From a bacterium (lineage in GTDB: Bacteria > Patescibacteriota > Saccharimonadia > Saccharimonadales > UBA4665), in NCBI GenBank assembly GCA_021803105.1, contig JAJZMC010000010.1, positions 1-64,000 on the forward strand: DNA of 64,000 nucleotides. The letters are read 5' to 3'. A program made the translations under genes and the position numbers. Below the pieces are notes generated by a model that had not been told where the DNA came from, did not search any database, and saw nothing but the letters and a program-made list of their open reading frames with translations. Positions 1 to 64,000 of the stretch are shown in pieces (positions within the stretch are counted from its first letter, which is position 1; every line of letters begins with the position of its first letter).

Positions 1-58
1 ACCCTACAATATTAGTAATAGACCGAATCAAACACCACCATCAAAGAAAATTACTTAA
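1..58 (+). pseudogene. C-terminal end of a second ISNCY-type transposase (cut by window edge)
   Basis: Frame 2 reads PYNISNRPNQTPPSKKIT and then TAA. This closely matches the last residues of the transposase at 23068-24391 (PYNITNKSNQKLPSKKIT). Only the final 18 codons lie in the window, so intactness cannot be judged. The terminal motifs of the element follow at once. It shows that at least two diverged copies of this element exist in the genome. Confidence 0.85.
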
Positions 59-63
59 AAACG

Positions 64-102
64 AATCCGGACATTTCTAAAAGTTTAAATCCGGACATTT
101 CT
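64..102 (+). repeat. Right terminal motifs of the edge ISNCY-type element
   Basis: The motif CCGGACATTTCT occurs twice, at 67-78 and 91-102, just after the transposase stop. The same motif forms the terminal inverted repeat of the complete copy at 24401-24418. Two tandem motifs also occur at the left end of that copy (a second, weaker one near 23011-23024), so the transposase may bind repeated terminal sites. Confidence 0.8.
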
Positions 103-178
103 ACTGAATTTCAACAGACTTTTATGGCAATTATACCCTAAATGAAGATAACATGATATAACATATAAAGGAGTAATT

Positions 179-379
179 ATGACTAATTTACAATCAAAAA
201 TTCAAAAACTAGATAAAAAAAGAGGTAAGCTTTTTTACATTACTCTGCCTACCGGGGAAGTAATTTCTAAGCAGATACCAGTTGGCATAAAAACGCCCCT
301 AAAAGATCAGTTGAAAGAACTTAAAAAGATACCAACCATTGACCTGCCATTAGAATCAGACGAGAAAAACAATGACTAG
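179..379 (+). CDS. Small antitoxin-like protein upstream of a PIN-domain toxin
   Basis: A 66-residue charged protein of no recognised family. A strong Shine-Dalgarno sequence AAGGAG (168-173) sits 5 nt before the ATG. An extended -10 (TGATATAAC) lies about 20 nt upstream. Its end overlaps the start of the PIN-domain gene by 8 nt, so the two are translationally coupled. Size, order and overlap are those of a type II antitoxin gene; no DNA-binding motif can be named. The role is inferred from its partner. Confidence 0.6.
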   Translation: MTNLQSKIQKLDKKRGKLFYITLPTGEVISKQIPVGIKTPLKDQLKELKKIPTIDLPLESDEKNND

Positions 380-920
380 TAAATCGACTTCCGTCAATTC
401 ACAAAGACAGTTTATCCGGTATGTAGTTCTAGATTGGAATATTATTCAATATTGGTTAAGTCCAAAAATGAGAAAAGCAATTACCCCAGTATTAAATGAC
501 ATGGATACAGCAAATTTGCAGTTTACAGTATCGGATATATCTATATATGAAGCTCAACGCAAAATACCGACAGGTAAGCACATGGAGTCAGTAAATTTTT
601 TAGATGCTTTTCCAAGATTTCCAATTGAAAAAATAATCTTAACTCTAACTGGCTCGGTTGTTTCTTGTTATCACGATCACGACATGACAAAATCTCATTC
701 AAGCGAGATTTCCTTACAGGACAGTATAAACGCAGCATCCTGTTTAGCTAGTGGTGCGTTATTAGTAACTGCTGACTACAATGATTATCCTCGGCCATTC
801 TTTAATGAAGTATACCGTTGGGATATAGCCAATGAAAAAGGTAATTCTCAAAAAATTTATCTCTTAGAGCCAGATACAAATCAATTTATTAAGCATATCG
901 CAAAATGGCTAAAGCACTAA
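372..920 (+). CDS. PIN-domain ribonuclease, likely VapC-like toxin
   Basis: A 182-residue protein with PIN-like acidic positions in order: an N-terminal Asp in VVLDWNIIQYWL (about residue 20), a Glu in SDISIYEAQR (about 60), then Asp residues in LQDSINAASC and in LLVTADYNDY (about 115-140). PIN toxins cleave RNA with Mg2+ bound by such residues. The gene overlaps the upstream small gene by 8 nt, as in vapBC operons. It is somewhat longer than a typical VapC (about 130-140 residues) and the match is by motif only, so another PIN-domain RNase remains possible. It sits beside an insertion-sequence end, in accessory DNA. Confidence 0.6.
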   Translation: MTSKSTSVNSQRQFIRYVVLDWNIIQYWLSPKMRKAITPVLNDMDTANLQFTVSDISIYEAQRKIPTGKHMESVNFLDAFPRFPIEKIILTLTGSVVSCYHDHDMTKSHSSEISLQDSINAASCLASGALLVTADYNDYPRPFFNEVYRWDIANEKGNSQKIYLLEPDTNQFIKHIAKWLKH

Positions 921-1078
921 AAACTAGTTTTTTTCAATTACGAATAATGGTGGTAAATGAAGACATGAATAAAAAATCAAAGCCTGTTAATAATCTAACT
1001 AAAGAGGGGTTCTTAAAGGTTAAAGGAAAGTTAACCAAAAAGATAAATCTCGTACTAAATAATACATCATCTAAGCTA

Positions 1079-1108
1079 TTGCTATTAGGATAAGCGGAGT
1101 AGTAAAAT
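1079..1108 (+). promoter_or_regulatory. Putative promoter of a plus-strand structured RNA
   Basis: TTGCTA (1079-1084) and TAAAAT (1103-1108) are separated by 18 nt. Transcription would begin near 1115, just before the structured segment that ends at the terminator at 1237-1275. Confidence 0.4.
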
Positions 1109-1114
1109 AGTATT

Positions 1115-1275
1115 AATTGAGGCGGACGTCCGCCAAAAGGAAACTTCTAGGGAAGTGTATACACCTTCCAAGCTTCCGTAGCCACGGAGGAAGTTGATTT
1201 AAAATTAACGCTTGGTTGCCCGAGATAGTCGAAAATAGCGAGGATGTTAGACTGAATAGTCGCCTCGCTTTTTTT
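1115..1275 (+). ncRNA. Putative structured small RNA, target half of a convergent RNA pair
   Basis: About 160 nt with no convincing reading frame but dense pairing. It contains a perfect 14-nt palindrome (GGCGGACGTCCGCC, near 1121-1134), a hairpin with GGAAG/CTTCC arms (about 1150-1169) and a hairpin closing CTTCCG against the GGAAG arm (about 1173-1193), and it ends in an intrinsic terminator. The segment 1178-1197 is nearly repeated at 1323-1342. Because the second repeat is transcribed from the other strand, the two RNAs can pair over 20 nt with one G-U wobble. No known RNA family is recognised. Confidence 0.45.
1237..1275 (+). terminator. Intrinsic terminator of the plus-strand RNA
   Basis: AGCGAGG (1237-1243) pairs with CCTCGCT (1263-1269) and is followed by seven T residues (1269-1275). 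Confidence 0.8.
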
Positions 1276-1293
1276 ATTGTCTTAAAATTCAAT

Positions 1294-1319
1294 AAAAAAG
1301 CTGGCATTTAAGCCAGCTT
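1294..1319 (-). terminator. Intrinsic terminator of the minus-strand RNA
   Basis: AAGCTGGC (1298-1305) pairs with GCCAGCTT (1312-1319) around a 6-nt loop. The A run at 1294-1299 gives a T tract when read on the minus strand, so it ends leftward transcription. It lies 20 nt from the plus-strand terminator. Confidence 0.8.
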
Positions 1320-1386
1320 AGTGTAGCCACGAAGGAAGTTGAGCGAACTTGCAAACTTGTTGAGACTCTGTTCAACTAGTTCGCTA
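1294..1386 (-). ncRNA. Putative ~92-nt antisense-type small RNA
   Basis: A leftward promoter leads into a compact sRNA layout. First comes a 5' hairpin with outer arms AGCGAACT/AGTTCGCT and inner arms GTTGA/TCAAC. An apparently unpaired linker complementary to 1178-1197 follows, then a Rho-independent terminator. The linker contains CTTCCTTC, which resembles an anti-Shine-Dalgarno sequence, so targets elsewhere are also possible. It converges on the plus-strand RNA at 1115-1275. No family is recognised. Confidence 0.5.
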
Positions 1387-1391
1387 AACTT

Positions 1392-1421
1392 AGTATATAA
1401 GTCTTAAGCAAACCAGGTCAA
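1392..1421 (-). promoter_or_regulatory. Promoter of the minus-strand small RNA
   Basis: Read on the minus strand, TTGACC (1421-1416) and TATACT (1397-1392) are separated by 18 nt. Both boxes are close to consensus. The predicted start is near 1385. Confidence 0.6.
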
Positions 1422-1615
1422 TACCTTTTAAGGTTAATTTTACATAACGGTTGTGGATAAATCGCTAGCGATTATAAGCTTATCAAGGAATGCCCAAAAA
1501 TGGGCTAATAATCGTTGCGACGGTTGTACCTAAACGTGGCCTAATATACATATAGGTTTTTTACAAGTATTTGAGCACTGTAGTTTAGAAATTAACAAAG
1601 AGTTATAATTGTTGT
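1420..1615. other. Non-coding stretch with further inverted repeats
   Basis: No gene is seen. CGATTAT (about 1468) can pair with ATAATCG (about 1517) around an inner GCCC/GGGC hairpin near 1492-1505. A weak CCTA/TAGG stem followed by six T residues (1540-1562) could terminate plus-strand transcription. Whether this is a separate RNA or the leader of the next gene is not clear. Confidence 0.35.
1604..1609 (+). promoter_or_regulatory. TATAAT -10 box six nt before the next ATG
   Basis: TATAAT ends 6 nt before the ATG at 1616, and no Shine-Dalgarno sequence fits between. A leaderless mRNA is likely. A clear -35 box is not seen. Confidence 0.5.
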
Positions 1616-2332
1616 ATGAATTTACCACAAAAGCAAACTATCTCGAACGAAGAACTTCTTACAAATCAAGCAAAGATCGTGTTCGAATTAGTCAAAAATT
1701 ACAGTAGTATACCTCCATCTGAGTTTAGAATGACGCCTGTTATGTTTTCCATAGCCAATTCCTTGGCTTATGTTAGCGAGTTACAACATCTACAAACAAA
1801 TTTTTATTTTAGATTTGGAAAAGCAAACCCTGCTCGAGTAGCTAATTGGGATATTATACTTTCTCCAGGATACCAAAACAGAACCGACCAGATATTTTTA
1901 GAAAATTGGAGAAATGTAGAAGTAGAATTTATTAATTGGATACAACGAGTACAATTAGAAGCCTCCATAAATAATCCGTGGAAAGAGTTTACTCAAGCCG
2001 ATACTGCAACTGAGTGGATGACTTCAGACGATAAACTCACAAGCAAGGAAAAAGCAAATCTAATGAATGGTCTCGCTGACGTAAAGCAATACCTCATTGA
2101 TAAGTTCGGAGAAGATCATGAAGCTATTGCCGACATTAACCAACTTATAAAAGAACTACCTTCTCAATTAAATAAATTATCGAAAAAAGATGTGGGTTTA
2201 TTTATTGCAACTTTTTTGATTCAAAAAGGAGCTGATTGGGGATTAACACAAGAACACATTCGTACATTACTACATATTATTTTGAGTCACTTAGTCACTA
2301 TTGGACTTATAGTTTCTTCAACTCTAAAATAA
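1616..2332 (+). CDS. Hypothetical protein with C-terminal membrane segment
   Basis: A 238-residue protein of unrecognised family. It is mostly helical and charged, with several Trp residues in the middle third. A helical stretch, ELPSQLNKLSKKDVGLF, comes before one hydrophobic C-terminal segment (about residues 215-238, HIILSHLVTIGLIVSSTLK), so it is probably tail-anchored. It stands alone between small-RNA loci and a Nudix gene in accessory DNA. Translation probably starts at or near the 5' end of the mRNA, because TATAAT lies 6 nt upstream. Proteins of this shape are common in defence or mobile regions, but no function can be assigned. Confidence 0.7.
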   Translation: MNLPQKQTISNEELLTNQAKIVFELVKNYSSIPPSEFRMTPVMFSIANSLAYVSELQHLQTNFYFRFGKANPARVANWDIILSPGYQNRTDQIFLENWRNVEVEFINWIQRVQLEASINNPWKEFTQADTATEWMTSDDKLTSKEKANLMNGLADVKQYLIDKFGEDHEAIADINQLIKELPSQLNKLSKKDVGLFIATFLIQKGADWGLTQEHIRTLLHIILSHLVTIGLIVSSTLK

Positions 2333-2493
2333 CTTTATAGCATGTATTATTACGTATATTGTCAATGACCCCAAATATTAGACACCTCGTGTGAGACTTT
2401 TATAAACTTTTAATGTTTCAGCACGTTAAGCTAGTAGCATATTAAAAAGTTATCATTATATTATAATGAAGCTATAAACAACAATAAAAAAGT

Positions 2494-2868
2494 GTGGGTC
2501 ATTTTGTTTATAGGATTAAAGATTCTAAAATTGAGCTTCTTTTATTAAAACCCAATCCTGAGCCAAACTTAAGCTATGATTACTATGTTATTACTGGCGG
2601 TGTCGAGAAACAAGAAACTTTCATGCAGGCTGCTATACGAGAAACAGCTGAAGAAATTGGTATCAGACCTTCAAAAGTTATTGAATTAGAAGAGACGATA
2701 ACATACATCAATCATTCTAATAACATGGAAATTTTAGAAAAATGTTTTGCGTCTCAAATTGATCACTCAGATTTAGTGCTAAACGAGGAACATATTGGCT
2801 ACAAATGGGTCTCGATTGAAGATTTTATTGATATGATCTGGTGGAAAGGATCAAAAGATAAATTATAA
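2494..2868 (+). CDS. Nudix hydrolase
   Basis: Residues about 32-54 hold the Nudix box in full: G-x5-E-x7-RETAEEIGI, the Mg2+-binding signature of enzymes that hydrolyse nucleoside diphosphates linked to another moiety. At 124 residues it is slightly short for the family (about 135-150). The start is a GTG at 2494 just after an in-frame stop. A few N-terminal residues may be missing or frameshifted, since related proteins usually have several residues before the GHFVYR strand. Substrate cannot be told. Position among accessory genes suggests acquisition by transfer. Confidence 0.8.
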   Translation: MGHFVYRIKDSKIELLLLKPNPEPNLSYDYYVITGGVEKQETFMQAAIRETAEEIGIRPSKVIELEETITYINHSNNMEILEKCFASQIDHSDLVLNEEHIGYKWVSIEDFIDMIWWKGSKDKL

Positions 2869-2973
2869 AAAATAGTTCAAAAGCTTAAGTCCTTAATTAA
2901 ATAAATTCAAGGCCTAAAGTATTATAAAATCAATAAACTATCTAATTACATGCTTTCAATGCTGCTTACTTAA

Positions 2974-3516
2974 CTAAAACTTCATAACCCCATCTCTCCC
3001 GACTAACAAACAATCATTATACTTAGCCAGTCTGATAGCAGTTTTAGAATAGTAACTATTAGTAATAACTATAGCCTTATCACAGTTATATACTCTTAAA
3101 GCTGTTATGACTTGTCTAACAGCATTGGCTTTAACTAGTCCTGAATATCTTTTAACTTGGATACCATAACGAATATTGTTTTTTATGGCAATTATATCTA
3201 CTCCTAAATCATATTTTTCGGTGAGTCTAACTTTTGTATATCCCTGATTTTTTAGTAATCCAGCAATATATCTTTCAAAGTCTAATCCAGACATATTATC
3301 TATAGTAGATATATCAATATTATTAAATAAATTTAATTTATTTCTTTTATTTATTATTACTTTAATTAATATTAATAAACCAGTTATTAATATTAAAATT
3401 AAAGATAAATAAAATAATAAATATTTATACTTATGAATACTAGGTATATTAATCCAAATAATTAGCAGAAACAGAAAAGAGAAGAAAGAAACAATACTGT
3501 TATTAGATTTAAACAT
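2974..3516 (-). CDS. Membrane-anchored Mrr-type restriction endonuclease
   Basis: Two hydrophobic helices (about residues 8-25 and 31-53) precede a soluble domain from about residue 75. That domain carries MSGLDFERYIAGLLKNQGY, then DLGVDIIA and GIQVKRY. The Asp plus Gln-x-Lys pattern is the catalytic signature of the Mrr_cat PD-(D/E)XK nuclease family. Such proteins cleave DNA and have been linked to restriction of modified DNA, although membrane-tethered forms are poorly understood. Its ATG overlaps the stop of a degenerate upstream frame by one base (TAATG), so it may once have been the second gene of a coupled pair. Confidence 0.75.
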   Translation of the reverse strand: MFKSNNSIVSFFSFLFLLIIWINIPSIHKYKYLLFYLSLILILITGLLILIKVIINKRNKLNLFNNIDISTIDNMSGLDFERYIAGLLKNQGYTKVRLTEKYDLGVDIIAIKNNIRYGIQVKRYSGLVKANAVRQVITALRVYNCDKAIVITNSYYSKTAIRLAKYNDCLLVGRDGVMKF

Positions 3517-3677
3517 TAGAGTTTGTTTTTATGAATTACAGAATCATTATTAAGCAGGGAAGTAACATGACTTTCTAATAACTTATTAAGCTCAATTAAA
3601 TCTAAATTAGTAGTGGTATTTAAAGTTATATCTATGAAGTCAACGGCGAGCCAAATAGAATATTCAGTATTAACTTC
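3516..3677 (-). pseudogene. Degenerate gene fragment, copy 1, upstream of the Mrr gene
   Basis: An open minus-strand frame includes EYSIWLAVDFIDITL and ends at a TAA fused to the ATG of the Mrr gene. A stop closes it at 3678-3680, with no start codon between. A paralogous fragment lies at 5118-5255, and 37 nt are 35/37 identical between them. No family is recognised. Confidence 0.5.
3621..3657. repeat. 37-nt direct repeat, copy 1 (35/37 identical)
   Basis: Matches 5187-5223 with two differences. The two copies flank the DUF4143 ATPase gene and lie inside two paralogous minus-strand gene fragments. Confidence 0.85.
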
Positions 3678-3797
3678 TTATAAATGGTTAAACAATTTAA
3701 CAAGCCAAGGAGAACAATATATTTTTTTGATTTTAATCTTTTTTAATCAATATCAGTAAGCTTCTTCAATAATTGGTAGATTATAACTATTATCGTT

Positions 3798-3839
3798 ATG
3801 CAATTTCATATTAAATTGCATATTGACATTATGCAATTT
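3798..3839 (+). promoter_or_regulatory. Operator-like triple repeat over the ATPase promoter
   Basis: ATGCAATTT (3798-3806) is inverted at 3813-3821 (AAATTGCAT) and repeated directly at 3831-3839. The repeats bracket and overlap the -35 box, which suggests a dimeric regulator. The regulator is unknown; autoregulation is possible. Confidence 0.55.
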
Positions 3840-3852
3840 ATAGTTATATAAT
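3823..3852 (+). promoter_or_regulatory. Consensus promoter of a leaderless ATPase mRNA
   Basis: A perfect TTGACA (3823-3828), an 18-nt spacer and a perfect TATAAT (3847-3852). The ATG at 3859 starts 6 nt later, so the transcript should begin at or next to the start codon. Confidence 0.8.
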
Positions 3853-3858
3853 TTACTT

Positions 3859-5004
3859 ATGCTAAAAAGATTAATTGAACAAGAAACAAAATCTTATATA
3901 AATAACCCTGATGAAAAAATATTTTTTATTTGGGGACCAAGAAGAAGTGGTAAAACGACGTTACTTAAAAAAATTGCAGGTGAGATTGGAACATCAATCT
4001 TTAATTTTGATTTGCTGTCTGACAGAGAAATTTTCAAACCATCTAAAGAAACACTATCTAGAATTGCATCAGAGCATAAAATAATTTTAATAGATGAGGT
4101 TCAAAGCTATCCTGAAAGCACAATTGCATTAAAGATACTTCATGATATTTATAAAGTAAAAATAATAGCGACAGGGAGTAGCGAACTAAGACAAAAATCT
4201 AAAGATTTTGATTCACTAGCAGGTCGTTATACAGAACATTATTGTTTACCATTATCTATAGATGAGATTAGTGATAATACCATTATTCGTCAGTACGATC
4301 GTACTAATTTTGAATCACAGTTATCTAATGTTTTACAAATTTATGGATCATATCCGGAAGTATACGCCACTAATAATATTAGTGATAATCAAAAAATCGA
4401 ACTACTCCAAAATATTCTTGACTCATATGTTTTAAAAGATGTCATAAATATATATGATCTAAAAAATGAAAAGCTAGCTAAAGATATATTAACTAAAATT
4501 GCTTTACAAATTGGCTCAGAAGTTTCAATTAGAGAAATTGCTAAAAGTCTAGGAGCTAACGATTCAACAGTAGCCAGTTATATTGAAATATTTATTAAAA
4601 ATTACATATTAATTCCTTTACCCTCATTCAAAACAAATTTAAGAAGAGCTATATCAGAAAACAGAAAATTATATTTTTATGACCTTGGGATTAGAAATAT
4701 TCTTGTTAAAGATTTTCGAGAATTAAATTTAAGACCCGACAAAGGCGGGGTATTTGAAAACTTTATAGTTTCAGAAATTGAAAAAAAACGAAGAAATTTA
4801 AAGTCTCAAATTAATATGTATTTTTATAGAGAATATTCAGGTCAAGAAGTGGATATTGTACTTGAAGACTATCATAAAAACTATACTTGCTTAGAGATTA
4901 AAACTAACCCTAATAAACACGTCAAAGATATCTTTCCCATTAATCATAAATTTAAGATTATTAATAGTAGTAATTATTTTGAAACTATTAACAGTATTTT
5001 GTAA
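3859..5004 (+). CDS. AAA-type ATPase with DUF4143 domain
   Basis: A 381-residue protein. Walker A is GPRRSGKT (residues 27-34), Walker B is IILIDEVQ (about 75-82), and a sensor-like segment KIIATGSS lies near 105. The C-terminal half (about 200-381) matches the DUF4143 architecture, including GGVFENFIVSEIEKK and a nuclease-like pattern GQEVDIVLE followed by CLEIK. Family members are common, mobile and of unknown role; links to defence have been suggested. It is monocistronic, driven by a consensus promoter with operator-like repeats, and flanked by duplicated gene fragments, as expected for a gene inserted as a unit. Confidence 0.85.
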   Translation: MLKRLIEQETKSYINNPDEKIFFIWGPRRSGKTTLLKKIAGEIGTSIFNFDLLSDREIFKPSKETLSRIASEHKIILIDEVQSYPESTIALKILHDIYKVKIIATGSSELRQKSKDFDSLAGRYTEHYCLPLSIDEISDNTIIRQYDRTNFESQLSNVLQIYGSYPEVYATNNISDNQKIELLQNILDSYVLKDVINIYDLKNEKLAKDILTKIALQIGSEVSIREIAKSLGANDSTVASYIEIFIKNYILIPLPSFKTNLRRAISENRKLYFYDLGIRNILVKDFRELNLRPDKGGVFENFIVSEIEKKRRNLKSQINMYFYREYSGQEVDIVLEDYHKNYTCLEIKTNPNKHVKDIFPINHKFKIINSSNYFETINSIL

Positions 5005-5117
5005 TTTTACTAACGTTCTTAAAATTTATACTAAGCAGGCTACTCCAGATAATGATAATAATATTATATTATTTCAATGCCAAAGTGTATCATTTTTATA
5101 GATAAACCTTCAATAAA

Positions 5118-5255
5118 TTATAAAGTACTATTACTTATTTTAAGTAATGTAGTCAGTTCGCTTAGATTTAATTTAACATCAATATATAAAGTTATATCTA
5201 TGAAGTCAACGTCGAACCAAATATGATATTTCGAAAATAACTGATTAGATTTAGT
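5118..5255 (-). pseudogene. Degenerate gene fragment, copy 2
   Basis: The minus-strand frame reads KYHIWFDVDFIDITL and later NLSELTTLL before a TAA, aligned in frame with the fragment at 3516-3677. It has no start codon, and a stop closes it upstream at 5256-5258. The rest of the gap 5005-5375 shows no other gene. Confidence 0.5.
5187..5223. repeat. 37-nt direct repeat, copy 2
   Basis: Second copy of the repeat at 3621-3657, with two mismatches. Confidence 0.85.
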
Positions 5256-5375
5256 TTAGATATTCTCGTATCAAGACATTTGCTATTAATTATTTACAAA
5301 TTCATATCTGTTAAAAAAGTTTGGGTCCGTTCTGATTGATATTTGTTTTATTCAAGAGTAAAAGAACTATTTTTA

Positions 5376-5952
5376 TTAATAATGCATTGATTGAATAATT
5401 AGTTTTGTAATTTTGTAGTTACCATTCTGCTTGATTGTATTGAGATCAAAAGGACGACCTTTTGCATTATAAATATTAATTGTTATCCAACCATTTCTAA
5501 TATTTCGTGTTGAAAATAAATCAAAAACATAAATAGTACTTTTAGAAAGTGTTCCACCATAAATTAGACTGGATTTATTTACACTTAATCCCGTACTGTA
5601 ATAATCTATGTAAGCTTTTTCCCCTAAAAATGTAATAGGTTCAGCATAAACAACAGGCATAGGTCCGTTAGAGTTGGGATGTCCTATAGTAACATCACTT
5701 ATATAAATTTGAAAACCGTCAGGAGCTGTTAATGTAATCATGTCGTTACTCGAACTACTAGTAGTTACCATATGCCAGTTATTGGGATATTTAAAATTTA
5801 ATTTTTCATATTGTAATTTACTACTTTTCCATCCAATATAATTATAATTTTTATAGACGTAATATCCTGCAAAACCTATTAAAGCTAATATTACAATAAA
5901 CAAAACAGATTCTATAACTCCAAATCCTTTATTTGAGGATATTTTTTTTCAT
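5376..5952 (-). CDS. Type IV pilin-like protein with start broken at a poly-A tract
   Basis: The frame contains a prepilin signature, NKGFGVIESVLFIVILAL, with G-F and Glu at +5 followed by a hydrophobic helix. A beta-rich extracytoplasmic part of about 140 residues follows. An ATG at 5952-5950 with MKK-type leader residues is one base out of frame, because of a run of eight A residues (plus-strand T run 5942-5949). A run of 7 or 10 would restore a normal prepilin leader. Without the shift, translation could begin only inside the hydrophobic helix, at 5903. Either the tract is phase variable, the gene is decaying, or the run length is misread. Pilin-like proteins assemble into surface fibres after leader cleavage; no assembly genes are in the window. 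Confidence 0.65.
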
Positions 5953-5971
5953 GATATTAATATATTAACAT

Positions 5972-6313
5972 TGCCCCACGTGCAATACAAAACTACAAAA
6001 ACGTGGATTAACAGCTGCTGGTACACAACGTTGGCTATGTCAAATATGCAGTAAGAGTAACATTCGAGACCGACCAGATCTAAGTAAAGCATTTACGCTA
6101 GATCGTTTTGTAACCTGGTTATTAGGTAAACAATCTCAAACAGAACTATCAGTTCCTGATCGTACTTGGAGAGCTTAAACTAGTTGGTGTTAGAATATTA
6201 TACCTAAGCCCGAATTAACCGGTGAAGTATATGAGATTATTTTAATAGACAGTATTAGAATTAGATCTTTAGTTTATCTTATTGGTAGAACGCCAACGGA
6301 TATTATTGATTAG
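5972..6313 (+). pseudogene. IS1249-like (IS256-family) transposase remnant
   Basis: One frame reads CPTCNTKLQKRGLTAAGTQR then WLCQICSKSN, a zinc-ribbon N-terminus. It continues through LDRFVTWLLGKQSQTELSVP and, after in-frame stops at 6176 and 6191, PKPELTGEVYEIILIDS. That order (zinc ribbon, helix-turn-helix with W-L-GK-SQ-EL, then the P-ELTGE-Y segment leading to the first catalytic Asp) is that of IS1249-type transposases. About 114 codons of the N-terminus survive and the catalytic remainder is gone. It fills most of the gap between 5953 and 6441. Confidence 0.75.
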
Positions 6314-6441
6314 TTATGAGTGCTTTATGAGTTTTTACTTATAGAAAGTTATACTTCCAAATACAATCTTAAAAAAACATTGCAATCTAATGATAATAAA
6401 AGATATAATACATAAGCATTATTTAATAAAGAAAGAATGAA

Positions 6442-6798
6442 ATGAAAAACAATTATAATAAAAACATACACCAGCAAGGTTTTACGCATATTATACTACT
6501 AGCAATCACTGCAGGAGTGATAGTTATTATTGGATCTGTTGGATACGTTGTTTATCACCATAGTCAAAGAATAAACAATGCTGCATCCACTTCAGTAACA
6601 CAACCAGTATCATCACCTACGCAAAGTACAGTAACTACACAACCTCAACCAACACCAACACAACCATCAGTACAATCAACCCCGGTATCTACCAGCACAT
6701 CAACTAAAAAAGCTACCGAATCAAAGCAAACACCTGAAGTACAAACTCCAGAGTCAACCTCTAGTAGCGATAAAACTTCTACCTCAACAGGTAATTAA
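6442..6798 (+). CDS. Membrane-anchored Ser/Thr/Pro-rich surface protein
   Basis: A 118-residue protein. Residues 12-40 (QQGFTHIILLAITAGVIVII and onward) form a hydrophobic helix preceded by Gly-Phe, resembling a pilin-type leader but without the Glu at +5. The rest (about 45-118) is a low-complexity linker of Ser, Thr, Pro and Gln, typical of wall-spanning or glycosylated stalks. There is no recognisable domain at the tip. The promoter-like TATAAT lies about 35 nt upstream. Function unknown; probably displayed outside the membrane. Confidence 0.65.
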   Translation: MKNNYNKNIHQQGFTHIILLAITAGVIVIIGSVGYVVYHHSQRINNAASTSVTQPVSSPTQSTVTTQPQPTPTQPSVQSTPVSTSTSTKKATESKQTPEVQTPESTSSSDKTSTSTGN

Positions 6799-6820
6799 AT
6801 TAACTCAAATTTAAATTCTA

Positions 6821-7840
6821 CTACTTAGAACTTTGTACTTTTATGTTTTGAATCGTACTAATAGGTTGAGAACCATTAAACTCTGTTACCAGAGTATTGT
6901 ATTCGTTACTCAGTAAATTATACTGATTAATAGCAGTGTTTTCCTGCGCAATATAATTTTTATAGATATTATAATTATAGGTATCTTCATAGGCATTACC
7001 CGCTGATGCCCAAGCAAGACTATCTGCATAAGCAACATTTGCCAAACTATCATCAGAAGTAATAGTAGAACGTATTTGTTTAAGTTGTGTTTGTTCGTTT
7101 TGGAACGTTGATATAACTTGATTATAGTTATCAACTGTCAGCTGACGATTAATAAAATATGGTGCATAAAATTGTTCTAGATTTGGTGATAATTTACTGA
7201 ATTCAGTTCCCAATAATGAAAATAACTCTAAATCTCTATAACCAGGTTCGGTTTTAGCAAAATTTACAACTTGCGTATTAAGACTAACGCTATGTAATGA
7301 ATTATAATTAGCTTCTATTGCCTGTACTAAACTACTACTCTGACTGCTACCAGATAAACTAAAATAAATTAAATGCAACATTTCATAACTAGCTGTAACA
7401 ATTTCTTGATCGTATAGATTAGGAGGCATCTGTCGAATGAAAATTTGGCCAGTAGCATGATTATTAGAATTTGGCACAAAACAACCTTGCTCGATGAACC
7501 CGTTTTTATTATTTGCCGCAGCATTACCTGCACAATCTACACGCATTTGAGCATCCGTTGCAAACTGTGGTTTAGCTCGTAAAAACACTAGTTCTCCTCG
7601 TTGATTCATACCCGCTTGTTGCGCAAGAGCTATCATTGCAGGATTAGCATTTTTTAATACTAACTGATTAGAAAAAGATTGATAATAAATTATGATAACC
7701 CCAATAATTAGAGCAAATATAAATATTGCTAAAGCAATAAGATAGTGTTTGTTGTCCTTCTGTTTTTTATCTGGCATTGATTTTAATTCATTATTTATAT
7801 TAGGTTCTGGTTCACTTTGATCATTAAATAATTCTGCCAT
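6821..7840 (-). CDS. Single-pass membrane protein with degenerate metalloprotease-like motif
   Basis: A 339-residue protein with a charged cytoplasmic N-terminus (1-32), one membrane helix (about 33-54) and a large outer domain. Around residue 150 it has VTASYEMLHLIYFSL. In similar proteins I would expect a His at the Tyr position, giving an HExxH zinc motif; here it reads YEMLH, so zinc catalysis is doubtful. Helical, Asn/Gln-rich sequence fills the C-terminal third. No named family is recognised with certainty. It is convergent with the surface-stalk gene at 6442-6798, 22 nt away. Confidence 0.6.
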   Translation of the reverse strand: MAELFNDQSEPEPNINNELKSMPDKKQKDNKHYLIALAIFIFALIIGVIIIYYQSFSNQLVLKNANPAMIALAQQAGMNQRGELVFLRAKPQFATDAQMRVDCAGNAAANNKNGFIEQGCFVPNSNNHATGQIFIRQMPPNLYDQEIVTASYEMLHLIYFSLSGSSQSSSLVQAIEANYNSLHSVSLNTQVVNFAKTEPGYRDLELFSLLGTEFSKLSPNLEQFYAPYFINRQLTVDNYNQVISTFQNEQTQLKQIRSTITSDDSLANVAYADSLAWASAGNAYEDTYNYNIYKNYIAQENTAINQYNLLSNEYNTLVTEFNGSQPISTIQNIKVQSSK

Positions 7841-8441
7841 ATATTAAACATTATACAAATATATAAAGCATACAAACAAATACTATTTACAGTTACATCC
7901 GGAAAACATTAATAAATTAAAATAACTTATTAAACCTGATAATCTAAATTTAATATTATAATTTTAAATTATAACTAATAGCTATGAAATTAGCTACAAA
8001 CTATAAATATACAAATATCTCACTCCAAGATAATAAACAGTTATTTACAAGATTATTATGTCATTCATCTCTAACACATATATAAGGAGTATCACATACA
8101 TTAAATGAACAATTCTCTAAAACATACTCTTCTAAACATACCTGTTTATACCTAGATTCTCCAATTTTTGTATATAATCGTTGCTTTATTTATACTATCT
8201 GTTTCTATAATGGTACATAAAAGAACTACTACTGAAATTATATAATTCATAATTGGTATAATCTTAGTCAATATTATTTAGCGACTGGCTATACAATAAA
8301 CCATTTATACATGAACAATATCCACTAAACTAAAGTCAATCAAGCTTAGTTAAAAAATACGACTATATAACATTCAATAAGTATACCTCTATGAAATTTT
8401 TAACACATATTTACCGTATACTTTTACGAAATAATTTACTA
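7841..8441. other. Long non-coding gap with a possible broken membrane peptide gene
   Basis: No intact gene is seen in about 600 very AT-rich bases. A plus-strand frame 8105-8245 begins MNNSLKHTLL, has an in-frame TAG at 8153-8155 and continues into a hydrophobic segment (FLYIIVALFILSVSIM) before TAA. It could be a dead small membrane-protein gene; AAGGAG lies upstream, but too far for good spacing. Nothing else is recognisable. Confidence 0.3.
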
Positions 8442-9017
8442 TTAGAATATTACTTTAGTATGTGGTAATTTACTTTTTAAATTATTAATTTGAGCTATTG
8501 TTAGTGGATTACCAGAAAGATTTAGTTCTTTAAGCTTAGTAAGTAAAAATATTTCGCTTGGTAAGCTACTAATTTTATTGTTACTGAGATCTAAAATTTG
8601 TAAATGTGTAAGCAAACCAATTTGAGAGGGTATACCAGTCATCTGATTATTACTTATTTCAAGTGTCCTTAGTGGCATATTACAGATTTGCCCAATCAAG
8701 TTACCCTGCAACTGATTATGATTAAGATTTAAAATACTAATATTTCTCATGCCACCCATTTGAGTGGGTAAATTCCCTAGTTGATTATATGACAATTTAA
8801 GCTAAGTTACCTGAGTTTGATCATAAATATGTGATCCAACACTTGTTAAATTATTATGACTAAGATTTAGTACATCAGTTTTAATTTGACCTGAACTGGG
8901 AATAACACAAGATAAGGCAGAAGCAGAATTTTGTGATCTAACACCATCAAAGATTATCCAACTACCTAGAACAAGTACAGTTATAACTAATATTGTTATT
9001 GCAAAATTTTTCTTCAT
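8442..9017 (-). pseudogene. Secreted leucine-rich-repeat protein interrupted by an in-frame TAG
   Basis: A start at 9017 gives MKKNFAITILVITVLVLGSW, a signal or anchor helix. Repeats of the form L-x-L-S-x-N-x-L follow (LNLSHNNLTSV, LKLSYNQLGNLP, LNLNHNQLQG, LEISNNQMTGIP, LDLSNNKISSLP, LNLSGNPL). A single TAG at 8804-8802 falls inside the second repeat and the frame continues unbroken after it. Without the stop it would be about 191 residues. Other genes here, such as gltX, use TAG as a real stop, so this is best read as a nonsense mutation. Restart at a TTG (8795) would give a repeat protein without a signal. Confidence 0.75.
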
Positions 9018-9084
9018 AAGTAACTAATTTCTTATCTGATTAATTTGATAAAAAGTCCTTTTTTAAAAGAACTCTTTCCAAATA

Positions 9085-9294
9085 TTACTTATTACTATTT
9101 CTAATCATTCGAGCTCTATGCCTAATATTATGCTTCATTATAGATATATTGCCCAAAAACTCAGAGTCTGATTTCGAAGAAACATATATATCAAAATTAT
9201 CTTCTGGCTCGTTAGCATTATAAAGATATTCTCGAATTTTAACTTTGGAATGTTTTTGATATTTGTTAGATAATCCATTTGTAATATAAGACAT
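9085..9294 (-). CDS. Small hypothetical protein
   Basis: A 69-residue basic protein with a Shine-Dalgarno-like AAAGGAAA 6 nt before the ATG, which supports real translation. It has no membrane segment or known motif; the C-terminus is rich in Arg, His and Lys (KHNIRHRARMIRNSNK). It stands alone in the decaying region upstream of the LRR gene. Confidence 0.5.
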   Translation of the reverse strand: MSYITNGLSNKYQKHSKVKIREYLYNANEPEDNFDIYVSSKSDSEFLGNISIMKHNIRHRARMIRNSNK

Positions 9295-9503
9295 ATTATT
9301 TCCTTTCGTTATTTTGTTATGTCACCAATAATAATAGTTACACTCTCCCACAGATACCTAACTAACATTCATGATTACCTTAATTATTGTATATATAGTA
9401 ATGTAGTGTCTGTGCGGCAAATCACGGACTAAAGTTATATTGAAATAAATAATAGTTGATTATCAAAAAATTAGTAAATAAAAATCCTATCTTCAATCAA
9501 TCC

Positions 9504-9530
9504 ATGACTTTAAAAAAATAATGATATAAT
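9504..9530 (+). promoter_or_regulatory. Extended -10 promoter of the GT4 gene
   Basis: TGATATAAT (9522-9530) is a good extended -10. A weak ATGACT -35-like box lies 15 nt upstream. The leader is about 25 nt. The gap from 9295 to here shows no gene. Confidence 0.5.
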
Positions 9531-9562
9531 ACGATGGTTAATAGTGAGTAAAAAATAATTGC

Positions 9563-10732
9563 ATGAAGCACTTACGTGTTGCAATGATCGCACCACCATG
9601 GTTACCTATACCTCCTAACGGATATGGCGGTATTGAAAATGTTTTAGCAGTCTTAGTACCTTCATTAATAAAACTTGGAGTAAGTGTTGAATTATTCACT
9701 GTAGGTGAAAGTACAATAGTTGCTAGCAAAAACCACTGGTTATATAAAACTGGTCAGTATAGTTATTTACATCAACCGCATTATGATATGTTTCCAACAG
9801 CAGCAGCTCACATGCTTTTTGCTCTCAATACCATCAATCAAGATAATAAATTCGATATTATTCATTCTCACACATCCTATATTGGTCCTACGATGCTTGC
9901 GTACGCTAATAATACTTTACCACCAACACTACATACTCTACACGGACCATCATTTACCAATTCAGCCGGAAAACCAGATAACTTACCTATCTGGAATCAA
10001 TTAGGTACATCAAAAAGATTTTACTATGCAGGTATCTCACATAATATGATGAGAAATACTCCAAAAACAATTAAACATCAAGTCTTATCACCGGTGTATA
10101 ATGGCGTAGACATAACTCAATTTCCATTTATTAATAAAAAAGAAGATTACTTTATAACCTTAGCTCGCTTTCACCCAGACAAAGGACAATACCACGCTAT
10201 CAAAGCTTGTCTAAAAGATAACTACAAATTAAAAATGGCTGGTGTAGTTGGTGACATTACTAGTCCAAAACAAGTAATGATGGAACTGGCCAACCCACTA
10301 AGTTCATATAGAGCTCTTATCGATTTTCGTTATTTTAGCGACTATATCTTCCCATATCTCAATGATCAAATTGAATATGTTGGTGATTTAAGTGGCCAAA
10401 AAAAACTTAATTTTATAAGTCACGCTAAGGCTTTATTATTTCCTATTCAATGGGAAGAACCTTTTGGTATGGCACCAATTGAAGCTCTAGCCTGCGGTAC
10501 TCCCGTTATAGCTATGGCACGAGGTGCCTTACCAGAAATCATCCAACATGGTTTCAATGGTTTTTTGGCTAATAATGATCGTGAATTTAATTACTATATG
10601 AAAAGAGTAGGGGACATTGATCCATCCAATTGTCGGATATCAGTTGAAAAAAAATTCTCTGCCGAAATAATGGCTAAAAAATACTTAAAAACTTATCAAA
10701 AAATTATTAAAATGTCATTTAACTCTCTATAA
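9563..10732 (+). CDS. GT4-family glycosyltransferase
   Basis: A 389-residue GT-B enzyme. The N-terminal glycine loop is PNGYGGIEN (about 18-26). The nucleotide-sugar-binding EPFGMAPIEALACGTPVIA segment (about 297-315) carries the E-x7-E motif of GT4 retaining transferases. A DKGQ segment after the interdomain linker (about 213) is also typical. It transfers a sugar from a nucleotide donor to an unknown acceptor in the cytoplasm. It is convergent with, and overlaps by 14 bp, a glucan-hydrolase gene, so both may act on a storage or surface glucan. An MshA-like role in thiol synthesis is possible but not supported by position. Confidence 0.9.
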   Translation: MKHLRVAMIAPPWLPIPPNGYGGIENVLAVLVPSLIKLGVSVELFTVGESTIVASKNHWLYKTGQYSYLHQPHYDMFPTAAAHMLFALNTINQDNKFDIIHSHTSYIGPTMLAYANNTLPPTLHTLHGPSFTNSAGKPDNLPIWNQLGTSKRFYYAGISHNMMRNTPKTIKHQVLSPVYNGVDITQFPFINKKEDYFITLARFHPDKGQYHAIKACLKDNYKLKMAGVVGDITSPKQVMMELANPLSSYRALIDFRYFSDYIFPYLNDQIEYVGDLSGQKKLNFISHAKALLFPIQWEEPFGMAPIEALACGTPVIAMARGALPEIIQHGFNGFLANNDREFNYYMKRVGDIDPSNCRISVEKKFSAEIMAKKYLKTYQKIIKMSFNSL

Positions 10733-12236
10733 ACGTAACCTGACTTAATATTTTCTTTTCAAAATTTTTTTTACGAACTTCTAGTGCAAAAACAGGTAAG
10801 TGTCTTTTCAATTTAATTGCTAATATCGCAGCCGCCGTCCAAGCTTGAACATCTTGTGGTGGTTGCTCTAACGTATTAAATCGCTTATTAATATCATCAT
10901 ATACTTCCACCAAACGAGTGTTTAAACGCAAAACATTATCCAGATCACCTCTAAAATATTCGGGTAATCGATGAACAACTGTAATGTCTTTTAATAATAT
11001 TTTTCGTAAAAAATTAGCTAAGCCATAATAACCATGATTTTCCAGGCCTTGGAGAATTAAATAATTATCCCAGGTCCAAACACTACCATTATGATAAGCA
11101 CCTGGTCGAAAACGTAGTTCATTACTAGCTAAAGTACGAATACCACTAGCACTCAGGAGCTCTGGTGAAAATAATTGTGATATAACGGCATGGCGTCTGG
11201 TTGTAGTATCAATATCGTTACCTTTTAATAACTGCGAGTGCAATAAGTGACCCATATTAGAAGTACGGACTGCAAGTTGTCTAAGTTGACCTCGATGGTC
11301 ACGATCAGTTCCTAAAACAAAATAACCGCCCAACTCATCTATCCAAAAATATTTAGCAATCTGTTGACTTAAATGATTGGCACGCTCTTTTAATTCCTGA
11401 ACCCTATGAGATTTATCAAAGCCTAACTCATAATAACTGGCAGCGTCCAACAAAGCATCGACTGTAACTCGTTGCACCTCAACTGAAGCAATCCCTTGTT
11501 TATGGTTAGCTATCTTCCCGTCAGCATGAAAATAACTATCCCATGAATCTTTCCAAGCCTGATTTTCTATACCGTTAGGATTAGCTCGTTTAAATTCTAA
11601 TAAGCCTTCTTTATTAGCAGATAATCTATTTAAAATCCAACTAACAGCACTAGAGAGGGCATTAGCAATATTGCATTTTTCTCCAGCTCGATTAACATAT
11701 TCATAAGTCATAATTTTATAATCTTTTTCAAACTTGCAATAAGCAATTAATGTTCTAATAAATTCCGGAGTAGCATCAACCGATCCATAATATGGCCACT
11801 TCCAATTAAGTTGCTTCGTGAGTTGACGAGCTATTGGGTCAATCTTTGGATCCCTTGCTTCATGAATAATACGACCTGGCTCTTCTTCGCTTAAAATATC
11901 AAATTTAACGCCCTGTAATTCAGCTAACTTTATTAAAGTAGTCTCTGCTAATTTAGGATACTTACTTACTAAATCAATCGCCACTCTTAATGAATCACGA
12001 CCAAATATAGCACTATAACGCTGAAACTCACTATTTCTATCATGATCTTTTAACGATTTAGCAGCCATTACTGGACCAAACTCACCAATCTGTCGATAAT
12101 TTTTAGCTTTAGCTAAACCCTCGATAGCCCGCAAACTAGACAAAGAATGAATAGGTGTTTGCTCTTTAAAATATTTTACTTTAACTATTTTTTCACCAAT
12201 CAATAGTCTTGGTAATTCAATATCAGCACCATTCAT
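10719..12236 (-). CDS. Amylo-alpha-1,6-glucosidase-like (alpha/alpha)6 glycoside hydrolase
   Basis: A 505-residue protein with the layout of bacterial glycogen-debranching and GH63/GH15-like hydrolases. It has YSAIFGRDSLRVAIDL (about 75-90), then PEPGR-like EEPGRIIHEARDP, YYGSVDATPEFIRTL (about 150-165) and a C-terminal GAYHNGSVWTWDNYLILQGL (about 383-402), where an active-site acid is expected. These proteins hydrolyse alpha-linked glucans or trim trehalose- and sucrose-like sugars. A -10-like box and AAGG lie just before the ATG. It overlaps the convergent GT4 gene. Substrate is not decided by sequence. Confidence 0.8.
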   Translation of the reverse strand: MNGADIELPRLLIGEKIVKVKYFKEQTPIHSLSSLRAIEGLAKAKNYRQIGEFGPVMAAKSLKDHDRNSEFQRYSAIFGRDSLRVAIDLVSKYPKLAETTLIKLAELQGVKFDILSEEEPGRIIHEARDPKIDPIARQLTKQLNWKWPYYGSVDATPEFIRTLIAYCKFEKDYKIMTYEYVNRAGEKCNIANALSSAVSWILNRLSANKEGLLEFKRANPNGIENQAWKDSWDSYFHADGKIANHKQGIASVEVQRVTVDALLDAASYYELGFDKSHRVQELKERANHLSQQIAKYFWIDELGGYFVLGTDRDHRGQLRQLAVRTSNMGHLLHSQLLKGNDIDTTTRRHAVISQLFSPELLSASGIRTLASNELRFRPGAYHNGSVWTWDNYLILQGLENHGYYGLANFLRKILLKDITVVHRLPEYFRGDLDNVLRLNTRLVEVYDDINKRFNTLEQPPQDVQAWTAAAILAIKLKRHLPVFALEVRKKNFEKKILSQVTFIES

Positions 12237-12486
12237 ACCTTTTTATAATAGCACTTACTTTAAAAAAATTAACCCATATATGAACTTAAAGATACATTAT
12301 TAACTATAAATAACTGACTCTCAAAATATTGATAACACAATACATTTTATACAATAGATATAATCTACTACACAATAAACCAGTAAATACTTTAAATATC
12401 TAACTAATAAAAACCAAGTTATAAATTATAATAGGAAAATGATCATCCAATCTTCATCACCTAAAAATATAAAAGAATAATTTCAA

Positions 12487-13344
12487 ATGCTACTACTATC
12501 TTCCGTTCTTGGTTTAATATCTATGTTTGCTTATGGATTTGCTAGTGCGTTTTCAAAACCATTAGCAAATAAATTTGACCCGATACAAGTAATATATCTG
12601 CGAGGTTTAATAATATGTTTAATTTTAGCTATACTATCTATTCCTCATTATCAAGATTTAGCACACATTAAATATATTTTTCTAGCTCTTGGACTTGGTA
12701 TTGTTGGATATTTACCATCACTAGCTTTTATGTATAGTATTAAAAATAGTCCTTTAGGAATAGTGGCTCCTATAGCAGGTGCATCGCCGTTTATAACCGT
12801 TTTACTATCTTTTATTTTTCTAAACATCCCTATAAAATCATTACAATGGTTAGCTATATTTCTTATAATAATCGCTAACATGGTTGTAGCAATTAACATT
12901 CGAGATTGGCGTAGATCCAATATTTTTAAGTTATCCAGTGGGGTACCATTTGCATTAATGGCCACCATTGGGTGGGGGCTTTTTTATTTTCTTCTAGTTC
13001 CCATTACAAAACATATTGACCCATGGTTATCAGCTTTATTCGTAGAAGTAGGTGTAACATTGATGGCTAGTTTGCATATTCAATTAACAAATCGGAAGTT
13101 AAGTATTAAAGACATCAAAAAAAATCCTATAATCTTAAACGGCATTTTAATATGTCTAGGTACTTTAGGATTTACTATTGGAGTACAGTATTTTAATGTC
13201 GGAATCGTAGAAACTCTTAGTAATTCCACTGCTCTCATAACTATCGTACTTAGTATATATTTGTTTCACGAACACCTTCATTTAAAAGAAAGACTATCAT
13301 CATTAATTATGATACTAGGTATAATAATTCTATCCATTTTTTAA
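12487..13344 (+). CDS. EamA/DMT-family transporter
   Basis: A 285-residue protein with ten predicted membrane helices in two EamA repeats (about 5-135 and 150-283). The N-terminal helix has the family's small-residue pattern (SMFAYGFASAFSKPLANKF), and NSPLGIVAPIAGASPFITVLLSFIFL matches the fourth-helix region. Members export amino acids, nucleosides or other metabolites. No Shine-Dalgarno sequence is visible. The gene is alone in a 250-bp upstream gap without features. Substrate unknown. Confidence 0.85.
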   Translation: MLLLSSVLGLISMFAYGFASAFSKPLANKFDPIQVIYLRGLIICLILAILSIPHYQDLAHIKYIFLALGLGIVGYLPSLAFMYSIKNSPLGIVAPIAGASPFITVLLSFIFLNIPIKSLQWLAIFLIIIANMVVAINIRDWRRSNIFKLSSGVPFALMATIGWGLFYFLLVPITKHIDPWLSALFVEVGVTLMASLHIQLTNRKLSIKDIKKNPIILNGILICLGTLGFTIGVQYFNVGIVETLSNSTALITIVLSIYLFHEHLHLKERLSSLIMILGIIILSIF

Positions 13345-13387
13345 ATTCTAATATGATTATAAAATTAATTTGCTATTATTAATCATT

Positions 13388-13606
13388 ATGGAAATTATCA
13401 ATAATGAATTTGATATACCAGAATCTAACCCACTCAATAATCTGGAAGCCTTCATGATGATTAGTAACGCTCAATATTTTCTAGATAAATATTATCAAGA
13501 AGCTACTAAATCAAAACTTTTAAAAATAGGTAGTTTAATTTTAAAAGAACTGAAATCTGCACGGTTTTATCCTCCAGTAGGATGGATATTTAAAAGTAAC
13601 CTGTAA
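13388..13606 (+). CDS. Small hypothetical protein
   Basis: Read from the ATG at 13388 it is 72 residues (an ATG-less longer form from 13370 adds MLLLII, which is unlikely). It is acidic at the N-terminus (MEIINNEFDIPESNPLNN), then helical with KSKLLKIGSLILKELKS, and ends in YPPVGWIFKSNL. No family is recognised. It lies between the EamA gene and the convergent MscS gene, 3 nt from the latter's stop. Confidence 0.5.
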   Translation: MEIINNEFDIPESNPLNNLEAFMMISNAQYFLDKYYQEATKSKLLKIGSLILKELKSARFYPPVGWIFKSNL

Positions 13607-13609
13607 AAT

Positions 13610-14623
13610 TTATTTAAAACTATCCTTTATCTTCTTAATATACTTATCAGCTTTGTCTTGAGTAACTATTTTTGTGCGAATTTTTCGAGTTTTTCGAGCA
13701 TTATGAACAGCTCGAGCAAGTTTTATTTCTGTATTTTTATCAGCAAATCGAGCCACAATATCGGTTAAAATGATTGGCTGTTTAGAATCAATATCAAGCT
13801 TCTTTAAAATATCAATCGCATTAGATCGTAATAAATAATCCTGACCCGGTGCAGTTTCACCAATTGCCAAAACATGCCAAATACCATGACCTTCATCAAC
13901 TATAGATTTTACCTCTAAAGGACTAATTAATAATGAAGGACCTTTAGGAAGTAATCTATTGGTTTGATGTATTAAATAATCAACTTGTTTAGGATCTGAT
14001 ACAAAAATTTCTAAAGCAATAACCCATGTTCCACGTCTAACAACACTTACCATATTAATATTTTGATTACTATACCAAATAGTTTCACCACTAAAACCTC
14101 GTATTTTAGTTGATCTTAGAGTTATTCGTTCAACAACCCCTTGCATATTATTAGGTTGTAACGTAACTATATCACCAACTCCAAACCATTGTTCTGCCAT
14201 CATACCACCACCAAAAGCAACATCTCTAAGTAAAGGACCAGATAGACCATAGGCTACTACCAAAACTAAAGCGCTAGCTCCAATTAAAGCCGAAGGTTGC
14301 TGACCAGCATGAGTTACAATCCACCAAATATAAAGCCCAACAAGAACAAAAATCAACCTTACTAAAGCCATAGATAAGATTAACATTGTTTCAATTCGTC
14401 GCATAAAAGTAACTGTTCTTAAATTAGTCGATTTATCAGCCCTATTTCCAAACACTAGACTAAGTCGCTGAAGCAAAACAGCCATTATATTACCGACTAT
14501 TAAGCCAGCAATCGTCAATATAATAAACAAAAGAAAAGAGTGAATATTTAAAAACGTATGTCCCAACTGTGATAATGCATTAGTTGAACTTTGTAAAGAA
14601 TTAACTAAATTTGAAAAATCCAT
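13610..14623 (-). CDS. MscS-family mechanosensitive channel
   Basis: A 337-residue protein with three to four N-terminal helices (to about residue 150). The pore helix is followed by SGPLLRDVAFGGGMMAEQWFGVGDIVTLQ, and then the beta domain with GVVERITLRSTKIRGFSGETIWYSNQNI, a hallmark order of MscS (channel, then the conserved loop with T-x-R and P/Y-N). The C-terminal tail is Lys-rich. It releases solutes on hypo-osmotic shock. AAGGA sits 6-7 nt before the ATG. Monocistronic. Confidence 0.9.
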   Translation of the reverse strand: MDFSNLVNSLQSSTNALSQLGHTFLNIHSFLLFIILTIAGLIVGNIMAVLLQRLSLVFGNRADKSTNLRTVTFMRRIETMLILSMALVRLIFVLVGLYIWWIVTHAGQQPSALIGASALVLVVAYGLSGPLLRDVAFGGGMMAEQWFGVGDIVTLQPNNMQGVVERITLRSTKIRGFSGETIWYSNQNINMVSVVRRGTWVIALEIFVSDPKQVDYLIHQTNRLLPKGPSLLISPLEVKSIVDEGHGIWHVLAIGETAPGQDYLLRSNAIDILKKLDIDSKQPIILTDIVARFADKNTEIKLARAVHNARKTRKIRTKIVTQDKADKYIKKIKDSFK

Positions 14624-14797
14624 TTTTGTCCTTTCATCATAATATGTACTACCTAACTTAAATTATTACTAACAATTATAGTTCACTCTCATTTTAATTA
14701 AAAATTACCGACAAGAATAGTTATAACTAAAAACGAAACATTTAATTAACAATCTTCGTTTATATTTTAACGTTAACCAATGTTATTATTAACCAAC

Positions 14798-15235
14798 ATG
14801 AATCATATTAAATATCTATTTAAAACAACACTTAAAACTTTACGCTCTAGAGAAGGTTTTAAACAATTTACTAAATATTGGCTGGGTGGAAATATTTATT
14901 TTTGGAGTGGTTATATTATTTTTGCTATAGGTTATGGATTACTTCATTGGTTTTGGCTTTTAGCAAAAATTATAGCCGACGCGATAAGTTGGACTTTTAA
15001 TTACTTCATCCAACGACATTGGGTATTTGGCAATCAAGCCCATTTTAGTGAAAAAAAACATGCTGGCAGATATGTATTCATTGAAGCTATCGGCTTTATA
15101 ATTGACTACTTAATCATTTGGGGTCTTAAAACTATTGGTATTACACCATATATCGGATACTTTATTTCAGCTGGATTTTTTACCGTTTGGAGTTATCTTT
15201 GGTATCAATATTGGGTATTTCCAAGTGAAAAATAA
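14798..15235 (+). CDS. GtrA-like membrane protein
   Basis: Four membrane helices in about 145 residues (from the second ATG, MNHIKYLF; an upstream ATG at 14780 would add six residues). DAISWTFNYFIQRHWVFGNQ after helix two is the conserved GtrA signature (F-x-x-N/Y-x-x-W-VF). GtrA-family proteins help move polyprenyl-linked sugars or modify cell-surface glycans. No glycosyltransferase is adjacent, so the acceptor is unknown. Confidence 0.85.
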   Translation: MNHIKYLFKTTLKTLRSREGFKQFTKYWLGGNIYFWSGYIIFAIGYGLLHWFWLLAKIIADAISWTFNYFIQRHWVFGNQAHFSEKKHAGRYVFIEAIGFIIDYLIIWGLKTIGITPYIGYFISAGFFTVWSYLWYQYWVFPSEK

Positions 15236-15291
15236 AACTAAGAAAATATTTAATATAGTATCATAATTAATCTTGTTAAATAAATAAACTA

Positions 15292-16227
15292 ATGTTATAT
15301 AATATAAATAAGGTAGATACAAGTATGTCAATAAACCAATCCCAAGAGCAAAATATGCTTTATATAGTGGATAATGCTAATGACAAAAACTGTCGTATTA
15401 TAGCTAATGCTTACCTACAAAATAAAATTCACCTACTCGAGGCTACTAATAGATTATCCCACTACGGATCAAACGGACAATATATTGCCGCTGAACTATG
15501 TCTAGTTAAAGCAGCTACTAGTATTCCAACTCAGGCTTCTTCATGGTTAATATTAGCTCAAAAAAAACTAGAAAATGCATTTGATACTAACAATCATAAT
15601 GACAACTTAAAATTAAAAACATACGAAAGATTACTACAACTTAACATCTTAAAAACAATTCTAATTGATCATGATTTACCATCAGAAAAAATAGTCTATG
15701 ATGAATATAGTAAATTAGTGTCAATTAGTAGTTATTATCTAGACAAATTAGTCAATCAATCTCCCTATAATGATAGAGAGAAGCAAAGTCTCGTTGGAAA
15801 ATTAGGTGAAATTGCAGTTCTAGCCTTGGCTCAACGTTGGGCGTTACGCGAAATTGGTACAAAAGATTGGCTACCAATACAGAGTTTCTTCCATGAAGAT
15901 CATGGTGGTAATTGTCTTTATGTTACAAACCAACCAGCCTGGGATATAACTATTTATGAATCAAAATTAGATCCTCTAAATCCAGTTCAACAAACTCATA
16001 AAATTCAAATTAAAAATAGTCACCCCCAAATTCAAGAACGCTCAAATCATAATAATATACCAACAATTTATATTAATGACGATTTAGCTTCATATCCTAA
16101 TGAACCTTCAGTTTTTAGAAATATACTACTGAGCTGTAATTACGAATTAATGTATCCAACAAAAGCACAAAGACTAAGTCGAGAACTCAACGATAGAACT
16201 GAAAAACTACTTAATATTTTAGACTAA
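15292..16227 (+). CDS. Hypothetical protein, possible nuclease-like C-terminal region
   Basis: A 311-residue soluble protein. The first half is helical with TPR-like texture (AAELCLVKAATSIPTQASSW). The second half begins with SLVGKLGEIAVLALAQRWAL, a helix like those that open PD-(D/E)XK domains, followed by PAWDITIYES and HKIQIKNSH. A D-x-T... Q-I-K pattern could be a nuclease core, but this rests on pattern only. Starts at 15292 and 15325 are both possible. No neighbours suggest a role. Confidence 0.55.
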   Translation: MLYNINKVDTSMSINQSQEQNMLYIVDNANDKNCRIIANAYLQNKIHLLEATNRLSHYGSNGQYIAAELCLVKAATSIPTQASSWLILAQKKLENAFDTNNHNDNLKLKTYERLLQLNILKTILIDHDLPSEKIVYDEYSKLVSISSYYLDKLVNQSPYNDREKQSLVGKLGEIAVLALAQRWALREIGTKDWLPIQSFFHEDHGGNCLYVTNQPAWDITIYESKLDPLNPVQQTHKIQIKNSHPQIQERSNHNNIPTIYINDDLASYPNEPSVFRNILLSCNYELMYPTKAQRLSRELNDRTEKLLNILD

Positions 16228-16267
16228 TTATTTTTTTACTTAATTAAAGAATGATACTATAAATATC

Positions 16268-16522
16268 ATGGAAAATAAGCAGGATGGTTATATACCATAT
16301 AAAGCAACTGCTAAAGAAATTACTGAAGCCGATAATTCTCTAGTGATCCTTTTAGAATCATTGCATCCAAACATCACTCAAGAACAAATAATAATTTTTA
16401 AACACTGGCTTGCCAATAAAATACTGGAAGGTATTGAAATTGGATTAGCTTTAGGCGACGAAAATCCATTAAAATATTCTGATTATTATCTAATGGGTGT
16501 AAGCGACGGACGAAATTTATAA
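16268..16522 (+). CDS. Small hypothetical protein
   Basis: An 84-residue acidic protein with two helices and the ending DYYLMGVSDGRNL. TATAAA (16258-16263) lies 4 nt before the ATG, so the mRNA may be leaderless. It ends 24 nt before the ileS promoter. Family not recognised. Confidence 0.5.
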   Translation: MENKQDGYIPYKATAKEITEADNSLVILLESLHPNITQEQIIIFKHWLANKILEGIEIGLALGDENPLKYSDYYLMGVSDGRNL

Positions 16523-16523
16523 G

Positions 16524-16551
16524 TTGTTTTTTAAATATTTTATTCTATAAT
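16524..16551 (+). promoter_or_regulatory. Promoter of the ileS leader
   Basis: TTGTTT (16524-16529), a 16-nt spacer and a perfect TATAAT (16546-16551). It starts a leader of about 200 nt that folds as a T-box. Confidence 0.65.
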
Positions 16552-16557
16552 GTAGCT

Positions 16558-16756
16558 AAAGGCATAGTTTTTAACTGAAGCGACTATCAATCGTTAGCCC
16601 TGAGAAGAAAGGGAAATTAGTTTCCTAATTAGAACTCAAGCGGGACGCCCGTTATAGCCATTAATTAAGTGCCGAAATATTTTCGGAAATCGGATGGTAC
16701 CTCCATTAATAAAATGGATCCGATATTTTACCTAATAATTAATAGGAGCATTTAAA
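16558..16756 (+). promoter_or_regulatory. T-box riboswitch of ileS, translational type
   Basis: The leader has a stem I region with a candidate Ile specifier ATC at 16586-16588 and the T-box core TGGTACC at 16695-16701, which would pair with the 3' end of uncharged tRNA-Ile. The antisequestrator forms from TCGGAT (16690-16695) with ATCCGA (16718-16723) and an inner CCATT/AATGG hairpin. In the other state CTCC plus ATTAAT (16701-16710) pair with ATTAAT plus GGAG (16738-16748), hiding the Shine-Dalgarno AGGAG (16744-16748). There is no terminator, so control is at translation start, as in actinobacterial ileS T-boxes. Hairpins at CGGG/CCCG (about 16641-16651) and CCGAAA/TTCGG (about 16672-16686) lie between. 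Confidence 0.9.
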
Positions 16757-19648
16757 ATGGCGGACAATAAAAAACATTTTTTTGCGGAAATTGAAGAAAA
16801 GATCTTAGAAACTTGGTCCAAAGAAAAAACATTTCATCAAAGTTTAGTCAATAGAGCTAAAGCTCCAGAATTTACTTTTTATGATGGCCCACCATTTGCT
16901 AATGGTTTACCTCATTATGGGCACGTCGTTCAAACAACAATTAAAGATGCCATCACCAGATACAAAAGTATGCAAGGCTTTTTAGTACGAAGAAGAGTTG
17001 GCTGGGATACTCATGGACTACCAATTGAATATGCTATTGAAAAGGAACATAATTTTAAAGGTAAACAAGATATTGTTGATTATGGAATTGAAAAATTTAA
17101 TCAAGAATGCCAAGATTCAGTTTTTAAATATAAAAACATCTGGGAAGAAATGTTTAAACGACTCGGTAGATGGTCTGATTTTTCAAAAACTTATACTACA
17201 ATGGATCAAACTTACATTGAAAGTGTTTGGTGGGTATTTAAAACAATTTATGATAAAGGTCTAATTTATAAAGATTTTCGTTCCTCGCCTTATTGTCCGA
17301 GATGCGCTACACCTTTATCTAATTTTGAATTAAATCAAGGTTATCAAGATAATATTTCTGATCCAAGTCTATATGTTAAATTTAAGCTTACTGATCAAAA
17401 CGCTTACTTACTAGGCTGGACAACCACTCCTTGGAGTTTACCGGGTAATGCTGCAATTGCTGTTAATTCGAACGCATGGTACGTTTATGTTAATTTAGTT
17501 AACGACAATAACGACTTAGAGACATTAATAGTCGCTAAAAATAGATTGTCGTGTCTTGATAACAACAATTATACGATTATTAAAGAAATCCAAGGGAAAG
17601 ATTTAGTTGGATTAACTTACCATCCAGTTTTTAAAATAACCAACCTGGAAACAAATGAAAACTACTCTAACTTATACAAAGTATGGCCAGCAGATTTTGT
17701 GAGTATTGACGATGGTTCAGGTGTGCTACATGTTGCTCCAGCCTTCGGTGAAGACGACTTAAAACTTAGTAAAGAAAAAAACATACCAGTACTTATAACG
17801 GTTGATGAATTTGGTAAAATAAAATCAGACCTCAACTTACCAACCGAAATTGCCGGTAAATTTTTTAAAACAGCTGATAGTAAAATTATTGAATACTTAA
17901 CTAAAAAGGGCAGTGTATTTTCAGCTGAAACTATTTCACATACTTATCCTTTTTGTTGGCGTTGTGATACACCACTTCTATACTACGCCACAGACTCATG
18001 GTTAGTTAAAGTAACCGACCTAATAAAGCCATTAACAAACAATAATCAATCAATCAATTGGATACCAAAACACATAAAGGACGGACGATTCGGAAATTGG
18101 CTTAGCAATGCTCGTGATTGGTCTATATCTCGGAATCGATTTTGGGGTGCACCACTGCCTATTTGGATAACTGACGATGGTGAAATTACCATAATTGGTA
18201 GCATAAAAGAACTTAAAAAAAGAGCAATAAATCCTAGTTTAGTTAATAACTTGCATAGACCATACATTGATAAAATTGAAATTAAAACCGATTCCGGTAA
18301 AATAGCAAAAAGAATAGATGAAGTTTTTGATTGTTGGTTTGAATCTGGTTCAATGCCTTATGGACAAAATCATTATCCATTTGAAAACGAACAAAATTGG
18401 TCAAATATTTTTCCAGCTGATTTCATTGCTGAGGCAATTGATCAAACTCGAGGATGGTTTTATACTCTTCATGTTTTATCAACCGCTTTATTTAACCAAC
18501 CTGCTTTTAAAAATGTTATCTGTAGTGGTTGGGTAACAGCCGCTGATGGTGAAAAACTATCGAAAAGAAAGAAAAATTACGCCCCAATGGATCAAACCTT
18601 TGATCAATTTGGTGTTGATACGCTACGTTTTTTTATGGCCAATAGCCCTATTGTAAACGGTGAAGATGTTCGTTTTTCATCTGATTTACTAAAAGAAGTT
18701 CAGCGTAAAATTTTTATGACACTAAATAACAGTTTTAATTTTTACAAATTATATGCTGATATTGATAATTTTACTGTCACTAATCCGCTAACTGAACCGT
18801 TATCAACTAATCTATTAGACCAGTGGATAATAGCTAGATTAAACCAAACCATTAAAACTGTTACTATTTCAATGGATGATTATAGACTAGATAAGGCAAC
18901 CAAACCAATTGCAACCTTACTGGATGATTTAAGTAATTGGTATATTAGAAGATCACGTCGTCGCTTCTGGAAAACAGAAGATACTATAGATAAAACACAA
19001 GCCTATCAAACACTTCATTTTACGCTACTACGTATCTGTCAACTATTATCACCTTTTTCTCCATTTTTAACAGATCATATTTGGCGAGAATTAACTAAAG
19101 ACTCATCTCTACCATCATCAGTACATCTAAGCGATTGGCCAAAACCAAACAAAATTAACCAAGAAATTATTAAAAACATGGAGCAAGCTAGGCAATATAT
19201 TAATCTTGGTTTAGCCCTTAGAGCTAATTTTAAAATTAAAGTTAGACAACCACTTACTCAAGCCACAACACCAAAATTACCCGATATCTACAAAGATATC
19301 ATCGCTGACGAATTAAACGTTAAAACAGTTTCATGGAGTGATGAAGTTTCGATTGATCATAAATTAACTACCAAACTATTAGAAGAAGGTCATGCTAGAG
19401 AAATAATTAGACATATTCAAAGTGCTCGAAAACAAGCCAAGTTTGATGTTGATGATCGTATTAAATTACTACTTGAAACCAGCTATCAAACTCTTAAATC
19501 AACTATTAAAAACCAAGAAAACCTAATTTTTACTGAAACACTAGCCACCGCTAAATTGGAAAACTTGGACCAAGCCGAATTCCAAATTAATGTTTTAATT
19601 GATAAAATAAATCTAACAATCGGTTTATCGCGTAATCACAACTCTTAA
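16757..19648 (+). CDS. ileS: Isoleucyl-tRNA synthetase
   Basis: A class I synthetase of 963 residues that charges tRNA-Ile. The HIGH motif is HYGH in PFANGLPHYGHVV (about 45-57) and KMSKS is KLSKR (about 599-603). The CP1 editing domain (about 190-400) includes WTTTPWSLPGN and the DDGSGVLHVAPAFGEDD segment. Two Cys pairs (CPRCATP near 180 and CWRCDTP near 400) flank the editing insertion. The anticodon-binding helices follow. Length and motifs fit the archaeal/eukaryote-like ileS type. Translation is governed by the T-box leader. Confidence 0.98.
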   Translation: MADNKKHFFAEIEEKILETWSKEKTFHQSLVNRAKAPEFTFYDGPPFANGLPHYGHVVQTTIKDAITRYKSMQGFLVRRRVGWDTHGLPIEYAIEKEHNFKGKQDIVDYGIEKFNQECQDSVFKYKNIWEEMFKRLGRWSDFSKTYTTMDQTYIESVWWVFKTIYDKGLIYKDFRSSPYCPRCATPLSNFELNQGYQDNISDPSLYVKFKLTDQNAYLLGWTTTPWSLPGNAAIAVNSNAWYVYVNLVNDNNDLETLIVAKNRLSCLDNNNYTIIKEIQGKDLVGLTYHPVFKITNLETNENYSNLYKVWPADFVSIDDGSGVLHVAPAFGEDDLKLSKEKNIPVLITVDEFGKIKSDLNLPTEIAGKFFKTADSKIIEYLTKKGSVFSAETISHTYPFCWRCDTPLLYYATDSWLVKVTDLIKPLTNNNQSINWIPKHIKDGRFGNWLSNARDWSISRNRFWGAPLPIWITDDGEITIIGSIKELKKRAINPSLVNNLHRPYIDKIEIKTDSGKIAKRIDEVFDCWFESGSMPYGQNHYPFENEQNWSNIFPADFIAEAIDQTRGWFYTLHVLSTALFNQPAFKNVICSGWVTAADGEKLSKRKKNYAPMDQTFDQFGVDTLRFFMANSPIVNGEDVRFSSDLLKEVQRKIFMTLNNSFNFYKLYADIDNFTVTNPLTEPLSTNLLDQWIIARLNQTIKTVTISMDDYRLDKATKPIATLLDDLSNWYIRRSRRRFWKTEDTIDKTQAYQTLHFTLLRICQLLSPFSPFLTDHIWRELTKDSSLPSSVHLSDWPKPNKINQEIIKNMEQARQYINLGLALRANFKIKVRQPLTQATTPKLPDIYKDIIADELNVKTVSWSDEVSIDHKLTTKLLEEGHAREIIRHIQSARKQAKFDVDDRIKLLLETSYQTLKSTIKNQENLIFTETLATAKLENLDQAEFQINVLIDKINLTIGLSRNHNS

Positions 19649-19680
19649 CAACTCATTTAGATTACAGTCCACAAATGAAA

Positions 19681-19775
19681 AAGCCGCTGATACATATTTA
19701 CCCTGAAGAGGAAAGAGAATCAAATAATCGATTCATTTATCCATCAATTCAGGTAAATATGTAATCAAGCGGCTT
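19681..19775 (-). terminator. Long nested hairpin, terminator of the leftward gene
   Basis: AAGCCGCT with the following ATACATATTTACC (19681-19702) pairs with GGTAAATATGTA and AGCGGCTT (19752-19775), giving a stem of more than 20 bp. Inside it lies a smaller GAATC/GATTC hairpin. Read leftward, the stem ends in a T tract (TTTTT beside 19679-19682), so it terminates the gene at 19795-20553. It also separates that gene from the convergent ileS. Confidence 0.7.
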
Positions 19776-19794
19776 GGTCAGTGGAAATCAGTTA

Positions 19795-20553
19795 TTAATT
19801 GAATCTTATAAGTGAGTTGTTACCATAATCAAGTTTTTTCCATGCTGGAAACGACATATCTAATACTTTACTCGTAACACATGACTTATTAGAAGCATAC
19901 TGAGCAAATAATGCATAGTTTAAAAGCTTCTTAGTACCATTACTTACAAGATAGACAGACGTCTTAGCTGGTGAATTAGATAAATCATTAAATGGTACAG
20001 TAAGGTATATATGACAGTATCCAATCCATGACGGTATATTTAACGAATATTGACGTAAAGGACTGAAATGTATATGACCAAAAATCATATATTCATTACT
20101 CAATATCGTACCAGTCCAGGATAAATAAAATAGTGATGGTGGTGATTCCGTACCCTTTAAATGACCGTACATTGTCTGCTTTTGTAATTGTAGTGGTAAA
20201 CTTTCTAAATACTTTTGAGCATCAATATATAACTTACCTTCAATTGCAGAACTTATCACTTGTTCCTGTGTTGAATGTGATGCCGATTGACAGTCTTGAT
20301 TTAACAAGATGCAATAATTGGAACTAGTCTTTTTAAGACCACTTGAACCCGGTATAAATTGATTAGAATTCCATTTGACTAGTGCTATACTACCACCAAT
20401 ATCAGAAAAAACAATTAATACCATTAAAACTAAAGGTAAGCCTATCAAACGTCTTTTAGTCTTAACAATAAATCCAATAATAACTAACGTAATAATCGCA
20501 AGTACCGCGAATCCTACATAAGTTAACGAACTAATTGCTAAATTACTTAACAT
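19795..20553 (-). CDS. Hypothetical membrane protein with outer domain
   Basis: A 252-residue protein with two N-terminal helices (about 8-30 and 37-60) and a long outer domain of about 190 residues. The outer domain has four or more Cys residues (YCILLNQDC, WIGYCHIY, NKSC), which could form disulfides. AGGGAG upstream of the ATG is a good Shine-Dalgarno site. A strong hairpin terminator follows. No family is recognised; an exported or surface role is likely. The VKOR enzyme at 45108 could supply such disulfides. Confidence 0.6.
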   Translation of the reverse strand: MLSNLAISSLTYVGFAVLAIITLVIIGFIVKTKRRLIGLPLVLMVLIVFSDIGGSIALVKWNSNQFIPGSSGLKKTSSNYCILLNQDCQSASHSTQEQVISSAIEGKLYIDAQKYLESLPLQLQKQTMYGHLKGTESPPSLFYLSWTGTILSNEYMIFGHIHFSPLRQYSLNIPSWIGYCHIYLTVPFNDLSNSPAKTSVYLVSNGTKKLLNYALFAQYASNKSCVTSKVLDMSFPAWKKLDYGNNSLIRFN

Positions 20554-20712
20554 TTACAAAATCTCCCTTATTTTAAGAGTTTCGGTACTCAACGAATAAT
20601 TGTTAAAGATCCACCTCTACTGCATAAGCAGTATTGAACCAAAGGTAATATTATCATATTATCACGTTTTAGTCAAGGTCTATATCCCGACATTCAATCT
20701 AGGACAGTAAAC

Positions 20713-21390
20713 TTGACCGATTACATAAACTATGTTAGAATATTACATATTATGGGCTTTAGGTCATTTAAAGGATCTGAAAGAGAAAACAACTTAACGT
20801 TACCAAATGCAATTTCTATAGCTAGAGGCATAGGAGGTACTGTTTTTGGTGTATTACTAGCCACCGGACACATATCACCCGATACCGCCCTATTAAGCGT
20901 TGGTGTTCTTGGAGCATCCGATGCTGAAGGATCACTAATTACAATAACCAATAGTTTTCCACGAATACAGAATTTTTTTCGAATTTGGCCAACTCGTTTA
21001 GGAAAAAAACTTGATGTTGCCGGCGATAAAGCTTTTGTTTTAAGTACACTAATTGGTGGTGCTATCGGTGGAGAAATACCTACTTGGCAAGCAGTAGGAA
21101 TTGGCGCTACTGAATTAGCTACAGCTACAACAACGCTAGCCATAACTAAAATAACTGGTAAAGAACCCGACGTCTCTAAAATAGGTACTTTTGGAATGAT
21201 ACTACGTGCCGGGGCACTGATTACTGACCTATGTGTTACTGCCTTTAGTGGACATCCTGGATTAACTCGAGAAATCCTACAAGATGGTAGTGATATTACT
21301 GCTGCTACTGCTATAGCTTTGGGCGCACTTAGTTGTCGCACCCTAATTCACGATTATTATCCAAAAAAACCAACCCCGGAGTTAACCTAA
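20713..21390 (+). CDS. Divergent CDP-alcohol phosphotransferase-like membrane protein
   Basis: A 225-residue protein. NLTLPNAISIARGIGGTVFG is the usual first helix of the CDP-alcohol phosphatidyltransferase family. The catalytic signature D-G-x2-A-R-x8-G-x3-D-x3-D is partly kept: SDAEGSLI replaces D-G-x2-A-R, while GKKLDVAGDK keeps G-x3-D-x3-D. Activity may therefore be altered. Several further helices follow. Start is uncertain: TTG at 20713 (with AGGA upstream) or ATG at 20752. It lies 61 nt before a GT2 gene. It differs from the canonical family member at the right edge of the window. Confidence 0.7.
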   Translation: MTDYINYVRILHIMGFRSFKGSERENNLTLPNAISIARGIGGTVFGVLLATGHISPDTALLSVGVLGASDAEGSLITITNSFPRIQNFFRIWPTRLGKKLDVAGDKAFVLSTLIGGAIGGEIPTWQAVGIGATELATATTTLAITKITGKEPDVSKIGTFGMILRAGALITDLCVTAFSGHPGLTREILQDGSDITAATAIALGALSCRTLIHDYYPKKPTPELT

Positions 21391-21437
21391 CTACCTTATA
21401 TAACCATAAATTGTTTCCATGTTTAAAATAATTAATA

Positions 21438-21443
21438 TATAAT
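21438..21443 (+). promoter_or_regulatory. TATAAT box 8 nt before the GT2 start
   Basis: Perfect -10 box ending 8 nt before the ATG at 21452 with no Shine-Dalgarno site; suggests a leaderless transcript. Confidence 0.5.
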
Positions 21444-21451
21444 TAAAATCA

Positions 21452-22351
21452 ATGAAAAAGAATGGGAAATATCGATTCAGTATTGTAATTCCTAGCTATA
21501 ACGAAGAAAATTTTCTTTCATCTTGTTTAACATCTTTAAAAAACCAGGATTTCAAAGATAACTTCGAAATTATTGTAGTCGATAATAATTCAACAGATAA
21601 TACATATTTAATAGCAAATCGCATGGGCGTTAAAGTCATATCCGAAACACAACCTGGAGTATGTTTCGCCCGTCAAGCGGGCAGTGAAGTAGCTCAAGGT
21701 GAAATTATCATATCAACCGATGCCGATACTATATTTAAAAAAAACTGGCTCAGTAATATTGATAAAACTTTTAAGAAAGATCCCAACATTATAGCCGTTA
21801 GTGGACCTTGTCGTTATATTGATGGTCCATGGTGGGGTAAAAGTTATACTTACTTTCTTTTTACTGCCAATTATCTTTATTCGTTATTATTTAAACATCC
21901 TTTTTATATCAGTGCCACAAATGTAGCATTTTATAAATCATATTTTGAAGGTTATGATTTAACATCTATGCAAGGTGGAGACGAATTACATATCTTAAAT
22001 AATCTTAAAAAACACGGTAAAATTAAGTTTCTATATAACAATCCCAGCCTAACTTCAGGTAGAAGATTAAAACAAGGTTTGACTTATAACTTTTTTGTAA
22101 CATTTTTATTTTATTATCTAGGAGCATATTATTTAAATAAATTATTTAAAAGACAACTTATTGGAGCTGCGCCATCTTTTAGATTAAACAGACCTAAGAC
22201 AGTTAATCCACGATTTAGTTTAGGATTAACTACTATAATAGTAACTATTGCTATTGTAGCTACTGCCATTAGCCCTGTTCGAAATTTTATTTCCGATAAT
22301 ATAAAGGAAACTAAACTTAGAATTGACGCAATTGTTAGATCTATTTCCTAA
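21452..22351 (+). CDS. GT2-family glycosyltransferase
   Basis: A 299-residue GT-A enzyme: IVIPSYNEENFLSSCLTSL (11-29), IIVVDNNSTDNT (about 45-56), and the metal-binding STDADTIF (about 92-99). A GGDELHILNNLKKHG segment resembles the acceptor-side ED/GGD region. A hydrophobic helix near 255-275 suggests a membrane association. It probably adds a sugar to a lipid or surface glycan. It overlaps the convergent small gene by 4 bp. Confidence 0.85.
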   Translation: MKKNGKYRFSIVIPSYNEENFLSSCLTSLKNQDFKDNFEIIVVDNNSTDNTYLIANRMGVKVISETQPGVCFARQAGSEVAQGEIIISTDADTIFKKNWLSNIDKTFKKDPNIIAVSGPCRYIDGPWWGKSYTYFLFTANYLYSLLFKHPFYISATNVAFYKSYFEGYDLTSMQGGDELHILNNLKKHGKIKFLYNNPSLTSGRRLKQGLTYNFFVTFLFYYLGAYYLNKLFKRQLIGAAPSFRLNRPKTVNPRFSLGLTTIIVTIAIVATAISPVRNFISDNIKETKLRIDAIVRSIS

Positions 22352-22791
22352 TCACTTCTTGACATTGAATCAACTGCTAAAACTGGAACATGTAATAACA
22401 TTTCACTAGGTAATTGATCGAAAAAAGGTAACAAAGTAACCCTATCAAAAGATAAACATAAAGCTCTAACAACTGAAGCTCCGATAATATAACCAATCTT
22501 GACGATTGAATATGTTACGAAACTACCTTCAAATGTTAAATTATTAAAACTTTTAAGAACTACCTTTTCATTTCTATCATAAAAAACCGGTATAGCTAGC
22601 GCCCGACCGGCTCTTGTAAAATAAAGTCCATTTAACTTAGCTTCATCACAAATTTGATCTAACTCAACTAAAGTTTTCTCTTCCTTGTCAGTAATTTCTT
22701 TATTATCTACATCAACATCACCTAAATAACTTCTAGCTAAATCAGCCGGATTAACAATTATCGGACTATAAAACGAATTAATGTCTTCCAT
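22348..22791 (-). CDS. Hypothetical protein
   Basis: A 147-residue soluble protein with an acidic N-terminal half (DVDVDNKEITDKEEKTLVEL) and a hydrophobic, beta-rich second half. There is no Shine-Dalgarno site and no known motif. It sits between a GT2 gene and the ISNCY-type element. The gap 22792-22986 holds nothing recognisable. Confidence 0.5.
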   Translation of the reverse strand: MEDINSFYSPIIVNPADLARSYLGDVDVDNKEITDKEEKTLVELDQICDEAKLNGLYFTRAGRALAIPVFYDRNEKVVLKSFNNLTFEGSFVTYSIVKIGYIIGASVVRALCLSFDRVTLLPFFDQLPSEMLLHVPVLAVDSMSRSD

Positions 22792-22986
22792 TTATATTAA
22801 TTATGAATGAATTTTATTTTTTTTAAATACCTTTTAATAGAAAGTATCCAGTTATCATAACCATTATTATAAGTATAAATAATTATGTTATTAGACAGAG
22901 AAGACAAGTATCAATCATATTATTTAGCATTAATTTTTCAAGATAAATGATTTAAGAGTAAAAAAATGACAATTTATGTGAAAACT

Positions 22987-23004
22987 AAATAGAAATGTCC
23001 GGTT
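22987..23004 (+). repeat. Left terminal inverted repeat
   Basis: 18 bp, identical to the complement of 24401-24418. A second weaker copy (AAATAAAAATGTCC) follows within 10 nt. Confidence 0.9.
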
Positions 23005-23067
23005 TGTACTAAATAAAAATGTCCTATCCTTAAGTTACAAACTAACTAAAAAGATAGGACAACTTAA

Positions 23068-24391
23068 GTGAAACATATTCATGTACTAAGTTCAAAAGAA
23101 CTTGATCGAGCAACTATGTTGCAACGGATTATTAATAAAACAATAACCAAAAAGATGCTGCTAAAAGTTTAGGAATAACTGATCGACAAGTACGTCGCAT
23201 GTTAGTTAAATACCGGTCTGAGGGTACTTCTGGATTAGCTCACAAAGCTAGAGGTAATCCTAGTAATCATCAACTCCCCAAAATACTCAAAGAACACGCC
23301 CTAGAACTAGTACAAACTAAATATCCAGATTTTGGTCCAACATTTGCGGCTGAGAAACTTCAAGAATGTGATGGAATTACGCTTGATCATGAAACACTCC
23401 GTAGGCTAATGATTAAAGAAGGTATTTGGCATCATAAGAAACGTAAACCAACTCATCGTATGCGTCGAGAACGGGGAGCTTGTTATGGAGACATGGAACA
23501 ATTTGATGGATGTCATCACGATTGGTTTGAAGGTAGACTACCAAAAGGTGCATGGGCTACTCTGTTGGCTAGTAGAGATGATGCTAATAACATGGTTTAT
23601 GCCCGTTTTTAGATTATGAAGGAACAAAACCAGTTATGATCTTTTGGCGAGATTATTTTAAAATTCACGGTAAACCTATGAGTATTTATCTAGATAGACA
23701 TAGTACATATAAAGTTAATGATAAAAATGCTCTAGATGATGATGCTATGATTACTCAATTCGAACGGGCTATGAAAGAAGTTGACATTAGGGTGATACAT
23801 GCCAATAGTCCTCAAGCTAAAGGAAGAATAGAAAACTTGTTTGGCACCCTCCAAGATCGTTTAGTTAAAGAATTAAGATTAGCCAATATTAATGATGTAA
23901 AAGAAGCCAATATATTTCTCCAGGATAAATTTCTACCAGCTTTCAATACTCGATTTTCTGTAACTCCACGATCTGATATTGACATTCATCGTCCAGTCAC
24001 TACCAGGGACAATTTAATAGCTGTTTTATCTATCCAGTCAAAGCGTTATATTAATAGAGATTTCACTATTCGATTCAAGAACAACTGGTTACAGCTTACT
24101 AAAGTACAACCTACTTTAGTATTATCTAGTGACCAAGTTCTCATTGAGGAACGATTAGATAACAATCTATATTTAAGATTTAAGGGTAAATATTTAAATT
24201 ACATATTACTTAAAGAAAAACCGACTATTACTCATAAGCTACCAATAGCTTTAGCAACTGATCTATCCTTATCCAAACACAGAGTTCCTACAATACCTAG
24301 TGCTTCTCACCCATGGAGAAAGTTCACTCTATTACCATACAATATTACTAACAAATCTAACCAAAAACTACCATCCAAAAAAATAACTTAA
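23068..24391 (+). pseudogene. ISNCY-family transposase with two single-base frameshifts
   Basis: From a GTG at 23068 the product starts with a helix-turn-helix (DAAKSLGITDRQVRRMLVKY). RNase H-like core sequences follow: GDMEQFDGCHHDWFEG (first Asp), LASRDDANN (after the insertion), SIYLDRHSTYKVN (second Asp) and QAKGRIENLFGTLQDRL (Glu). This is the ISNCY order. Two one-base losses break it. One is in an A run at 23149-23153 (six A would restore the frame). The other is in a T run at 23606-23610 (six T would restore it), giving a TAG inside the catalytic core. Programmed -1 slippage at the T run is conceivable, but the first lesion makes inactivity more likely. Confidence 0.85.
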
Positions 24392-24400
24392 ATATACTAG

Positions 24401-24418
24401 AACCGGACATTTCTATTT
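24401..24418 (-). repeat. Right terminal inverted repeat
   Basis: Perfect 18-bp partner of 22987-23004, beginning 9 nt after the transposase stop. Confidence 0.9.
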
Positions 24419-24631
24419 CGCGGTGACAAATAATTATTTACTCTTTATTTACATTAAATAACCATATATAATCAAACAAGATGTCATCCTCCGGGCCCTG
24501 ATTATCTATCATTTTTAAGCTCAGTTTTTCGTTATGATAATGGTAATAGAACGGTTACTTAAATTCTATCGAAAAACTTCTCAAATAAATCCGTTCTGCA
24601 AGATAATTATAACTCGATAATCCATAGGAGC

Positions 24632-24904
24632 TTGAAAATGAATCCAATTATTACTATTGATAAAGTAGTTGACGTTATAGCTGTTTTTAAGAAAGATAAA
24701 AATAAAAAAACAAACTGTTTACCGGCTAAAATACGTTACCAGAATCAAGAAATTATTATTAAACAATTAGCTCTATATCATCCTACAAAAGCTGGTCAAA
24801 GAACAATTCACGTATTTGATGTTAGTGATGGACAAAACGATTATCGACTTGAATTTGATACCCAAAATTTAATCTGGCGTTTAATGGCTATGACAATAAA
24901 CTGA
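24632..24904 (+). CDS. Small partner protein of the Y-family polymerase
   Basis: A 90-residue beta-rich protein (AKIRYQNQEIIIKQLALYHP, IHVFDVSDGQNDYRLEFD, WRLMAM). A Shine-Dalgarno AGGAG lies 8 nt before the ATG. Its stop is 1 nt before the polymerase start, so the two are co-translated. Strand order recalls the small DUF6504-type proteins near Y-family polymerases in Actinobacteria, but that link is by pattern only. It probably works in translesion synthesis with its neighbour. An AGAACGG/CCGTTCT inverted repeat spanning about 50 nt upstream (about 24551-24597) could regulate the operon. Confidence 0.65.
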   Translation: MKMNPIITIDKVVDVIAVFKKDKNKKTNCLPAKIRYQNQEIIIKQLALYHPTKAGQRTIHVFDVSDGQNDYRLEFDTQNLIWRLMAMTIN

Positions 24905-24905
24905 T

Positions 24906-26165
24906 ATGAAAAACTTACTATTAAATAAAGAACTACCTCAAATTATGCATATTGATTTAAATAGTGCTTTCGCTATGATTGAACAACAAGCTCATCCGTC
25001 TTTAAGACATAAAGCTATTGGCGTCACGAATCGAATTTCAAAACATTGCTGTATTATTGCCGCTTCTTATGAAGCTAAAAACCTAGGCATTAAAGTAGGT
25101 ATGAGATTAGATGAAGCCTTATTAATTACACCAAATTTCATTATTTTAGAAACAGATCCAGCTAAATATCATTATGTTTACCAAAAGCTAATGTCTATTA
25201 TGAAAAGTTACTCACCATCTGTAAAAATGAAAAGTATTGATGAGGGTATCATTGATTTTCATGACAGTTTAAAATATGTTCATCATCAATCACTAGAGTC
25301 TATTGGACAAGAAATTAAAGAAAAACTAAAACAAGAAATTGGTGATTGGATAACAGTTAATATCGGTATTGGTACCAATCAGTTTTTAGCAAAAGTAGCA
25401 GCCTCATTACATAAACCCGATGGCATGGATAAGATTGATCATAAAAATTTAATTAAAACCTATCAACAATTAAAACTAACCGATCTTACTGGTATTGCTA
25501 GCCATTATGAAGCAAGATTAAACGCGGCTGGTATTTACACACCCCTTGATTTTTTACAAGCTTCAGCAGATACATTAAATAGACTAGTTTTTCGTAGTGT
25601 CAACGGGGAAAATTGGTATCAAAGATTACGTGGTTTTGAAGTTGATAATTTTACTACCAAACTAGGTCATATTGGCAGACAGTGGGTACTAAATAAACCA
25701 ACTAACCAAAATAACCTACTATTACCATCCCTCCAATTTCTATGTCAAACGACTGGTAAAAAACTACGATTTAAAAATGTTGACGCTAGAGGCATAATGA
25801 TTTGGTTACGATTTAATAACGGGGAAAATTGGTATCAAAGAAAAATGTATAAAGTAAGTTTTTTTAGTGATCATGATATTTATCAAAAAGCACTTTATTT
25901 ATTTAATCAACGTCCAAATAATATGATCGTTCAAACAATGGGTATAACATGCTACCAGTTAACTAAATCCGCTCGTAATCAGATTAGTTTGTTGGATCAA
26001 GTCAATCGTGACCATTGGTTAACTACAGCCATAGATACTATAAATGAAAAATATGGTGATTTTAAAATTTTTAGTGCTGGTTCACTTAATAGCACTAAAC
26101 TTATCAAACAAAAAATACCTTTTGGAGGAACAGAATATTTTAGTCTTTTACTACAGCATAATTAA
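24906..26165 (+). CDS. Y-family DNA polymerase (DinB/ImuB-like)
   Basis: A 419-residue translesion polymerase. Motif I is MHIDLNSAFAMIEQQ (15-29) with the catalytic Asp. KSIDEGIIDF (about 110-119) keeps the Asp-Glu pair. NIGIGTNQFLAKVAASLHKPDGMD (about 150-173) matches the palm helix. These intact residues favour an active polymerase over the inactive ImuB type. The little finger follows, with NGENWYQR occurring twice, 72 codons apart, encoded by an identical 24-nt DNA repeat. It lies directly after the small partner gene and just outside the ISNCY-type element. Confidence 0.9.
   Translation: MKNLLLNKELPQIMHIDLNSAFAMIEQQAHPSLRHKAIGVTNRISKHCCIIAASYEAKNLGIKVGMRLDEALLITPNFIILETDPAKYHYVYQKLMSIMKSYSPSVKMKSIDEGIIDFHDSLKYVHHQSLESIGQEIKEKLKQEIGDWITVNIGIGTNQFLAKVAASLHKPDGMDKIDHKNLIKTYQQLKLTDLTGIASHYEARLNAAGIYTPLDFLQASADTLNRLVFRSVNGENWYQRLRGFEVDNFTTKLGHIGRQWVLNKPTNQNNLLLPSLQFLCQTTGKKLRFKNVDARGIMIWLRFNNGENWYQRKMYKVSFFSDHDIYQKALYLFNQRPNNMIVQTMGITCYQLTKSARNQISLLDQVNRDHWLTTAIDTINEKYGDFKIFSAGSLNSTKLIKQKIPFGGTEYFSLLLQHN
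25602..25841 (+). repeat. 24-nt in-frame direct repeat inside the polymerase gene
   Basis: AACGGGGAAAATTGGTATCA plus four further identical bases occurs at 25602-25625 and at 25818-25841, in the same frame. Both copies encode N-G-E-N-W-Y-Q-R. Confidence 0.9.
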
Positions 26166-26225
26166 AGAAAAGATGATAAAATAAAAGCTTGTAATAAAAC
26201 AAATTTAAAAATTTGAGAGGGAAAT

Positions 26226-27329
26226 TTGATTAGCAATTTATTTTTTACATTAAAACAGTCAATAAATCGCTTAATAAAAGAAGACTTCGTACTAGCTATA
26301 ACCCTAGCTTTTATCATAATTATCATTGGTGTTTTAATTGGATATGAAAATACAAGGGTTATGCCTATTACCAAAATAATAGGTAACACTTACACCGGCG
26401 AACCACACAATTATCTAAAATATCTATCAAACTGGGATGGACCAATTTATTTAACAATCGCAAAAAATGGCTACGATCATTTATACTTAGTTAACTTTTT
26501 CCCATTCTATCCATTAGTTGTAAGCTTAGTACACAAAATCATCAATTCTTTACTAGATAGTGGTTTACTCGTAGCTTGGTTAAGTTTAATTGGAGCAATT
26601 TATTTCTACATTAAAATAGTTAAAGACTACTTTAAAATTAAATCAACCGAAGATATTATTAAAGCAACTCTGTTATTTATTTTATTCCCATCTGCTATAT
26701 TTTTTGTAGCTACCTTCACTGAAAGTTTGTTTGCTTTAGTTTCACTTGGAGCAATCTATTATGCCATGAAAAATAATTATAAATTAGCCGGTTTGCTAAC
26801 AATGATAGCAACGGCTACAAGAGTTAATGGAGTCTTTATTGTTATCTTTATTGGACTAATTTTATACTTCAATAAACAAAAAATTAAAGACGTCATTTTA
26901 AGTATGACTATTGGAAGCTTAGGAATTATATCTTATATGAGTGCCTTACTAATACGATTTCATAATCCTATAGAATTTATTAAAACTCAGCAAAATCATG
27001 GCTGGTTACAACATTCTTTTCTAAATAACTTAGTCCATATATCAACACTAAATTTATTATTCTTATTACCAGTTATAGTATCCATAGTATATTGGTGGAA
27101 AAAGGACAAAAGTTTTTCAATTTATAGTTTTTTATATTTACTTATACCAATTATAGGAGGACAGTTTGGTGGTTTTGCTAGATACGCATTAATGGTTTTT
27201 CCAGTCCCACTAATGCTATACGATTATACTAAAGATAAACAAATAGCCTACAATATAATACTTATAGCATTTAGTATGGGGTGGACTTATTTAATGATTC
27301 AGTATGTTGGTGGTTATATTGGGGGTTAA
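26226..27329 (+). CDS. PIG-V-like GT-C mannosyltransferase
   Basis: A 367-residue membrane protein with about nine helices. NWDGPIYLTIAKNGY (about 71-85), FFPFYPLVV and the FPSAIFFVATFTESLF segment match the PIG-V/GPI-mannosyltransferase-like family of GT-C enzymes, which use polyprenyl-phosphate sugars on the outer face. ATRVNGVFI is also typical. The start is TTG at 26226 with GAGAGGG 6 nt upstream. With the GT2, GT-C and flippase-like genes at 30335-33809 it may build a surface glycan. Confidence 0.8.
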   Translation: MISNLFFTLKQSINRLIKEDFVLAITLAFIIIIIGVLIGYENTRVMPITKIIGNTYTGEPHNYLKYLSNWDGPIYLTIAKNGYDHLYLVNFFPFYPLVVSLVHKIINSLLDSGLLVAWLSLIGAIYFYIKIVKDYFKIKSTEDIIKATLLFILFPSAIFFVATFTESLFALVSLGAIYYAMKNNYKLAGLLTMIATATRVNGVFIVIFIGLILYFNKQKIKDVILSMTIGSLGIISYMSALLIRFHNPIEFIKTQQNHGWLQHSFLNNLVHISTLNLLFLLPVIVSIVYWWKKDKSFSIYSFLYLLIPIIGGQFGGFARYALMVFPVPLMLYDYTKDKQIAYNIILIAFSMGWTYLMIQYVGGYIGG

Positions 27330-27395
27330 AATATCTGTTAACTATGTCACATAAATAGTCAAAAATTATTATCTGAACTATAATAATTAGATAGG

Positions 27396-27848
27396 ATGAA
27401 ATCCTTAAACAACTATCAATTTTTTAATCACATTAATGATAAATATCCATTGTTGGATTTTGAACTTCAATTAGCAGAAAAAAAAATTCTTGATCCATTA
27501 GTAGATCATAACCTACTACTCATAATTGATAAGATCTTGCGTTATCAAAACTATCAAACCTATAAGGCACCTAAAATTAATTACCCCGTAGTAACACTAG
27601 GCAGTCGAGTAGCGATTAAAACATCCGATGATAATTACACTGTTGATATAGTTGGTATTAAAGAATTAGGTCAAAATAACGAAACCGAATACTGCACTCC
27701 ATCTTCACCGATCGCTAAAGCTGTAATAGGCAAACAAATTGGAGAAACAGCTTTATTAACTATTCATAAACCAATAGAAATAAAGATTATAAGCATTGAT
27801 CAAACATCAGTTCAAGACGACCTAAAAAAACAACTAGCAAGTTATTAA
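27396..27848 (+). CDS. GreA/GreB-like protein with atypical N-terminus
   Basis: A 150-residue protein. Residues about 70-140 match the C-terminal FKBP-like domain of Gre factors: VTLGSRVAIK, then TVDIVGIKELG, TPSSPIAKAVIGKQIGETAL and IKIISI. The first 60 residues do not show the usual long coiled coil with acidic tip residues that enters the RNA polymerase channel. It may therefore bind polymerase without stimulating transcript cleavage, like other Gre-domain regulators. It lies 86 nt before the Dop/PafA homologue on the same strand. TATAAT is 11 nt upstream. Confidence 0.75.
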   Translation: MKSLNNYQFFNHINDKYPLLDFELQLAEKKILDPLVDHNLLLIIDKILRYQNYQTYKAPKINYPVVTLGSRVAIKTSDDNYTVDIVGIKELGQNNETEYCTPSSPIAKAVIGKQIGETALLTIHKPIEIKIISIDQTSVQDDLKKQLASY

Positions 27849-27934
27849 AAAATTAATTCATTAGAAATTCTACTATATTAACTAACATATGATAGAATAT
27901 GTTCTATTAATAAATATTTTGGGTAATCATATAA

Positions 27935-29326
27935 ATGAACAGCGTGAGACCTGTAGATTTTTTTAGTGAATCACCACCAGAACGAATAATTGGCACCGAA
28001 ATGGAAACATCCGTTCAGGCTAGGTATGGTGATGATTCTGATCAGCTTAATCAAGAATTACTACATAACTGGTATTACAGAAACTTAAGGTTATTAAAAA
28101 TATCTAATTTTTTAAGTAATGGCTATAAACTATATGACGATTGTGGTTTATTAGAAATCGCAAGTCCAGAATGTCTTGGACCTAAGCAAGCCGCTATTTA
28201 CGATTTTGCTGGAATATCTATTGTTTCTAAAATAGCTAGCTCATCACCAATAGTAAAAGGAGTTTATCGAACTACTGGTATGCAAAATATAGAAGGAGGC
28301 TATATATCACAAGGATATCATGAAAATTATTTAGTTGCTTCTGAAAGTATATCAACTCAATTACTTCAAACTATTTTAGCCAGTTTTTTAATCAGTAAAA
28401 CATGGTCTGGCGCTGGAACATTAAAAAATGGTTTTCAACTTTCACAGAAATTTCCAAGTATTGGAGGATCTTCGGTTACTAATGACATGTCCAGAAGAAC
28501 TCAAGAAGGTAATAAGCCCATGATTATGCTACCAGAAATAGAAAATAATGATTCTACAACGATTGGAAACGATAACAATTGGTCACGAATAGAAATTCGT
28601 TCATCTGATGCTAATTTTTCTAAATCAATCACTTATCTTAATCTAGCCACAACTTCACTAATACTACGATTATTTGAACATCCTAATATTGTCAATCTAA
28701 AAAAATTACATTCATACTCCTTTAAAAATATTCTGGAAGGTAAAGAAATATTTAACAGTGATTTAACTTTTTCTAAAACATTACAAACACAAAACAACAA
28801 TTTCATCAGTGCTATTAATTATCAGCAGCTTTTACTAGATAGTTGTCGCGATTTATCCAATAGAATAAACTTACCAGATAGTGAAACCAATATATTTAAT
28901 TTATGGCAAGAAGTAATCGATAATTTAACAAAAGCTAACTTAGAAAATAATGAATATGCCAATTTATTGGAATTGGTTGGTTTCGCCGGTCTACATTATT
29001 ACTTAACTAAAAAAAATGGTTCAAATAACCTAAAAAAACCGAGCTATGAAACTATTAAAGCTCAACTTCTATGGAATCAGATTTATCCAAGCTCTGGTCC
29101 AGCTCAAAAATATTGGTCAAAAGTATCTAATGATAATTTTTTTATTAAAGACTCTGATATCACACAGGCTATCGTGGAGCCCCCACTCACTAGAGCCAAT
29201 AGACGAGCTTCATTAATTAAAACTCATTACAGTAATATAACTCTCATCGATTGGGCAATTGTAAGTATCAATCGTAAAGACGACATAAAACAACTTTTCG
29301 AATTAAATAATCCATATGAATTCTAA
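27935..29326 (+). CDS. Dop/PafA-family protein (Pup deamidase/ligase homologue)
   Basis: A 463-residue carboxylate-amine-ligase-fold protein. IIGTEMETSVQ (18-28) supplies the E-x-E Mg/ATP residues. NGYKLYDDCGLLEIASPEC (62-80) aligns with the segment holding the catalytic Asp of Dop and PafA (here Asp69) and its PEC motif. SQGYHENYLVASE, KNGFQLSQKFPSI, IEIRSSDANFSKSITYLNLA with TTSLIL, and ITQAIVEPPLTRANRRASL follow in Dop order. The GFQLSQ and VEPP segments look more like Dop than PafA. Dop removes or deamidates Pup, the bacterial proteasome tag. No Pup, PafA, Mpa or proteasome gene is in the window, so its substrate is open. Confidence 0.85.
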   Translation: MNSVRPVDFFSESPPERIIGTEMETSVQARYGDDSDQLNQELLHNWYYRNLRLLKISNFLSNGYKLYDDCGLLEIASPECLGPKQAAIYDFAGISIVSKIASSSPIVKGVYRTTGMQNIEGGYISQGYHENYLVASESISTQLLQTILASFLISKTWSGAGTLKNGFQLSQKFPSIGGSSVTNDMSRRTQEGNKPMIMLPEIENNDSTTIGNDNNWSRIEIRSSDANFSKSITYLNLATTSLILRLFEHPNIVNLKKLHSYSFKNILEGKEIFNSDLTFSKTLQTQNNNFISAINYQQLLLDSCRDLSNRINLPDSETNIFNLWQEVIDNLTKANLENNEYANLLELVGFAGLHYYLTKKNGSNNLKKPSYETIKAQLLWNQIYPSSGPAQKYWSKVSNDNFFIKDSDITQAIVEPPLTRANRRASLIKTHYSNITLIDWAIVSINRKDDIKQLFELNNPYEF

Positions 29327-29425
29327 ATAACAAAATAAATAATTTAAATAAATATTAACCAATAGTTAACGATATTATCTATTAATTTCAGTAAAAATTA
29401 TTAATGTTTTAAAATAAAAGTAATA

Positions 29426-30031
29426 ATGCATCAAAATTTACCTGCTTTTATAGAAACACTATCTCCAATTATTAATCAATATGGCTACTTAGCGATTGGT
29501 GGTTTAATAACCCTAGAAGACTTCGGTATACCGGCACCAGGTGAAACAGTTTTAATCACAGCCGCAGTCTTTGCTGGATTAGGTCACTTAAACATTTTTA
29601 TTGTTATAATAACCGCCATCATCGGAGCTGTGATTGGTGATAATATCGGTTTTAGTATCGGATATTTTGGTGAACAAGCTATAATTGAAAAATATGGCAG
29701 ATATATTTTTTTAACTAAAGAAAGGTTAGAAAAATTAAAAACTATCTTTAACAAAAAAGGTTACCTAATAGTTATATTTGCTAGGTTCATTGAAGGCTTA
29801 AGACAAGCTAACGGTATTATAGCTGGACTAAGTGAAATGAGTTGGCAAAGATTTCTTCTATATAACACTATTGGGGCCACCCTATGGGTAACTTTATGGG
29901 CCAGTATCGGTTACTTTAGTGCCAATTACATCAACTCTTTATTAAAATATCAAACTTATTTAACAATAATCGTCACTATACTTATCTTAGCCTTAATTGG
30001 ATATAAACTATTAAAAAAATACAAGCGCTAA
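29426..30031 (+). CDS. DedA-family membrane protein
   Basis: A 201-residue protein with the DedA/SNARE-associated signature: LEDFGIPAPGETVLI (about 29-43), GAVIGDNIGFSIGYFGE (about 72-88) and FARFIEGLRQANGIIAGLSEMSWQRFLLYN (about 118-147). The key Glu and Arg residues of the re-entrant loops are present. Members flip phospholipids or undecaprenyl phosphate across the membrane. It ends 4 bp inside a convergent small gene. Confidence 0.9.
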   Translation: MHQNLPAFIETLSPIINQYGYLAIGGLITLEDFGIPAPGETVLITAAVFAGLGHLNIFIVIITAIIGAVIGDNIGFSIGYFGEQAIIEKYGRYIFLTKERLEKLKTIFNKKGYLIVIFARFIEGLRQANGIIAGLSEMSWQRFLLYNTIGATLWVTLWASIGYFSANYINSLLKYQTYLTIIVTILILALIGYKLLKKYKR

Positions 30032-30255
30032 ATATTTTTTCTTTGATCGTATAATATTTTAGAATAATAAATAGCTCTAGCCTCTGCAGCCGTAACAGAT
30101 CGTCCAAGTAAAACCTCTGACTGTGTTTTAATACTCATGATCAGCTTCTCTTGTTGTTCATCAGACAAAACACCAAATCGTGCTACTTCATAATGCTTAA
30201 TTAATTCATTATTAAAATTGCAGTCTGGAATAAAATTTTGATTTTCAGCACTCAT
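30028..30255 (-). CDS. Small hypothetical protein
   Basis: A 75-residue soluble protein with a helical middle (LSDEQQEKLIMSIKTQSEVLLGRSVTAAEARAIYYSK, positions about 30-66). A TATAAT box lies about 12 nt before the ATG. Overlaps the end of the DedA gene by 4 bp. No known family. Confidence 0.5.
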   Translation of the reverse strand: MSAENQNFIPDCNFNNELIKHYEVARFGVLSDEQQEKLIMSIKTQSEVLLGRSVTAAEARAIYYSKILYDQRKNI

Positions 30256-30334
30256 AATAACGAAATAATTATATACCTTTTTAATGTCTTATGCAATGTT
30301 TTCTATACAACAATTATAAAATAGCTTACATCTG

Positions 30335-31213
30335 TTATATTTTTGTCATATTTTTCAGTTTTTTACCGGCATGGAAAATAGCTAAAAATAAAATTATGCC
30401 AAGCAAAAATATTAGATAAACTGATCTATCAATAATACTGGCCGAGACAATTTGGCTACTTGAAATATGATGTATACTCTCTGATAAAATTAAAAATGCT
30501 TCTCTAATACCAATTCCAGCTGGTGTAATGCTAACAAATAAAGATAAATTAGCGAATCCACTATAAGCTAATATTTGATGAAGATAAACATGTTTAATAG
30601 AATCAAGTTCAATACCATATATTAAAGTTTGAATCAATAATTGAGCTAAAGTAACTAAACCAAGTTTAATAAATCCAGATAATTTAAAATCCGCTAAATT
30701 TTTATTATTTAATTTAGTCTTTAAAAACCATTTAATAACTAAAATACTTATCAAAATAACACCTACGATTATCAAAAGGGAATAATACCACATCAATTTA
30801 CTACCTATTAATATAAGTAAGCTACTTAACAATGTATAAAGACCATAATAAATTAAAGTTATAAAAATAAATCGTTTAATAGGTAGCTGATATTTTTTCT
30901 TAAGATAAATAGCTCGAACACCAGGCCCAGCTTGACCAAACATAAAAAAATTAATAACTAACGAGTATGAATTAAGCAGTAAGTTATCAAAATTAGGTAC
31001 TTTAATTTTATAAAAATCTAAACTAGCCTTCATTATTGTCACTAAAATTAATAATATAACAAGATAAAGTAATAAAATTAATACTATAAGAACAGGGTCT
31101 ATATGAGATAATCGTTTGAGAATGTAACTATTGTTTCTAAGATAATTAATAAAAACATAAAAAGTTATTAAAACTATAAAAATAGACAAAAATAATTTAA
31201 TTTTTTTTCTCAC
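30335..31213 (-). CDS. LPG-synthase-TM-like (UPF0104) integral membrane protein
   Basis: A 292-residue protein with about eight helices. FFMFGQAGPGVRAIYLKKKY (about 93-112) and SLFVSITPAGIGIREAFLIL (about 225-244) match the two conserved loops of the lysylphosphatidylglycerol-synthase transmembrane family (P-G-G/x-x-x-R and TPGGIG-x-RE). Such proteins act as lipid or lipid-linked sugar flippases, and many bacterial forms have no synthetase domain. It is divergent from the GT-C gene 102 nt away, suggesting a joint role in surface glycan or lipid export. Confidence 0.8.
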   Translation of the reverse strand: MRKKIKLFLSIFIVLITFYVFINYLRNNSYILKRLSHIDPVLIVLILLLYLVILLILVTIMKASLDFYKIKVPNFDNLLLNSYSLVINFFMFGQAGPGVRAIYLKKKYQLPIKRFIFITLIYYGLYTLLSSLLILIGSKLMWYYSLLIIVGVILISILVIKWFLKTKLNNKNLADFKLSGFIKLGLVTLAQLLIQTLIYGIELDSIKHVYLHQILAYSGFANLSLFVSITPAGIGIREAFLILSESIHHISSSQIVSASIIDRSVYLIFLLGIILFLAIFHAGKKLKNMTKI

Positions 31214-31301
31214 TTAGCTATTTTACTACTAATAAATTATAAAAATCTCATAAAAAGTCTGTTTCTTAAGTTAAGACTTATATTAATTAATGTATACTAT
31301 C

Positions 31302-31307
31302 TATAAT
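31302..31307 (+). promoter_or_regulatory. TATAAT box 8 nt before the GT-C start
   Basis: Perfect -10 box; ATG at 31316 with no Shine-Dalgarno sequence, so probably leaderless. Confidence 0.5.
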
Positions 31308-31315
31308 TAACCTAT

Positions 31316-32845
31316 ATGAAAGAAAAAATATTCATTAAAATAAATGAGTTCTTTGGCTCAAAACTTTTTTTAAAAATTATCCTAATATTTTTCGTCATTG
31401 AATCTCTATGGATAGCCTTATCAGCTTCTTACCCTCAAGCATTTGATGAAAATTTCCATTTTGGTCTAATTAAAATATACTCTCACTATTTTTCACCTTT
31501 TTTAACTTCACAACCTCCAAATGGTAACGCTTACGGAGCAGTCGCTCGAGACCCATCTTATCTTTACCACTACCTAATGAGTTTTCCATATCGAATATTT
31601 GCTTACTTTGTTCAAAACAAGATTGCCCAAATTATATATTTGAGAATTATCAACATCATATTATTTAGTACTGGCCTGATATTTTTTTATAAAATTATGC
31701 GTAAAGTTGGATTATCACCAATACTAATAAATATCAGCCTATTACTATTTACACTAATCCCAATTGTACCTCAATTAGCAGGACAAATTAATTACGATAA
31801 TTTAATTTTTTTAGAAACTGGTTTAGTATGTCTACTAACCCTTAAAGCTATTGATCAAATAACAAAGAAAAATATCGAACCAAAAACAATACTAGCTATA
31901 ATCATTCTGTCGATATTCTCATCACTGACACAAATAGAATTTATGCCCATATTTCTAGCAATTACTATCTATTTATTCTATCTAGCTTTAAAATCTTTTA
32001 ACTTTAAAATTACACAAATTTTTAAAAGTTTAACATTTAACTGGCATAAATTATCTTTTCCTATAAAGTTAACTCTTACAATATTTTTACTAATCAGTTT
32101 AACTTTTTTTATACAGCGTGATGGTTATAATTTAATTAAATATCATACTCTGACCCCTAGGTGTGATACAATTTTATCAACAAAAGATTGTAAAGCCTAT
32201 AGCGTCTTTTATCACGATTATATCTCTCACCAATTGGTTGTAACTCACGTTGTAAGTACTAGTCATAATCTAATTCTATATTTAAGTCAGTGGTTATATT
32301 GGATATGGTATAGATTATTTTTTGCGGTTAGTGGGCCAAAAAATCATTTTAAAAACTATCCACCTCTACCATTACCCAGTGCCGGATTTTTAATAATATC
32401 CGTTATTAGTTTTATTGCTTTTATTAAATTACGAAAAAAACTATTCCTAATTAATAATTATATAAACCTTATGATCTTAATAATTCTAATATATTTAATA
32501 GCTTTAATATACGAAGGTTACCGAACTTATCAATATACCGGTGTACTTGAATTAATGAATGGACGTTATTTAATTCCAATATTATTACTAGGTGCCTCTG
32601 TAGCTGGTTTTGCAATTAGTAAATTACTCAATAATAAAAAGAAGTTAAAATATATTTTAGCTATAATAATTATTTTATTATTCTTACAAGGAGGTGGTGT
32701 GCTAACATTTATTAGCCGAAGTGATTCTAATTGGTTATGGAATAATAGAACTATTAAAAAAGTTAATAAAACGATTAAACATGCTACTAAACCAATCATT
32801 GTACAGGGAAATAAGCATTATAAATCTAATCTTTGGTTTTTGTAA
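31316..32845 (+). CDS. GT-C family glycosyltransferase
   Basis: A 509-residue membrane protein with about eleven helices. After helix one it has ASYPQAFDENFHFGLIKIY (about 38-56), the acidic loop (Asp-Glu) typical of PMT/ArnT-like GT-C enzymes that use polyprenyl-phosphate sugars. A large outer loop (about 270-330) and further helices follow. Its 3' end overlaps the convergent GT2 gene by 20 bp. The GT2 is of the type that makes polyprenyl-phosphate sugar, so it could supply the donor. Confidence 0.7.
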   Translation: MKEKIFIKINEFFGSKLFLKIILIFFVIESLWIALSASYPQAFDENFHFGLIKIYSHYFSPFLTSQPPNGNAYGAVARDPSYLYHYLMSFPYRIFAYFVQNKIAQIIYLRIINIILFSTGLIFFYKIMRKVGLSPILINISLLLFTLIPIVPQLAGQINYDNLIFLETGLVCLLTLKAIDQITKKNIEPKTILAIIILSIFSSLTQIEFMPIFLAITIYLFYLALKSFNFKITQIFKSLTFNWHKLSFPIKLTLTIFLLISLTFFIQRDGYNLIKYHTLTPRCDTILSTKDCKAYSVFYHDYISHQLVVTHVVSTSHNLILYLSQWLYWIWYRLFFAVSGPKNHFKNYPPLPLPSAGFLIISVISFIAFIKLRKKLFLINNYINLMILIILIYLIALIYEGYRTYQYTGVLELMNGRYLIPILLLGASVAGFAISKLLNNKKKLKYILAIIIILLFLQGGGVLTFISRSDSNWLWNNRTIKKVNKTIKHATKPIIVQGNKHYKSNLWFL

Positions 32846-33788
32846 AGTATTCACTTCGACGCTGATTCTCTAAAATATCTTCTAATAAAGATCGATTAAT
32901 ACGAATTAAATCTGCAATAAATCCAAGCGTAAAGGAAATAAAAGCTGCTACCAATAATACCGTTCCAGCTATTAAAGATTGTAAATGATGAGCACCACCC
33001 GGATTAACAACTGTTAAATATAAGTACAAATAATGCACGAAGGGAATTAACCCTAAAATCAGTAATACCGAACCAATACTTAAAAATAATGTATAAGGCT
33101 TAAACATTAAAAAGCCCCTCATAATAGCTACACCAGATTTTCTAACATGACTCCAATTAGATTTTATCAAACGGGATTCTCGTGTTTTAGGATTAGTCGT
33201 AATTTTAATAGTAGCAATTGATTGACGCTTATTACCGGCTTGAATGGCTGTCTCCATCCCAAAACTATAACGAGTAATTAAATTAAGCTCGATAGCAGCT
33301 TGTTTAGAAAAAGCTCGAAAACCACTAGTACCATCTGGGATATTAGTTCCAGCTACCTGATTTAAAACCCAGGTACCAAATTTTTGAAGATACTTTTTGG
33401 TAGTTGAAAAATGTTTAATTGAACTTACTTGACGATCAGCAATAACTATATCAGCTTTCTGATCTAAAATAGGTTTTATTAAATCAGGAATTCTTTCTTG
33501 AGGATACTGATTATCACCATCCGTTAAAACGATAATGTCAGCACCCAAATCTAATGCTCCACGAAGTCCATCACGAAAAGAATAAGCTAATCCTTTATTT
33601 TGTGTATGCCTAACAAAATGTTTAACGCCATGTTTTTTTGCTACTTCATAAGTTTTATCAGTTGAACCATCATCTACCACCAAAACGTCTATCTCATCAA
33701 CGCCTGGTATTTTCTTAGGAATAGATTTTAAAACAATTGGTAAGGTATCTTCTTCATTTAAACAGGGAATAAATATAACTAATTTCAT
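32826..33788 (-). CDS. DPM1-like GT2 glycosyltransferase with C-terminal helices
   Basis: From the ATG at 33788 (GGAG 5 nt upstream; a longer start at 33809 lacks such a site) it is 320 residues. FIPCLNEEDTLPIV, VLVVDDGSTDKTYEVA and IIVLTDGDNQYPQERI contain the three GT-A motifs. IADRQV and GTSGFRAFSKQAA match polyprenyl-phosphate mannosyl/glucosyltransferases. Two membrane helices (about 235-260 and 275-300) end the protein. It likely makes a polyprenyl-phosphate sugar for the GT-C enzymes nearby. Confidence 0.85.
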   Translation of the reverse strand: MKLVIFIPCLNEEDTLPIVLKSIPKKIPGVDEIDVLVVDDGSTDKTYEVAKKHGVKHFVRHTQNKGLAYSFRDGLRGALDLGADIIVLTDGDNQYPQERIPDLIKPILDQKADIVIADRQVSSIKHFSTTKKYLQKFGTWVLNQVAGTNIPDGTSGFRAFSKQAAIELNLITRYSFGMETAIQAGNKRQSIATIKITTNPKTRESRLIKSNWSHVRKSGVAIMRGFLMFKPYTLFLSIGSVLLILGLIPFVHYLYLYLTVVNPGGAHHLQSLIAGTVLLVAAFISFTLGFIADLIRINRSLLEDILENQRRSEYFTKTKD

Positions 33789-33892
33789 AACTTCTCCACT
33801 AAGTGACATAATTATACCTTTAATTATAGGATAAAGAAAACTTTTCTATTATTTATGTCAGCCAATCCTCAGTTCTTAATTTAATAAGAAGA

Positions 33893-35497
33893 TTAAACAT
33901 CCTTCATTTTTTTAATTAAGCTAACAGTAGAGGCGTCATGATTAGATAATAAACTATCACTTATTATCTCTTGATAAATATTTTTAGCTAATTTTTTTCC
34001 AAGCTCAACTCCAAATTGATCAAAAGAATTAATACCCCAGATAATCCCTTCAGTAAATATTTTATGCTCATACATTGCTATTAATTCTCCAAATATTTCT
34101 GGTGTTAATTTTTTACCTAAAATAAAAGTACTTGGTTTATTGCCAGTAAACATCTGGTGTCTACTGCTTAAATCATCTCCTTGAGACAAACTTTGTTTTT
34201 CACCAAAAGCCAATGCTTCAGCTTGAGCGATCATGTTAGCCATTAATTTATCATGATGAATTTTATTGTCTTTGTTATTAGCCTTAATAAAACCTATAAA
34301 ATCTACCGGTACTAATATTGTTCCTTGATGTAATAATTGAAAAAAAGCATGCTGAGCATTAGTACCTGGTTCACCCCAAATAATTGGACTTGTCTGATAA
34401 TCTACTAAATTACCATTAATATCAACGCTTTTACCATTACTTTCCATCACAGCTTGTTGTAAATAAGCTGGTAGCCTAGCTAAATTATAGCTGTAGGGAA
34501 TTATCGCCGAAGTTTGAGTTTGCCAAAAATTACCATACCAAATACTAATTAAAGCTAGTAAAACTGGCAGGTTTGTATCAAATGACGAATTAAAAAAATG
34601 TTGATCCATTTTATTAAAACCACCAAGCATGGCATAAAAATTATCAGACCCAATCGCAATCATTAACGACAAACCAATGGCTGAACAAAGTGAATACCGT
34701 CCACCAACCCAATCCCAAAACTCAAACATATTATTTAAATTAATACCGAATAACTCAACAGCCGTTTTATTTGTTGATACAGCTATAAAATGTTTTTCAA
34801 TAGCTGACTCTCCTAAAGCATCTACTATCCACAGTCTGGCGCTTTGAGTGTTAGTCATTGTCTCTTCAGTAGTAAAAGTTTTTGAAGAAATTATAAACAA
34901 AGTTTCTGCCGGATCCAGATCAACAACAGCGTTATAAAAATCACTATAATCAACATTAGAAACAAATCTAACTACTAAATCCTTATTAGTATAATCTTTT
35001 AAGGCTAAGTAGGCACTAGCCGGTCCTAAATCAGACCCACCAATCCCAATATTAATAATGTTCTTAATTATCTTACCGGTAGCACCATTTAATTGCCTAT
35101 TATTAATCAAGTTTGCAAGCTTAGTCATTCGCCCTAAAACTGCTTGAACTTGAGGTTTGACGTTAACGCCATCAACAAAAACTGGTTGATCAGAAATATC
35201 CCGCAATGCAGTATGTAAAACAGCTCGATGCTCAGTAAAATTAATCTTATCTCCACGAAACATGGCAGAGATTTTATTCTTTAAATCGCTTTCATTAGCT
35301 AACTTTAACAAACAATCTACTACATCCTGATCGATTAAATTCTTCGAAAAATCAATCGATAAATCAGCTACAGAACGACTAAAGCTACTAGCTCTTACTT
35401 CATCCTCTTTAAATAAATCACTCAAAGAGACGTTTAACAATCTATCATGATGTTGTTTAAGTTCTTGCCAAGTACTACTGTCTGTTAAATCTGACAT
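33893..35497 (-). CDS. pgi: Glucose-6-phosphate isomerase
   Basis: About 534 residues (ATG at 35497; a start at 35506 adds three residues). INIGIGGSDLGPASAYLALKDY (about 155-176), FVSNVDYSDF, FIISSKTFTTEETMTN and ESNGKSVDINGN, with GEPGTNAQHAFFQLLHQGT, are the sugar-phosphate and catalytic segments of PGI. It interconverts glucose-6-P and fructose-6-P. It feeds the oxidative pentose phosphate genes at 40925-43919. Length is normal for the long PGI form. Confidence 0.97.
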   Translation of the reverse strand: MSDLTDSSTWQELKQHHDRLLNVSLSDLFKEDEVRASSFSRSVADLSIDFSKNLIDQDVVDCLLKLANESDLKNKISAMFRGDKINFTEHRAVLHTALRDISDQPVFVDGVNVKPQVQAVLGRMTKLANLINNRQLNGATGKIIKNIINIGIGGSDLGPASAYLALKDYTNKDLVVRFVSNVDYSDFYNAVVDLDPAETLFIISSKTFTTEETMTNTQSARLWIVDALGESAIEKHFIAVSTNKTAVELFGINLNNMFEFWDWVGGRYSLCSAIGLSLMIAIGSDNFYAMLGGFNKMDQHFFNSSFDTNLPVLLALISIWYGNFWQTQTSAIIPYSYNLARLPAYLQQAVMESNGKSVDINGNLVDYQTSPIIWGEPGTNAQHAFFQLLHQGTILVPVDFIGFIKANNKDNKIHHDKLMANMIAQAEALAFGEKQSLSQGDDLSSRHQMFTGNKPSTFILGKKLTPEIFGELIAMYEHKIFTEGIIWGINSFDQFGVELGKKLAKNIYQEIISDSLLSNHDASTVSLIKKMKDV

Positions 35498-35548
35498 AAA
35501 TTGCAAACTATCTTTTAATTTATCATACTAGCTTATTATAACTTTAAG

Positions 35549-36715
35549 CTATTTAGTTTTCCATAAAGAACGTGCTGGTATTTTTGTTTTATCAATTCTT
35601 GAAGCATATTTTAATGCTATTTGTTCAATTTCTGACATTAAACCGTCATTTAATTTAACAGAATTTAATCCTAAAGCCAAAAATTGTTTATTTTCAACAA
35701 ATAAGTCATTATCAGCTGCCTCATTACGAGGATTATCAAGATAATCTATTGTCGCCCCAGTTAGCTTAGCAACTAACTTCGCTAAGTTAACAACTTTAAA
35801 CGTTTCTGTTACTTGATTAAAAATAGCTGGCCTATCACCATTTTTAGGTGGATTTAAAATAGCAAGTTCAATACATCTAACAGTGTCCTGAATATTAATA
35901 AAAGCTCGAGTTTGACCACCACTACCGTGAACAGTTAAAGGATAATTAATAGCTGCTTCCATCAAAAACCTGTTTAACACCGTCCCGTAATCACCATCAT
36001 AATCAAATCGATTAATTAATCTTTCATCTTGTTTTGTTTGAATCGTTTGTGTTCCCCAAACAATTCCTTGATGAAGATCAGTGATTCTAATACCATCGTT
36101 TTTAGCATAAAAAGCAAACATTAACTGATCTAAGTTCTTTGTCATATGATAAACCGAACCAGGATTAGCAGGGTAGAGTATTTCTCTTGTTTTTTTCTCT
36201 TTATCGCCGTTTATTGACATTTTAAGATAACCCTCTGGAATTGGTGTTTTGCCAGACCAACCATAACCATAAACACCCATCGTACCGAGATGCACAATAT
36301 GGGAATTAACCTTACTTTCAACTAAAGCGACTAACAAATTGTGTGTAACTCTAATATTATTATCAACGGTATAACGTTTTGTTTCAGCAGATTTCATGGA
36401 ATAAGGTGCTGATCTTTGTTCAGCAAAATGAACTATCACATCAGGTTTTTCTTTTTTTAATAACTCTAGTAAAAGATAGTACTCATTCGCTAAATTAATT
36501 TTCAAAAACTTTATTTTTTTACCTGATATATCATGCCACACACTAATTCTAGTAGATATTGGAGTAATTGGTGTTAATGAAGAAACTTCTAATAAAATAT
36601 CAGTTTGACGCCTCACTAAATTATCTAGAATTGTAACATCATGTCCTTGATCTGAAAGATGTAAAGCTGTTGGCCAACCACAAAAACCATCACCACCTAA
36701 TATCCATATCTTCAT
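35549..36715 (-). CDS. UDP-sulfoquinovose synthase homologue (SqdB-like)
   Basis: A 388-residue extended SDR enzyme. The cofactor loop is LGGDGFCGWPTALHLSDQGH (about 5-24). LDNLVRRQTD, SLTPITPISTRISVWHD, FAEQRSAPYSMK, LGTMGVYGYG, PGSVYHMTK (Tyr-x3-Lys) and DLHQGIVWGTQT with RFDYDGDYGTVLNRF follow the order seen in SqdB of plants and cyanobacteria. SqdB adds sulfite to UDP-glucose to make UDP-sulfoquinovose, used for sulfolipid or, in some archaea, surface glycans. No SqdX-type transferase is adjacent. A strong Shine-Dalgarno GGAGGTG is 6 nt before the ATG. A related sugar-nucleotide epimerase remains possible. Confidence 0.8.
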   Translation of the reverse strand: MKIWILGGDGFCGWPTALHLSDQGHDVTILDNLVRRQTDILLEVSSLTPITPISTRISVWHDISGKKIKFLKINLANEYYLLLELLKKEKPDVIVHFAEQRSAPYSMKSAETKRYTVDNNIRVTHNLLVALVESKVNSHIVHLGTMGVYGYGWSGKTPIPEGYLKMSINGDKEKKTREILYPANPGSVYHMTKNLDQLMFAFYAKNDGIRITDLHQGIVWGTQTIQTKQDERLINRFDYDGDYGTVLNRFLMEAAINYPLTVHGSGGQTRAFINIQDTVRCIELAILNPPKNGDRPAIFNQVTETFKVVNLAKLVAKLTGATIDYLDNPRNEAADNDLFVENKQFLALGLNSVKLNDGLMSEIEQIALKYASRIDKTKIPARSLWKTK

Positions 36716-36816
36716 TAAAACACCTCCTTCATTAGAACACTGATAATTATTTTTTTAGAATATAATTATTATATAATACCCTAAATTACGATATGATTAT
36801 ACCTTTTGAATATATC

Positions 36817-38130
36817 TTATTCGTATCGTAAGGCCTCTATTGGATCTTTTTGAGCAGCTCTTCTGGCTGGTAAAGCTCCAGCTAGAAAAGCAACTGCAAT
36901 AATTACTACGACAATAATCGTAGAATTTATTCCTGGAAAAGATAACAAAGATAACCCTGGAAAATCTTTCAAAAAGCCATTAGTAGTAATACTATTAACA
37001 ACTCGACCAATTATATTTGCAAATAAAATTCCAAGCATACTACCCCAAAAACCAATTAAAACAGCCTCTAGACTAAACAACGTAAATATCTTAGCCTTAC
37101 TCATACCAAGTGCCTTCATTAAACCAATTTCACGCGTTCTTTCTGAAACCGACATAAACAATGTATTAATGATACCAAATGAGGCTGCTACAAGTGTAAT
37201 TATCGCAAAGAAATCTAAGACATAAGTCACGGCATTAATAATAGTAAATACAGTACTAACTCTATCTTGAATAGTTTTGCCAGTATAGCCATCTTTCGTT
37301 AAAGTAGCTTGTAAATTACTAAGTCCTGTAGCACTTAAATTACTCTTATAGACCGCTGTTAAGCTAGCATAAACACCTTCTTGTGCAACTGGCAATCCTT
37401 GAGATTCAAAACTATGTAGTTCATTAATTAAAGTTAAATTACCATAAGCTTGTGCTGATCCAACTAAAGTTTTTTGCTGTACACCAACAATTGTTGCCTG
37501 AAAACTATGAGATTGACCAAGAGCATTTGTCATACCAATAATAACCGTCTTATTAATAGCTTGAATAGCATTATTAAATCCAAGCGAACTAACATATGAT
37601 GTAGGTATTGTTATTTCAGGCGTAGCAGAACTATTAGATGCATTTTCACCAACAGCCATATCTAAAGACGATGTTCCAAATATTTGACCGAGACTAAATT
37701 GATATTTTTTAGCTAAATTAGATGATAAAGCAATATAATCCGGTGAAAGAATATAATTAGGTTGAACTGAAACAACATTTGGTATCTTAGAAATCTTATT
37801 AATATCACTCTTAGTTAAACCAACAATACTATGAGACCCATTGGGCCCACCACCAGCGGAAACAATTCTAGTCTGATTTGGATTATATGGTTGCAACCCA
37901 GAACTATTAAATGATGAAGCTGTTTTAGCATTAGCTGTGATAGTTAAAGAATGAGGATTACCTAAATTACCTAATTGACGATTAATATATGCTTTTAACC
38001 CTGAACCAATCCCATTAGTTAGACTTAATGTTGTCGCACCAATAAATATAGCTACAACTGTTAAAAAAGTCCTAGCTTTATTCCTAAACAAACTACTATT
38101 GGCCATAAGTAAAAGATCAGTTAATTTCAT
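36817..38130 (-). CDS. MacB/FtsX-type ABC transporter permease
   Basis: A 437-residue protein. One N-terminal helix (about 20-40, RTFLTVVAIFIGATTLSLTNG) is followed by a large outer domain (about 45-305) and three C-terminal helices with ERTREIGLMKALGMSKAKIFTLFSLEA, the FtsX domain signature. It lies 5 nt after its ATPase gene. MacB-like systems act as mechanotransmission exporters for peptides, lipoproteins or drugs. Confidence 0.9.
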   Translation of the reverse strand: MKLTDLLLMANSSLFRNKARTFLTVVAIFIGATTLSLTNGIGSGLKAYINRQLGNLGNPHSLTITANAKTASSFNSSGLQPYNPNQTRIVSAGGGPNGSHSIVGLTKSDINKISKIPNVVSVQPNYILSPDYIALSSNLAKKYQFSLGQIFGTSSLDMAVGENASNSSATPEITIPTSYVSSLGFNNAIQAINKTVIIGMTNALGQSHSFQATIVGVQQKTLVGSAQAYGNLTLINELHSFESQGLPVAQEGVYASLTAVYKSNLSATGLSNLQATLTKDGYTGKTIQDRVSTVFTIINAVTYVLDFFAIITLVAASFGIINTLFMSVSERTREIGLMKALGMSKAKIFTLFSLEAVLIGFWGSMLGILFANIIGRVVNSITTNGFLKDFPGLSLLSFPGINSTIIVVVIIAVAFLAGALPARRAAQKDPIEALRYE

Positions 38131-38135
38131 TATTA

Positions 38136-38822
38136 TTATTGTTCCTTTATTAAACTGCCATCTTTAATATAAATTTGTCGTTGACACCGATTAGCAAGGT
38201 CATCGTCATGAGTCACAATTAAAAGGGTAATATTTTTATCTTTGTTTAACTGAAATAATAAATTTTCAATCATTTGTCCTGTTATAGAATCTAAATTACC
38301 AGTTGGTTCATCAGCAAATATAATCGTTGGGTTATTAATTAAAGCTCTGGCTATACAAGCTCTTTGCTTTTGACCACCACTTAAATTGACAGCTTTGTCT
38401 TTACTCTTATCAGCTAAATCAACAGCCTCTAAGACTTCAAGACCACGTTTTTTTCGTTCACTACGAGAAATACCAGCAATCTTTAATGGTAAAACTACGT
38501 TATCCAAAACTGATTCATGTGGACTTAAAAAAAACTGCTGAAAAACAAAACCAAAATTTTGATTTCTTAATAAATCCATTTTTTTAATTGATAATTTATG
38601 ACTATCAACATTATTAATTATGACACTACCAGAAGAAGGACTATCTAATAATGCTAGTAAATGCATTAAAGTACTTTTTCCTGAACCACTTTTTCCAACC
38701 ACAGCAATCGATTCACCTTGTTTAATATCAAGATTAATATTATCAAGTGCTGTAAAAGCGCTCGATTTTTTACCATAAATTTTAGTTAAACTATTAGTTT
38801 TTATAATACTAGTCATTATCAA
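38136..38822 (-). CDS. MacB/LolD-type ABC transporter ATPase
   Basis: A 228-residue ATPase. Walker A is VGKSGSGKST (about 43-52), the Q-loop lies in FGFVFQQFFL, the ABC signature is NLSGGQKQRA (about 143-152), and Walker B is TIIFADEPTGNLDS (about 163-176) with the LolD/MacB-type GNLDS. It is the first gene of the pair with the permease at 36817. Starts at 38822 (M1) and 38816 are both plausible. Confidence 0.93.
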   Translation of the reverse strand: MIMTSIIKTNSLTKIYGKKSSAFTALDNINLDIKQGESIAVVGKSGSGKSTLMHLLALLDSPSSGSVIINNVDSHKLSIKKMDLLRNQNFGFVFQQFFLSPHESVLDNVVLPLKIAGISRSERKKRGLEVLEAVDLADKSKDKAVNLSGGQKQRACIARALINNPTIIFADEPTGNLDSITGQMIENLLFQLNKDKNITLLIVTHDDDLANRCQRQIYIKDGSLIKEQ

Positions 38823-38913
38823 TTCTTTTTTAATTATACAAAAATTACAATCCTTCAGAAATTATAGTCTATTAATACTGAAAAACAACTGTAGACAATA
38901 CACTAGGTAAAAA

Positions 38914-40080
38914 TTACTTCAGGTTTAGCCCTAGTAACCACATAGCTTTGTTAAAAATTTCTTGTCCCGAAGTTTCTTTTTTAAATTGTTTAATATTAAC
39001 AATATCTTCCAAGGCATGCATTATGTCATGATTATCAATATTATTATCCATTGCAATTCTTAATCTATTCAGTAACAAATTAGCATGCTTAACATCAATC
39101 TTAGTACTAACTTGATTTAAGCGTTCAAATAAATTTTTACAAACATCTAAAATTTCTGGATGCCATTCTCCACCATTTGTATAATGATAATCCATTAGAG
39201 CTAACCTAATAACCGCCGGGTGATATTTTTCTAATAAATCACCAGCGAAAACTAAATTACCTAAAGATTTACTCATTTTTTCTCCTAAAAATAACATAGG
39301 AGAAACATGCATCCAATATTTTGCCATCTTTGTTTGTCCCAAACCATAACTTTGAGCAATTTCACATTCATGATGAGGAAAAATAAGGTCACTCCCACCA
39401 CCGTGTAAATCAAATGGATTGCCTAAAACAGCTTGCGACATAACACTACATTCAATATGCCAGCCCGGTCGACCTCTGCCAACAACCTCATTCCACACAG
39501 CTTCATCTTTCACATCGTTAACTCCACGCCATAATAAAAAATCTAACGGATTATTCTTACCGACTCGATTAATATCACCACCACGCATTGCCATAAAATT
39601 TCTTTGTAATCTAAAGTTTAAATTACTAAAAGTTCCAAAACTTTTTAACTTATCGACTGAAAAATAAATATCACTTTCTAATCTATATGCAAAACCGCGC
39701 TCTAACAAAACATTAACTGCTTGAGCCATTTCACTAATATATTCACTTGCTAACGGTTCAGCATAAGCTGGTAAAAAATTAAGCTTTTTTAAAACTAATT
39801 GAAACTTAGTTGTTTCATCAGCTGCTAATTTTTTATAACTAATATTAAGTTCTTTAGCTTTTTTAAAAATAGGTTCGTCAACATCAGTTACATTTCTAAC
39901 CAATCTAACATCATGCCCAAGATCAATTAATCTTCTAGACAATAAATCATAAGTCATAAAAGTAAAAATATGTCCTAAATGAGCTGAATCATATGGGGTA
40001 ATACCACAAGTATAAATGCGTACTTGATGGTCTAGTTTAAGATTTACTAATTTTTCTTTAGCAGTGTCATAAATTTTCAT
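38914..40080 (-). CDS. Short cysteine-activating ligase, CysS/MshC family
   Basis: 388 residues from the ATG at 40080. The HIGH motif lies in YTCGITPYDSAHLGHIFTFM (23-42) and KMSKS in GEKMSKSLGN (about 280). GRPGWHIECSVMSQ and DLIFPHHECEIAQS hold the expected zinc ligands (Cys25, the HIEC Cys, the HHEC His). The protein ends in AMWLLGLNLK, where MshC proteins end, and lacks the C-terminal anticodon-binding domain of typical CysS (about 460 residues). CGITPYD, NVTDVDEPIF and the short end favour the mycothiol-type Cys:amine ligase MshC over CysS. If no other cysS exists it may still charge tRNA-Cys. It is divergent from a PIG-L deacetylase 74 nt away. Confidence 0.75.
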   Translation of the reverse strand: MKIYDTAKEKLVNLKLDHQVRIYTCGITPYDSAHLGHIFTFMTYDLLSRRLIDLGHDVRLVRNVTDVDEPIFKKAKELNISYKKLAADETTKFQLVLKKLNFLPAYAEPLASEYISEMAQAVNVLLERGFAYRLESDIYFSVDKLKSFGTFSNLNFRLQRNFMAMRGGDINRVGKNNPLDFLLWRGVNDVKDEAVWNEVVGRGRPGWHIECSVMSQAVLGNPFDLHGGGSDLIFPHHECEIAQSYGLGQTKMAKYWMHVSPMLFLGEKMSKSLGNLVFAGDLLEKYHPAVIRLALMDYHYTNGGEWHPEILDVCKNLFERLNQVSTKIDVKHANLLLNRLRIAMDNNIDNHDIMHALEDIVNIKQFKKETSGQEIFNKAMWLLGLNLK

Positions 40081-40154
40081 ACTATATAAATATACTACAT
40101 AAAATAAAAAATAAATCGCCAAAACTATTATTAAAATTGTGCTAAACTTTATAA

Positions 40155-40895
40155 ATGCCAGAACAAACTAGTTTATTAAATCAGCCTATCATAAAACCAA
40201 AAATTGTACTCGGTATAGCAGCTCACCCGGATGATTTAGATTATTCAGCCTCTGGAACAATGGCTTTTTTTGCTTCACTTGGTGCTAAAGTTCACTATCT
40301 CATATTAACTGATGGTGGGCAGGGAACATCTGATGAAAACATCACACCTGAACAATTAACTAAAACAAGAGAAAACGAACAAAAAAAAGCTTTACAAATT
40401 CTTGGAGGTCAAACAGTTCAATTCCTAGGATATCCTGATGGCAATTTAAAGAACACCACAGAACTCAAAAAAGACATCATCAAAGTGATTAGAACCATTA
40501 GACCAGACGTAGTAATAACAATGGATCCAACTGTTATATATTCAGCTAAAAGAGGCATGATAAATCACCCAGATCATCGAATAGCAGGGCAAGCTACTCT
40601 CGACTGTGTCTATCCTCTTGCTAGAGATCATCTCGCTTATCCTGAACTTTATGCTCAAGGTTACATACCCCACAAAACCAAAACAGTCCTATTAACTAAT
40701 TTTGATACTCAAAATTTTATTGTTGATATAACTAAAACTATAAACTTAAAAATAGCTGCCTTAAAAGCACACGTCAGTCAAATAGAAGATATTGAACAAA
40801 CAGCTAAATGGATAAAGGAAAATTCATCAATTATCGGAAAAAGCCATAGCTATCAATATGCCGAAGGATTCGTTAGAATTGATTTACGTGTCTAA
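40155..40895 (+). CDS. PIG-L (LmbE/MshB-like) deacetylase
   Basis: A 246-residue zinc hydrolase: AAHPDDLDYSASGTMAFFAS (about 22-41) gives the AHPDD metal site and GMINHPDHRIAGQATLD (about 133-149) the HPDH motif. LTDGGQGTSDE and the following Arg-Glu segment are also typical. PIG-L enzymes deacetylate N-acetylglucosaminyl compounds: MshB in mycothiol, BshB in bacillithiol and PIG-L in GPI anchors. The divergent neighbour is an MshC-like cysteine ligase, and NADPH-producing enzymes follow on this strand. This suggests a sugar-cysteine thiol pathway, although a glycosyltransferase of the MshA type is not adjacent. Confidence 0.85.
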   Translation: MPEQTSLLNQPIIKPKIVLGIAAHPDDLDYSASGTMAFFASLGAKVHYLILTDGGQGTSDENITPEQLTKTRENEQKKALQILGGQTVQFLGYPDGNLKNTTELKKDIIKVIRTIRPDVVITMDPTVIYSAKRGMINHPDHRIAGQATLDCVYPLARDHLAYPELYAQGYIPHKTKTVLLTNFDTQNFIVDITKTINLKIAALKAHVSQIEDIEQTAKWIKENSSIIGKSHSYQYAEGFVRIDLRV

Positions 40896-40924
40896 CAGCA
40901 TAACTTAAATTACTAATCAAAATA

Positions 40925-41611
40925 ATGATTAAATTTCTAGCAACTCACACACATAATTTGGTTATAGAAGATATATCAAACTACCTAATAAAGAGCTTAG
41001 AAAAATATTCTAATACACTTTGGTTAGTATCTGGTGGTTCTAATATCCCCATAGAAGTGGCAATTATGAAAAAACTACCTAGTAAATTAACCTCTAAATT
41101 AATAATTGCACTCGTTGATGAAAGGTTTAATAAAATTAATCACCCAGATTCTAACTTTAAACAATTAATCCAATCAGGTTTCAACATAAAAAATGCTACC
41201 TTACTGCCAATTATAACAACTGACAATGAGGACATAGTATCTACTACAAAAAACTATAACCAAACTATAAGAAAACTATTTAAAGAAAAAGATACTAACA
41301 TTATTGCTCAGCTCGGTATTGGTGAAGATGGTCATATCGCCGGATTATTACCTAATTCAAAAGCATTAACATCAAAACAACTAGTTGATTATTTTAACAC
41401 TACACCTTTTAATCGCATCACTCTTACGCCACGAGCTCTGGCAAAAATTAATCAAATATTTGTAATAGCCATTAATCATAAAAAAGATATAACAATTAAA
41501 ACTTTATTTGACAATCAAAATGCTAATCCAAAAATTTTTCCAGCAACCATTTTACAAGATTTTCCTAGCGTTTATGTATATAATAGATTGATAGAGGGAC
41601 AAATAACATGA
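40925..41611 (+). CDS. pgl: 6-phosphogluconolactonase
   Basis: A 228-residue SugI/NagB-fold enzyme: LWLVSGGSNIPIEVA (about 33-47), IALVDERFNKINHPDSNF (about 63-80) and QLGIGEDGHIAGLLPNS (about 131-147). It hydrolyses 6-phosphogluconolactone, the second step of the oxidative pentose phosphate pathway. It overlaps gnd by 4 nt (ATGA), so translation is coupled. Confidence 0.93.
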   Translation: MIKFLATHTHNLVIEDISNYLIKSLEKYSNTLWLVSGGSNIPIEVAIMKKLPSKLTSKLIIALVDERFNKINHPDSNFKQLIQSGFNIKNATLLPIITTDNEDIVSTTKNYNQTIRKLFKEKDTNIIAQLGIGEDGHIAGLLPNSKALTSKQLVDYFNTTPFNRITLTPRALAKINQIFVIAINHKKDITIKTLFDNQNANPKIFPATILQDFPSVYVYNRLIEGQIT

Positions 41612-42513
41612 AAATAATCGTACAAGGATTAGGCAAAATGGGTAGCCAAATTGCTCATAAACTAACCGAAGATCAACATCAAGTTATAGTTGTAAACCGA
41701 TCCCCTGAACCCGTAGAAAAAGCAAAGCAATTTGGTGCTATTCCAGCTACCAACAAACAAAATGCTATATCTTATTTTAACTCAGAACAAGTAATTATTT
41801 GGCTGATGCTACCAGCTGACATCATTAAATCACAAGTTGATGAATGGCTAAAAATACTACCTAAAAATAGCCTCATCATTGATGGCGGTAATTCAGATTT
41901 TAGAAATACTCAAAAATTAGCAACTTATATTGAAAACAATAATAATACCATGATTGATATCGGAACTAGCGGTGGAATATACGGTTACAAAAATGGTTTT
42001 TCCATGATGGTAGGGTCAAATAATTTTAATAACTTTAAACTTATTAAACCAATTCTAATAAGCTTAACTAAGCCAGCCGGAGCTTATAACTATTTTGGTA
42101 AAGCTGGTAGTGGGCATTTCGTTAAAATGACTCATAATGCTATTGAATACGGCATGATGGAAAGTCTAGCTGAAGGTTACAATTTCTTAAAAAATGGACC
42201 ATATCAAGAAATTGACTTAGCAAAAGTTGCTGACGTTTGGCAACATCATAGTGTTATAACTTCATGGCTTAACGAGCTTTGTTATGATATTTTAAAAACT
42301 AATCCCGAACTTAATAATATTGAAGGCTATGTTAGTGAAAGTGGTGAAGCCAGATGGACACTTGAAGCTGCTAAAGACACTAATATATCGATGCCAGCCA
42401 TATCAGCCGCTTTTAATGTCAGGCTTAACTCTCAAAAAGGACAAATTAATTTTGCAACCAAATTACTAGCTGCCATGAGGAATAGTTTTGGTGGGCATAA
42501 ATTAAACAAATAA
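41608..42513 (+). CDS. gnd: 6-phosphogluconate dehydrogenase, short (GndA/YqeC-like) form
   Basis: A 301-residue enzyme, as in the short bacterial type rather than the 470-residue form. The cofactor loop is VQGLGKMGSQIAHKL (4-18). IDGGNSDFRNT, IGTSGGIYGYKNGFSMMVG and KMTHNAIEYGMMESLAEGY supply substrate and catalytic residues (Lys and Asn in the last). NRS after strand two could favour NADP. It decarboxylates 6-phosphogluconate to ribulose-5-P. It sits between pgl and zwf, 2 nt from zwf. Confidence 0.93.
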   Translation: MKIIVQGLGKMGSQIAHKLTEDQHQVIVVNRSPEPVEKAKQFGAIPATNKQNAISYFNSEQVIIWLMLPADIIKSQVDEWLKILPKNSLIIDGGNSDFRNTQKLATYIENNNNTMIDIGTSGGIYGYKNGFSMMVGSNNFNNFKLIKPILISLTKPAGAYNYFGKAGSGHFVKMTHNAIEYGMMESLAEGYNFLKNGPYQEIDLAKVADVWQHHSVITSWLNELCYDILKTNPELNNIEGYVSESGEARWTLEAAKDTNISMPAISAAFNVRLNSQKGQINFATKLLAAMRNSFGGHKLNK

Positions 42514-42515
42514 TT

Positions 42516-43919
42516 ATGGCAAATAATAATCAATCTCAAATTGCTCCAACTATTTTAATACTTTTTGGTATTAGTGGACATTTATCAAAAAATAAAGTCT
42601 TACCAGCACTTTATCATTTATATAAAGACAAGTTACTGCCACTCCAAATTCAAATAATTGGTTTATCCCGTCAACAAATAACTATTCATAAAATTTTTGA
42701 AAACGTAAAACTTTGTTCACACATTGATGAGCAAGATTTAGCAAATAATATCACCGAATTTAAAAATTCAATTGAAATTATACAGTTTGATCCAAATAAT
42801 ATTGATGATTATTTAAAACTTAAACAACATGTTATAGATTTTAAAAATCAGTTTAATTTTAAAAATGTTAATCTACTTTTTTATTTATCTATACCACCTC
42901 AAGTATTTTTATCGGTTATTAAAAATCTTGGCGAATCTAATTTAAATAAATTGGATTCAACGATTAAAAGCAAGATACTAGTCGAGAAACCCTTCGGATA
43001 TGATTTAAAAAGTGCTCAAAATTTAATTTTTAAGACAAATGAATACTTTAACGAAGATCAGATTTTTCGAATTGACCACTATTTAGCTAAAGAAACAGCT
43101 CAAAATATATTAACATTTAGACGTTTTAATCCTCTATTTCAAACAGCTTGGAACAATCAACATATTAAAAATATTGATATTATCGCTTCTGAAAAAATTG
43201 ACATTGAAGGTAGAATTGAATTTTATGAAGAAGTTGGAGCATTAAGAGATTTAATCCAAAGTCACTTATTCCAACTTCTAGCTCTAACCACTATGACCTT
43301 ACCAGAAGATATGTCTGACACTAAGGCAATACACCTTGCACGACATGCCATTTTGTCTGAAATTAAACCATTTAATACTACAAAAAGTATTAAAGAAAAC
43401 GTAATAAGAGGTCAGTACTCATCCTATAAACAAGAGGTTAATAATCCACACTCCATGGTAGAAACATTTGCTTCCATTAGACTAACTATTAATAATAGTC
43501 TATGGAAAGGTGTCCCAATTAGATTAATAACTGGCAAAGCTTTAAAAGAGAAAAAAACAGAAATTAGAATTAATTTTGGAGCTGTTAACGAATCGGCTCA
43601 AAACCAACTAACTTTTCGTATTCAACCCAACGAAGGTATAGATATTAAATTAAGCGTCAAACAACCAGGTTTTGATCAACGAATCCAACCAGCCATTATG
43701 GATTTTTCTTATCAAACAACTTTTGAAGATCATCATCATCCTGATTCATATGAAAGGGTCATGATCGACTCCTTTAAGGGAGACAACACATTATTTGCTA
43801 CTTCGGATGAAGTACTAGATAGTTGGTATATCCTGCAACCAATTCTAGATTACTGGCAAAAAAATAAAGATTTAGTAATATATAAAAAAGGTAGTTTAGA
43901 AGAGGATATCCTAAAATGA
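42516..43919 (+). CDS. zwf: Glucose-6-phosphate 1-dehydrogenase
   Basis: A 467-residue enzyme. The N-terminal LFGISGHLSKNKVLPALYHLY replaces the usual GASGDLAKRKL loop. EKPFGYDLKSAQ and FRIDHYLAKETAQNIL (active-site RIDHY-x-GK region, with Ala for Gly) are kept. The C-terminus has HHHPDSYERVMIDSFKGD. It makes NADPH from glucose-6-P. Last of a pgl-gnd-zwf run; its TGA overlaps the start of the next gene (ATGA). Confidence 0.95.
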   Translation: MANNNQSQIAPTILILFGISGHLSKNKVLPALYHLYKDKLLPLQIQIIGLSRQQITIHKIFENVKLCSHIDEQDLANNITEFKNSIEIIQFDPNNIDDYLKLKQHVIDFKNQFNFKNVNLLFYLSIPPQVFLSVIKNLGESNLNKLDSTIKSKILVEKPFGYDLKSAQNLIFKTNEYFNEDQIFRIDHYLAKETAQNILTFRRFNPLFQTAWNNQHIKNIDIIASEKIDIEGRIEFYEEVGALRDLIQSHLFQLLALTTMTLPEDMSDTKAIHLARHAILSEIKPFNTTKSIKENVIRGQYSSYKQEVNNPHSMVETFASIRLTINNSLWKGVPIRLITGKALKEKKTEIRINFGAVNESAQNQLTFRIQPNEGIDIKLSVKQPGFDQRIQPAIMDFSYQTTFEDHHHPDSYERVMIDSFKGDNTLFATSDEVLDSWYILQPILDYWQKNKDLVIYKKGSLEEDILK

Positions 43920-45082
43920 TAGACATTATAATAATTATTATTGCATTGATAAGTATTATCCGAGGATTTAATATCGGTTTTATTCGACAATTTTTGTCAA
44001 CTATTGGTTTTTTCGGCGGATTACTATTAGGTGCTTATCTAGAAAAATACACTGTCGTATATGGACACAGCTCAATAACAAGATCGATCATATCTCTTAT
44101 AACCACTGTGGGTATGGCCCTAATTTTGTTAACTATATTTGAATATATTGGATTAGCTATTAAAAAAAGATTATTCCTAATTAAGGCTAATATTCTCGAT
44201 AGTTTACTAGGTTCATTCATTAGTGTTATTAGTGTACTACTGGGAATTTGGTTAGGCGCTTCTATGTTAAGTTCAATTCAATCACCACAATTACAAAATA
44301 TTTTAGATAAATCAAAAATTATTTCCTATCTCAACCGAGAGCTTCCTCCGGCACCAACTATCATAGCTGACTTAGGTCATATTATTGATCCTAATGGTTT
44401 TCCACAAGTCTTTATAAACGGTGAACCAATCATCACTAAACCGACACCACTACCATCATCTGCAGCTATAGAACCAGCTGTTTTAAAAGACGAAAATTCA
44501 GTTGTTAAAATTGTTGGACAAGGATGTGGTGGAATTGTCGAAGGTTCAGGGTTTATCGTAGCACCTAATTTAATAATGACTAATGCCCATGTGGTAGCAG
44601 GAATTACTCATCCTTACATTACTACTCTAACCGGTCATAGTTTAAAAGCAAACACCATTTGGTTTAATCCTAATCTAGATATTGCAATTTTAAGAGTTAA
44701 TAATTTATCAGGACCAATTTTAAATTTAGCTAGATCAATCTATAATCCGAATACACCCGGAGCTGTTCTTGGTTACCCAGGCGGAGGTAGTTTTACTGCT
44801 GTAGCTGCTTCAATTATTTCTCAACTATCTGCTACCGGCCAAAATATTTATGGTAACGGCAATATCACTAGATCAATTTATGAAATTAACGCTCAAGTTA
44901 TACCAGGTAATTCTGGAGGACCTCTAATTAACATTAACGGAAAAGTAATCGGAGTAGTTTTTGCTCAATCAACAACTTACGCACACGTTGGCTATGCCTT
45001 AACCACCAATAAAGTTATCCCTCAACTTACTCAAGCTGAAAATAATAATCAAGACGTTAGTACTGGTAGTTGCGCAGAATAA
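43916..45082 (+). CDS. CvpA-domain membrane serine protease (MarP-like)
   Basis: 388 residues. Four N-terminal CvpA-type helices (about 1-130, with RGFNIGFIRQFLSTIGFFGG) precede a trypsin-like outer protease domain. The triad is His in MTNAHVVAG (about 225), Asp in NPNLDIAIL (about 255) and Ser in IPGNSGGPL (about 337). This is the layout of Mycobacterium MarP (Rv3671c), which protects against acid and oxidative stress. It is coupled to zwf and followed by VKOR, consistent with an envelope redox role. A disulfide could join the Cys in GQGCGG and the terminal SCAE. Confidence 0.88.
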   Translation: MIDIIIIIIALISIIRGFNIGFIRQFLSTIGFFGGLLLGAYLEKYTVVYGHSSITRSIISLITTVGMALILLTIFEYIGLAIKKRLFLIKANILDSLLGSFISVISVLLGIWLGASMLSSIQSPQLQNILDKSKIISYLNRELPPAPTIIADLGHIIDPNGFPQVFINGEPIITKPTPLPSSAAIEPAVLKDENSVVKIVGQGCGGIVEGSGFIVAPNLIMTNAHVVAGITHPYITTLTGHSLKANTIWFNPNLDIAILRVNNLSGPILNLARSIYNPNTPGAVLGYPGGGSFTAVAASIISQLSATGQNIYGNGNITRSIYEINAQVIPGNSGGPLININGKVIGVVFAQSTTYAHVGYALTTNKVIPQLTQAENNNQDVSTGSCAE

Positions 45083-45093
45083 AGTTATAGTCG

Positions 45094-45099
45094 TATAAT
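45094..45099 (+). promoter_or_regulatory. TATAAT box 8 nt before the VKOR start
   Basis: Perfect -10 box; ATG at 45108 follows after 8 nt without a Shine-Dalgarno site. It may start a leaderless internal transcript. Confidence 0.45.
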
Positions 45100-45107
45100 A
45101 AATCGAA

Positions 45108-45728
45108 ATGACAAAATCAACAATGATTGATAAAAATAAATTAGCTAAGATAGTATCTTATGTTCTTATCATCGGTGGAATAATAGGTTTAATCTGCGCC
45201 ATTATTATCACCGAAGATAAAATTAAATTATTACAAAATCCAAATTATCAATTATCTTGTAATTTAAATCCAGTTATTAGTTGTGGTAATGTCATGCAAT
45301 CTAAAGAAGCAGCCGCTTTTGGTATTCCAAATCCTTTTCTTGGCATAGCAGGTTTTGCCGTTTTTATAACAATTGGTGTAGCAATGCAAGCAGAAGCTGT
45401 ATTCAAAAAATGGTTCTGGTGGGGAGTAGAAGCAGGTGCTATATTTAGTCTGTTATTTGTTCATTGGCTTTTCTTTGAAAGCGTTTATCGCATTCATGCT
45501 CTATGTCCATATTGTATGGTAGTCTGGATTATAGTAATTACCACTTTTTGGTATATAACTTTATATAATATAGAGTCAGGTCATATAACACTGCCTAAAA
45601 AAACAATCTACAAAAACATTTTTACTTTTATTAAAAAACATCATTTAGATATTCTTATACTCTGGTTACTTATTATCGCGTTTTTAATCTTAAAACACTT
45701 TTGGTATTACTACGGTAAATATATTTAA
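45108..45728 (+). CDS. VKOR-family disulfide-generating membrane protein
   Basis: A 206-residue protein with about five helices. The loop cysteines SCNLNPVISCGNVM (about 51-64) and the CPYC redox motif (about 139-142) are those of bacterial vitamin K epoxide reductase homologues. These reoxidise DsbA-like oxidases with quinone. Here there is no fused thioredoxin domain and no DsbA partner in the window. The NRAMP-related gene begins on the next base. Confidence 0.9.
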   Translation: MTKSTMIDKNKLAKIVSYVLIIGGIIGLICAIIITEDKIKLLQNPNYQLSCNLNPVISCGNVMQSKEAAAFGIPNPFLGIAGFAVFITIGVAMQAEAVFKKWFWWGVEAGAIFSLLFVHWLFFESVYRIHALCPYCMVVWIIVITTFWYITLYNIESGHITLPKKTIYKNIFTFIKKHHLDILILWLLIIAFLILKHFWYYYGKYI

Positions 45729-47105
45729 ATGAAAAAAAGAATAATTGAAAAAGTCATTGAATCACCAGCTCAAGTACTAGAAAAAAGTATAGAAGGTGGA
45801 CAATACATCGCCAAACAACTTCCGGCTAATAGTACTAAACCAGTAAAAAAAGCTCGTGATTTTTGGTTCTTACTTGGACCAGGTCTAACTACCGGAGCAT
45901 CAGACGATGATCCTTCTGGTATAGCAACATACTCTCAAACAGGAGCTCAATACGGCTTTGGACTTTTATGGTTAGCAGCTTTTACTCTACCTTTTATGGC
46001 AGTTGTTCAAGAAATGTGTGCCAGAATTGGATTAGTAACAGGGAAGGGTCTAGCAGCCAATATTAAAACTCATTTTAATGCAAAAATTTTATATTTTGCT
46101 ACTCTTTTACTATTTATTGCTAATACTTTTAATATAGGTGCCGATATTGGTGCTATGGCTAATGCTATTCAACTACTTTATCCTCAATTCCATTTTTATT
46201 ATTTAATTGTTGGTATAACTTTCATAATACTACTACTTCAAATATTCACACCCTATATCCGTTACGCTAGAATTTTAAAATATTTGGCATTAATATTATT
46301 TGCTTATATTTTATCGGCTATTTTAACTCATCCTAATTGGCATACTATACTACATTACTCCGTATTACCTCACATTACATTTGATAAAAACCAACTACTA
46401 TTAATTTGTGCCATTCTAGGGACTACTATCACACCATATCTATTTTTTTGGCAAACAGCTCAAGAAATTGAAGAAGAAATTTCTGAAGGTCAAACTAATT
46501 TAAAACTAAGAAAAATATCAGGACCAACTAAAATGAAAAGAATGAGAATTGATGTTTGGGTTGGTATGTCTTTATCCAATATTGTAATGTTCTTTATTAT
46601 TACTGCCTGTGCTAGTGTATTATTTAAACACGGCATAACAAATATTACTACAGCCGCTCAAGCCGCTCAAGCATTAAGACCGTTTGCTGGTAAACTAACC
46701 TACTTTTTATTCGCTATTGGCATTATAGGTGTCGGTTTACTTGCTATACCAGTTATGGCAGCAGCTAGTGCTTATGCGGTTAGTGAATCAATCGGTAAAA
46801 GCCATCAAGGACTCAACGTTAAATTAAATAAAGCATTAGATTTTTACGGCGTAATTATTATCTCAATGTTACTAGGATTATTAATGAATTTTATTGGATT
46901 TAATCCAATAAAAGCTTTGATTTATTCAGCTGTTTTAAATGGAATGATTGCACCAATAATTATAGCTTTAATAATATTAATTGCCCGTAACAAAAAAATT
47001 ATGGGCGAATGGAAAAACTCAAAAATTAGTTCAATGCTGGCTTGGTTTTTAACTGTTATTATGTCAATTGCTGGATTGGCGGCTATATACAGTCTGTTTC
47101 CTTAA
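45729..47105 (+). CDS. NRAMP-related divalent metal transporter with altered metal site
   Basis: A 458-residue protein with about eleven helices. Helix 1 has SDDDPSGIATYSQTGAQYGF where classical NRAMP proteins have DPGN. Helix 6 has GTTITPYLFFWQTAQ where they have A-x-x-MPH-N. The methionine that favours transition metals is therefore missing. NRAMP-related Mg2+ transporters also lack it, so Mg2+ or another hard ion is a reasonable guess. It starts directly after the VKOR stop and overlaps the convergent permease gene by 4 bp. Confidence 0.85.
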   Translation: MKKRIIEKVIESPAQVLEKSIEGGQYIAKQLPANSTKPVKKARDFWFLLGPGLTTGASDDDPSGIATYSQTGAQYGFGLLWLAAFTLPFMAVVQEMCARIGLVTGKGLAANIKTHFNAKILYFATLLLFIANTFNIGADIGAMANAIQLLYPQFHFYYLIVGITFIILLLQIFTPYIRYARILKYLALILFAYILSAILTHPNWHTILHYSVLPHITFDKNQLLLICAILGTTITPYLFFWQTAQEIEEEISEGQTNLKLRKISGPTKMKRMRIDVWVGMSLSNIVMFFIITACASVLFKHGITNITTAAQAAQALRPFAGKLTYFLFAIGIIGVGLLAIPVMAAASAYAVSESIGKSHQGLNVKLNKALDFYGVIIISMLLGLLMNFIGFNPIKALIYSAVLNGMIAPIIIALIILIARNKKIMGEWKNSKISSMLAWFLTVIMSIAGLAAIYSLFP

Positions 47106-48346
47106 GTTGTTGCTCTAAGAGCATCAATTGGAATTTTTCTAGCAGCTTTGAAGGCTGGAATAGAACCGAAAATAATACCTATCAAAATTGACAACAAACT
47201 AGCAAATAGAACTACTTGCCAATCAACTACTGGTCTAATTGATGTAAATAATAAAATAATACCAGTAATGGCATACGCTAAAATAATTCCAAGTATTCCT
47301 CCACTAAAACTAAGTATACTGGCCTCAATAATGAACTGAGCAACAATCTGACGATTAGTTGCACCAATTGCTTTTCTGATACCGATCTCGTGAGTTCGTT
47401 CAGCAACTGACACTAACATAACATTCATAATACCAATTCCACCAACTAACAATGATATCGCTGCTACACCAGCAATAAGTTGAGTTAATAAATTTAAAAT
47501 ATGTTTAGAACTAGTTGAAGATTGAGTAGCAGGTGATACGACAGCGATTCTTTGATTACCATTTGCGGCATCTAAATTCTGTTGTAATAAATTTCTTATT
47601 TGATTTATTTGACTAGGATGACTTAATTGAGCAAATACTTCATAGACAATAGCACTATTATTAGTTAAACTTTGAGCTTCATTATAATTAATAAATACCG
47701 CATTATTAAAATTAACTGGTTGAGCTAAAGGTATATTAGTAATCGTATGTAATATACCTTCCACAATAAATGGTTGACCATTAATATAAGCCGTTGAGCC
47801 CAATGGAACGTCTTCATTAAACATAGCTAAAGCGGCATTTTTACCCAATATAACACTATTAGTAATTAAACTATTATTTGATAAAAATCGACCATAAGAA
47901 ATCGATAAATTTAACAATTTCGCAAGTCCAGCATTACTACCAACTACCACTCCATTTTTATATATTCCATTTTGTCCAACTATTTTGTCGTTAATAACAC
48001 TTAAAGGTATAGTATTACTAATACCACTTGTACTTTTAATAACTTGTACATCAGCGTTTGTTAAACTACCTAAGAAAGATAAGTGATCGAATAAATTAAA
48101 AATTGAAGTAGAATTCGAAGCAGATGAATTATTAATAGTTGCCGGTTGAACAACCAAATTATTCTTTCCAATCATATTTATTTGTTGATTAATCTGTTGT
48201 TTAATACCTTCTCCAATAGCTATGACTATAATAACCGACGAAACACCAATAACAATACCAAGAATTGTCCATAAATTACGCCACTTGGTACTAAAAAGTA
48301 CTTCTATACCAGTTTTTAATTCACCTAATAAAATAGCTGGCCTCAT
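47102..48346 (-). CDS. MacB-type ABC transporter permease
   Basis: 414 residues: an N-terminal helix with NLWTILGIVIGVSSVIIVIAIGEG (about 24-47), an outer domain (about 60-280) and the FtsX domain with ERTHEIGIRKAIGATNRQIVAQFIIEA followed by three helices. It closely fits the MacB permease family and overlaps its ATPase gene by 4 nt. It forms the second such exporter in the window. Confidence 0.92.
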   Translation of the reverse strand: MRPAILLGELKTGIEVLFSTKWRNLWTILGIVIGVSSVIIVIAIGEGIKQQINQQINMIGKNNLVVQPATINNSSASNSTSIFNLFDHLSFLGSLTNADVQVIKSTSGISNTIPLSVINDKIVGQNGIYKNGVVVGSNAGLAKLLNLSISYGRFLSNNSLITNSVILGKNAALAMFNEDVPLGSTAYINGQPFIVEGILHTITNIPLAQPVNFNNAVFINYNEAQSLTNNSAIVYEVFAQLSHPSQINQIRNLLQQNLDAANGNQRIAVVSPATQSSTSSKHILNLLTQLIAGVAAISLLVGGIGIMNVMLVSVAERTHEIGIRKAIGATNRQIVAQFIIEASILSFSGGILGIILAYAITGIILLFTSIRPVVDWQVVLFASLLSILIGIIFGSIPAFKAARKIPIDALRATT

Positions 48347-49239
48347 TGCTTAGACCTTTTTTTTACTTTCAAAGATTTTTTTAAATGATTATTTTTATGA
48401 TTTCGTTTTTTATCTTTCTTTTTTATCATTAAATTATCCGACAGGGTATGCATTAAAAGGGAAACACCAGCATAATCATCATCATCAGTCTTATGTAAGG
48501 TATTATACATAACCTTACGTGCTATTTTCGCAACATCACCATAAGGTGTTGTTTCATCACCAACAATTGCACCATCATGCATATAAACAACTCTCGAAGC
48601 ATATCTAGTTAATTCTGGGTTATGTGTTACAAATAAAATTGTATTACCCATTTGATGAATTTCAGTTAATAATTCCATGATTAATCGAGAACCAACACTA
48701 TCTAAATTACCAGTTGGTTCATCCGCAATAATTAATTTTGGATTATTAACTAAAGCTCGAGCTATGGCAGCACTTTGAAGCTGACCACCACTTAATTGAC
48801 TAGGATAAAAATATTCTCGGTGAGCTATACCAACCCGACTTAACATAGCACTAGCAAGTTTAGTTCTTTTACTAATACTAAAACCACGGTAAGCTAACGG
48901 CAAAGCAACATTATCTAACACATTAAGTCTATTTAATAAATTAAATGACTGAAAAATAAATCCAACAGTATCTCGTCTAATTTTTGCTGCTTGATTTGAT
49001 CTTAATCTAGCAACTGATTTTCCATCTAATACATAGTTTCCATAACTAGGTTTATCTAGTAAACCAATCACATTCATTAAGGTACTTTTACCAGAACCAC
49101 TTGGACCCATGACTGCCACAAATTCACCTTTTTGAACTACTAAATTAATCGAATCAAGTGCTAAAGAAGTGGCATCACCAAATCCAAAAACTTTACTAAC
49201 ATTTTCTAATTTAATTAAAGGCATAATTACTAATAGCAT
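48343..49239 (-). CDS. MacB-type ABC transporter ATPase with Lys-rich tail
   Basis: Up to 298 residues (start at 49239, or 49224 at MPLIKLENV). Walker A is GPSGSGKST, the signature is QLSGGQLQSAA (Ser for the usual Arg after Q-x-Q), and Walker B is LIIADEPTGNLDS. After the ATPase core come about 70 extra residues, and the last 28 are nearly all Lys, Arg, Asn and His. Such a tail could bind RNA, DNA or membrane phosphates. It is coupled to the permease by a 4-nt overlap. Confidence 0.9.
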   Translation of the reverse strand: MLLVIMPLIKLENVSKVFGFGDATSLALDSINLVVQKGEFVAVMGPSGSGKSTLMNVIGLLDKPSYGNYVLDGKSVARLRSNQAAKIRRDTVGFIFQSFNLLNRLNVLDNVALPLAYRGFSISKRTKLASAMLSRVGIAHREYFYPSQLSGGQLQSAAIARALVNNPKLIIADEPTGNLDSVGSRLIMELLTEIHQMGNTILFVTHNPELTRYASRVVYMHDGAIVGDETTPYGDVAKIARKVMYNTLHKTDDDDYAGVSLLMHTLSDNLMIKKKDKKRNHKNNHLKKSLKVKKRSKQ

Positions 49240-49351
49240 AAAATTAAATTTGCTTTTTTAGCAAGCACAAGATGTAGTAATAATACCGACAAATTTTTGA
49301 CCCAAAACAACTATAGCTTTTTTATCAAGTATAATATGATATATAATTAGG

Positions 49352-49439
49352 GGAGAGGTCGCCTAGTGGCCTATGGCGCACGCTTGGAAAGCGTGTTGGG
49401 TTAATACCCTCGAGGGTTCAAATCCCTCTCTCTCCGCCA
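49352..49439 (+). tRNA. tRNA-Ser (anticodon GGA)
   Basis: A cloverleaf with acceptor GGAGAGG/TCTCTCC, a long variable arm typical of serine tRNAs, the T-loop GGTTCAAAT and an encoded CCA (49437-49439). The anticodon loop TTGGAAA places GGA at 49386-49388, reading UCC and UCU codons. TATAAT-like boxes lie 15-30 nt upstream. Confidence 0.95.
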
Positions 49440-49494
49440 AATAAATATCTTAATTCTAATAAAATAATACCGACTCAAATAAATAAAACTTGAT

Positions 49495-50211
49495 TTATCC
49501 AATATACGTACCAGTTGTTTTACCATCAATAGTTCGAGAAATACTTCCTTTTTGCATTGCCTCAAAAATTATAATTGGTAAATTATGTTCCATAGCAAGA
49601 CCTAGAGCAGCTTTATCCATAATTTTAATATCATAGTCAGCCACAGCTTGATCGAAACTAATTTTATCAATTTTAACAGCGTCTTTATAAATAACAGGAT
49701 CTTTATTATAAACACCATCAACTTTAGTTGCTTTTAAAACAACTTGACAGTCTAATTCTAAAGCTAAAGCCACTGCCGCTGTATCAGTAGTCATATATGG
49801 TCGACCAATACCGCCTGCAACAATAACAACTCGTTTTTTTTCTAAATGCTTATTAGCTAAACGATGGACAAAAGGTTCTGCCACTTGTTCTGCAAAAATA
49901 TTAGATAAACAACGAGTTTTAATACCCTTAGATTCAAAGATATCTGTCAAAGCTAGGGCATTCATCATAGTTCCAAGCATCCCTATATGATCGGCTGTGA
50001 CACGTGCTATCCCGTGACCAGCCAGTTGTTCACCACGTGCAAAGTTACCACCACCCACCATAATAATAATTTGTACACCTCTTTCAAGAGCTGGTTGAAG
50101 TTCTTGGGTTAACCAAGCGCAAACTTTTGGATCAATACCAGCATCGAATTTTCCAGCCAGTTGTTCACCAGATAGCTTTAACAAAATTCGCTGATACATA
50201 TTCTGATTCAT
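49495..50211 (-). CDS. pyrH: UMP kinase
   Basis: A 238-residue amino-acid-kinase-fold enzyme: ILLKLSGEQLAG (9-20), IIIMVGGGNFARGEQLAG (about 48-65), ADHIGMLGTMMNALALTDIF (about 73-92), VVIVAGGIGRPYMTTDTAA (about 128-146) and KATKVDGVYNKDP. It phosphorylates UMP to UDP in pyrimidine synthesis. It stands alone between tRNA-Ser and divergent exonuclease III. Confidence 0.97.
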   Translation of the reverse strand: MNQNMYQRILLKLSGEQLAGKFDAGIDPKVCAWLTQELQPALERGVQIIIMVGGGNFARGEQLAGHGIARVTADHIGMLGTMMNALALTDIFESKGIKTRCLSNIFAEQVAEPFVHRLANKHLEKKRVVIVAGGIGRPYMTTDTAAVALALELDCQVVLKATKVDGVYNKDPVIYKDAVKIDKISFDQAVADYDIKIMDKAALGLAMEHNLPIIIFEAMQKGSISRTIDGKTTGTYIG

Positions 50212-50295
50212 CTAAAATGGTAGTTTAACAAATTACCGATTTATCACAAAATTATTTTTAATACTACTTCAAAAGACTATAATAAAAAATATACT

Positions 50296-51102
50296 ATGAT
50301 TAAAATATACTCTTGGAATGTTAACGGCATAAGAGCCGTTTTTAAAAAAGGCGCTTGGGATCAATTTATTAACGAAGAAAAACCAGATATAATTTGTCTT
50401 CAAGAGATTAAAGCCTATGAAAGTCAAATTAATTTTCTCCCCAAAGATTACATTTTTTGTGCTAATCCAGCCCAAAAAGCTGGTTACAGTGGCACAGCTA
50501 TTTTAACTAAAAAACAGCCTATTAATATTGAAAAGAACTTTAATGAAATTTTTTTAAAAAATAACACAATAAAACCTGATATTTACGGTGAACCCAATAA
50601 TGAGGGAAGAGTAATTACAGCCGAGTTTGCTGATTTTTTTCTAGTTAGTGTTTACACACCTAATGCAAAAGACGACTTAAGTCGTCTAAATTTACGTCAT
50701 ACTATTTGGGATCCAATATTTTTAAAATATCTCACAACCTTAAATATAACTAAGCCAGTTATTGTTGGTGGTGATTTTAATGTAGCTCATAACGAAATAG
50801 ATCTAGCTAACCCCATTAGTAATAAAGGAAAGAAAGGTTTTACCACAGAAGAACGAACAGGTTTTGATAATTTCCTTCAAGCTGGTTTTGAAGATACTTT
50901 TAGATTATTTAATAAAGATAGTGGCCAATATACCTGGTGGAGTCATTTTGCAAACTCAAGGGTACGAAATGTTGGTTGGAGAATTGATTATATTCTAGCT
51001 TCTAAACAAATAACGTCTAGAATATTACAAGCACAAATTCATCCACAAATCTTAGGATCCGACCATTGCCCAATATCTATAACCTTAGATATGGACTTAT
51101 AA
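50296..51102 (+). CDS. xth: Exodeoxyribonuclease III / AP endonuclease
   Basis: 268 residues of the EEP fold: SWNVNGIRAVFKKG (5-18), ICLQEIKAYE (Glu metal ligand, about 34-43), SVYTPNAKDD, GGDFNVAHNEIDLANP (about 154-169) and the C-terminal GSDHCPISI (catalytic Asp-His). It nicks abasic sites and degrades 3' ends in base excision repair. TATAAT lies 12 nt before the ATG. Confidence 0.95.
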   Translation: MIKIYSWNVNGIRAVFKKGAWDQFINEEKPDIICLQEIKAYESQINFLPKDYIFCANPAQKAGYSGTAILTKKQPINIEKNFNEIFLKNNTIKPDIYGEPNNEGRVITAEFADFFLVSVYTPNAKDDLSRLNLRHTIWDPIFLKYLTTLNITKPVIVGGDFNVAHNEIDLANPISNKGKKGFTTEERTGFDNFLQAGFEDTFRLFNKDSGQYTWWSHFANSRVRNVGWRIDYILASKQITSRILQAQIHPQILGSDHCPISITLDMDL

Positions 51103-51166
51103 TTTTATCTTTTTACATTCAATGATCAAATGTTTTAAAATAAAAAGATAAATTGTAGGAACATCA

Positions 51167-51907
51167 ATGACGAAGACAACAATTAAACGTCCCTTTGCGG
51201 TTTTTGATATCGATGGGACACTCATACGCTGGCAACTTTATCATGCAATAGCGGAAGAACTTATTAAACTAAACTTCTTAGAACCTGCTGATGTTATTAA
51301 AATAAAGAAAATAAAAAGAACGTGGGAACATCGAGTTAATAAATCAGCCTATGAAGATTATGAGTCACAATTAATGTTTTATATTGAAAAAATTATAAAA
51401 ACTATTCCAACAAGCACTTTCTATGATATTTCCCTTAAAGTTTTTAATACTTATAAAAATAAAAACCATCGATATACGCTAGATTTAATTAATAATCTGA
51501 GAGCAAAAAATTACCTGCTTTTTTTTATATCCGGATCACCTGAAATAATAGTTAAAATGATGACTGATTATTATAATTTTGATGATTTTGGTGGCTCTCA
51601 CTTAATTGAAAAAGATAACTTCCTTGATCATTATAGTTTAAGAATGACTCGTAAAAATAAAGCTGATTTATTACGTAAATTTATCAAAAAACATCATGCA
51701 ACTTCAAAAAATAGTATCGCTATCGGAGACAGTGATAGCGATATCGAAATGTTATTAATGGTAGAAACCCCACTCGTCTTTAATCCTAATCAAAAACTAC
51801 TAACTTTTGCTAAAAATAATAATTGGAAAATTATTATTGAAAGAAAAAATGTAATTTACGAACTGGAAGCTATAAATGGACAATACGTACTGGCAAATAC
51901 AAAATAA
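51167..51907 (+). CDS. HAD-superfamily (subfamily IB) phosphatase
   Basis: 246 residues. Motif I is FAVFDIDGTLIRW (Asp nucleophile, about 12-24), motif II is FISGSPEIIV (about 118), the Lys comes in RKNKADLL, and motif III is AIGDSDSDIEML. This is the SerB-like layout; the substrate could be phosphoserine or another phosphomonoester. AGGAA precedes the ATG. The next gene starts 32 nt inside its end. Confidence 0.85.
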   Translation: MTKTTIKRPFAVFDIDGTLIRWQLYHAIAEELIKLNFLEPADVIKIKKIKRTWEHRVNKSAYEDYESQLMFYIEKIIKTIPTSTFYDISLKVFNTYKNKNHRYTLDLINNLRAKNYLLFFISGSPEIIVKMMTDYYNFDDFGGSHLIEKDNFLDHYSLRMTRKNKADLLRKFIKKHHATSKNSIAIGDSDSDIEMLLMVETPLVFNPNQKLLTFAKNNNWKIIIERKNVIYELEAINGQYVLANTK

Positions 51908-52670
51908 TAAATCACCTTTATATCCAGATATAATCTGGAATCAGCCAGAGAATAAATATTTAGCAGCTAAACTACTTTTAATTGGAGGAAATTCTCAAAC
52001 TTTTAATCTAATGTCAGAAGCCTATCAAAAAACTTTGAAAAGTACTAGTGAATTTAAGATTATTCTACCAGAAAGTTTAAAAAAAATATTGGAAAATTTT
52101 ATCACCAATTGTTATTTTCTACCAGAAACATCAAGTGGTAGTTTAGCTCTTAAGGGTTTATCAACTATCGAAGAATTAAGTGAATGGTCAGACGGTATAG
52201 TTTTAATCGGTAATTTCGGACAAAACAGTGAAACAACGATATTGCTAGAAAAATTGATCACTCAACTACAACAAGTTATTACTTTGACTAACGATGCAGT
52301 AGATAATTTAATACTACAACCTAGTATTTTACTTAAAAACACTAATCACATTTTAGTTTTGAATATAAAACAACTTCAAAAATTATTATTACAAATGAAA
52401 TTCTCTCAAGCTATTACCTCAACAATGAACTTAATAAACTTTACCAATGTTCTACATAATTTCACTAAACTTCACGATTTTCACATAATTACCAATTTCA
52501 ACGAAACAATAATTGTAGCAATTAACGGTCAACTTAGCATAACTACTATAAAAAACTTTAAAAACTGGCAAACTATAATTGCTTTACAATCAACGATTTG
52601 GTTAATTCAACAACCAAAAAAAATGTTCGAAACACTAACAACAGCAGTATATTCTTCAATTTATGATTAG
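51876..52670 (+). CDS. Hypothetical protein, possibly ribokinase-like (NAD(P)HX dehydratase-like)
   Basis: 264 residues. KLLLIGGNSQTFNLMSEAYQ (about 31-50), then IILPESLKKIL, SSGSLALKGLSTIEELSEWS and DGIVLIGNFGQNSETTILLE recall the ribokinase-like repair enzyme NNRD. The catalytic G-x-G-D segment is not seen, so the match is weak and activity doubtful. The start overlaps the HAD gene by 32 nt and may in fact lie further downstream. It ends 2 nt before tRNA-Leu on the other strand. Confidence 0.45.
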   Translation: MDNTYWQIQNNKSPLYPDIIWNQPENKYLAAKLLLIGGNSQTFNLMSEAYQKTLKSTSEFKIILPESLKKILENFITNCYFLPETSSGSLALKGLSTIEELSEWSDGIVLIGNFGQNSETTILLEKLITQLQQVITLTNDAVDNLILQPSILLKNTNHILVLNIKQLQKLLLQMKFSQAITSTMNLINFTNVLHNFTKLHDFHIITNFNETIIVAINGQLSITTIKNFKNWQTIIALQSTIWLIQQPKKMFETLTTAVYSSIYD

Positions 52671-52672
52671 TC

Positions 52673-52759
52673 TGGTGCCGCGAGACGGACTTGAACCGTC
52701 ACGAGATTGCTCTCACAGGATTTTGAGTCCAGCGTGTCTACCAATTCCACCATCGCGGC
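52673..52759 (-). tRNA. tRNA-Leu (anticodon CAA)
   Basis: On the minus strand the acceptor GCCGCGA/TCGCGGC, the D-arm GGTGGAATTGGTAGACAC, a long variable arm, the T-loop GGTTCAAGT and an encoded CCA fit tRNA-Leu. The loop CTCAAAA gives anticodon CAA at 52723-52725 (reads UUG). The anticodon stem CTGGA/TCCTG has one U-U mismatch. Confidence 0.93.
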
Positions 52760-52832
52760 TTATAATGATATACTTCTAGCTTACAACAGATCATTGTACT
52801 ATAATTAAACCATTCAAGCTAGTAAATAAATT

Positions 52833-54098
52833 ATGGATCAAAAAAACAACACCGATAATACCAATGACAACATCAAAGCGGCTGAAATTGTCAGACAAAA
52901 AGTCGCAAAAATTTATCAAAGCAGTCCTGATGCTTTTCAAGAAGAACTTGTCAGCGAAACAATACCAAATAATAGCCCTCATCAACAATTTATTAAAAAT
53001 TTACTAGATTCAGGGAAAAGTATTGCAGATATTCAAACAGCTTGGCATGAGTATTATTTATCACTACCCGATAAAGAAAAATATCAAGTTTGGCAAGAAT
53101 TCTATGATAGTAATACGATAAGACTTGAACAAATAAATAAAAAAGCCAGCGATCAGACAACTCTAACAAATCATAAAACAGAAATTATTAATCAAAAAAA
53201 AAATCGATTAACTAAAAGAACATTCTCTAATAAAAATAACACTGTTCTAGAATTAGAAAATCAAATTAGGCGCCAAGCAATTGTTTCCTCATCTCGTTTG
53301 AAAATTAAAAATCATTTAAAATCTCTCATTTTTGGTCTATCAATTGGTTTTCTGGCTATTTTTATTTTCCTATTTAGTTTTTTTAATCAAATAATCATTA
53401 CACCGTTTATTCAACCTAGCTCTACAGTAGCTGCCACACCTTTAATTTTAACTGGCAATAACGTTGCACCAACTCCAAATCCTGAAGTTATAATTCCAAA
53501 AATTAATGTTCAAATACCAGTTAACTATAACAACAAATCAACATCAGAATTTACTATTGAAAATGATCTAGAAAATGGTGTAGTTCATTATCCCACTACA
53601 GTGTTACCTGGACAGCTTGGTAATAGCGCATTTTTTGGACATTCAGCTAATAATATTCTAAATCCAGGTAAATACAAATTTGCTTTTGTTTTACTTCATA
53701 CTCTTGTTAATGGTGATACCTTTTATCTAACATATAACGATAAAATTTATGTCTATAAAGTAATATCCCATAAAGTAGTACCACCCAGTGATGTTTCGGT
53801 CTTAAATAATATACCAGGCCAACTAGCTACTGCTTCTTTAATAACATGTGATCCACCAGGGACTAGTATTAATCGCTTAGTTGTCGTCGGTAAACAAATC
53901 AGTCCCAATCCAGACACTAATACGGCTGCTACTGTTAATAACAATTACCAGCAATTAACTAAACTACCAGGCAATGGACCTAGTTTTTTTTCTCGAACTT
54001 TTAAATCACTAACTAATAAAATAATCGGCATTGCCGTTTTAATTATTATGTTAATAATTACCGTGCGTTGGCTATATCAATTTAGAAATGACGACTAA
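52833..54098 (+). CDS. Sortase with long cytoplasmic N-terminus
   Basis: 421 residues. A charged region with predicted helices (about 1-165) comes before a membrane helix (about 168-190), then the sortase domain: PEVIIPKINVQIPV, NSAFFGHSANN (catalytic His, about 270), TASLITCDPPGT (Cys, about 331) and INRLVVVGKQ (Arg, about 340). A second membrane helix (about 396-415) ends the protein. Sortases join sorting-signal proteins to the cell envelope or build pili. The 165-residue cytoplasmic part is unusual for sortases. No LPxTG-type substrate is seen in the window. Confidence 0.9.
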   Translation: MDQKNNTDNTNDNIKAAEIVRQKVAKIYQSSPDAFQEELVSETIPNNSPHQQFIKNLLDSGKSIADIQTAWHEYYLSLPDKEKYQVWQEFYDSNTIRLEQINKKASDQTTLTNHKTEIINQKKNRLTKRTFSNKNNTVLELENQIRRQAIVSSSRLKIKNHLKSLIFGLSIGFLAIFIFLFSFFNQIIITPFIQPSSTVAATPLILTGNNVAPTPNPEVIIPKINVQIPVNYNNKSTSEFTIENDLENGVVHYPTTVLPGQLGNSAFFGHSANNILNPGKYKFAFVLLHTLVNGDTFYLTYNDKIYVYKVISHKVVPPSDVSVLNNIPGQLATASLITCDPPGTSINRLVVVGKQISPNPDTNTAATVNNNYQQLTKLPGNGPSFFSRTFKSLTNKIIGIAVLIIMLIITVRWLYQFRNDD

Positions 54099-54101
54099 AG
54101 C

Positions 54102-55571
54102 TTATCGAGCTATCGTAGATGTTTGAGTTAAATTAGTAACTTTACCACTAGTAACTAATGTGTATATATACTGATAAGAACCATCAAAGAAAGGCAAATA
54201 ATTAGGACTAGCAGGCATTAACACGTGCAAATTAGCTTCATCATAATCAAAAACTATCAAACGATTATTAGAAACATAGGTCAATCGATCACCATCCATC
54301 CAGAAAGCAGTTTTCTGAGGTGCTTGAAGCTGATAAGGTACAATATAATTATAAGCGTAACCGCTCTGAATATTGTAAACAGCAAAATGATTAGCATTTT
54401 CTGCCATAATAAATTGAGCATTATCAGAAAAACTAATAAAATTTGGATTGGGTACTAATAAAACCTGGATTGGAGCAGGAACATAGCTAGGGTTATTATT
54501 AATTTGACTAATCGGATCTTGATAAATATAAACTTTAGAATTAGTACTATCTCCAACCACAACATATGGCGTAGAATCGTAAGTAGTTAAATCTAGAAGA
54601 TATTTTGTTGACGGATTAATTGTTTTAATAATATATATTTTACTACCAACTTGTTCCTCAATTAAAACCTTACCCCTTGGAGCATTTAACGTCGTAGCAT
54701 ACAAAATAATATTCGAACCATACGTTTTGTATGCCAAGACTTGACTCAAACTGGCATTAATAACCTGTGGAGCGGATAAACTAACATAATCAAGTTGTTT
54801 TGTAGCACTATTATATAATTCATACTGATTATACTGATTATTTAATAACGACACAGTAGTAAAGGGTATACTACTAAACGTTTTAGTAAGATTTACACTA
54901 TTAGAGCCATTAGTGATATCCACCAATATATACTCCTGTAAACCATTGTAAGTATGTTTTAGGATAAAATGTTGATTGTCAGTCGACCACTGAACTACCT
55001 GCCAACTCTGAGACGTAGTTGCTGGAGATAAAATTGATGATGGAATTGTAATTAATGACGGTGGATTAAGAGGTTTATTTAAATCATACACTTCAAACTG
55101 ATTAAATTTACTCGGATCTTGAATAACCAACCAATGTCTATCTAAACTTTCAGTGGCAAAAGCGGGTCCAGAAGCAAAACTTGTTATTTTATTTGTTATT
55201 AAATGTGCTGGAAACAAAAAAGGGTAATCAAATCTTTCAACGGTACCGCCGTTTACAATAATTGTTCTTTGCCAAGGTAAATAACCAGTTTTGGTAATCT
55301 TGACATTATAATTACCAGCAGGTAATAACATACTAGTATTGGTTGTAGAACTTTGTAAAACATTATTAATATAAATATTAGCCGGATTAGGTTGAGAAGC
55401 AAAAAATAATAAACCATTTTGAATTACTGTACCATTGTTACCGTAACCAAAACCCTCTGTAACATAAAATAAAATAACAGCCGTCAATATAACCACAATA
55501 CTCATCAAAAAATATCCGATATAAAGCATCATTTTTTCACGACGTTTTTTTACGGGATTTAAATAATCCAT
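54102..55571 (-). CDS. PEGA-domain membrane-anchored protein
   Basis: 489 residues. One N-terminal helix (about 16-37) is followed by a PEGA-like repeat (ANIYINNVLQSSTTNTSMLL and then PAGNYNVKITKTGYLPWQ, about 62-102). The rest is beta-strand-rich with recurring hydrophobic-Tyr-Asp segments, resembling a beta-propeller. It is likely outside the membrane and may bind wall or surface components. It is convergent with the sortase gene, 3 nt away. Function not known. Confidence 0.75.
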   Translation of the reverse strand: MDYLNPVKKRREKMMLYIGYFLMSIVVILTAVILFYVTEGFGYGNNGTVIQNGLLFFASQPNPANIYINNVLQSSTTNTSMLLPAGNYNVKITKTGYLPWQRTIIVNGGTVERFDYPFLFPAHLITNKITSFASGPAFATESLDRHWLVIQDPSKFNQFEVYDLNKPLNPPSLITIPSSILSPATTSQSWQVVQWSTDNQHFILKHTYNGLQEYILVDITNGSNSVNLTKTFSSIPFTTVSLLNNQYNQYELYNSATKQLDYVSLSAPQVINASLSQVLAYKTYGSNIILYATTLNAPRGKVLIEEQVGSKIYIIKTINPSTKYLLDLTTYDSTPYVVVGDSTNSKVYIYQDPISQINNNPSYVPAPIQVLLVPNPNFISFSDNAQFIMAENANHFAVYNIQSGYAYNYIVPYQLQAPQKTAFWMDGDRLTYVSNNRLIVFDYDEANLHVLMPASPNYLPFFDGSYQYIYTLVTSGKVTNLTQTSTIAR

Positions 55572-55658
55572 AATCTAATTATTTATTTCTTGTTATTATC
55601 ATATATAATATATTATCAGACTACTCTTAAACAATAACAAGAGTGTCTAAGATAAACA

Positions 55659-56600
55659 ATGACGGAAAATAAACATTCAATTACATCTAATCGTTCTTTG
55701 GCGACTTCTTCTAAACAAAAAGTTGTTTATAATATTATTGCTCATCAACCAAATAAGACTAAAACTCTTCGACGTGATATTGTTAAAGATCCAAAACATA
55801 TTATTAACCAGGATAACCACTTAAAAATTAAATCAACAATAAAAAGTCCTTTAATTAATAAAATTAAACAACCTCCTTATATTTCTTCAGTCGATATCAA
55901 TAAAGCATACCGAGCATCTAAGATACCTCGTATCCCAAGTATTAATAAATTTAATTTAACCAATACGAGCAATAAATTTAACATCGCCACAAGTAATGTT
56001 GATTTACCTAAACAACAAAATAATCAAACTACTCGTCCTAGCCTAAATAAACCAACTAATCTATCAATTTTCGAAAAAGCCATACAACAAGCAACTTCTC
56101 ATCAACAAACTTTTCAACTGCCTCAAAAAAACAAAAATCATCTTTCTTTAAAATATAAATTACTCATGACAGCCACAATATTATTCATAGCAATTGCTGG
56201 ATTTTTAACCTATCAAAATATACCAAATACTACTTCATTCCTAAATAGTCAAGTCACCAACTTTATCACCAAAATGCCATCTTATCAGATACCGGGTTTC
56301 TACAATGCTATAACTACAAAACAACCCGGCCTATATAGCGCAACTTTCCTAAGTCATACTGATAAAAGAAAATATAAACTTGTAGAATCACCCCATTCAC
56401 CAGCCACCAACAATCAATTACTTAGTTATTTAACTACCGCTTTTCATGATAATTATCAATCCATCACCATTAATGGCACCACTGTATACTTGTTTAATAA
56501 TGATGCCACTTGGATTAAAAATGGCATATGGTATAAGTTGTTAAGTTATAACAATGCTGTTTCGTTAAATCAAATACTAAAAATTGTTAGTAGTAGCTAA
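55659..56600 (+). CDS. Hypothetical single-pass membrane protein
   Basis: 313 residues: a basic, Asn/Lys/Thr-rich cytoplasmic part (1-165), one helix (about 168-188) and an outer domain of about 120 residues with YSATFLSHTDKRKYKLVESP and TINGTTVYLFNNDATWIKNG. No family is recognised. It lies between the PEGA gene (divergent) and gltX; the topology suggests a link between cytoplasm and wall. Confidence 0.6.
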   Translation: MTENKHSITSNRSLATSSKQKVVYNIIAHQPNKTKTLRRDIVKDPKHIINQDNHLKIKSTIKSPLINKIKQPPYISSVDINKAYRASKIPRIPSINKFNLTNTSNKFNIATSNVDLPKQQNNQTTRPSLNKPTNLSIFEKAIQQATSHQQTFQLPQKNKNHLSLKYKLLMTATILFIAIAGFLTYQNIPNTTSFLNSQVTNFITKMPSYQIPGFYNAITTKQPGLYSATFLSHTDKRKYKLVESPHSPATNNQLLSYLTTAFHDNYQSITINGTTVYLFNNDATWIKNGIWYKLLSYNNAVSLNQILKIVSSS

Positions 56601-56634
56601 AAACATTTTTTTAAAAATTTTAAATACCTTAGTC

Positions 56635-56640
56635 TATAAT
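56635..56640 (+). promoter_or_regulatory. TATAAT box 6 nt before gltX
   Basis: Perfect -10 box ending 6 nt before the ATG at 56647. No Shine-Dalgarno site; gltX mRNA should be leaderless. Confidence 0.6.
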
Positions 56641-56646
56641 TAAATA

Positions 56647-58083
56647 ATGGCTACCGTTAGAACTAGATTCGCTCCAAGTCCAACTGGCTTTATGCATATT
56701 GGTGGTGTTCGAACCGCCTTGTTTGCCTGGTTGGTCGCTAAACAAACCAATGGTCAATTTATTTTACGTATAGAAGACACTGACCAAGCAAGATTAGTAG
56801 ATAAATCTGTCGAGCACATAATTAACACTCTTATTACCCTAGGCTTAGACTATGATGAAGGACCAGGTAAAAACGGACCTTATGGACCATATACTCAAAG
56901 CAAACGCCTAAATATATACAAAGAATGGGCAAATAAATTAATTAATCAGGGTAGAGCATATACTGATCCTTATTCTATTTCTGAAATAGAACAATTTAAA
57001 ATAGCAGCTAAAAATAAAAAACAACCATTTTTATATCGTAATATTCGGCCTATTAATCCTCCTAAATGGCGAGAAGGCCTACCGCTACGTTTTTTATCAA
57101 ATCCTAAACATTACACTTGGCAAGATGCTGTTATGGGTAAGCTATCTGCCGGTCCTGAAGTAATTGATGATTTCATTTTAATCAAATCAGATGGCTATCC
57201 AACTTATAATTTTAGTCACATTGTTGATGATTATTTAATGAAATGTTCCCATGTTATTAGATCTCAAGAATTTATTGCATCTACCCCTAGATTTCTTAAT
57301 TTATATGAAGCACTTAATATTGAAAGACCAATTTTAGCCACCTTACCACCAATCCTAAATAATGATGGTAAGAAAAAATTAAGTAAAAGAGATGGTGCTA
57401 AAGATATTTTAGAATATGTTAATGAAGGTTTTTTGCCTGAAGCAATTATTAATTTTCTTGCCTCACTCGGATGGAATGACGGTACGACTCAAGAATTATA
57501 TTCAATTAAAGAACTAATCAACAATTTTAGCCTTACTAAAGTTCAAAAAAGTGGAGCAATTTTCGACGAGAACAGACTAAAATGGATGAACGGACATTAT
57601 ATTAGACAATTCAACATTGATGTCCTATTTGAAAAAGTAAAATTATTTTGGCCGGAAGAAGCTAAAAATTATCCTACAGATTACAAAAAAAAAGTACTTA
57701 CTATTTTACAAGATCGATTAAAATTCAGTAAAGAATTAACAGATTTATCTATTTTCTTTTTTACTGAACAACCGATTAATTTAAATCTTATTAATGAAAA
57801 TAAACAACTCTCTAAATTAAGTACTACCGAATTAATCCAATTACTTAAAAATAGTTACGATCATCTACTAAAAAGTAATTTTAAATTAGATCAACTAATA
57901 ATTAATCTTAATGAATTACTAACTTTAACTAACCAAAAACCAAACATATTATTTAGCCTAATAAGAATTGCTATCACTCAAGTTAAATCTAGCCCGGGAC
58001 TTGCTGATACGATTGAAGTTTTAGGAAAAGAGGAAACATTATCGCGTCTTAATCACACTATCGAGGCTTTAAAAAAGCTATAG
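56647..58083 (+). CDS. gltX: Glutamyl-tRNA synthetase
   Basis: 478 residues, class I. HIGH motif in RFAPSPTGFMHIGGVRTALF (7-26), KMSKS as KKLSKRDGA (about 241-249), IEDTDQARL and the discriminating GLDYDEGP segment. The helical anticodon-binding part follows (about 320-478). It charges tRNA-Glu and, if GatCAB is present elsewhere, tRNA-Gln. The stop is TAG, showing that TAG is a working stop in this genome. Confidence 0.97.
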   Translation: MATVRTRFAPSPTGFMHIGGVRTALFAWLVAKQTNGQFILRIEDTDQARLVDKSVEHIINTLITLGLDYDEGPGKNGPYGPYTQSKRLNIYKEWANKLINQGRAYTDPYSISEIEQFKIAAKNKKQPFLYRNIRPINPPKWREGLPLRFLSNPKHYTWQDAVMGKLSAGPEVIDDFILIKSDGYPTYNFSHIVDDYLMKCSHVIRSQEFIASTPRFLNLYEALNIERPILATLPPILNNDGKKKLSKRDGAKDILEYVNEGFLPEAIINFLASLGWNDGTTQELYSIKELINNFSLTKVQKSGAIFDENRLKWMNGHYIRQFNIDVLFEKVKLFWPEEAKNYPTDYKKKVLTILQDRLKFSKELTDLSIFFFTEQPINLNLINENKQLSKLSTTELIQLLKNSYDHLLKSNFKLDQLIINLNELLTLTNQKPNILFSLIRIAITQVKSSPGLADTIEVLGKEETLSRLNHTIEALKKL

Positions 58084-58104
58084 CTTAATTTAATATTTTT
58101 TTGT

Positions 58105-58110
58105 TATAAT
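58105..58110 (+). promoter_or_regulatory. TATAAT box 7 nt before the YerB-like start
   Basis: Perfect -10 box; the ATG at 58118 follows after 7 nt, so the mRNA is probably leaderless. Confidence 0.55.
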
Positions 58111-58117
58111 AAACTCC

Positions 58118-59347
58118 ATGTCAGACGAATCTTCTCGTTACGATAAATATACAAAACCAAAATACTCCGAAAAAACTTCAGACTTTATTACTCCAGAAGA
58201 AGCAGCCATTAAAGATCAAAACGAATCAGTTGAAAACGAAAATTTAGGCGATTTACCACCACCATCTCTAAATAAACCTTCAAAAATCGCTAAACTAAAA
58301 TCATGGATTAAGCATCATCGTATTATTTCAATAATAATATTAATAATTATAATATTTATTTTATTATTAACATTTTATTTAACTACTAAACATCAACCAG
58401 TCATTATTCAGAAACAAAAACCAATATCACATCCACTAATAGCAAAACCAAAATCGAACTTAGTACCATCTAATTTAACCGGATTAATGGTCAATCCTAG
58501 TTTTAATAATTTACCAGTAACAGGTGTTATGATTGAGAATAGTCTATTCGCTAGACCACAATCCGGACTTGGGTCAGCTGGCGTTGTTTTCGAAGCACTT
58601 ACCGAAGGTGGTATAACTCGATTTTTGGCTTTATATCAAGATACACAACCTAATAACGTCGGTCCTATCCGTAGTGCAAGACCATATTTTGTTTCATGGG
58701 ATTTAGGATTTGACGCCCCATACGCCCACGTCGGTGGTAGTCCACAAGCCTTAACAGATATTACAAATTGGCACGTCAAAGATTTAAATCAATTCTATAA
58801 TGGTAGTTATTTTCATAGAATAACCAGTCGTCAGGCTCCTCATAATGTTTACACCGCAATCTCTACCTTAAATCAATTAGAAGCAACCGATGGTTATACT
58901 GCCTCACAATTCACTCATTGGGTAAGAAAAGCTGATTCACCACTTAAAACTCCAACCGCTGGAAAAATAAATTTTTATATCTCAAGCCCTGAATATAATG
59001 TTAGTTACACTTATGATCCAACCACTGACAGTTACTTACGAGACGAAGCAGGAGCACCTCAAATAGACGCTAATACTAACCAACAAATTAATCCAAAAGT
59101 TGTAATTGCGATTATTGTTCCGTACCATCTAGAATCCGATCAATATCATCTATACTATCAAACCATTGGTAGTGGTGCGGCCTATGTTTTTCAAGATGGT
59201 GGGGTGACGATAGGGCAATGGTCAAAAGCAAGTAATAATGCCCAAATTCTATTTACTAACGCTAATGGAAAACCAATCGCTTTAAATGCTGGTCAAACTT
59301 GGATTACAGCTCTTGGAAGCACTAATAGTATTTCTTATAGCCCATAA
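58118..59347 (+). CDS. YerB-like DUF3048 envelope protein
   Basis: 409 residues: a cytoplasmic tail (1-68), one helix (about 69-88) and an outer domain. MIENSLFARPQSGLGSAGVV with FEALTEGGITRFLALYQ, NVGPIRSARPYFVSWDLGFD and the C-terminal YQTIGSGAAYVFQDGGVTIGQW match the DUF3048 N- and C-terminal parts of Bacillus YerB. The role is unclear but exported. It ends 3 nt before the histidine-kinase start, so it may be in its operon. Confidence 0.88.
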   Translation: MSDESSRYDKYTKPKYSEKTSDFITPEEAAIKDQNESVENENLGDLPPPSLNKPSKIAKLKSWIKHHRIISIIILIIIIFILLLTFYLTTKHQPVIIQKQKPISHPLIAKPKSNLVPSNLTGLMVNPSFNNLPVTGVMIENSLFARPQSGLGSAGVVFEALTEGGITRFLALYQDTQPNNVGPIRSARPYFVSWDLGFDAPYAHVGGSPQALTDITNWHVKDLNQFYNGSYFHRITSRQAPHNVYTAISTLNQLEATDGYTASQFTHWVRKADSPLKTPTAGKINFYISSPEYNVSYTYDPTTDSYLRDEAGAPQIDANTNQQINPKVVIAIIVPYHLESDQYHLYYQTIGSGAAYVFQDGGVTIGQWSKASNNAQILFTNANGKPIALNAGQTWITALGSTNSISYSP

Positions 59348-59350
59348 AAT

Positions 59351-60886
59351 ATGGACGATTTAAAAAAACTTAACCATCGTATATGGATCAATAATTTACT
59401 TTTTATCAGTTTTTCAAATTTTATAATTTTTGGTTTATTTTTTTACGCTTTTTTAAATAAAATACTTCCAATTAATGATTTATTAATAATATTTATCATA
59501 ATCTTAACGTCTACCAATATCTTAATATCTATATTGCAAATTAATAATACTCTTAAACCACTAAAAACACTCTGGCAAATTATAATTCGTCTGAATTCGA
59601 ATACTACTATACCAATGCCACAAATTGATGACTTAAAATATGGTAAAGATATTGTCCTAAATTTAAATAATCAGATTGTGCAACTATCTAATGTAACATC
59701 TCAAATTAATAACGATTTAATTCTTAAACAAAGTAATTTAAATAACAACCTAATTGCTAAAAATTTACCATTACCACTTATAATTACCGATAACAATGAA
59801 ATTATTACTTATGTAAATAAAGCCTTTGCTCAATATATTGGCTTGCCAGCAAAAGATATTATCGGCAAAAGTCTTTATACAATTTTAAATATGTCTTTTA
59901 CCTCAGAAGATACTTTTGATAACTGGTTAAAAACTGTAAAATTAAACAGTGCTGTAGCTAGCAAAAATTGGGAACGAGTTAGATTAATTATTGAAGATAA
60001 TCATCCTACCAGACAATTCGATTTAGCAGCTTTTTACAATCAAGATAATCCAGCTAATATAGAAACAATCTTAGTACTGTTTGATCACACCAAACAATAC
60101 TCACAAGACGATCAAGCTATCAGTTTTGTAGCACTTAGCGTTCATGAGCTTAGAACTCCATTAACGCTTTTACGTGGCTACATTGAAGTATTAGAAGAAG
60201 AATTAAAACAAACGTTAAATCCTCAATTAAAAAATTTTTTAAATAAAATGGATGCTACTGCCCAACAATTAACAGCCTTCGTAAACAATATCTTAAATGT
60301 CGCTCGAATAGATGATGATCAATTAGAACTAAAGCTTCAAGCTGAAAATTGGCCTGACATATTAAAAAACGCTATTAATGATATTAGACTAAGAGCAAAA
60401 GTAAGAGGTATTACAATTCAATATGAAATTGAAGAAAATTTACCCACAGTCGGAGTAGACCGTATTAGTATTTACGAAGTAATATCTAATATTATAGATA
60501 ATGCTATAAAATATAGCGGTAGAAGTAACGTTATTAATATTCATAGTTACATCAATAAACAAAACCTAATAGAAACAAGCATACAAGATTTTGGTTTAGG
60601 TATTAATAATAATATTTTACCTAATTTATTTACAAAATTTTATCGAGATCACCACAATCGAGCCCAAATCGGTGGAACTGGTTTAGGACTTTATTTATGT
60701 AAAGCTATTATTAGTGCCCACGGAGGAAATATTTGGGTAACTTCTAAAATAAATCAAGGTACAACATTTTATTTTACGCTACTACCGTATGACGGTCTAA
60801 CAAAAGAGATGAAAGACAATAACTTAGAACAAATTACAAAAACAGCTCACGGATGGATTAAAAATCATTCATTATATCGTCGATAA
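59351..60886 (+). CDS. PAS-domain sensor histidine kinase
   Basis: 511 residues. Two helices (about 14-36 and 42-62) are followed by a linker, a PAS domain (about 135-245: PLIITDNNEIITYVNKAFAQ) and a dimerisation domain with the H-box FVALSVHELRTPLTLLRGY (His near 265). The ATPase part has the N-box NIIDNAIKYSG, DFGLGIN and GGTGLGLYLCKAIISAHGG. No large outer sensor domain is present, so it likely senses membrane or cytoplasmic signals. The response regulator follows 39 nt downstream. Confidence 0.93.
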   Translation: MDDLKKLNHRIWINNLLFISFSNFIIFGLFFYAFLNKILPINDLLIIFIIILTSTNILISILQINNTLKPLKTLWQIIIRLNSNTTIPMPQIDDLKYGKDIVLNLNNQIVQLSNVTSQINNDLILKQSNLNNNLIAKNLPLPLIITDNNEIITYVNKAFAQYIGLPAKDIIGKSLYTILNMSFTSEDTFDNWLKTVKLNSAVASKNWERVRLIIEDNHPTRQFDLAAFYNQDNPANIETILVLFDHTKQYSQDDQAISFVALSVHELRTPLTLLRGYIEVLEEELKQTLNPQLKNFLNKMDATAQQLTAFVNNILNVARIDDDQLELKLQAENWPDILKNAINDIRLRAKVRGITIQYEIEENLPTVGVDRISIYEVISNIIDNAIKYSGRSNVINIHSYINKQNLIETSIQDFGLGINNNILPNLFTKFYRDHHNRAQIGGTGLGLYLCKAIISAHGGNIWVTSKINQGTTFYFTLLPYDGLTKEMKDNNLEQITKTAHGWIKNHSLYRR

Positions 60887-60925
60887 TTTTTATCATCTAA
60901 TATAAAATTATGTTAAATTAAATAC

Positions 60926-61312
60926 ATGGAACAAAATCTAAAATCAAAAAAAATATTAATTATTGAAGACGAATCATTTATTAGTGAGCTTTATTGTCGT
61001 TCATTAAATAAAGCAGGTTATGAAACCGATACTGTTATTGACGGCGTAGAAGCCCTTGAAAAAGCTCAAACTAACGATTATGATCTCATACTTTTAGATT
61101 TAATGGTGCCAAATTTAACTGGTATTGAAATTCTACGAAAATTAAAAAACCCAGTTATTACTCCAAACCTAAAATCAAAAATTATTATTACAACAAATCT
61201 AGAAGAGAGAGATGATGTTAAAAAAGATATTGAAAAACAAGCTGATGGATACATAGTAAAAGCTAATTTAACTCCGTCAGAATTAGTTGATTTTATTCGC
61301 ACCATTAACTAA
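60926..61312 (+). CDS. Single-domain response regulator
   Basis: 128 residues, receiver domain only: acidic pair Glu15-Asp16 in LIIEDESF, phospho-acceptor Asp58 in LILLDLMVP, and Lys in GYIVKANL near 117. The usual Thr/Ser position is in IIITTNLEE. It lacks an output domain, so it signals through protein contacts, CheY/Spo0F-like. It is paired with the kinase upstream. Confidence 0.93.
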   Translation: MEQNLKSKKILIIEDESFISELYCRSLNKAGYETDTVIDGVEALEKAQTNDYDLILLDLMVPNLTGIEILRKLKNPVITPNLKSKIIITTNLEERDDVKKDIEKQADGYIVKANLTPSELVDFIRTIN

Positions 61313-61320
61313 CTGCTTTA

Positions 61321-61956
61321 ATGATTTATAAACAAATAATAAATCAATATCCAATTATTTCCGAGCAGATAACCACTAATAAATTATCAATTATTTTATC
61401 GAATCTAGAAAATATACTTCAACAAAACATTGACGGTGATATTGTTGAATTTGGATGTTATATAGGAACAACCAGTCTATTTATTCAAAGAATTATTAAA
61501 AACTCAACCATAATTAACAAAAAAAGATTCTACGTTTATGATTCTTTTGATGGTTTACCAGAAAAAACAAATCAGGATATATCACCAATCGGTAAGGATT
61601 TCAAAAGAGGAGTACTAAAAATTAACAAAAAAAAATTGTTGCTGGAATTTAAAAAAGCTAATTTGACTCCACCAATAATTTATAAAAGTTGGTTTTCACA
61701 AATTCCAGAAGTAGCACTACCGTCTTCAATTGCTTTTGCATTTTTAGATGGTGACTTCTATACGTCAATATTAGATTCCTTAAAAATAGTTTGGCCAAGA
61801 TTATCTTTTAAAGGTCAAGTCATTATAGATGATTATAATCGTGATGCTTTACCAGGGGTTAGTAAAGCAATAACCTCCTATTTTAATCCCAAATTCAATT
61901 TTAAATTAAAATCAACTAACAACTTAGCGATAATAACTAAAATAAACAACTCATGA
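61321..61956 (+). CDS. TylF/MycF-like SAM-dependent methyltransferase
   Basis: 211 residues. GDIVEFGCYIGTTSLFIQRI (about 40-59) is the SAM-binding loop, and FYVYDSFDGLPEKTNQD (about 77-93) is the TylF hallmark. IAFAFLDGDFYTSILDSLKIVWPRL and VIIDDYNRDALPGVSKAI carry the metal-binding Asp residues. The family methylates sugar hydroxyls; here the target may be a surface glycan. It overlaps rlmH by 4 nt. Confidence 0.88.
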   Translation: MIYKQIINQYPIISEQITTNKLSIILSNLENILQQNIDGDIVEFGCYIGTTSLFIQRIIKNSTIINKKRFYVYDSFDGLPEKTNQDISPIGKDFKRGVLKINKKKLLLEFKKANLTPPIIYKSWFSQIPEVALPSSIAFAFLDGDFYTSILDSLKIVWPRLSFKGQVIIDDYNRDALPGVSKAITSYFNPKFNFKLKSTNNLAIITKINNS

Positions 61957-62381
61957 AATTAAATATTATTACAGTCGGAAAACCAAAACTTAATTATGCT
62001 AAAATTGGATTTGAATTTTACGTCAAGCGTTTAAAACATTTTTATGATACACAAATTATCCCAATACCAGATAATAAGGCTAACGAAAAATATTTAGATA
62101 AAATTACTAATAATATTTTTCTAATAGCATTAGACGTTGAAGGAGAAATTATGTCCTCACGTCAACTAGCTAAGTACTTAAATAAAATAACCCTTCAACA
62201 AAAAGAAATATATTTTATTATTGGTGGTCCTGATGGTTTACCACCTTCAATTATTAATAAAGCAAACTTTAAATGGAGTTTAAGTCGTTTAACATTTCCT
62301 CATGATATGGCAACGCTAATAGTTTCAGAAAGTTTATTTAGAGCAGCTTCTATTAATCAAAACTTACCCTATCATAAATAA
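61953..62381 (+). CDS. rlmH: 23S rRNA pseudouridine-1915 N3-methyltransferase
   Basis: 142 residues, SPOUT fold: LNIITVGKPKL (3-13), LIALDVEGEIMSSRQLAKYL, IYFIIGGPDGLPPSI (about 87-101, SAM-binding knot) and the C-terminal LSRLTFPHDMATLIVSESLFRA. It methylates pseudouridine 1915 of the large-subunit RNA. Slightly short of the usual 155 residues but complete in motif. Confidence 0.95.
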   Translation: MKLNIITVGKPKLNYAKIGFEFYVKRLKHFYDTQIIPIPDNKANEKYLDKITNNIFLIALDVEGEIMSSRQLAKYLNKITLQQKEIYFIIGGPDGLPPSIINKANFKWSLSRLTFPHDMATLIVSESLFRAASINQNLPYHK

Positions 62382-62385
62382 TAAA

Positions 62386-62943
62386 TTAAATTGGTTTGTC
62401 TTTAACACCAATAAGAAATCCAACTAATCCAGCCATTAGATGTAAAATTAACCAAGTGACTATAATCCATAAATACTGTGAAAAATTAAAACTAATAATC
62501 ACCATACTTCCTAAAAGTCCACCAATTATATAATCAATCTGATCAAACGGGAATAAACTCTTACCAGGAAGAATATTAAATTGACGTTTAAAAAAACTCT
62601 CAACAATATCACCGCCAAGAGCCCCAAAACCTAAAAGTATACCTAAAGCAAAAACTGGTAAGTGATTATACTGCACACCATTAGATATTGTCCTAAAAAA
62701 ATCGACATGATTAAATAAAATTACTTGCAGCTGTAGTACTATAACTGCAACTACAATACCACTTAACAGTCCACGCCATGTTTTATGATCACCTAACAAA
62801 GGAACAGATCGAAATCTAATATTAGCATCAATCGGTTGATTAAATCTTCTTAAATATGGTAGATGGCTCACTAAAACTGGTGTCATATTAGCTAATCCAG
62901 CTGGTAGAAAAAACCAAGTAGCAAACAATATATCCTTAATCAT
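62386..62943 (-). CDS. CarS-like CDP-archaeol/CDP-diglyceride synthase family protein
   Basis: 185 residues, about five helices. LGDHKTWRGLLSGIVVAV (about 50-67) and GFGALGGDIVESFFKRQFNI followed by GKSLFPFDQIDYIIGG (about 104-140) are the signature of the DUF46/CarS family, a branch of cytidylyltransferases that activate lipids with CTP. Next to a CDP-alcohol phosphatidyltransferase, it probably provides the CDP-lipid. It overlaps the PHP gene by 8 nt. Confidence 0.85.
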   Translation of the reverse strand: MIKDILFATWFFLPAGLANMTPVLVSHLPYLRRFNQPIDANIRFRSVPLLGDHKTWRGLLSGIVVAVIVLQLQVILFNHVDFFRTISNGVQYNHLPVFALGILLGFGALGGDIVESFFKRQFNILPGKSLFPFDQIDYIIGGLLGSMVIISFNFSQYLWIIVTWLILHLMAGLVGFLIGVKDKPI

Positions 62944-63583
62944 TTTTTATCCTTAAATACCGATTAATGGTTGGATAAAATCTAGCTATTATTCCTGCAA
63001 AATGGCTATTATACTGAGGTGCTATTAATAATTCTACAATATTATCCCTAGTAGGCTGTAATTTTACGTAAGTTTTTGTCTTACCAAAACCAAATTTACC
63101 GTGAGCATCACTACTAGCCGCATAGGAAAGATTATTTTCCTTTGCCCAAAATTTAATACCTCTACCATTAATTAATTTCAAACTACGACTATTGTAGCAT
63201 TCAATGATATCTACTTTATCAATAACACTTAAAATTTGTTCTTTAGTTAAACCATGTCTTAATTGATCAAAAGGATGGGGAATATAAACAATTCCTGATT
63301 GTTTTGTAATAGCATTTATAGTATCGACTAAAGATAGACCAGCTTGTATTTCGTTTTTTATATATAATCCTATAATTTCACCAGATTGAGTTAAAATTTC
63401 TTCACCAATAATGATTCTTTCTTTTAATATTTTTTTAGCCTCTTTGGCGTATCTGATAGTATTATGATCTGTAATAGCAATATAATCTAACCTACCAGTT
63501 TTAATCATTCTTCTATAATCTTCTATTTTCAAAGAACCATCACCTGATGCAACTGAATGTGTATGTAAATCAATTTTATACAT
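62936..63583 (-). CDS. PHP-domain phosphoesterase
   Basis: 215 residues with PHP metal motifs: DLHTHSVASGDGSL (4-17), ITDHNTI (about 37-43), GEEIL (Glu, about 60), YIPHPFDQLRHG and SSDAHGKFGFG (about 160). Family members hydrolyse phosphomonoesters or phosphodiesters with two or three metal ions. It lies 4 nt after the CDP-alcohol phosphatidyltransferase and overlaps the CarS-like gene, so one operon is likely. The substrate may be a phospholipid intermediate. Confidence 0.88.
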   Translation of the reverse strand: MYKIDLHTHSVASGDGSLKIEDYRRMIKTGRLDYIAITDHNTIRYAKEAKKILKERIIIGEEILTQSGEIIGLYIKNEIQAGLSLVDTINAITKQSGIVYIPHPFDQLRHGLTKEQILSVIDKVDIIECYNSRSLKLINGRGIKFWAKENNLSYAASSDAHGKFGFGKTKTYVKLQPTRDNIVELLIAPQYNSHFAGIIARFYPTINRYLRIKND

Positions 63584-63587
63584 AAAA

Positions 63588-64000
63588 TCAAGTTAATTTA
63601 TTGCTAATACGGATTAACCGCGAAACAGCAGTAGTAGCCGCAAAAATAGCGATAATTATTATAGCGATATCAAGCTGATTAAGTATCAAACCAATAATTA
63701 CGACTACCATCCTAACTTCAAAACTTAACAAACCACCACCAAATAATCGATTTAATTCTTGATGACTCATAGATTTATTTTGTAAAGCTATGGCTGACTC
63801 ACCCTTAGCCTTTACATAGCTTACTGTCAATGAAAAACCTAATGCCATAACTACGAGTACCATCATGACTGGAGAAGCAGTTTGACTAATTTGATAAGCA
63901 ATACCACTAAAAATTATAACCTCTTTAAATCTATCGGTACTAGCATCAAGTAACATACCACGGACAGAATCCTTTTTTTGTAAACGCGCTAATTCACCAT
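63588..64000 (-). CDS. CDP-alcohol phosphatidyltransferase (5' end outside window)
   Basis: The frame stays open to the window edge. Upstream of the internal Met at 63956 it reads ELARLQKKDSVRGMLLDAST followed by DRFKE. This supplies A-R, then G-x3-D-x3-D, the catalytic half of D-G-x2-A-R-x8-G-x3-D-x3-D. Three to four helices follow. It transfers a phospho-alcohol from a CDP-lipid, as in phosphatidylinositol or phosphatidylglycerol-phosphate synthesis. It heads the operon with PHP and CarS-like genes. Confidence 0.9.
   Translation of the reverse strand, partial: GELARLQKKDSVRGMLLDASTDRFKEVIIFSGIAYQISQTASPVMMVLVVMALGFSLTVSYVKAKGESAIALQNKSMSHQELNRLFGGGLLSFEVRMVVVIIGLILNQLDIAIIIIAIFAATTAVSRLIRISNKLT

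Follow-up and report, generated by a model that had tools for sequence, protein, structure and literature searches.

Most known pupylation is actinobacterial, cases in other groups being few and scattered, and the UBact systems are Pup-like systems of Gram-negative bacteria that reportedly extend to candidate phyla. Earlier work has already recorded Pup beyond the Actinobacteria and in the absence of proteasome genes (PMC2588565, PMC3511204), with Pup–PafA loci lacking proteasome genes in Plesiocystis and Rhodopirellula (PMC2588565) and in corynebacteria (PMC3511204). For Dop, D94 has been named as the probable base, with the catalytic phosphate in contact with Arg227 and His241 (PMC8599861). 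Strand 6 carries a [QH]x4D motif in PafA, whereas the rest of the superfamily has Ex[RK]x2D at this position (PMC2588565). In the open-access literature, our searches turned up no paper that links Pup to Saccharibacteria or Patescibacteria. Here we report a Pup_ligase-family (PafA/Dop-like) enzyme encoded in a 64,000-nucleotide stretch of Saccharimonadales DNA, the whole of which is called the window below. Analysis of the gene, its relatives and its source genome leads us to favour, as the likelier account, an active glutamine synthetase (GS)-type, ATP-dependent enzyme of a divergent PafA/Dop branch that would act on the C-terminal Glu or Gln of a small tag, in a genome without a recognisable Pup.

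The gene (positions 27935 to 29326, forward strand) is an intact open reading frame with an ATG start and encodes 463 residues. Its G+C content at the three codon positions (0.39, 0.35 and 0.20) resembles that of the coding neighbours, within a window of 31% G+C, and it is the sole PF03136 gene of the source assembly (810 kb, 97% complete). The first-pass annotation had assigned the product to the Dop/PafA clan from its motifs, and profile searches agree, placing it inside the Pup_ligase family with a PF03136 match of 142 bits (cut-off 25; E = 3e-41) that spans residues 9 to 442, nearly the whole model. The Dop (TIGR03688) and PafA (TIGR03686) equivalog profiles both match over the full length of the enzyme, with scores of 106 and 82.4 bits that lie below their cut-offs of 492 and 551, respectively, Dop scoring above PafA. 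A profile of close relatives searched against solved structures retrieved Dop and PafA chains only, with Dop at the top (E = 3e-40). A first scan of genome contigs with the single protein as the query gave no match, and an AlphaFold model built from three sequences had a pLDDT of 40, too poor for use. The motifs that had been noticed by eye are all present: the ExE metal site (G20-T-E22-M-E24, GTEME), the catalytic segment YDDCGLLEIASPEC with its Asp at the Dop/PafA position (D69, E74 and E79), HENYL (H129 and N131), GFQLSQ (Q171, next to K172) and the late VEPP motif within VEPPLTRA (P417 and R420, with R424 beyond). The enzyme carries the GhExE motif of strand 1, with Thr at the h position, as is common among its relatives, and the [HQ]x[NH] motif of strand 4, as H129-E-N131.

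To map the active site, we aligned 58 proteins to Acidothermus Dop. The metal and ATP ligands and the catalytic Asp are intact in the window enzyme, in which Dop Tyr92 (Y67), D94 (D69), E99 (E74), E104 (E79), His155 (H129) and Asn157 (N131) are all kept. Dop Arg227, the conserved Arg of the RDEPH segment, is replaced by P200 and is absent from almost all proteins of the branch to which the enzyme belongs (the ExR branch); Dop His241 corresponds to E220, and Dop position 243 to R222. The loss of ATP-site residues, raised at the outset as a possible argument against family membership, thus applies to the Arg227 and His241 positions, which are replaced branch-wide, but not to the metal and ATP ligands. 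Strand 6 of the window enzyme reads E220-I-R222-S-S-D225, the general superfamily form ExRxxD rather than [QH]x4D. In a profile comparison that is not significant overall, E220 and R222 are placed on E357 and R359 of E. coli GlnA, residues that serve as metal and substrate contacts in GS. With its counterparts of Arg227 and His241 gone, the enzyme may have altered or different chemistry.

The ExR branch consists of the window clade with its sisters (15 rows) and two further clades, of 15 proteins in all, for which the searched genomes yielded no Pup. E220 is found in all 30 of its proteins and R222 in 29. Because most members of one Pup-less clade (L133–L137 and L139–L142) have Gly in the column of the catalytic Asp, the branch is not functionally uniform. 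Among the 23 other ExR proteins aligned, 26 positions are at least 90% conserved; the window enzyme agrees at every one of them, which points to constraint and, hence, to an enzyme that is probably active.

The first-pass annotation had seen no Pup or proteasome genes, and genome-wide searches of the source assembly, from which about 3% is missing, bear this out. No Pup was detected with PF05639, or at E ≤ 1 with a Saccharimonadales-specific profile built from 20 Pups, in a search that used a loose first look; when all frames were checked across the genome, no plausible small open reading frame ended in GG[EQ] or NG[EQ]. The assembly also contains no 20S proteasome subunit, no second PF03136 gene, and no Mpa/ARC; the top Mpa/ARC match is partial, confined to the AAA domain within a frame of 634 codons and well short of the cut-off, and we read this frame, by its size, as FtsH.

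Matches to PF03136 occur in 6 of 380 genomes of a phylum-wide sample and in 58 of 393 genomes of the window's order, Saccharimonadales, in which the branch is patchily distributed; two near homologues of the enzyme (in G031 and G388) come from this same order. Pup exceeds the PF05639 cut-off in 19 of the 393 Saccharimonadales genomes, and one more, diverged Pup is found in G584. Pup is present in 19 of the 58 enzyme-bearing genomes, as compared with 1 of the 335 others once three weak long-frame matches are set aside. That one genome, G488 (L060), has a clear Pup and no PF03136 match. Pup is also the most recurrent partner gene, occurring in 9 of the 45 neighbourhoods compared; other genes recur in six at most and have the look of shared local gene order. 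No proteasome (PF00227) was detected in the 23 genomes checked, 20 of which have Pup, and no Mpa/ARC match (TIGR03689) exceeded the cut-off in the genomes checked except in G600. The Mpa-like fragments of this genome (L160; G600:C6:1-609) lie at contig ends, one of them over the cut-off, with a G+C content of 0.57 versus about 0.53 elsewhere, and may represent either a real gene or contamination. In another locus (L010), positions 3100 to 4000 have 62% G+C inside a 40% G+C locus, a possible chimeric assembly.

A phage origin of the enzyme was considered and rejected. A scan of viral contigs revealed no relatives of the enzyme, and the sole 'phage' match, MT835496, is an actinobacterial-looking Mpa–Dop–Pup–PafA cluster and not a phage gene. 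The record itself (MT835496.1; L021), labelled Bacteriophage sp., has ordinary chromosomal genes and is probably mislabelled. A plasmid link was likewise rejected, the matches being distant actinobacterial Dop/PafA proteins.

The window's own clade has nine other members, and in seven of them (G562, G590, G388, G472, G584, G706 and G551) Pup lies directly beside the enzyme, in convergent orientation. These Pups match PF05639, that of G584 falling just under the cut-off, and end in GGE, GGQ or NGQ. In G543, the contig ends shortly after the enzyme gene. Two clade members, the window and G031, have both flanks sequenced and no Pup there; the genome of G031 (99% complete) contains no Pup elsewhere either. 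The earlier suggestion of a distant pupylation system is therefore strongly supported for the clade, with Pup beside the enzyme in seven of ten members, but not for the source genome, in which Pup was not detected. In the larger tree, the window enzyme pairs with that of G031 (SH-aLRT 94) and then joins those of G562 and G590 (85), inside the ten-member clade (98). The smaller, more careful tree recovers the window/G031/G562/G590 group (87/94) within an eleven-row set (86/84), and the window–G031 pair is not separated out. Mapped onto the tree, the presence of Pup requires just two to three changes over 18 scored rows, with modest support for the deep branches. In the Pups of G388 and G472 (L122:6610-6879 and L125:7265-7519), PF05639 matches two separate segments, as a duplication of the acidic helix would produce. 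In G706 (ExR enzyme with Pup), G362 (Pup–PafA type) and G501 (L126, L011 and L159, respectively), the enzyme sits among the same neighbour families, which suggests cassette exchange at one site.

At the window locus, a PIG-V-like mannosyltransferase gene (26226 to 27329, forward strand) shares 41% identity with the gene immediately 5′ of the G472 cassette of enzyme and Pup, and thereby anchors the synteny. In G472, the order is mannosyltransferase, enzyme and convergent Pup; in the window, it is mannosyltransferase, Gre-domain protein, enzyme, a 99-base gap and DedA. The immediate neighbours are as first described: a GreA/GreB C-terminal-domain protein (27396 to 27848, forward strand), which lies between the mannosyltransferase and the enzyme and is not recurrent beside homologues, and a DedA/VTT membrane protein (29426 to 30031, forward strand), which follows on the 3′ side in Pup's place. 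The gap (29327 to 29425), where relatives carry their convergent Pup, is too short for one. Since the locus is partly syntenic with the G472 cassette, Pup has probably been lost from the window's genome, a conclusion that the partial synteny fits, short of proof. Two nearby frames were rejected as candidate tags: a 75-residue open reading frame in the window (30028 to 30255) and a 143-residue one upstream of the G031 enzyme, neither of which has a Pfam match or a Pup-type C terminus. Farther upstream in the window, two adjacent open reading frames (23199 to 24391) look, from their translations, like a split IS-type transposase with a frameshift or stop between them, and a Y-family DNA polymerase gene (PF00817) with a small upstream open reading frame occupies positions 24632 to 26165. 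The enzyme also has Y-family polymerase genes in its vicinity in G401, G424 and G604, and in G328 it is adjoined by a LexA-like open reading frame; a link of these loci to DNA damage is possible.

The absence of a detectable Pup could be read as incomplete recovery, the source genome having an ordinary single-enzyme pupylation system whose true Pup falls in the unassembled portion or has a distant, missed form. The assembly is indeed 97% complete, and the related genomes G312, G384, G385, G520 and G582 have Pup and the enzyme well apart or on different contigs. However, Pup adjoins the enzyme in the clade relatives, where the window has only 99 bases; the searches for small GG[EQ] or NG[EQ] frames and for profile matches came up empty; and the near relative G031, whose assembly is still more complete, lacks Pup as well. 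We consider this reading rather improbable. Somewhat more credible, though still unlikely, is a departure from Pup biology altogether, in which the enzyme is an amidoligase or amidase acting on a small metabolite or on the C-terminal Glu or Gln of another protein. Consistent with such a departure, ExRxxD is a general motif of the GS/GCS superfamily (PMC2588565), and no Pup turned up in the searched genomes of the two other ExR clades. The ExR motif alone, however, implies no new substrate, because seven proteins with an adjacent Pup share the same active site, and no alternative widely recurrent neighbour gene emerged from the 45 loci.

Many Actinobacteria, the hosts of Saccharibacteria, produce Pup, and an enzyme from a genome without its own Pup might conceivably act on that of the host. 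No secretion route was seen, however, and the relatives carry their own Pup, which makes this idea very improbable.

We therefore return to the favoured reading, an active GS-type enzyme directed at a small tag. Judging from its fold and residues, the enzyme would bind Mg-ATP, like other GS-fold carboxylate-amine ligases; the side chain of the C-terminal Glu (or the Gln amide) on a small acidic tag would be phosphorylated, and the bond to an amine would then be formed or hydrolysed. The strand-6 ExRxxD motif may take over the phosphate handling of His241 and Arg227 in Dop/PafA, in a glutamine-synthetase arrangement. As most clade Pups end in Gln and most genomes have one enzyme, a single protein probably both deamidates and ligates in this clade. 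The cues to direction are mixed, the Dop-loop being absent as in PafA and the Asp–Glu spacing being that of Dop. Since, in the genomes checked, the proteasome is missing and Mpa is confined to G600, the classical route would not be open to the tag. Following the probable loss of Pup, the substrate of the window enzyme may be a tag whose divergence hides it from detection, or else some other protein with a C-terminal Glu or Gln. A bolder and more doubtful proposal, which we offer as tentative, is that the branch represents previously undescribed Pup enzymes with a GS-type active site, maybe a pre-PafA/Dop state, forming, together with the convergent Pup, a minimal tagging system that has no proteasome and relies on a single enzyme to activate the tag and to attach it, and that in lineages like that of the window this enzyme has been freed from Pup for a new substrate. 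The existence in ultra-small Saccharibacteria of a single-enzyme form without a proteasome, whose active site has changed and whose tag some lineages have lost, opens two questions to testing: what role Pup tagging has without degradation, and how a common GS-type ancestor gave rise to the ligase and hydrolase activities.

A comparison with known systems places the enzyme among several relatives. It has the ExE metal motif and the strand-6 ExRxxD motif in common with the glutamine synthetase/GCS2 carboxylate-amine ligases, but its overall comparisons with GlnA and YbdK of E. coli are not significant. Dop (TIGR03688; Acidothermus 4b0r/5lrt and 9cku) is its best match in both the PDB and NCBIfam, and the two share the catalytic Asp, the Glu ligands, the HxN strand, the TRA..R C-terminal motif and the Asp-to-Glu spacing. 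Unlike Dop, the window enzyme lacks the Dop-loop, with 42 residues between the ExE glycine and NG..Y as compared with about 80 in Dop, has lost Arg227, has Glu for His241 and Lys for Arg205, and is without Pup. PafA (TIGR03686; 4b0t/4bjr) belongs to the same fold family and has nearly the same ExE to NG..Y distance (43 residues), but differs in having [QH]x4D instead of ExRxxD on strand 6 and in possessing the RDEPH motif, which is absent from the window enzyme. Although the Saccharimonadales cassettes differ from the proteasome-less Pup–PafA loci of Plesiocystis, Rhodopirellula and corynebacteria in mostly having one enzyme and no proteasomal ATPase, in the convergent Pup of the window clade and in the missing Pup of the window itself, they resemble these loci in combining Pup-type tagging genes with the absence of a proteasome, outside the classical setting.
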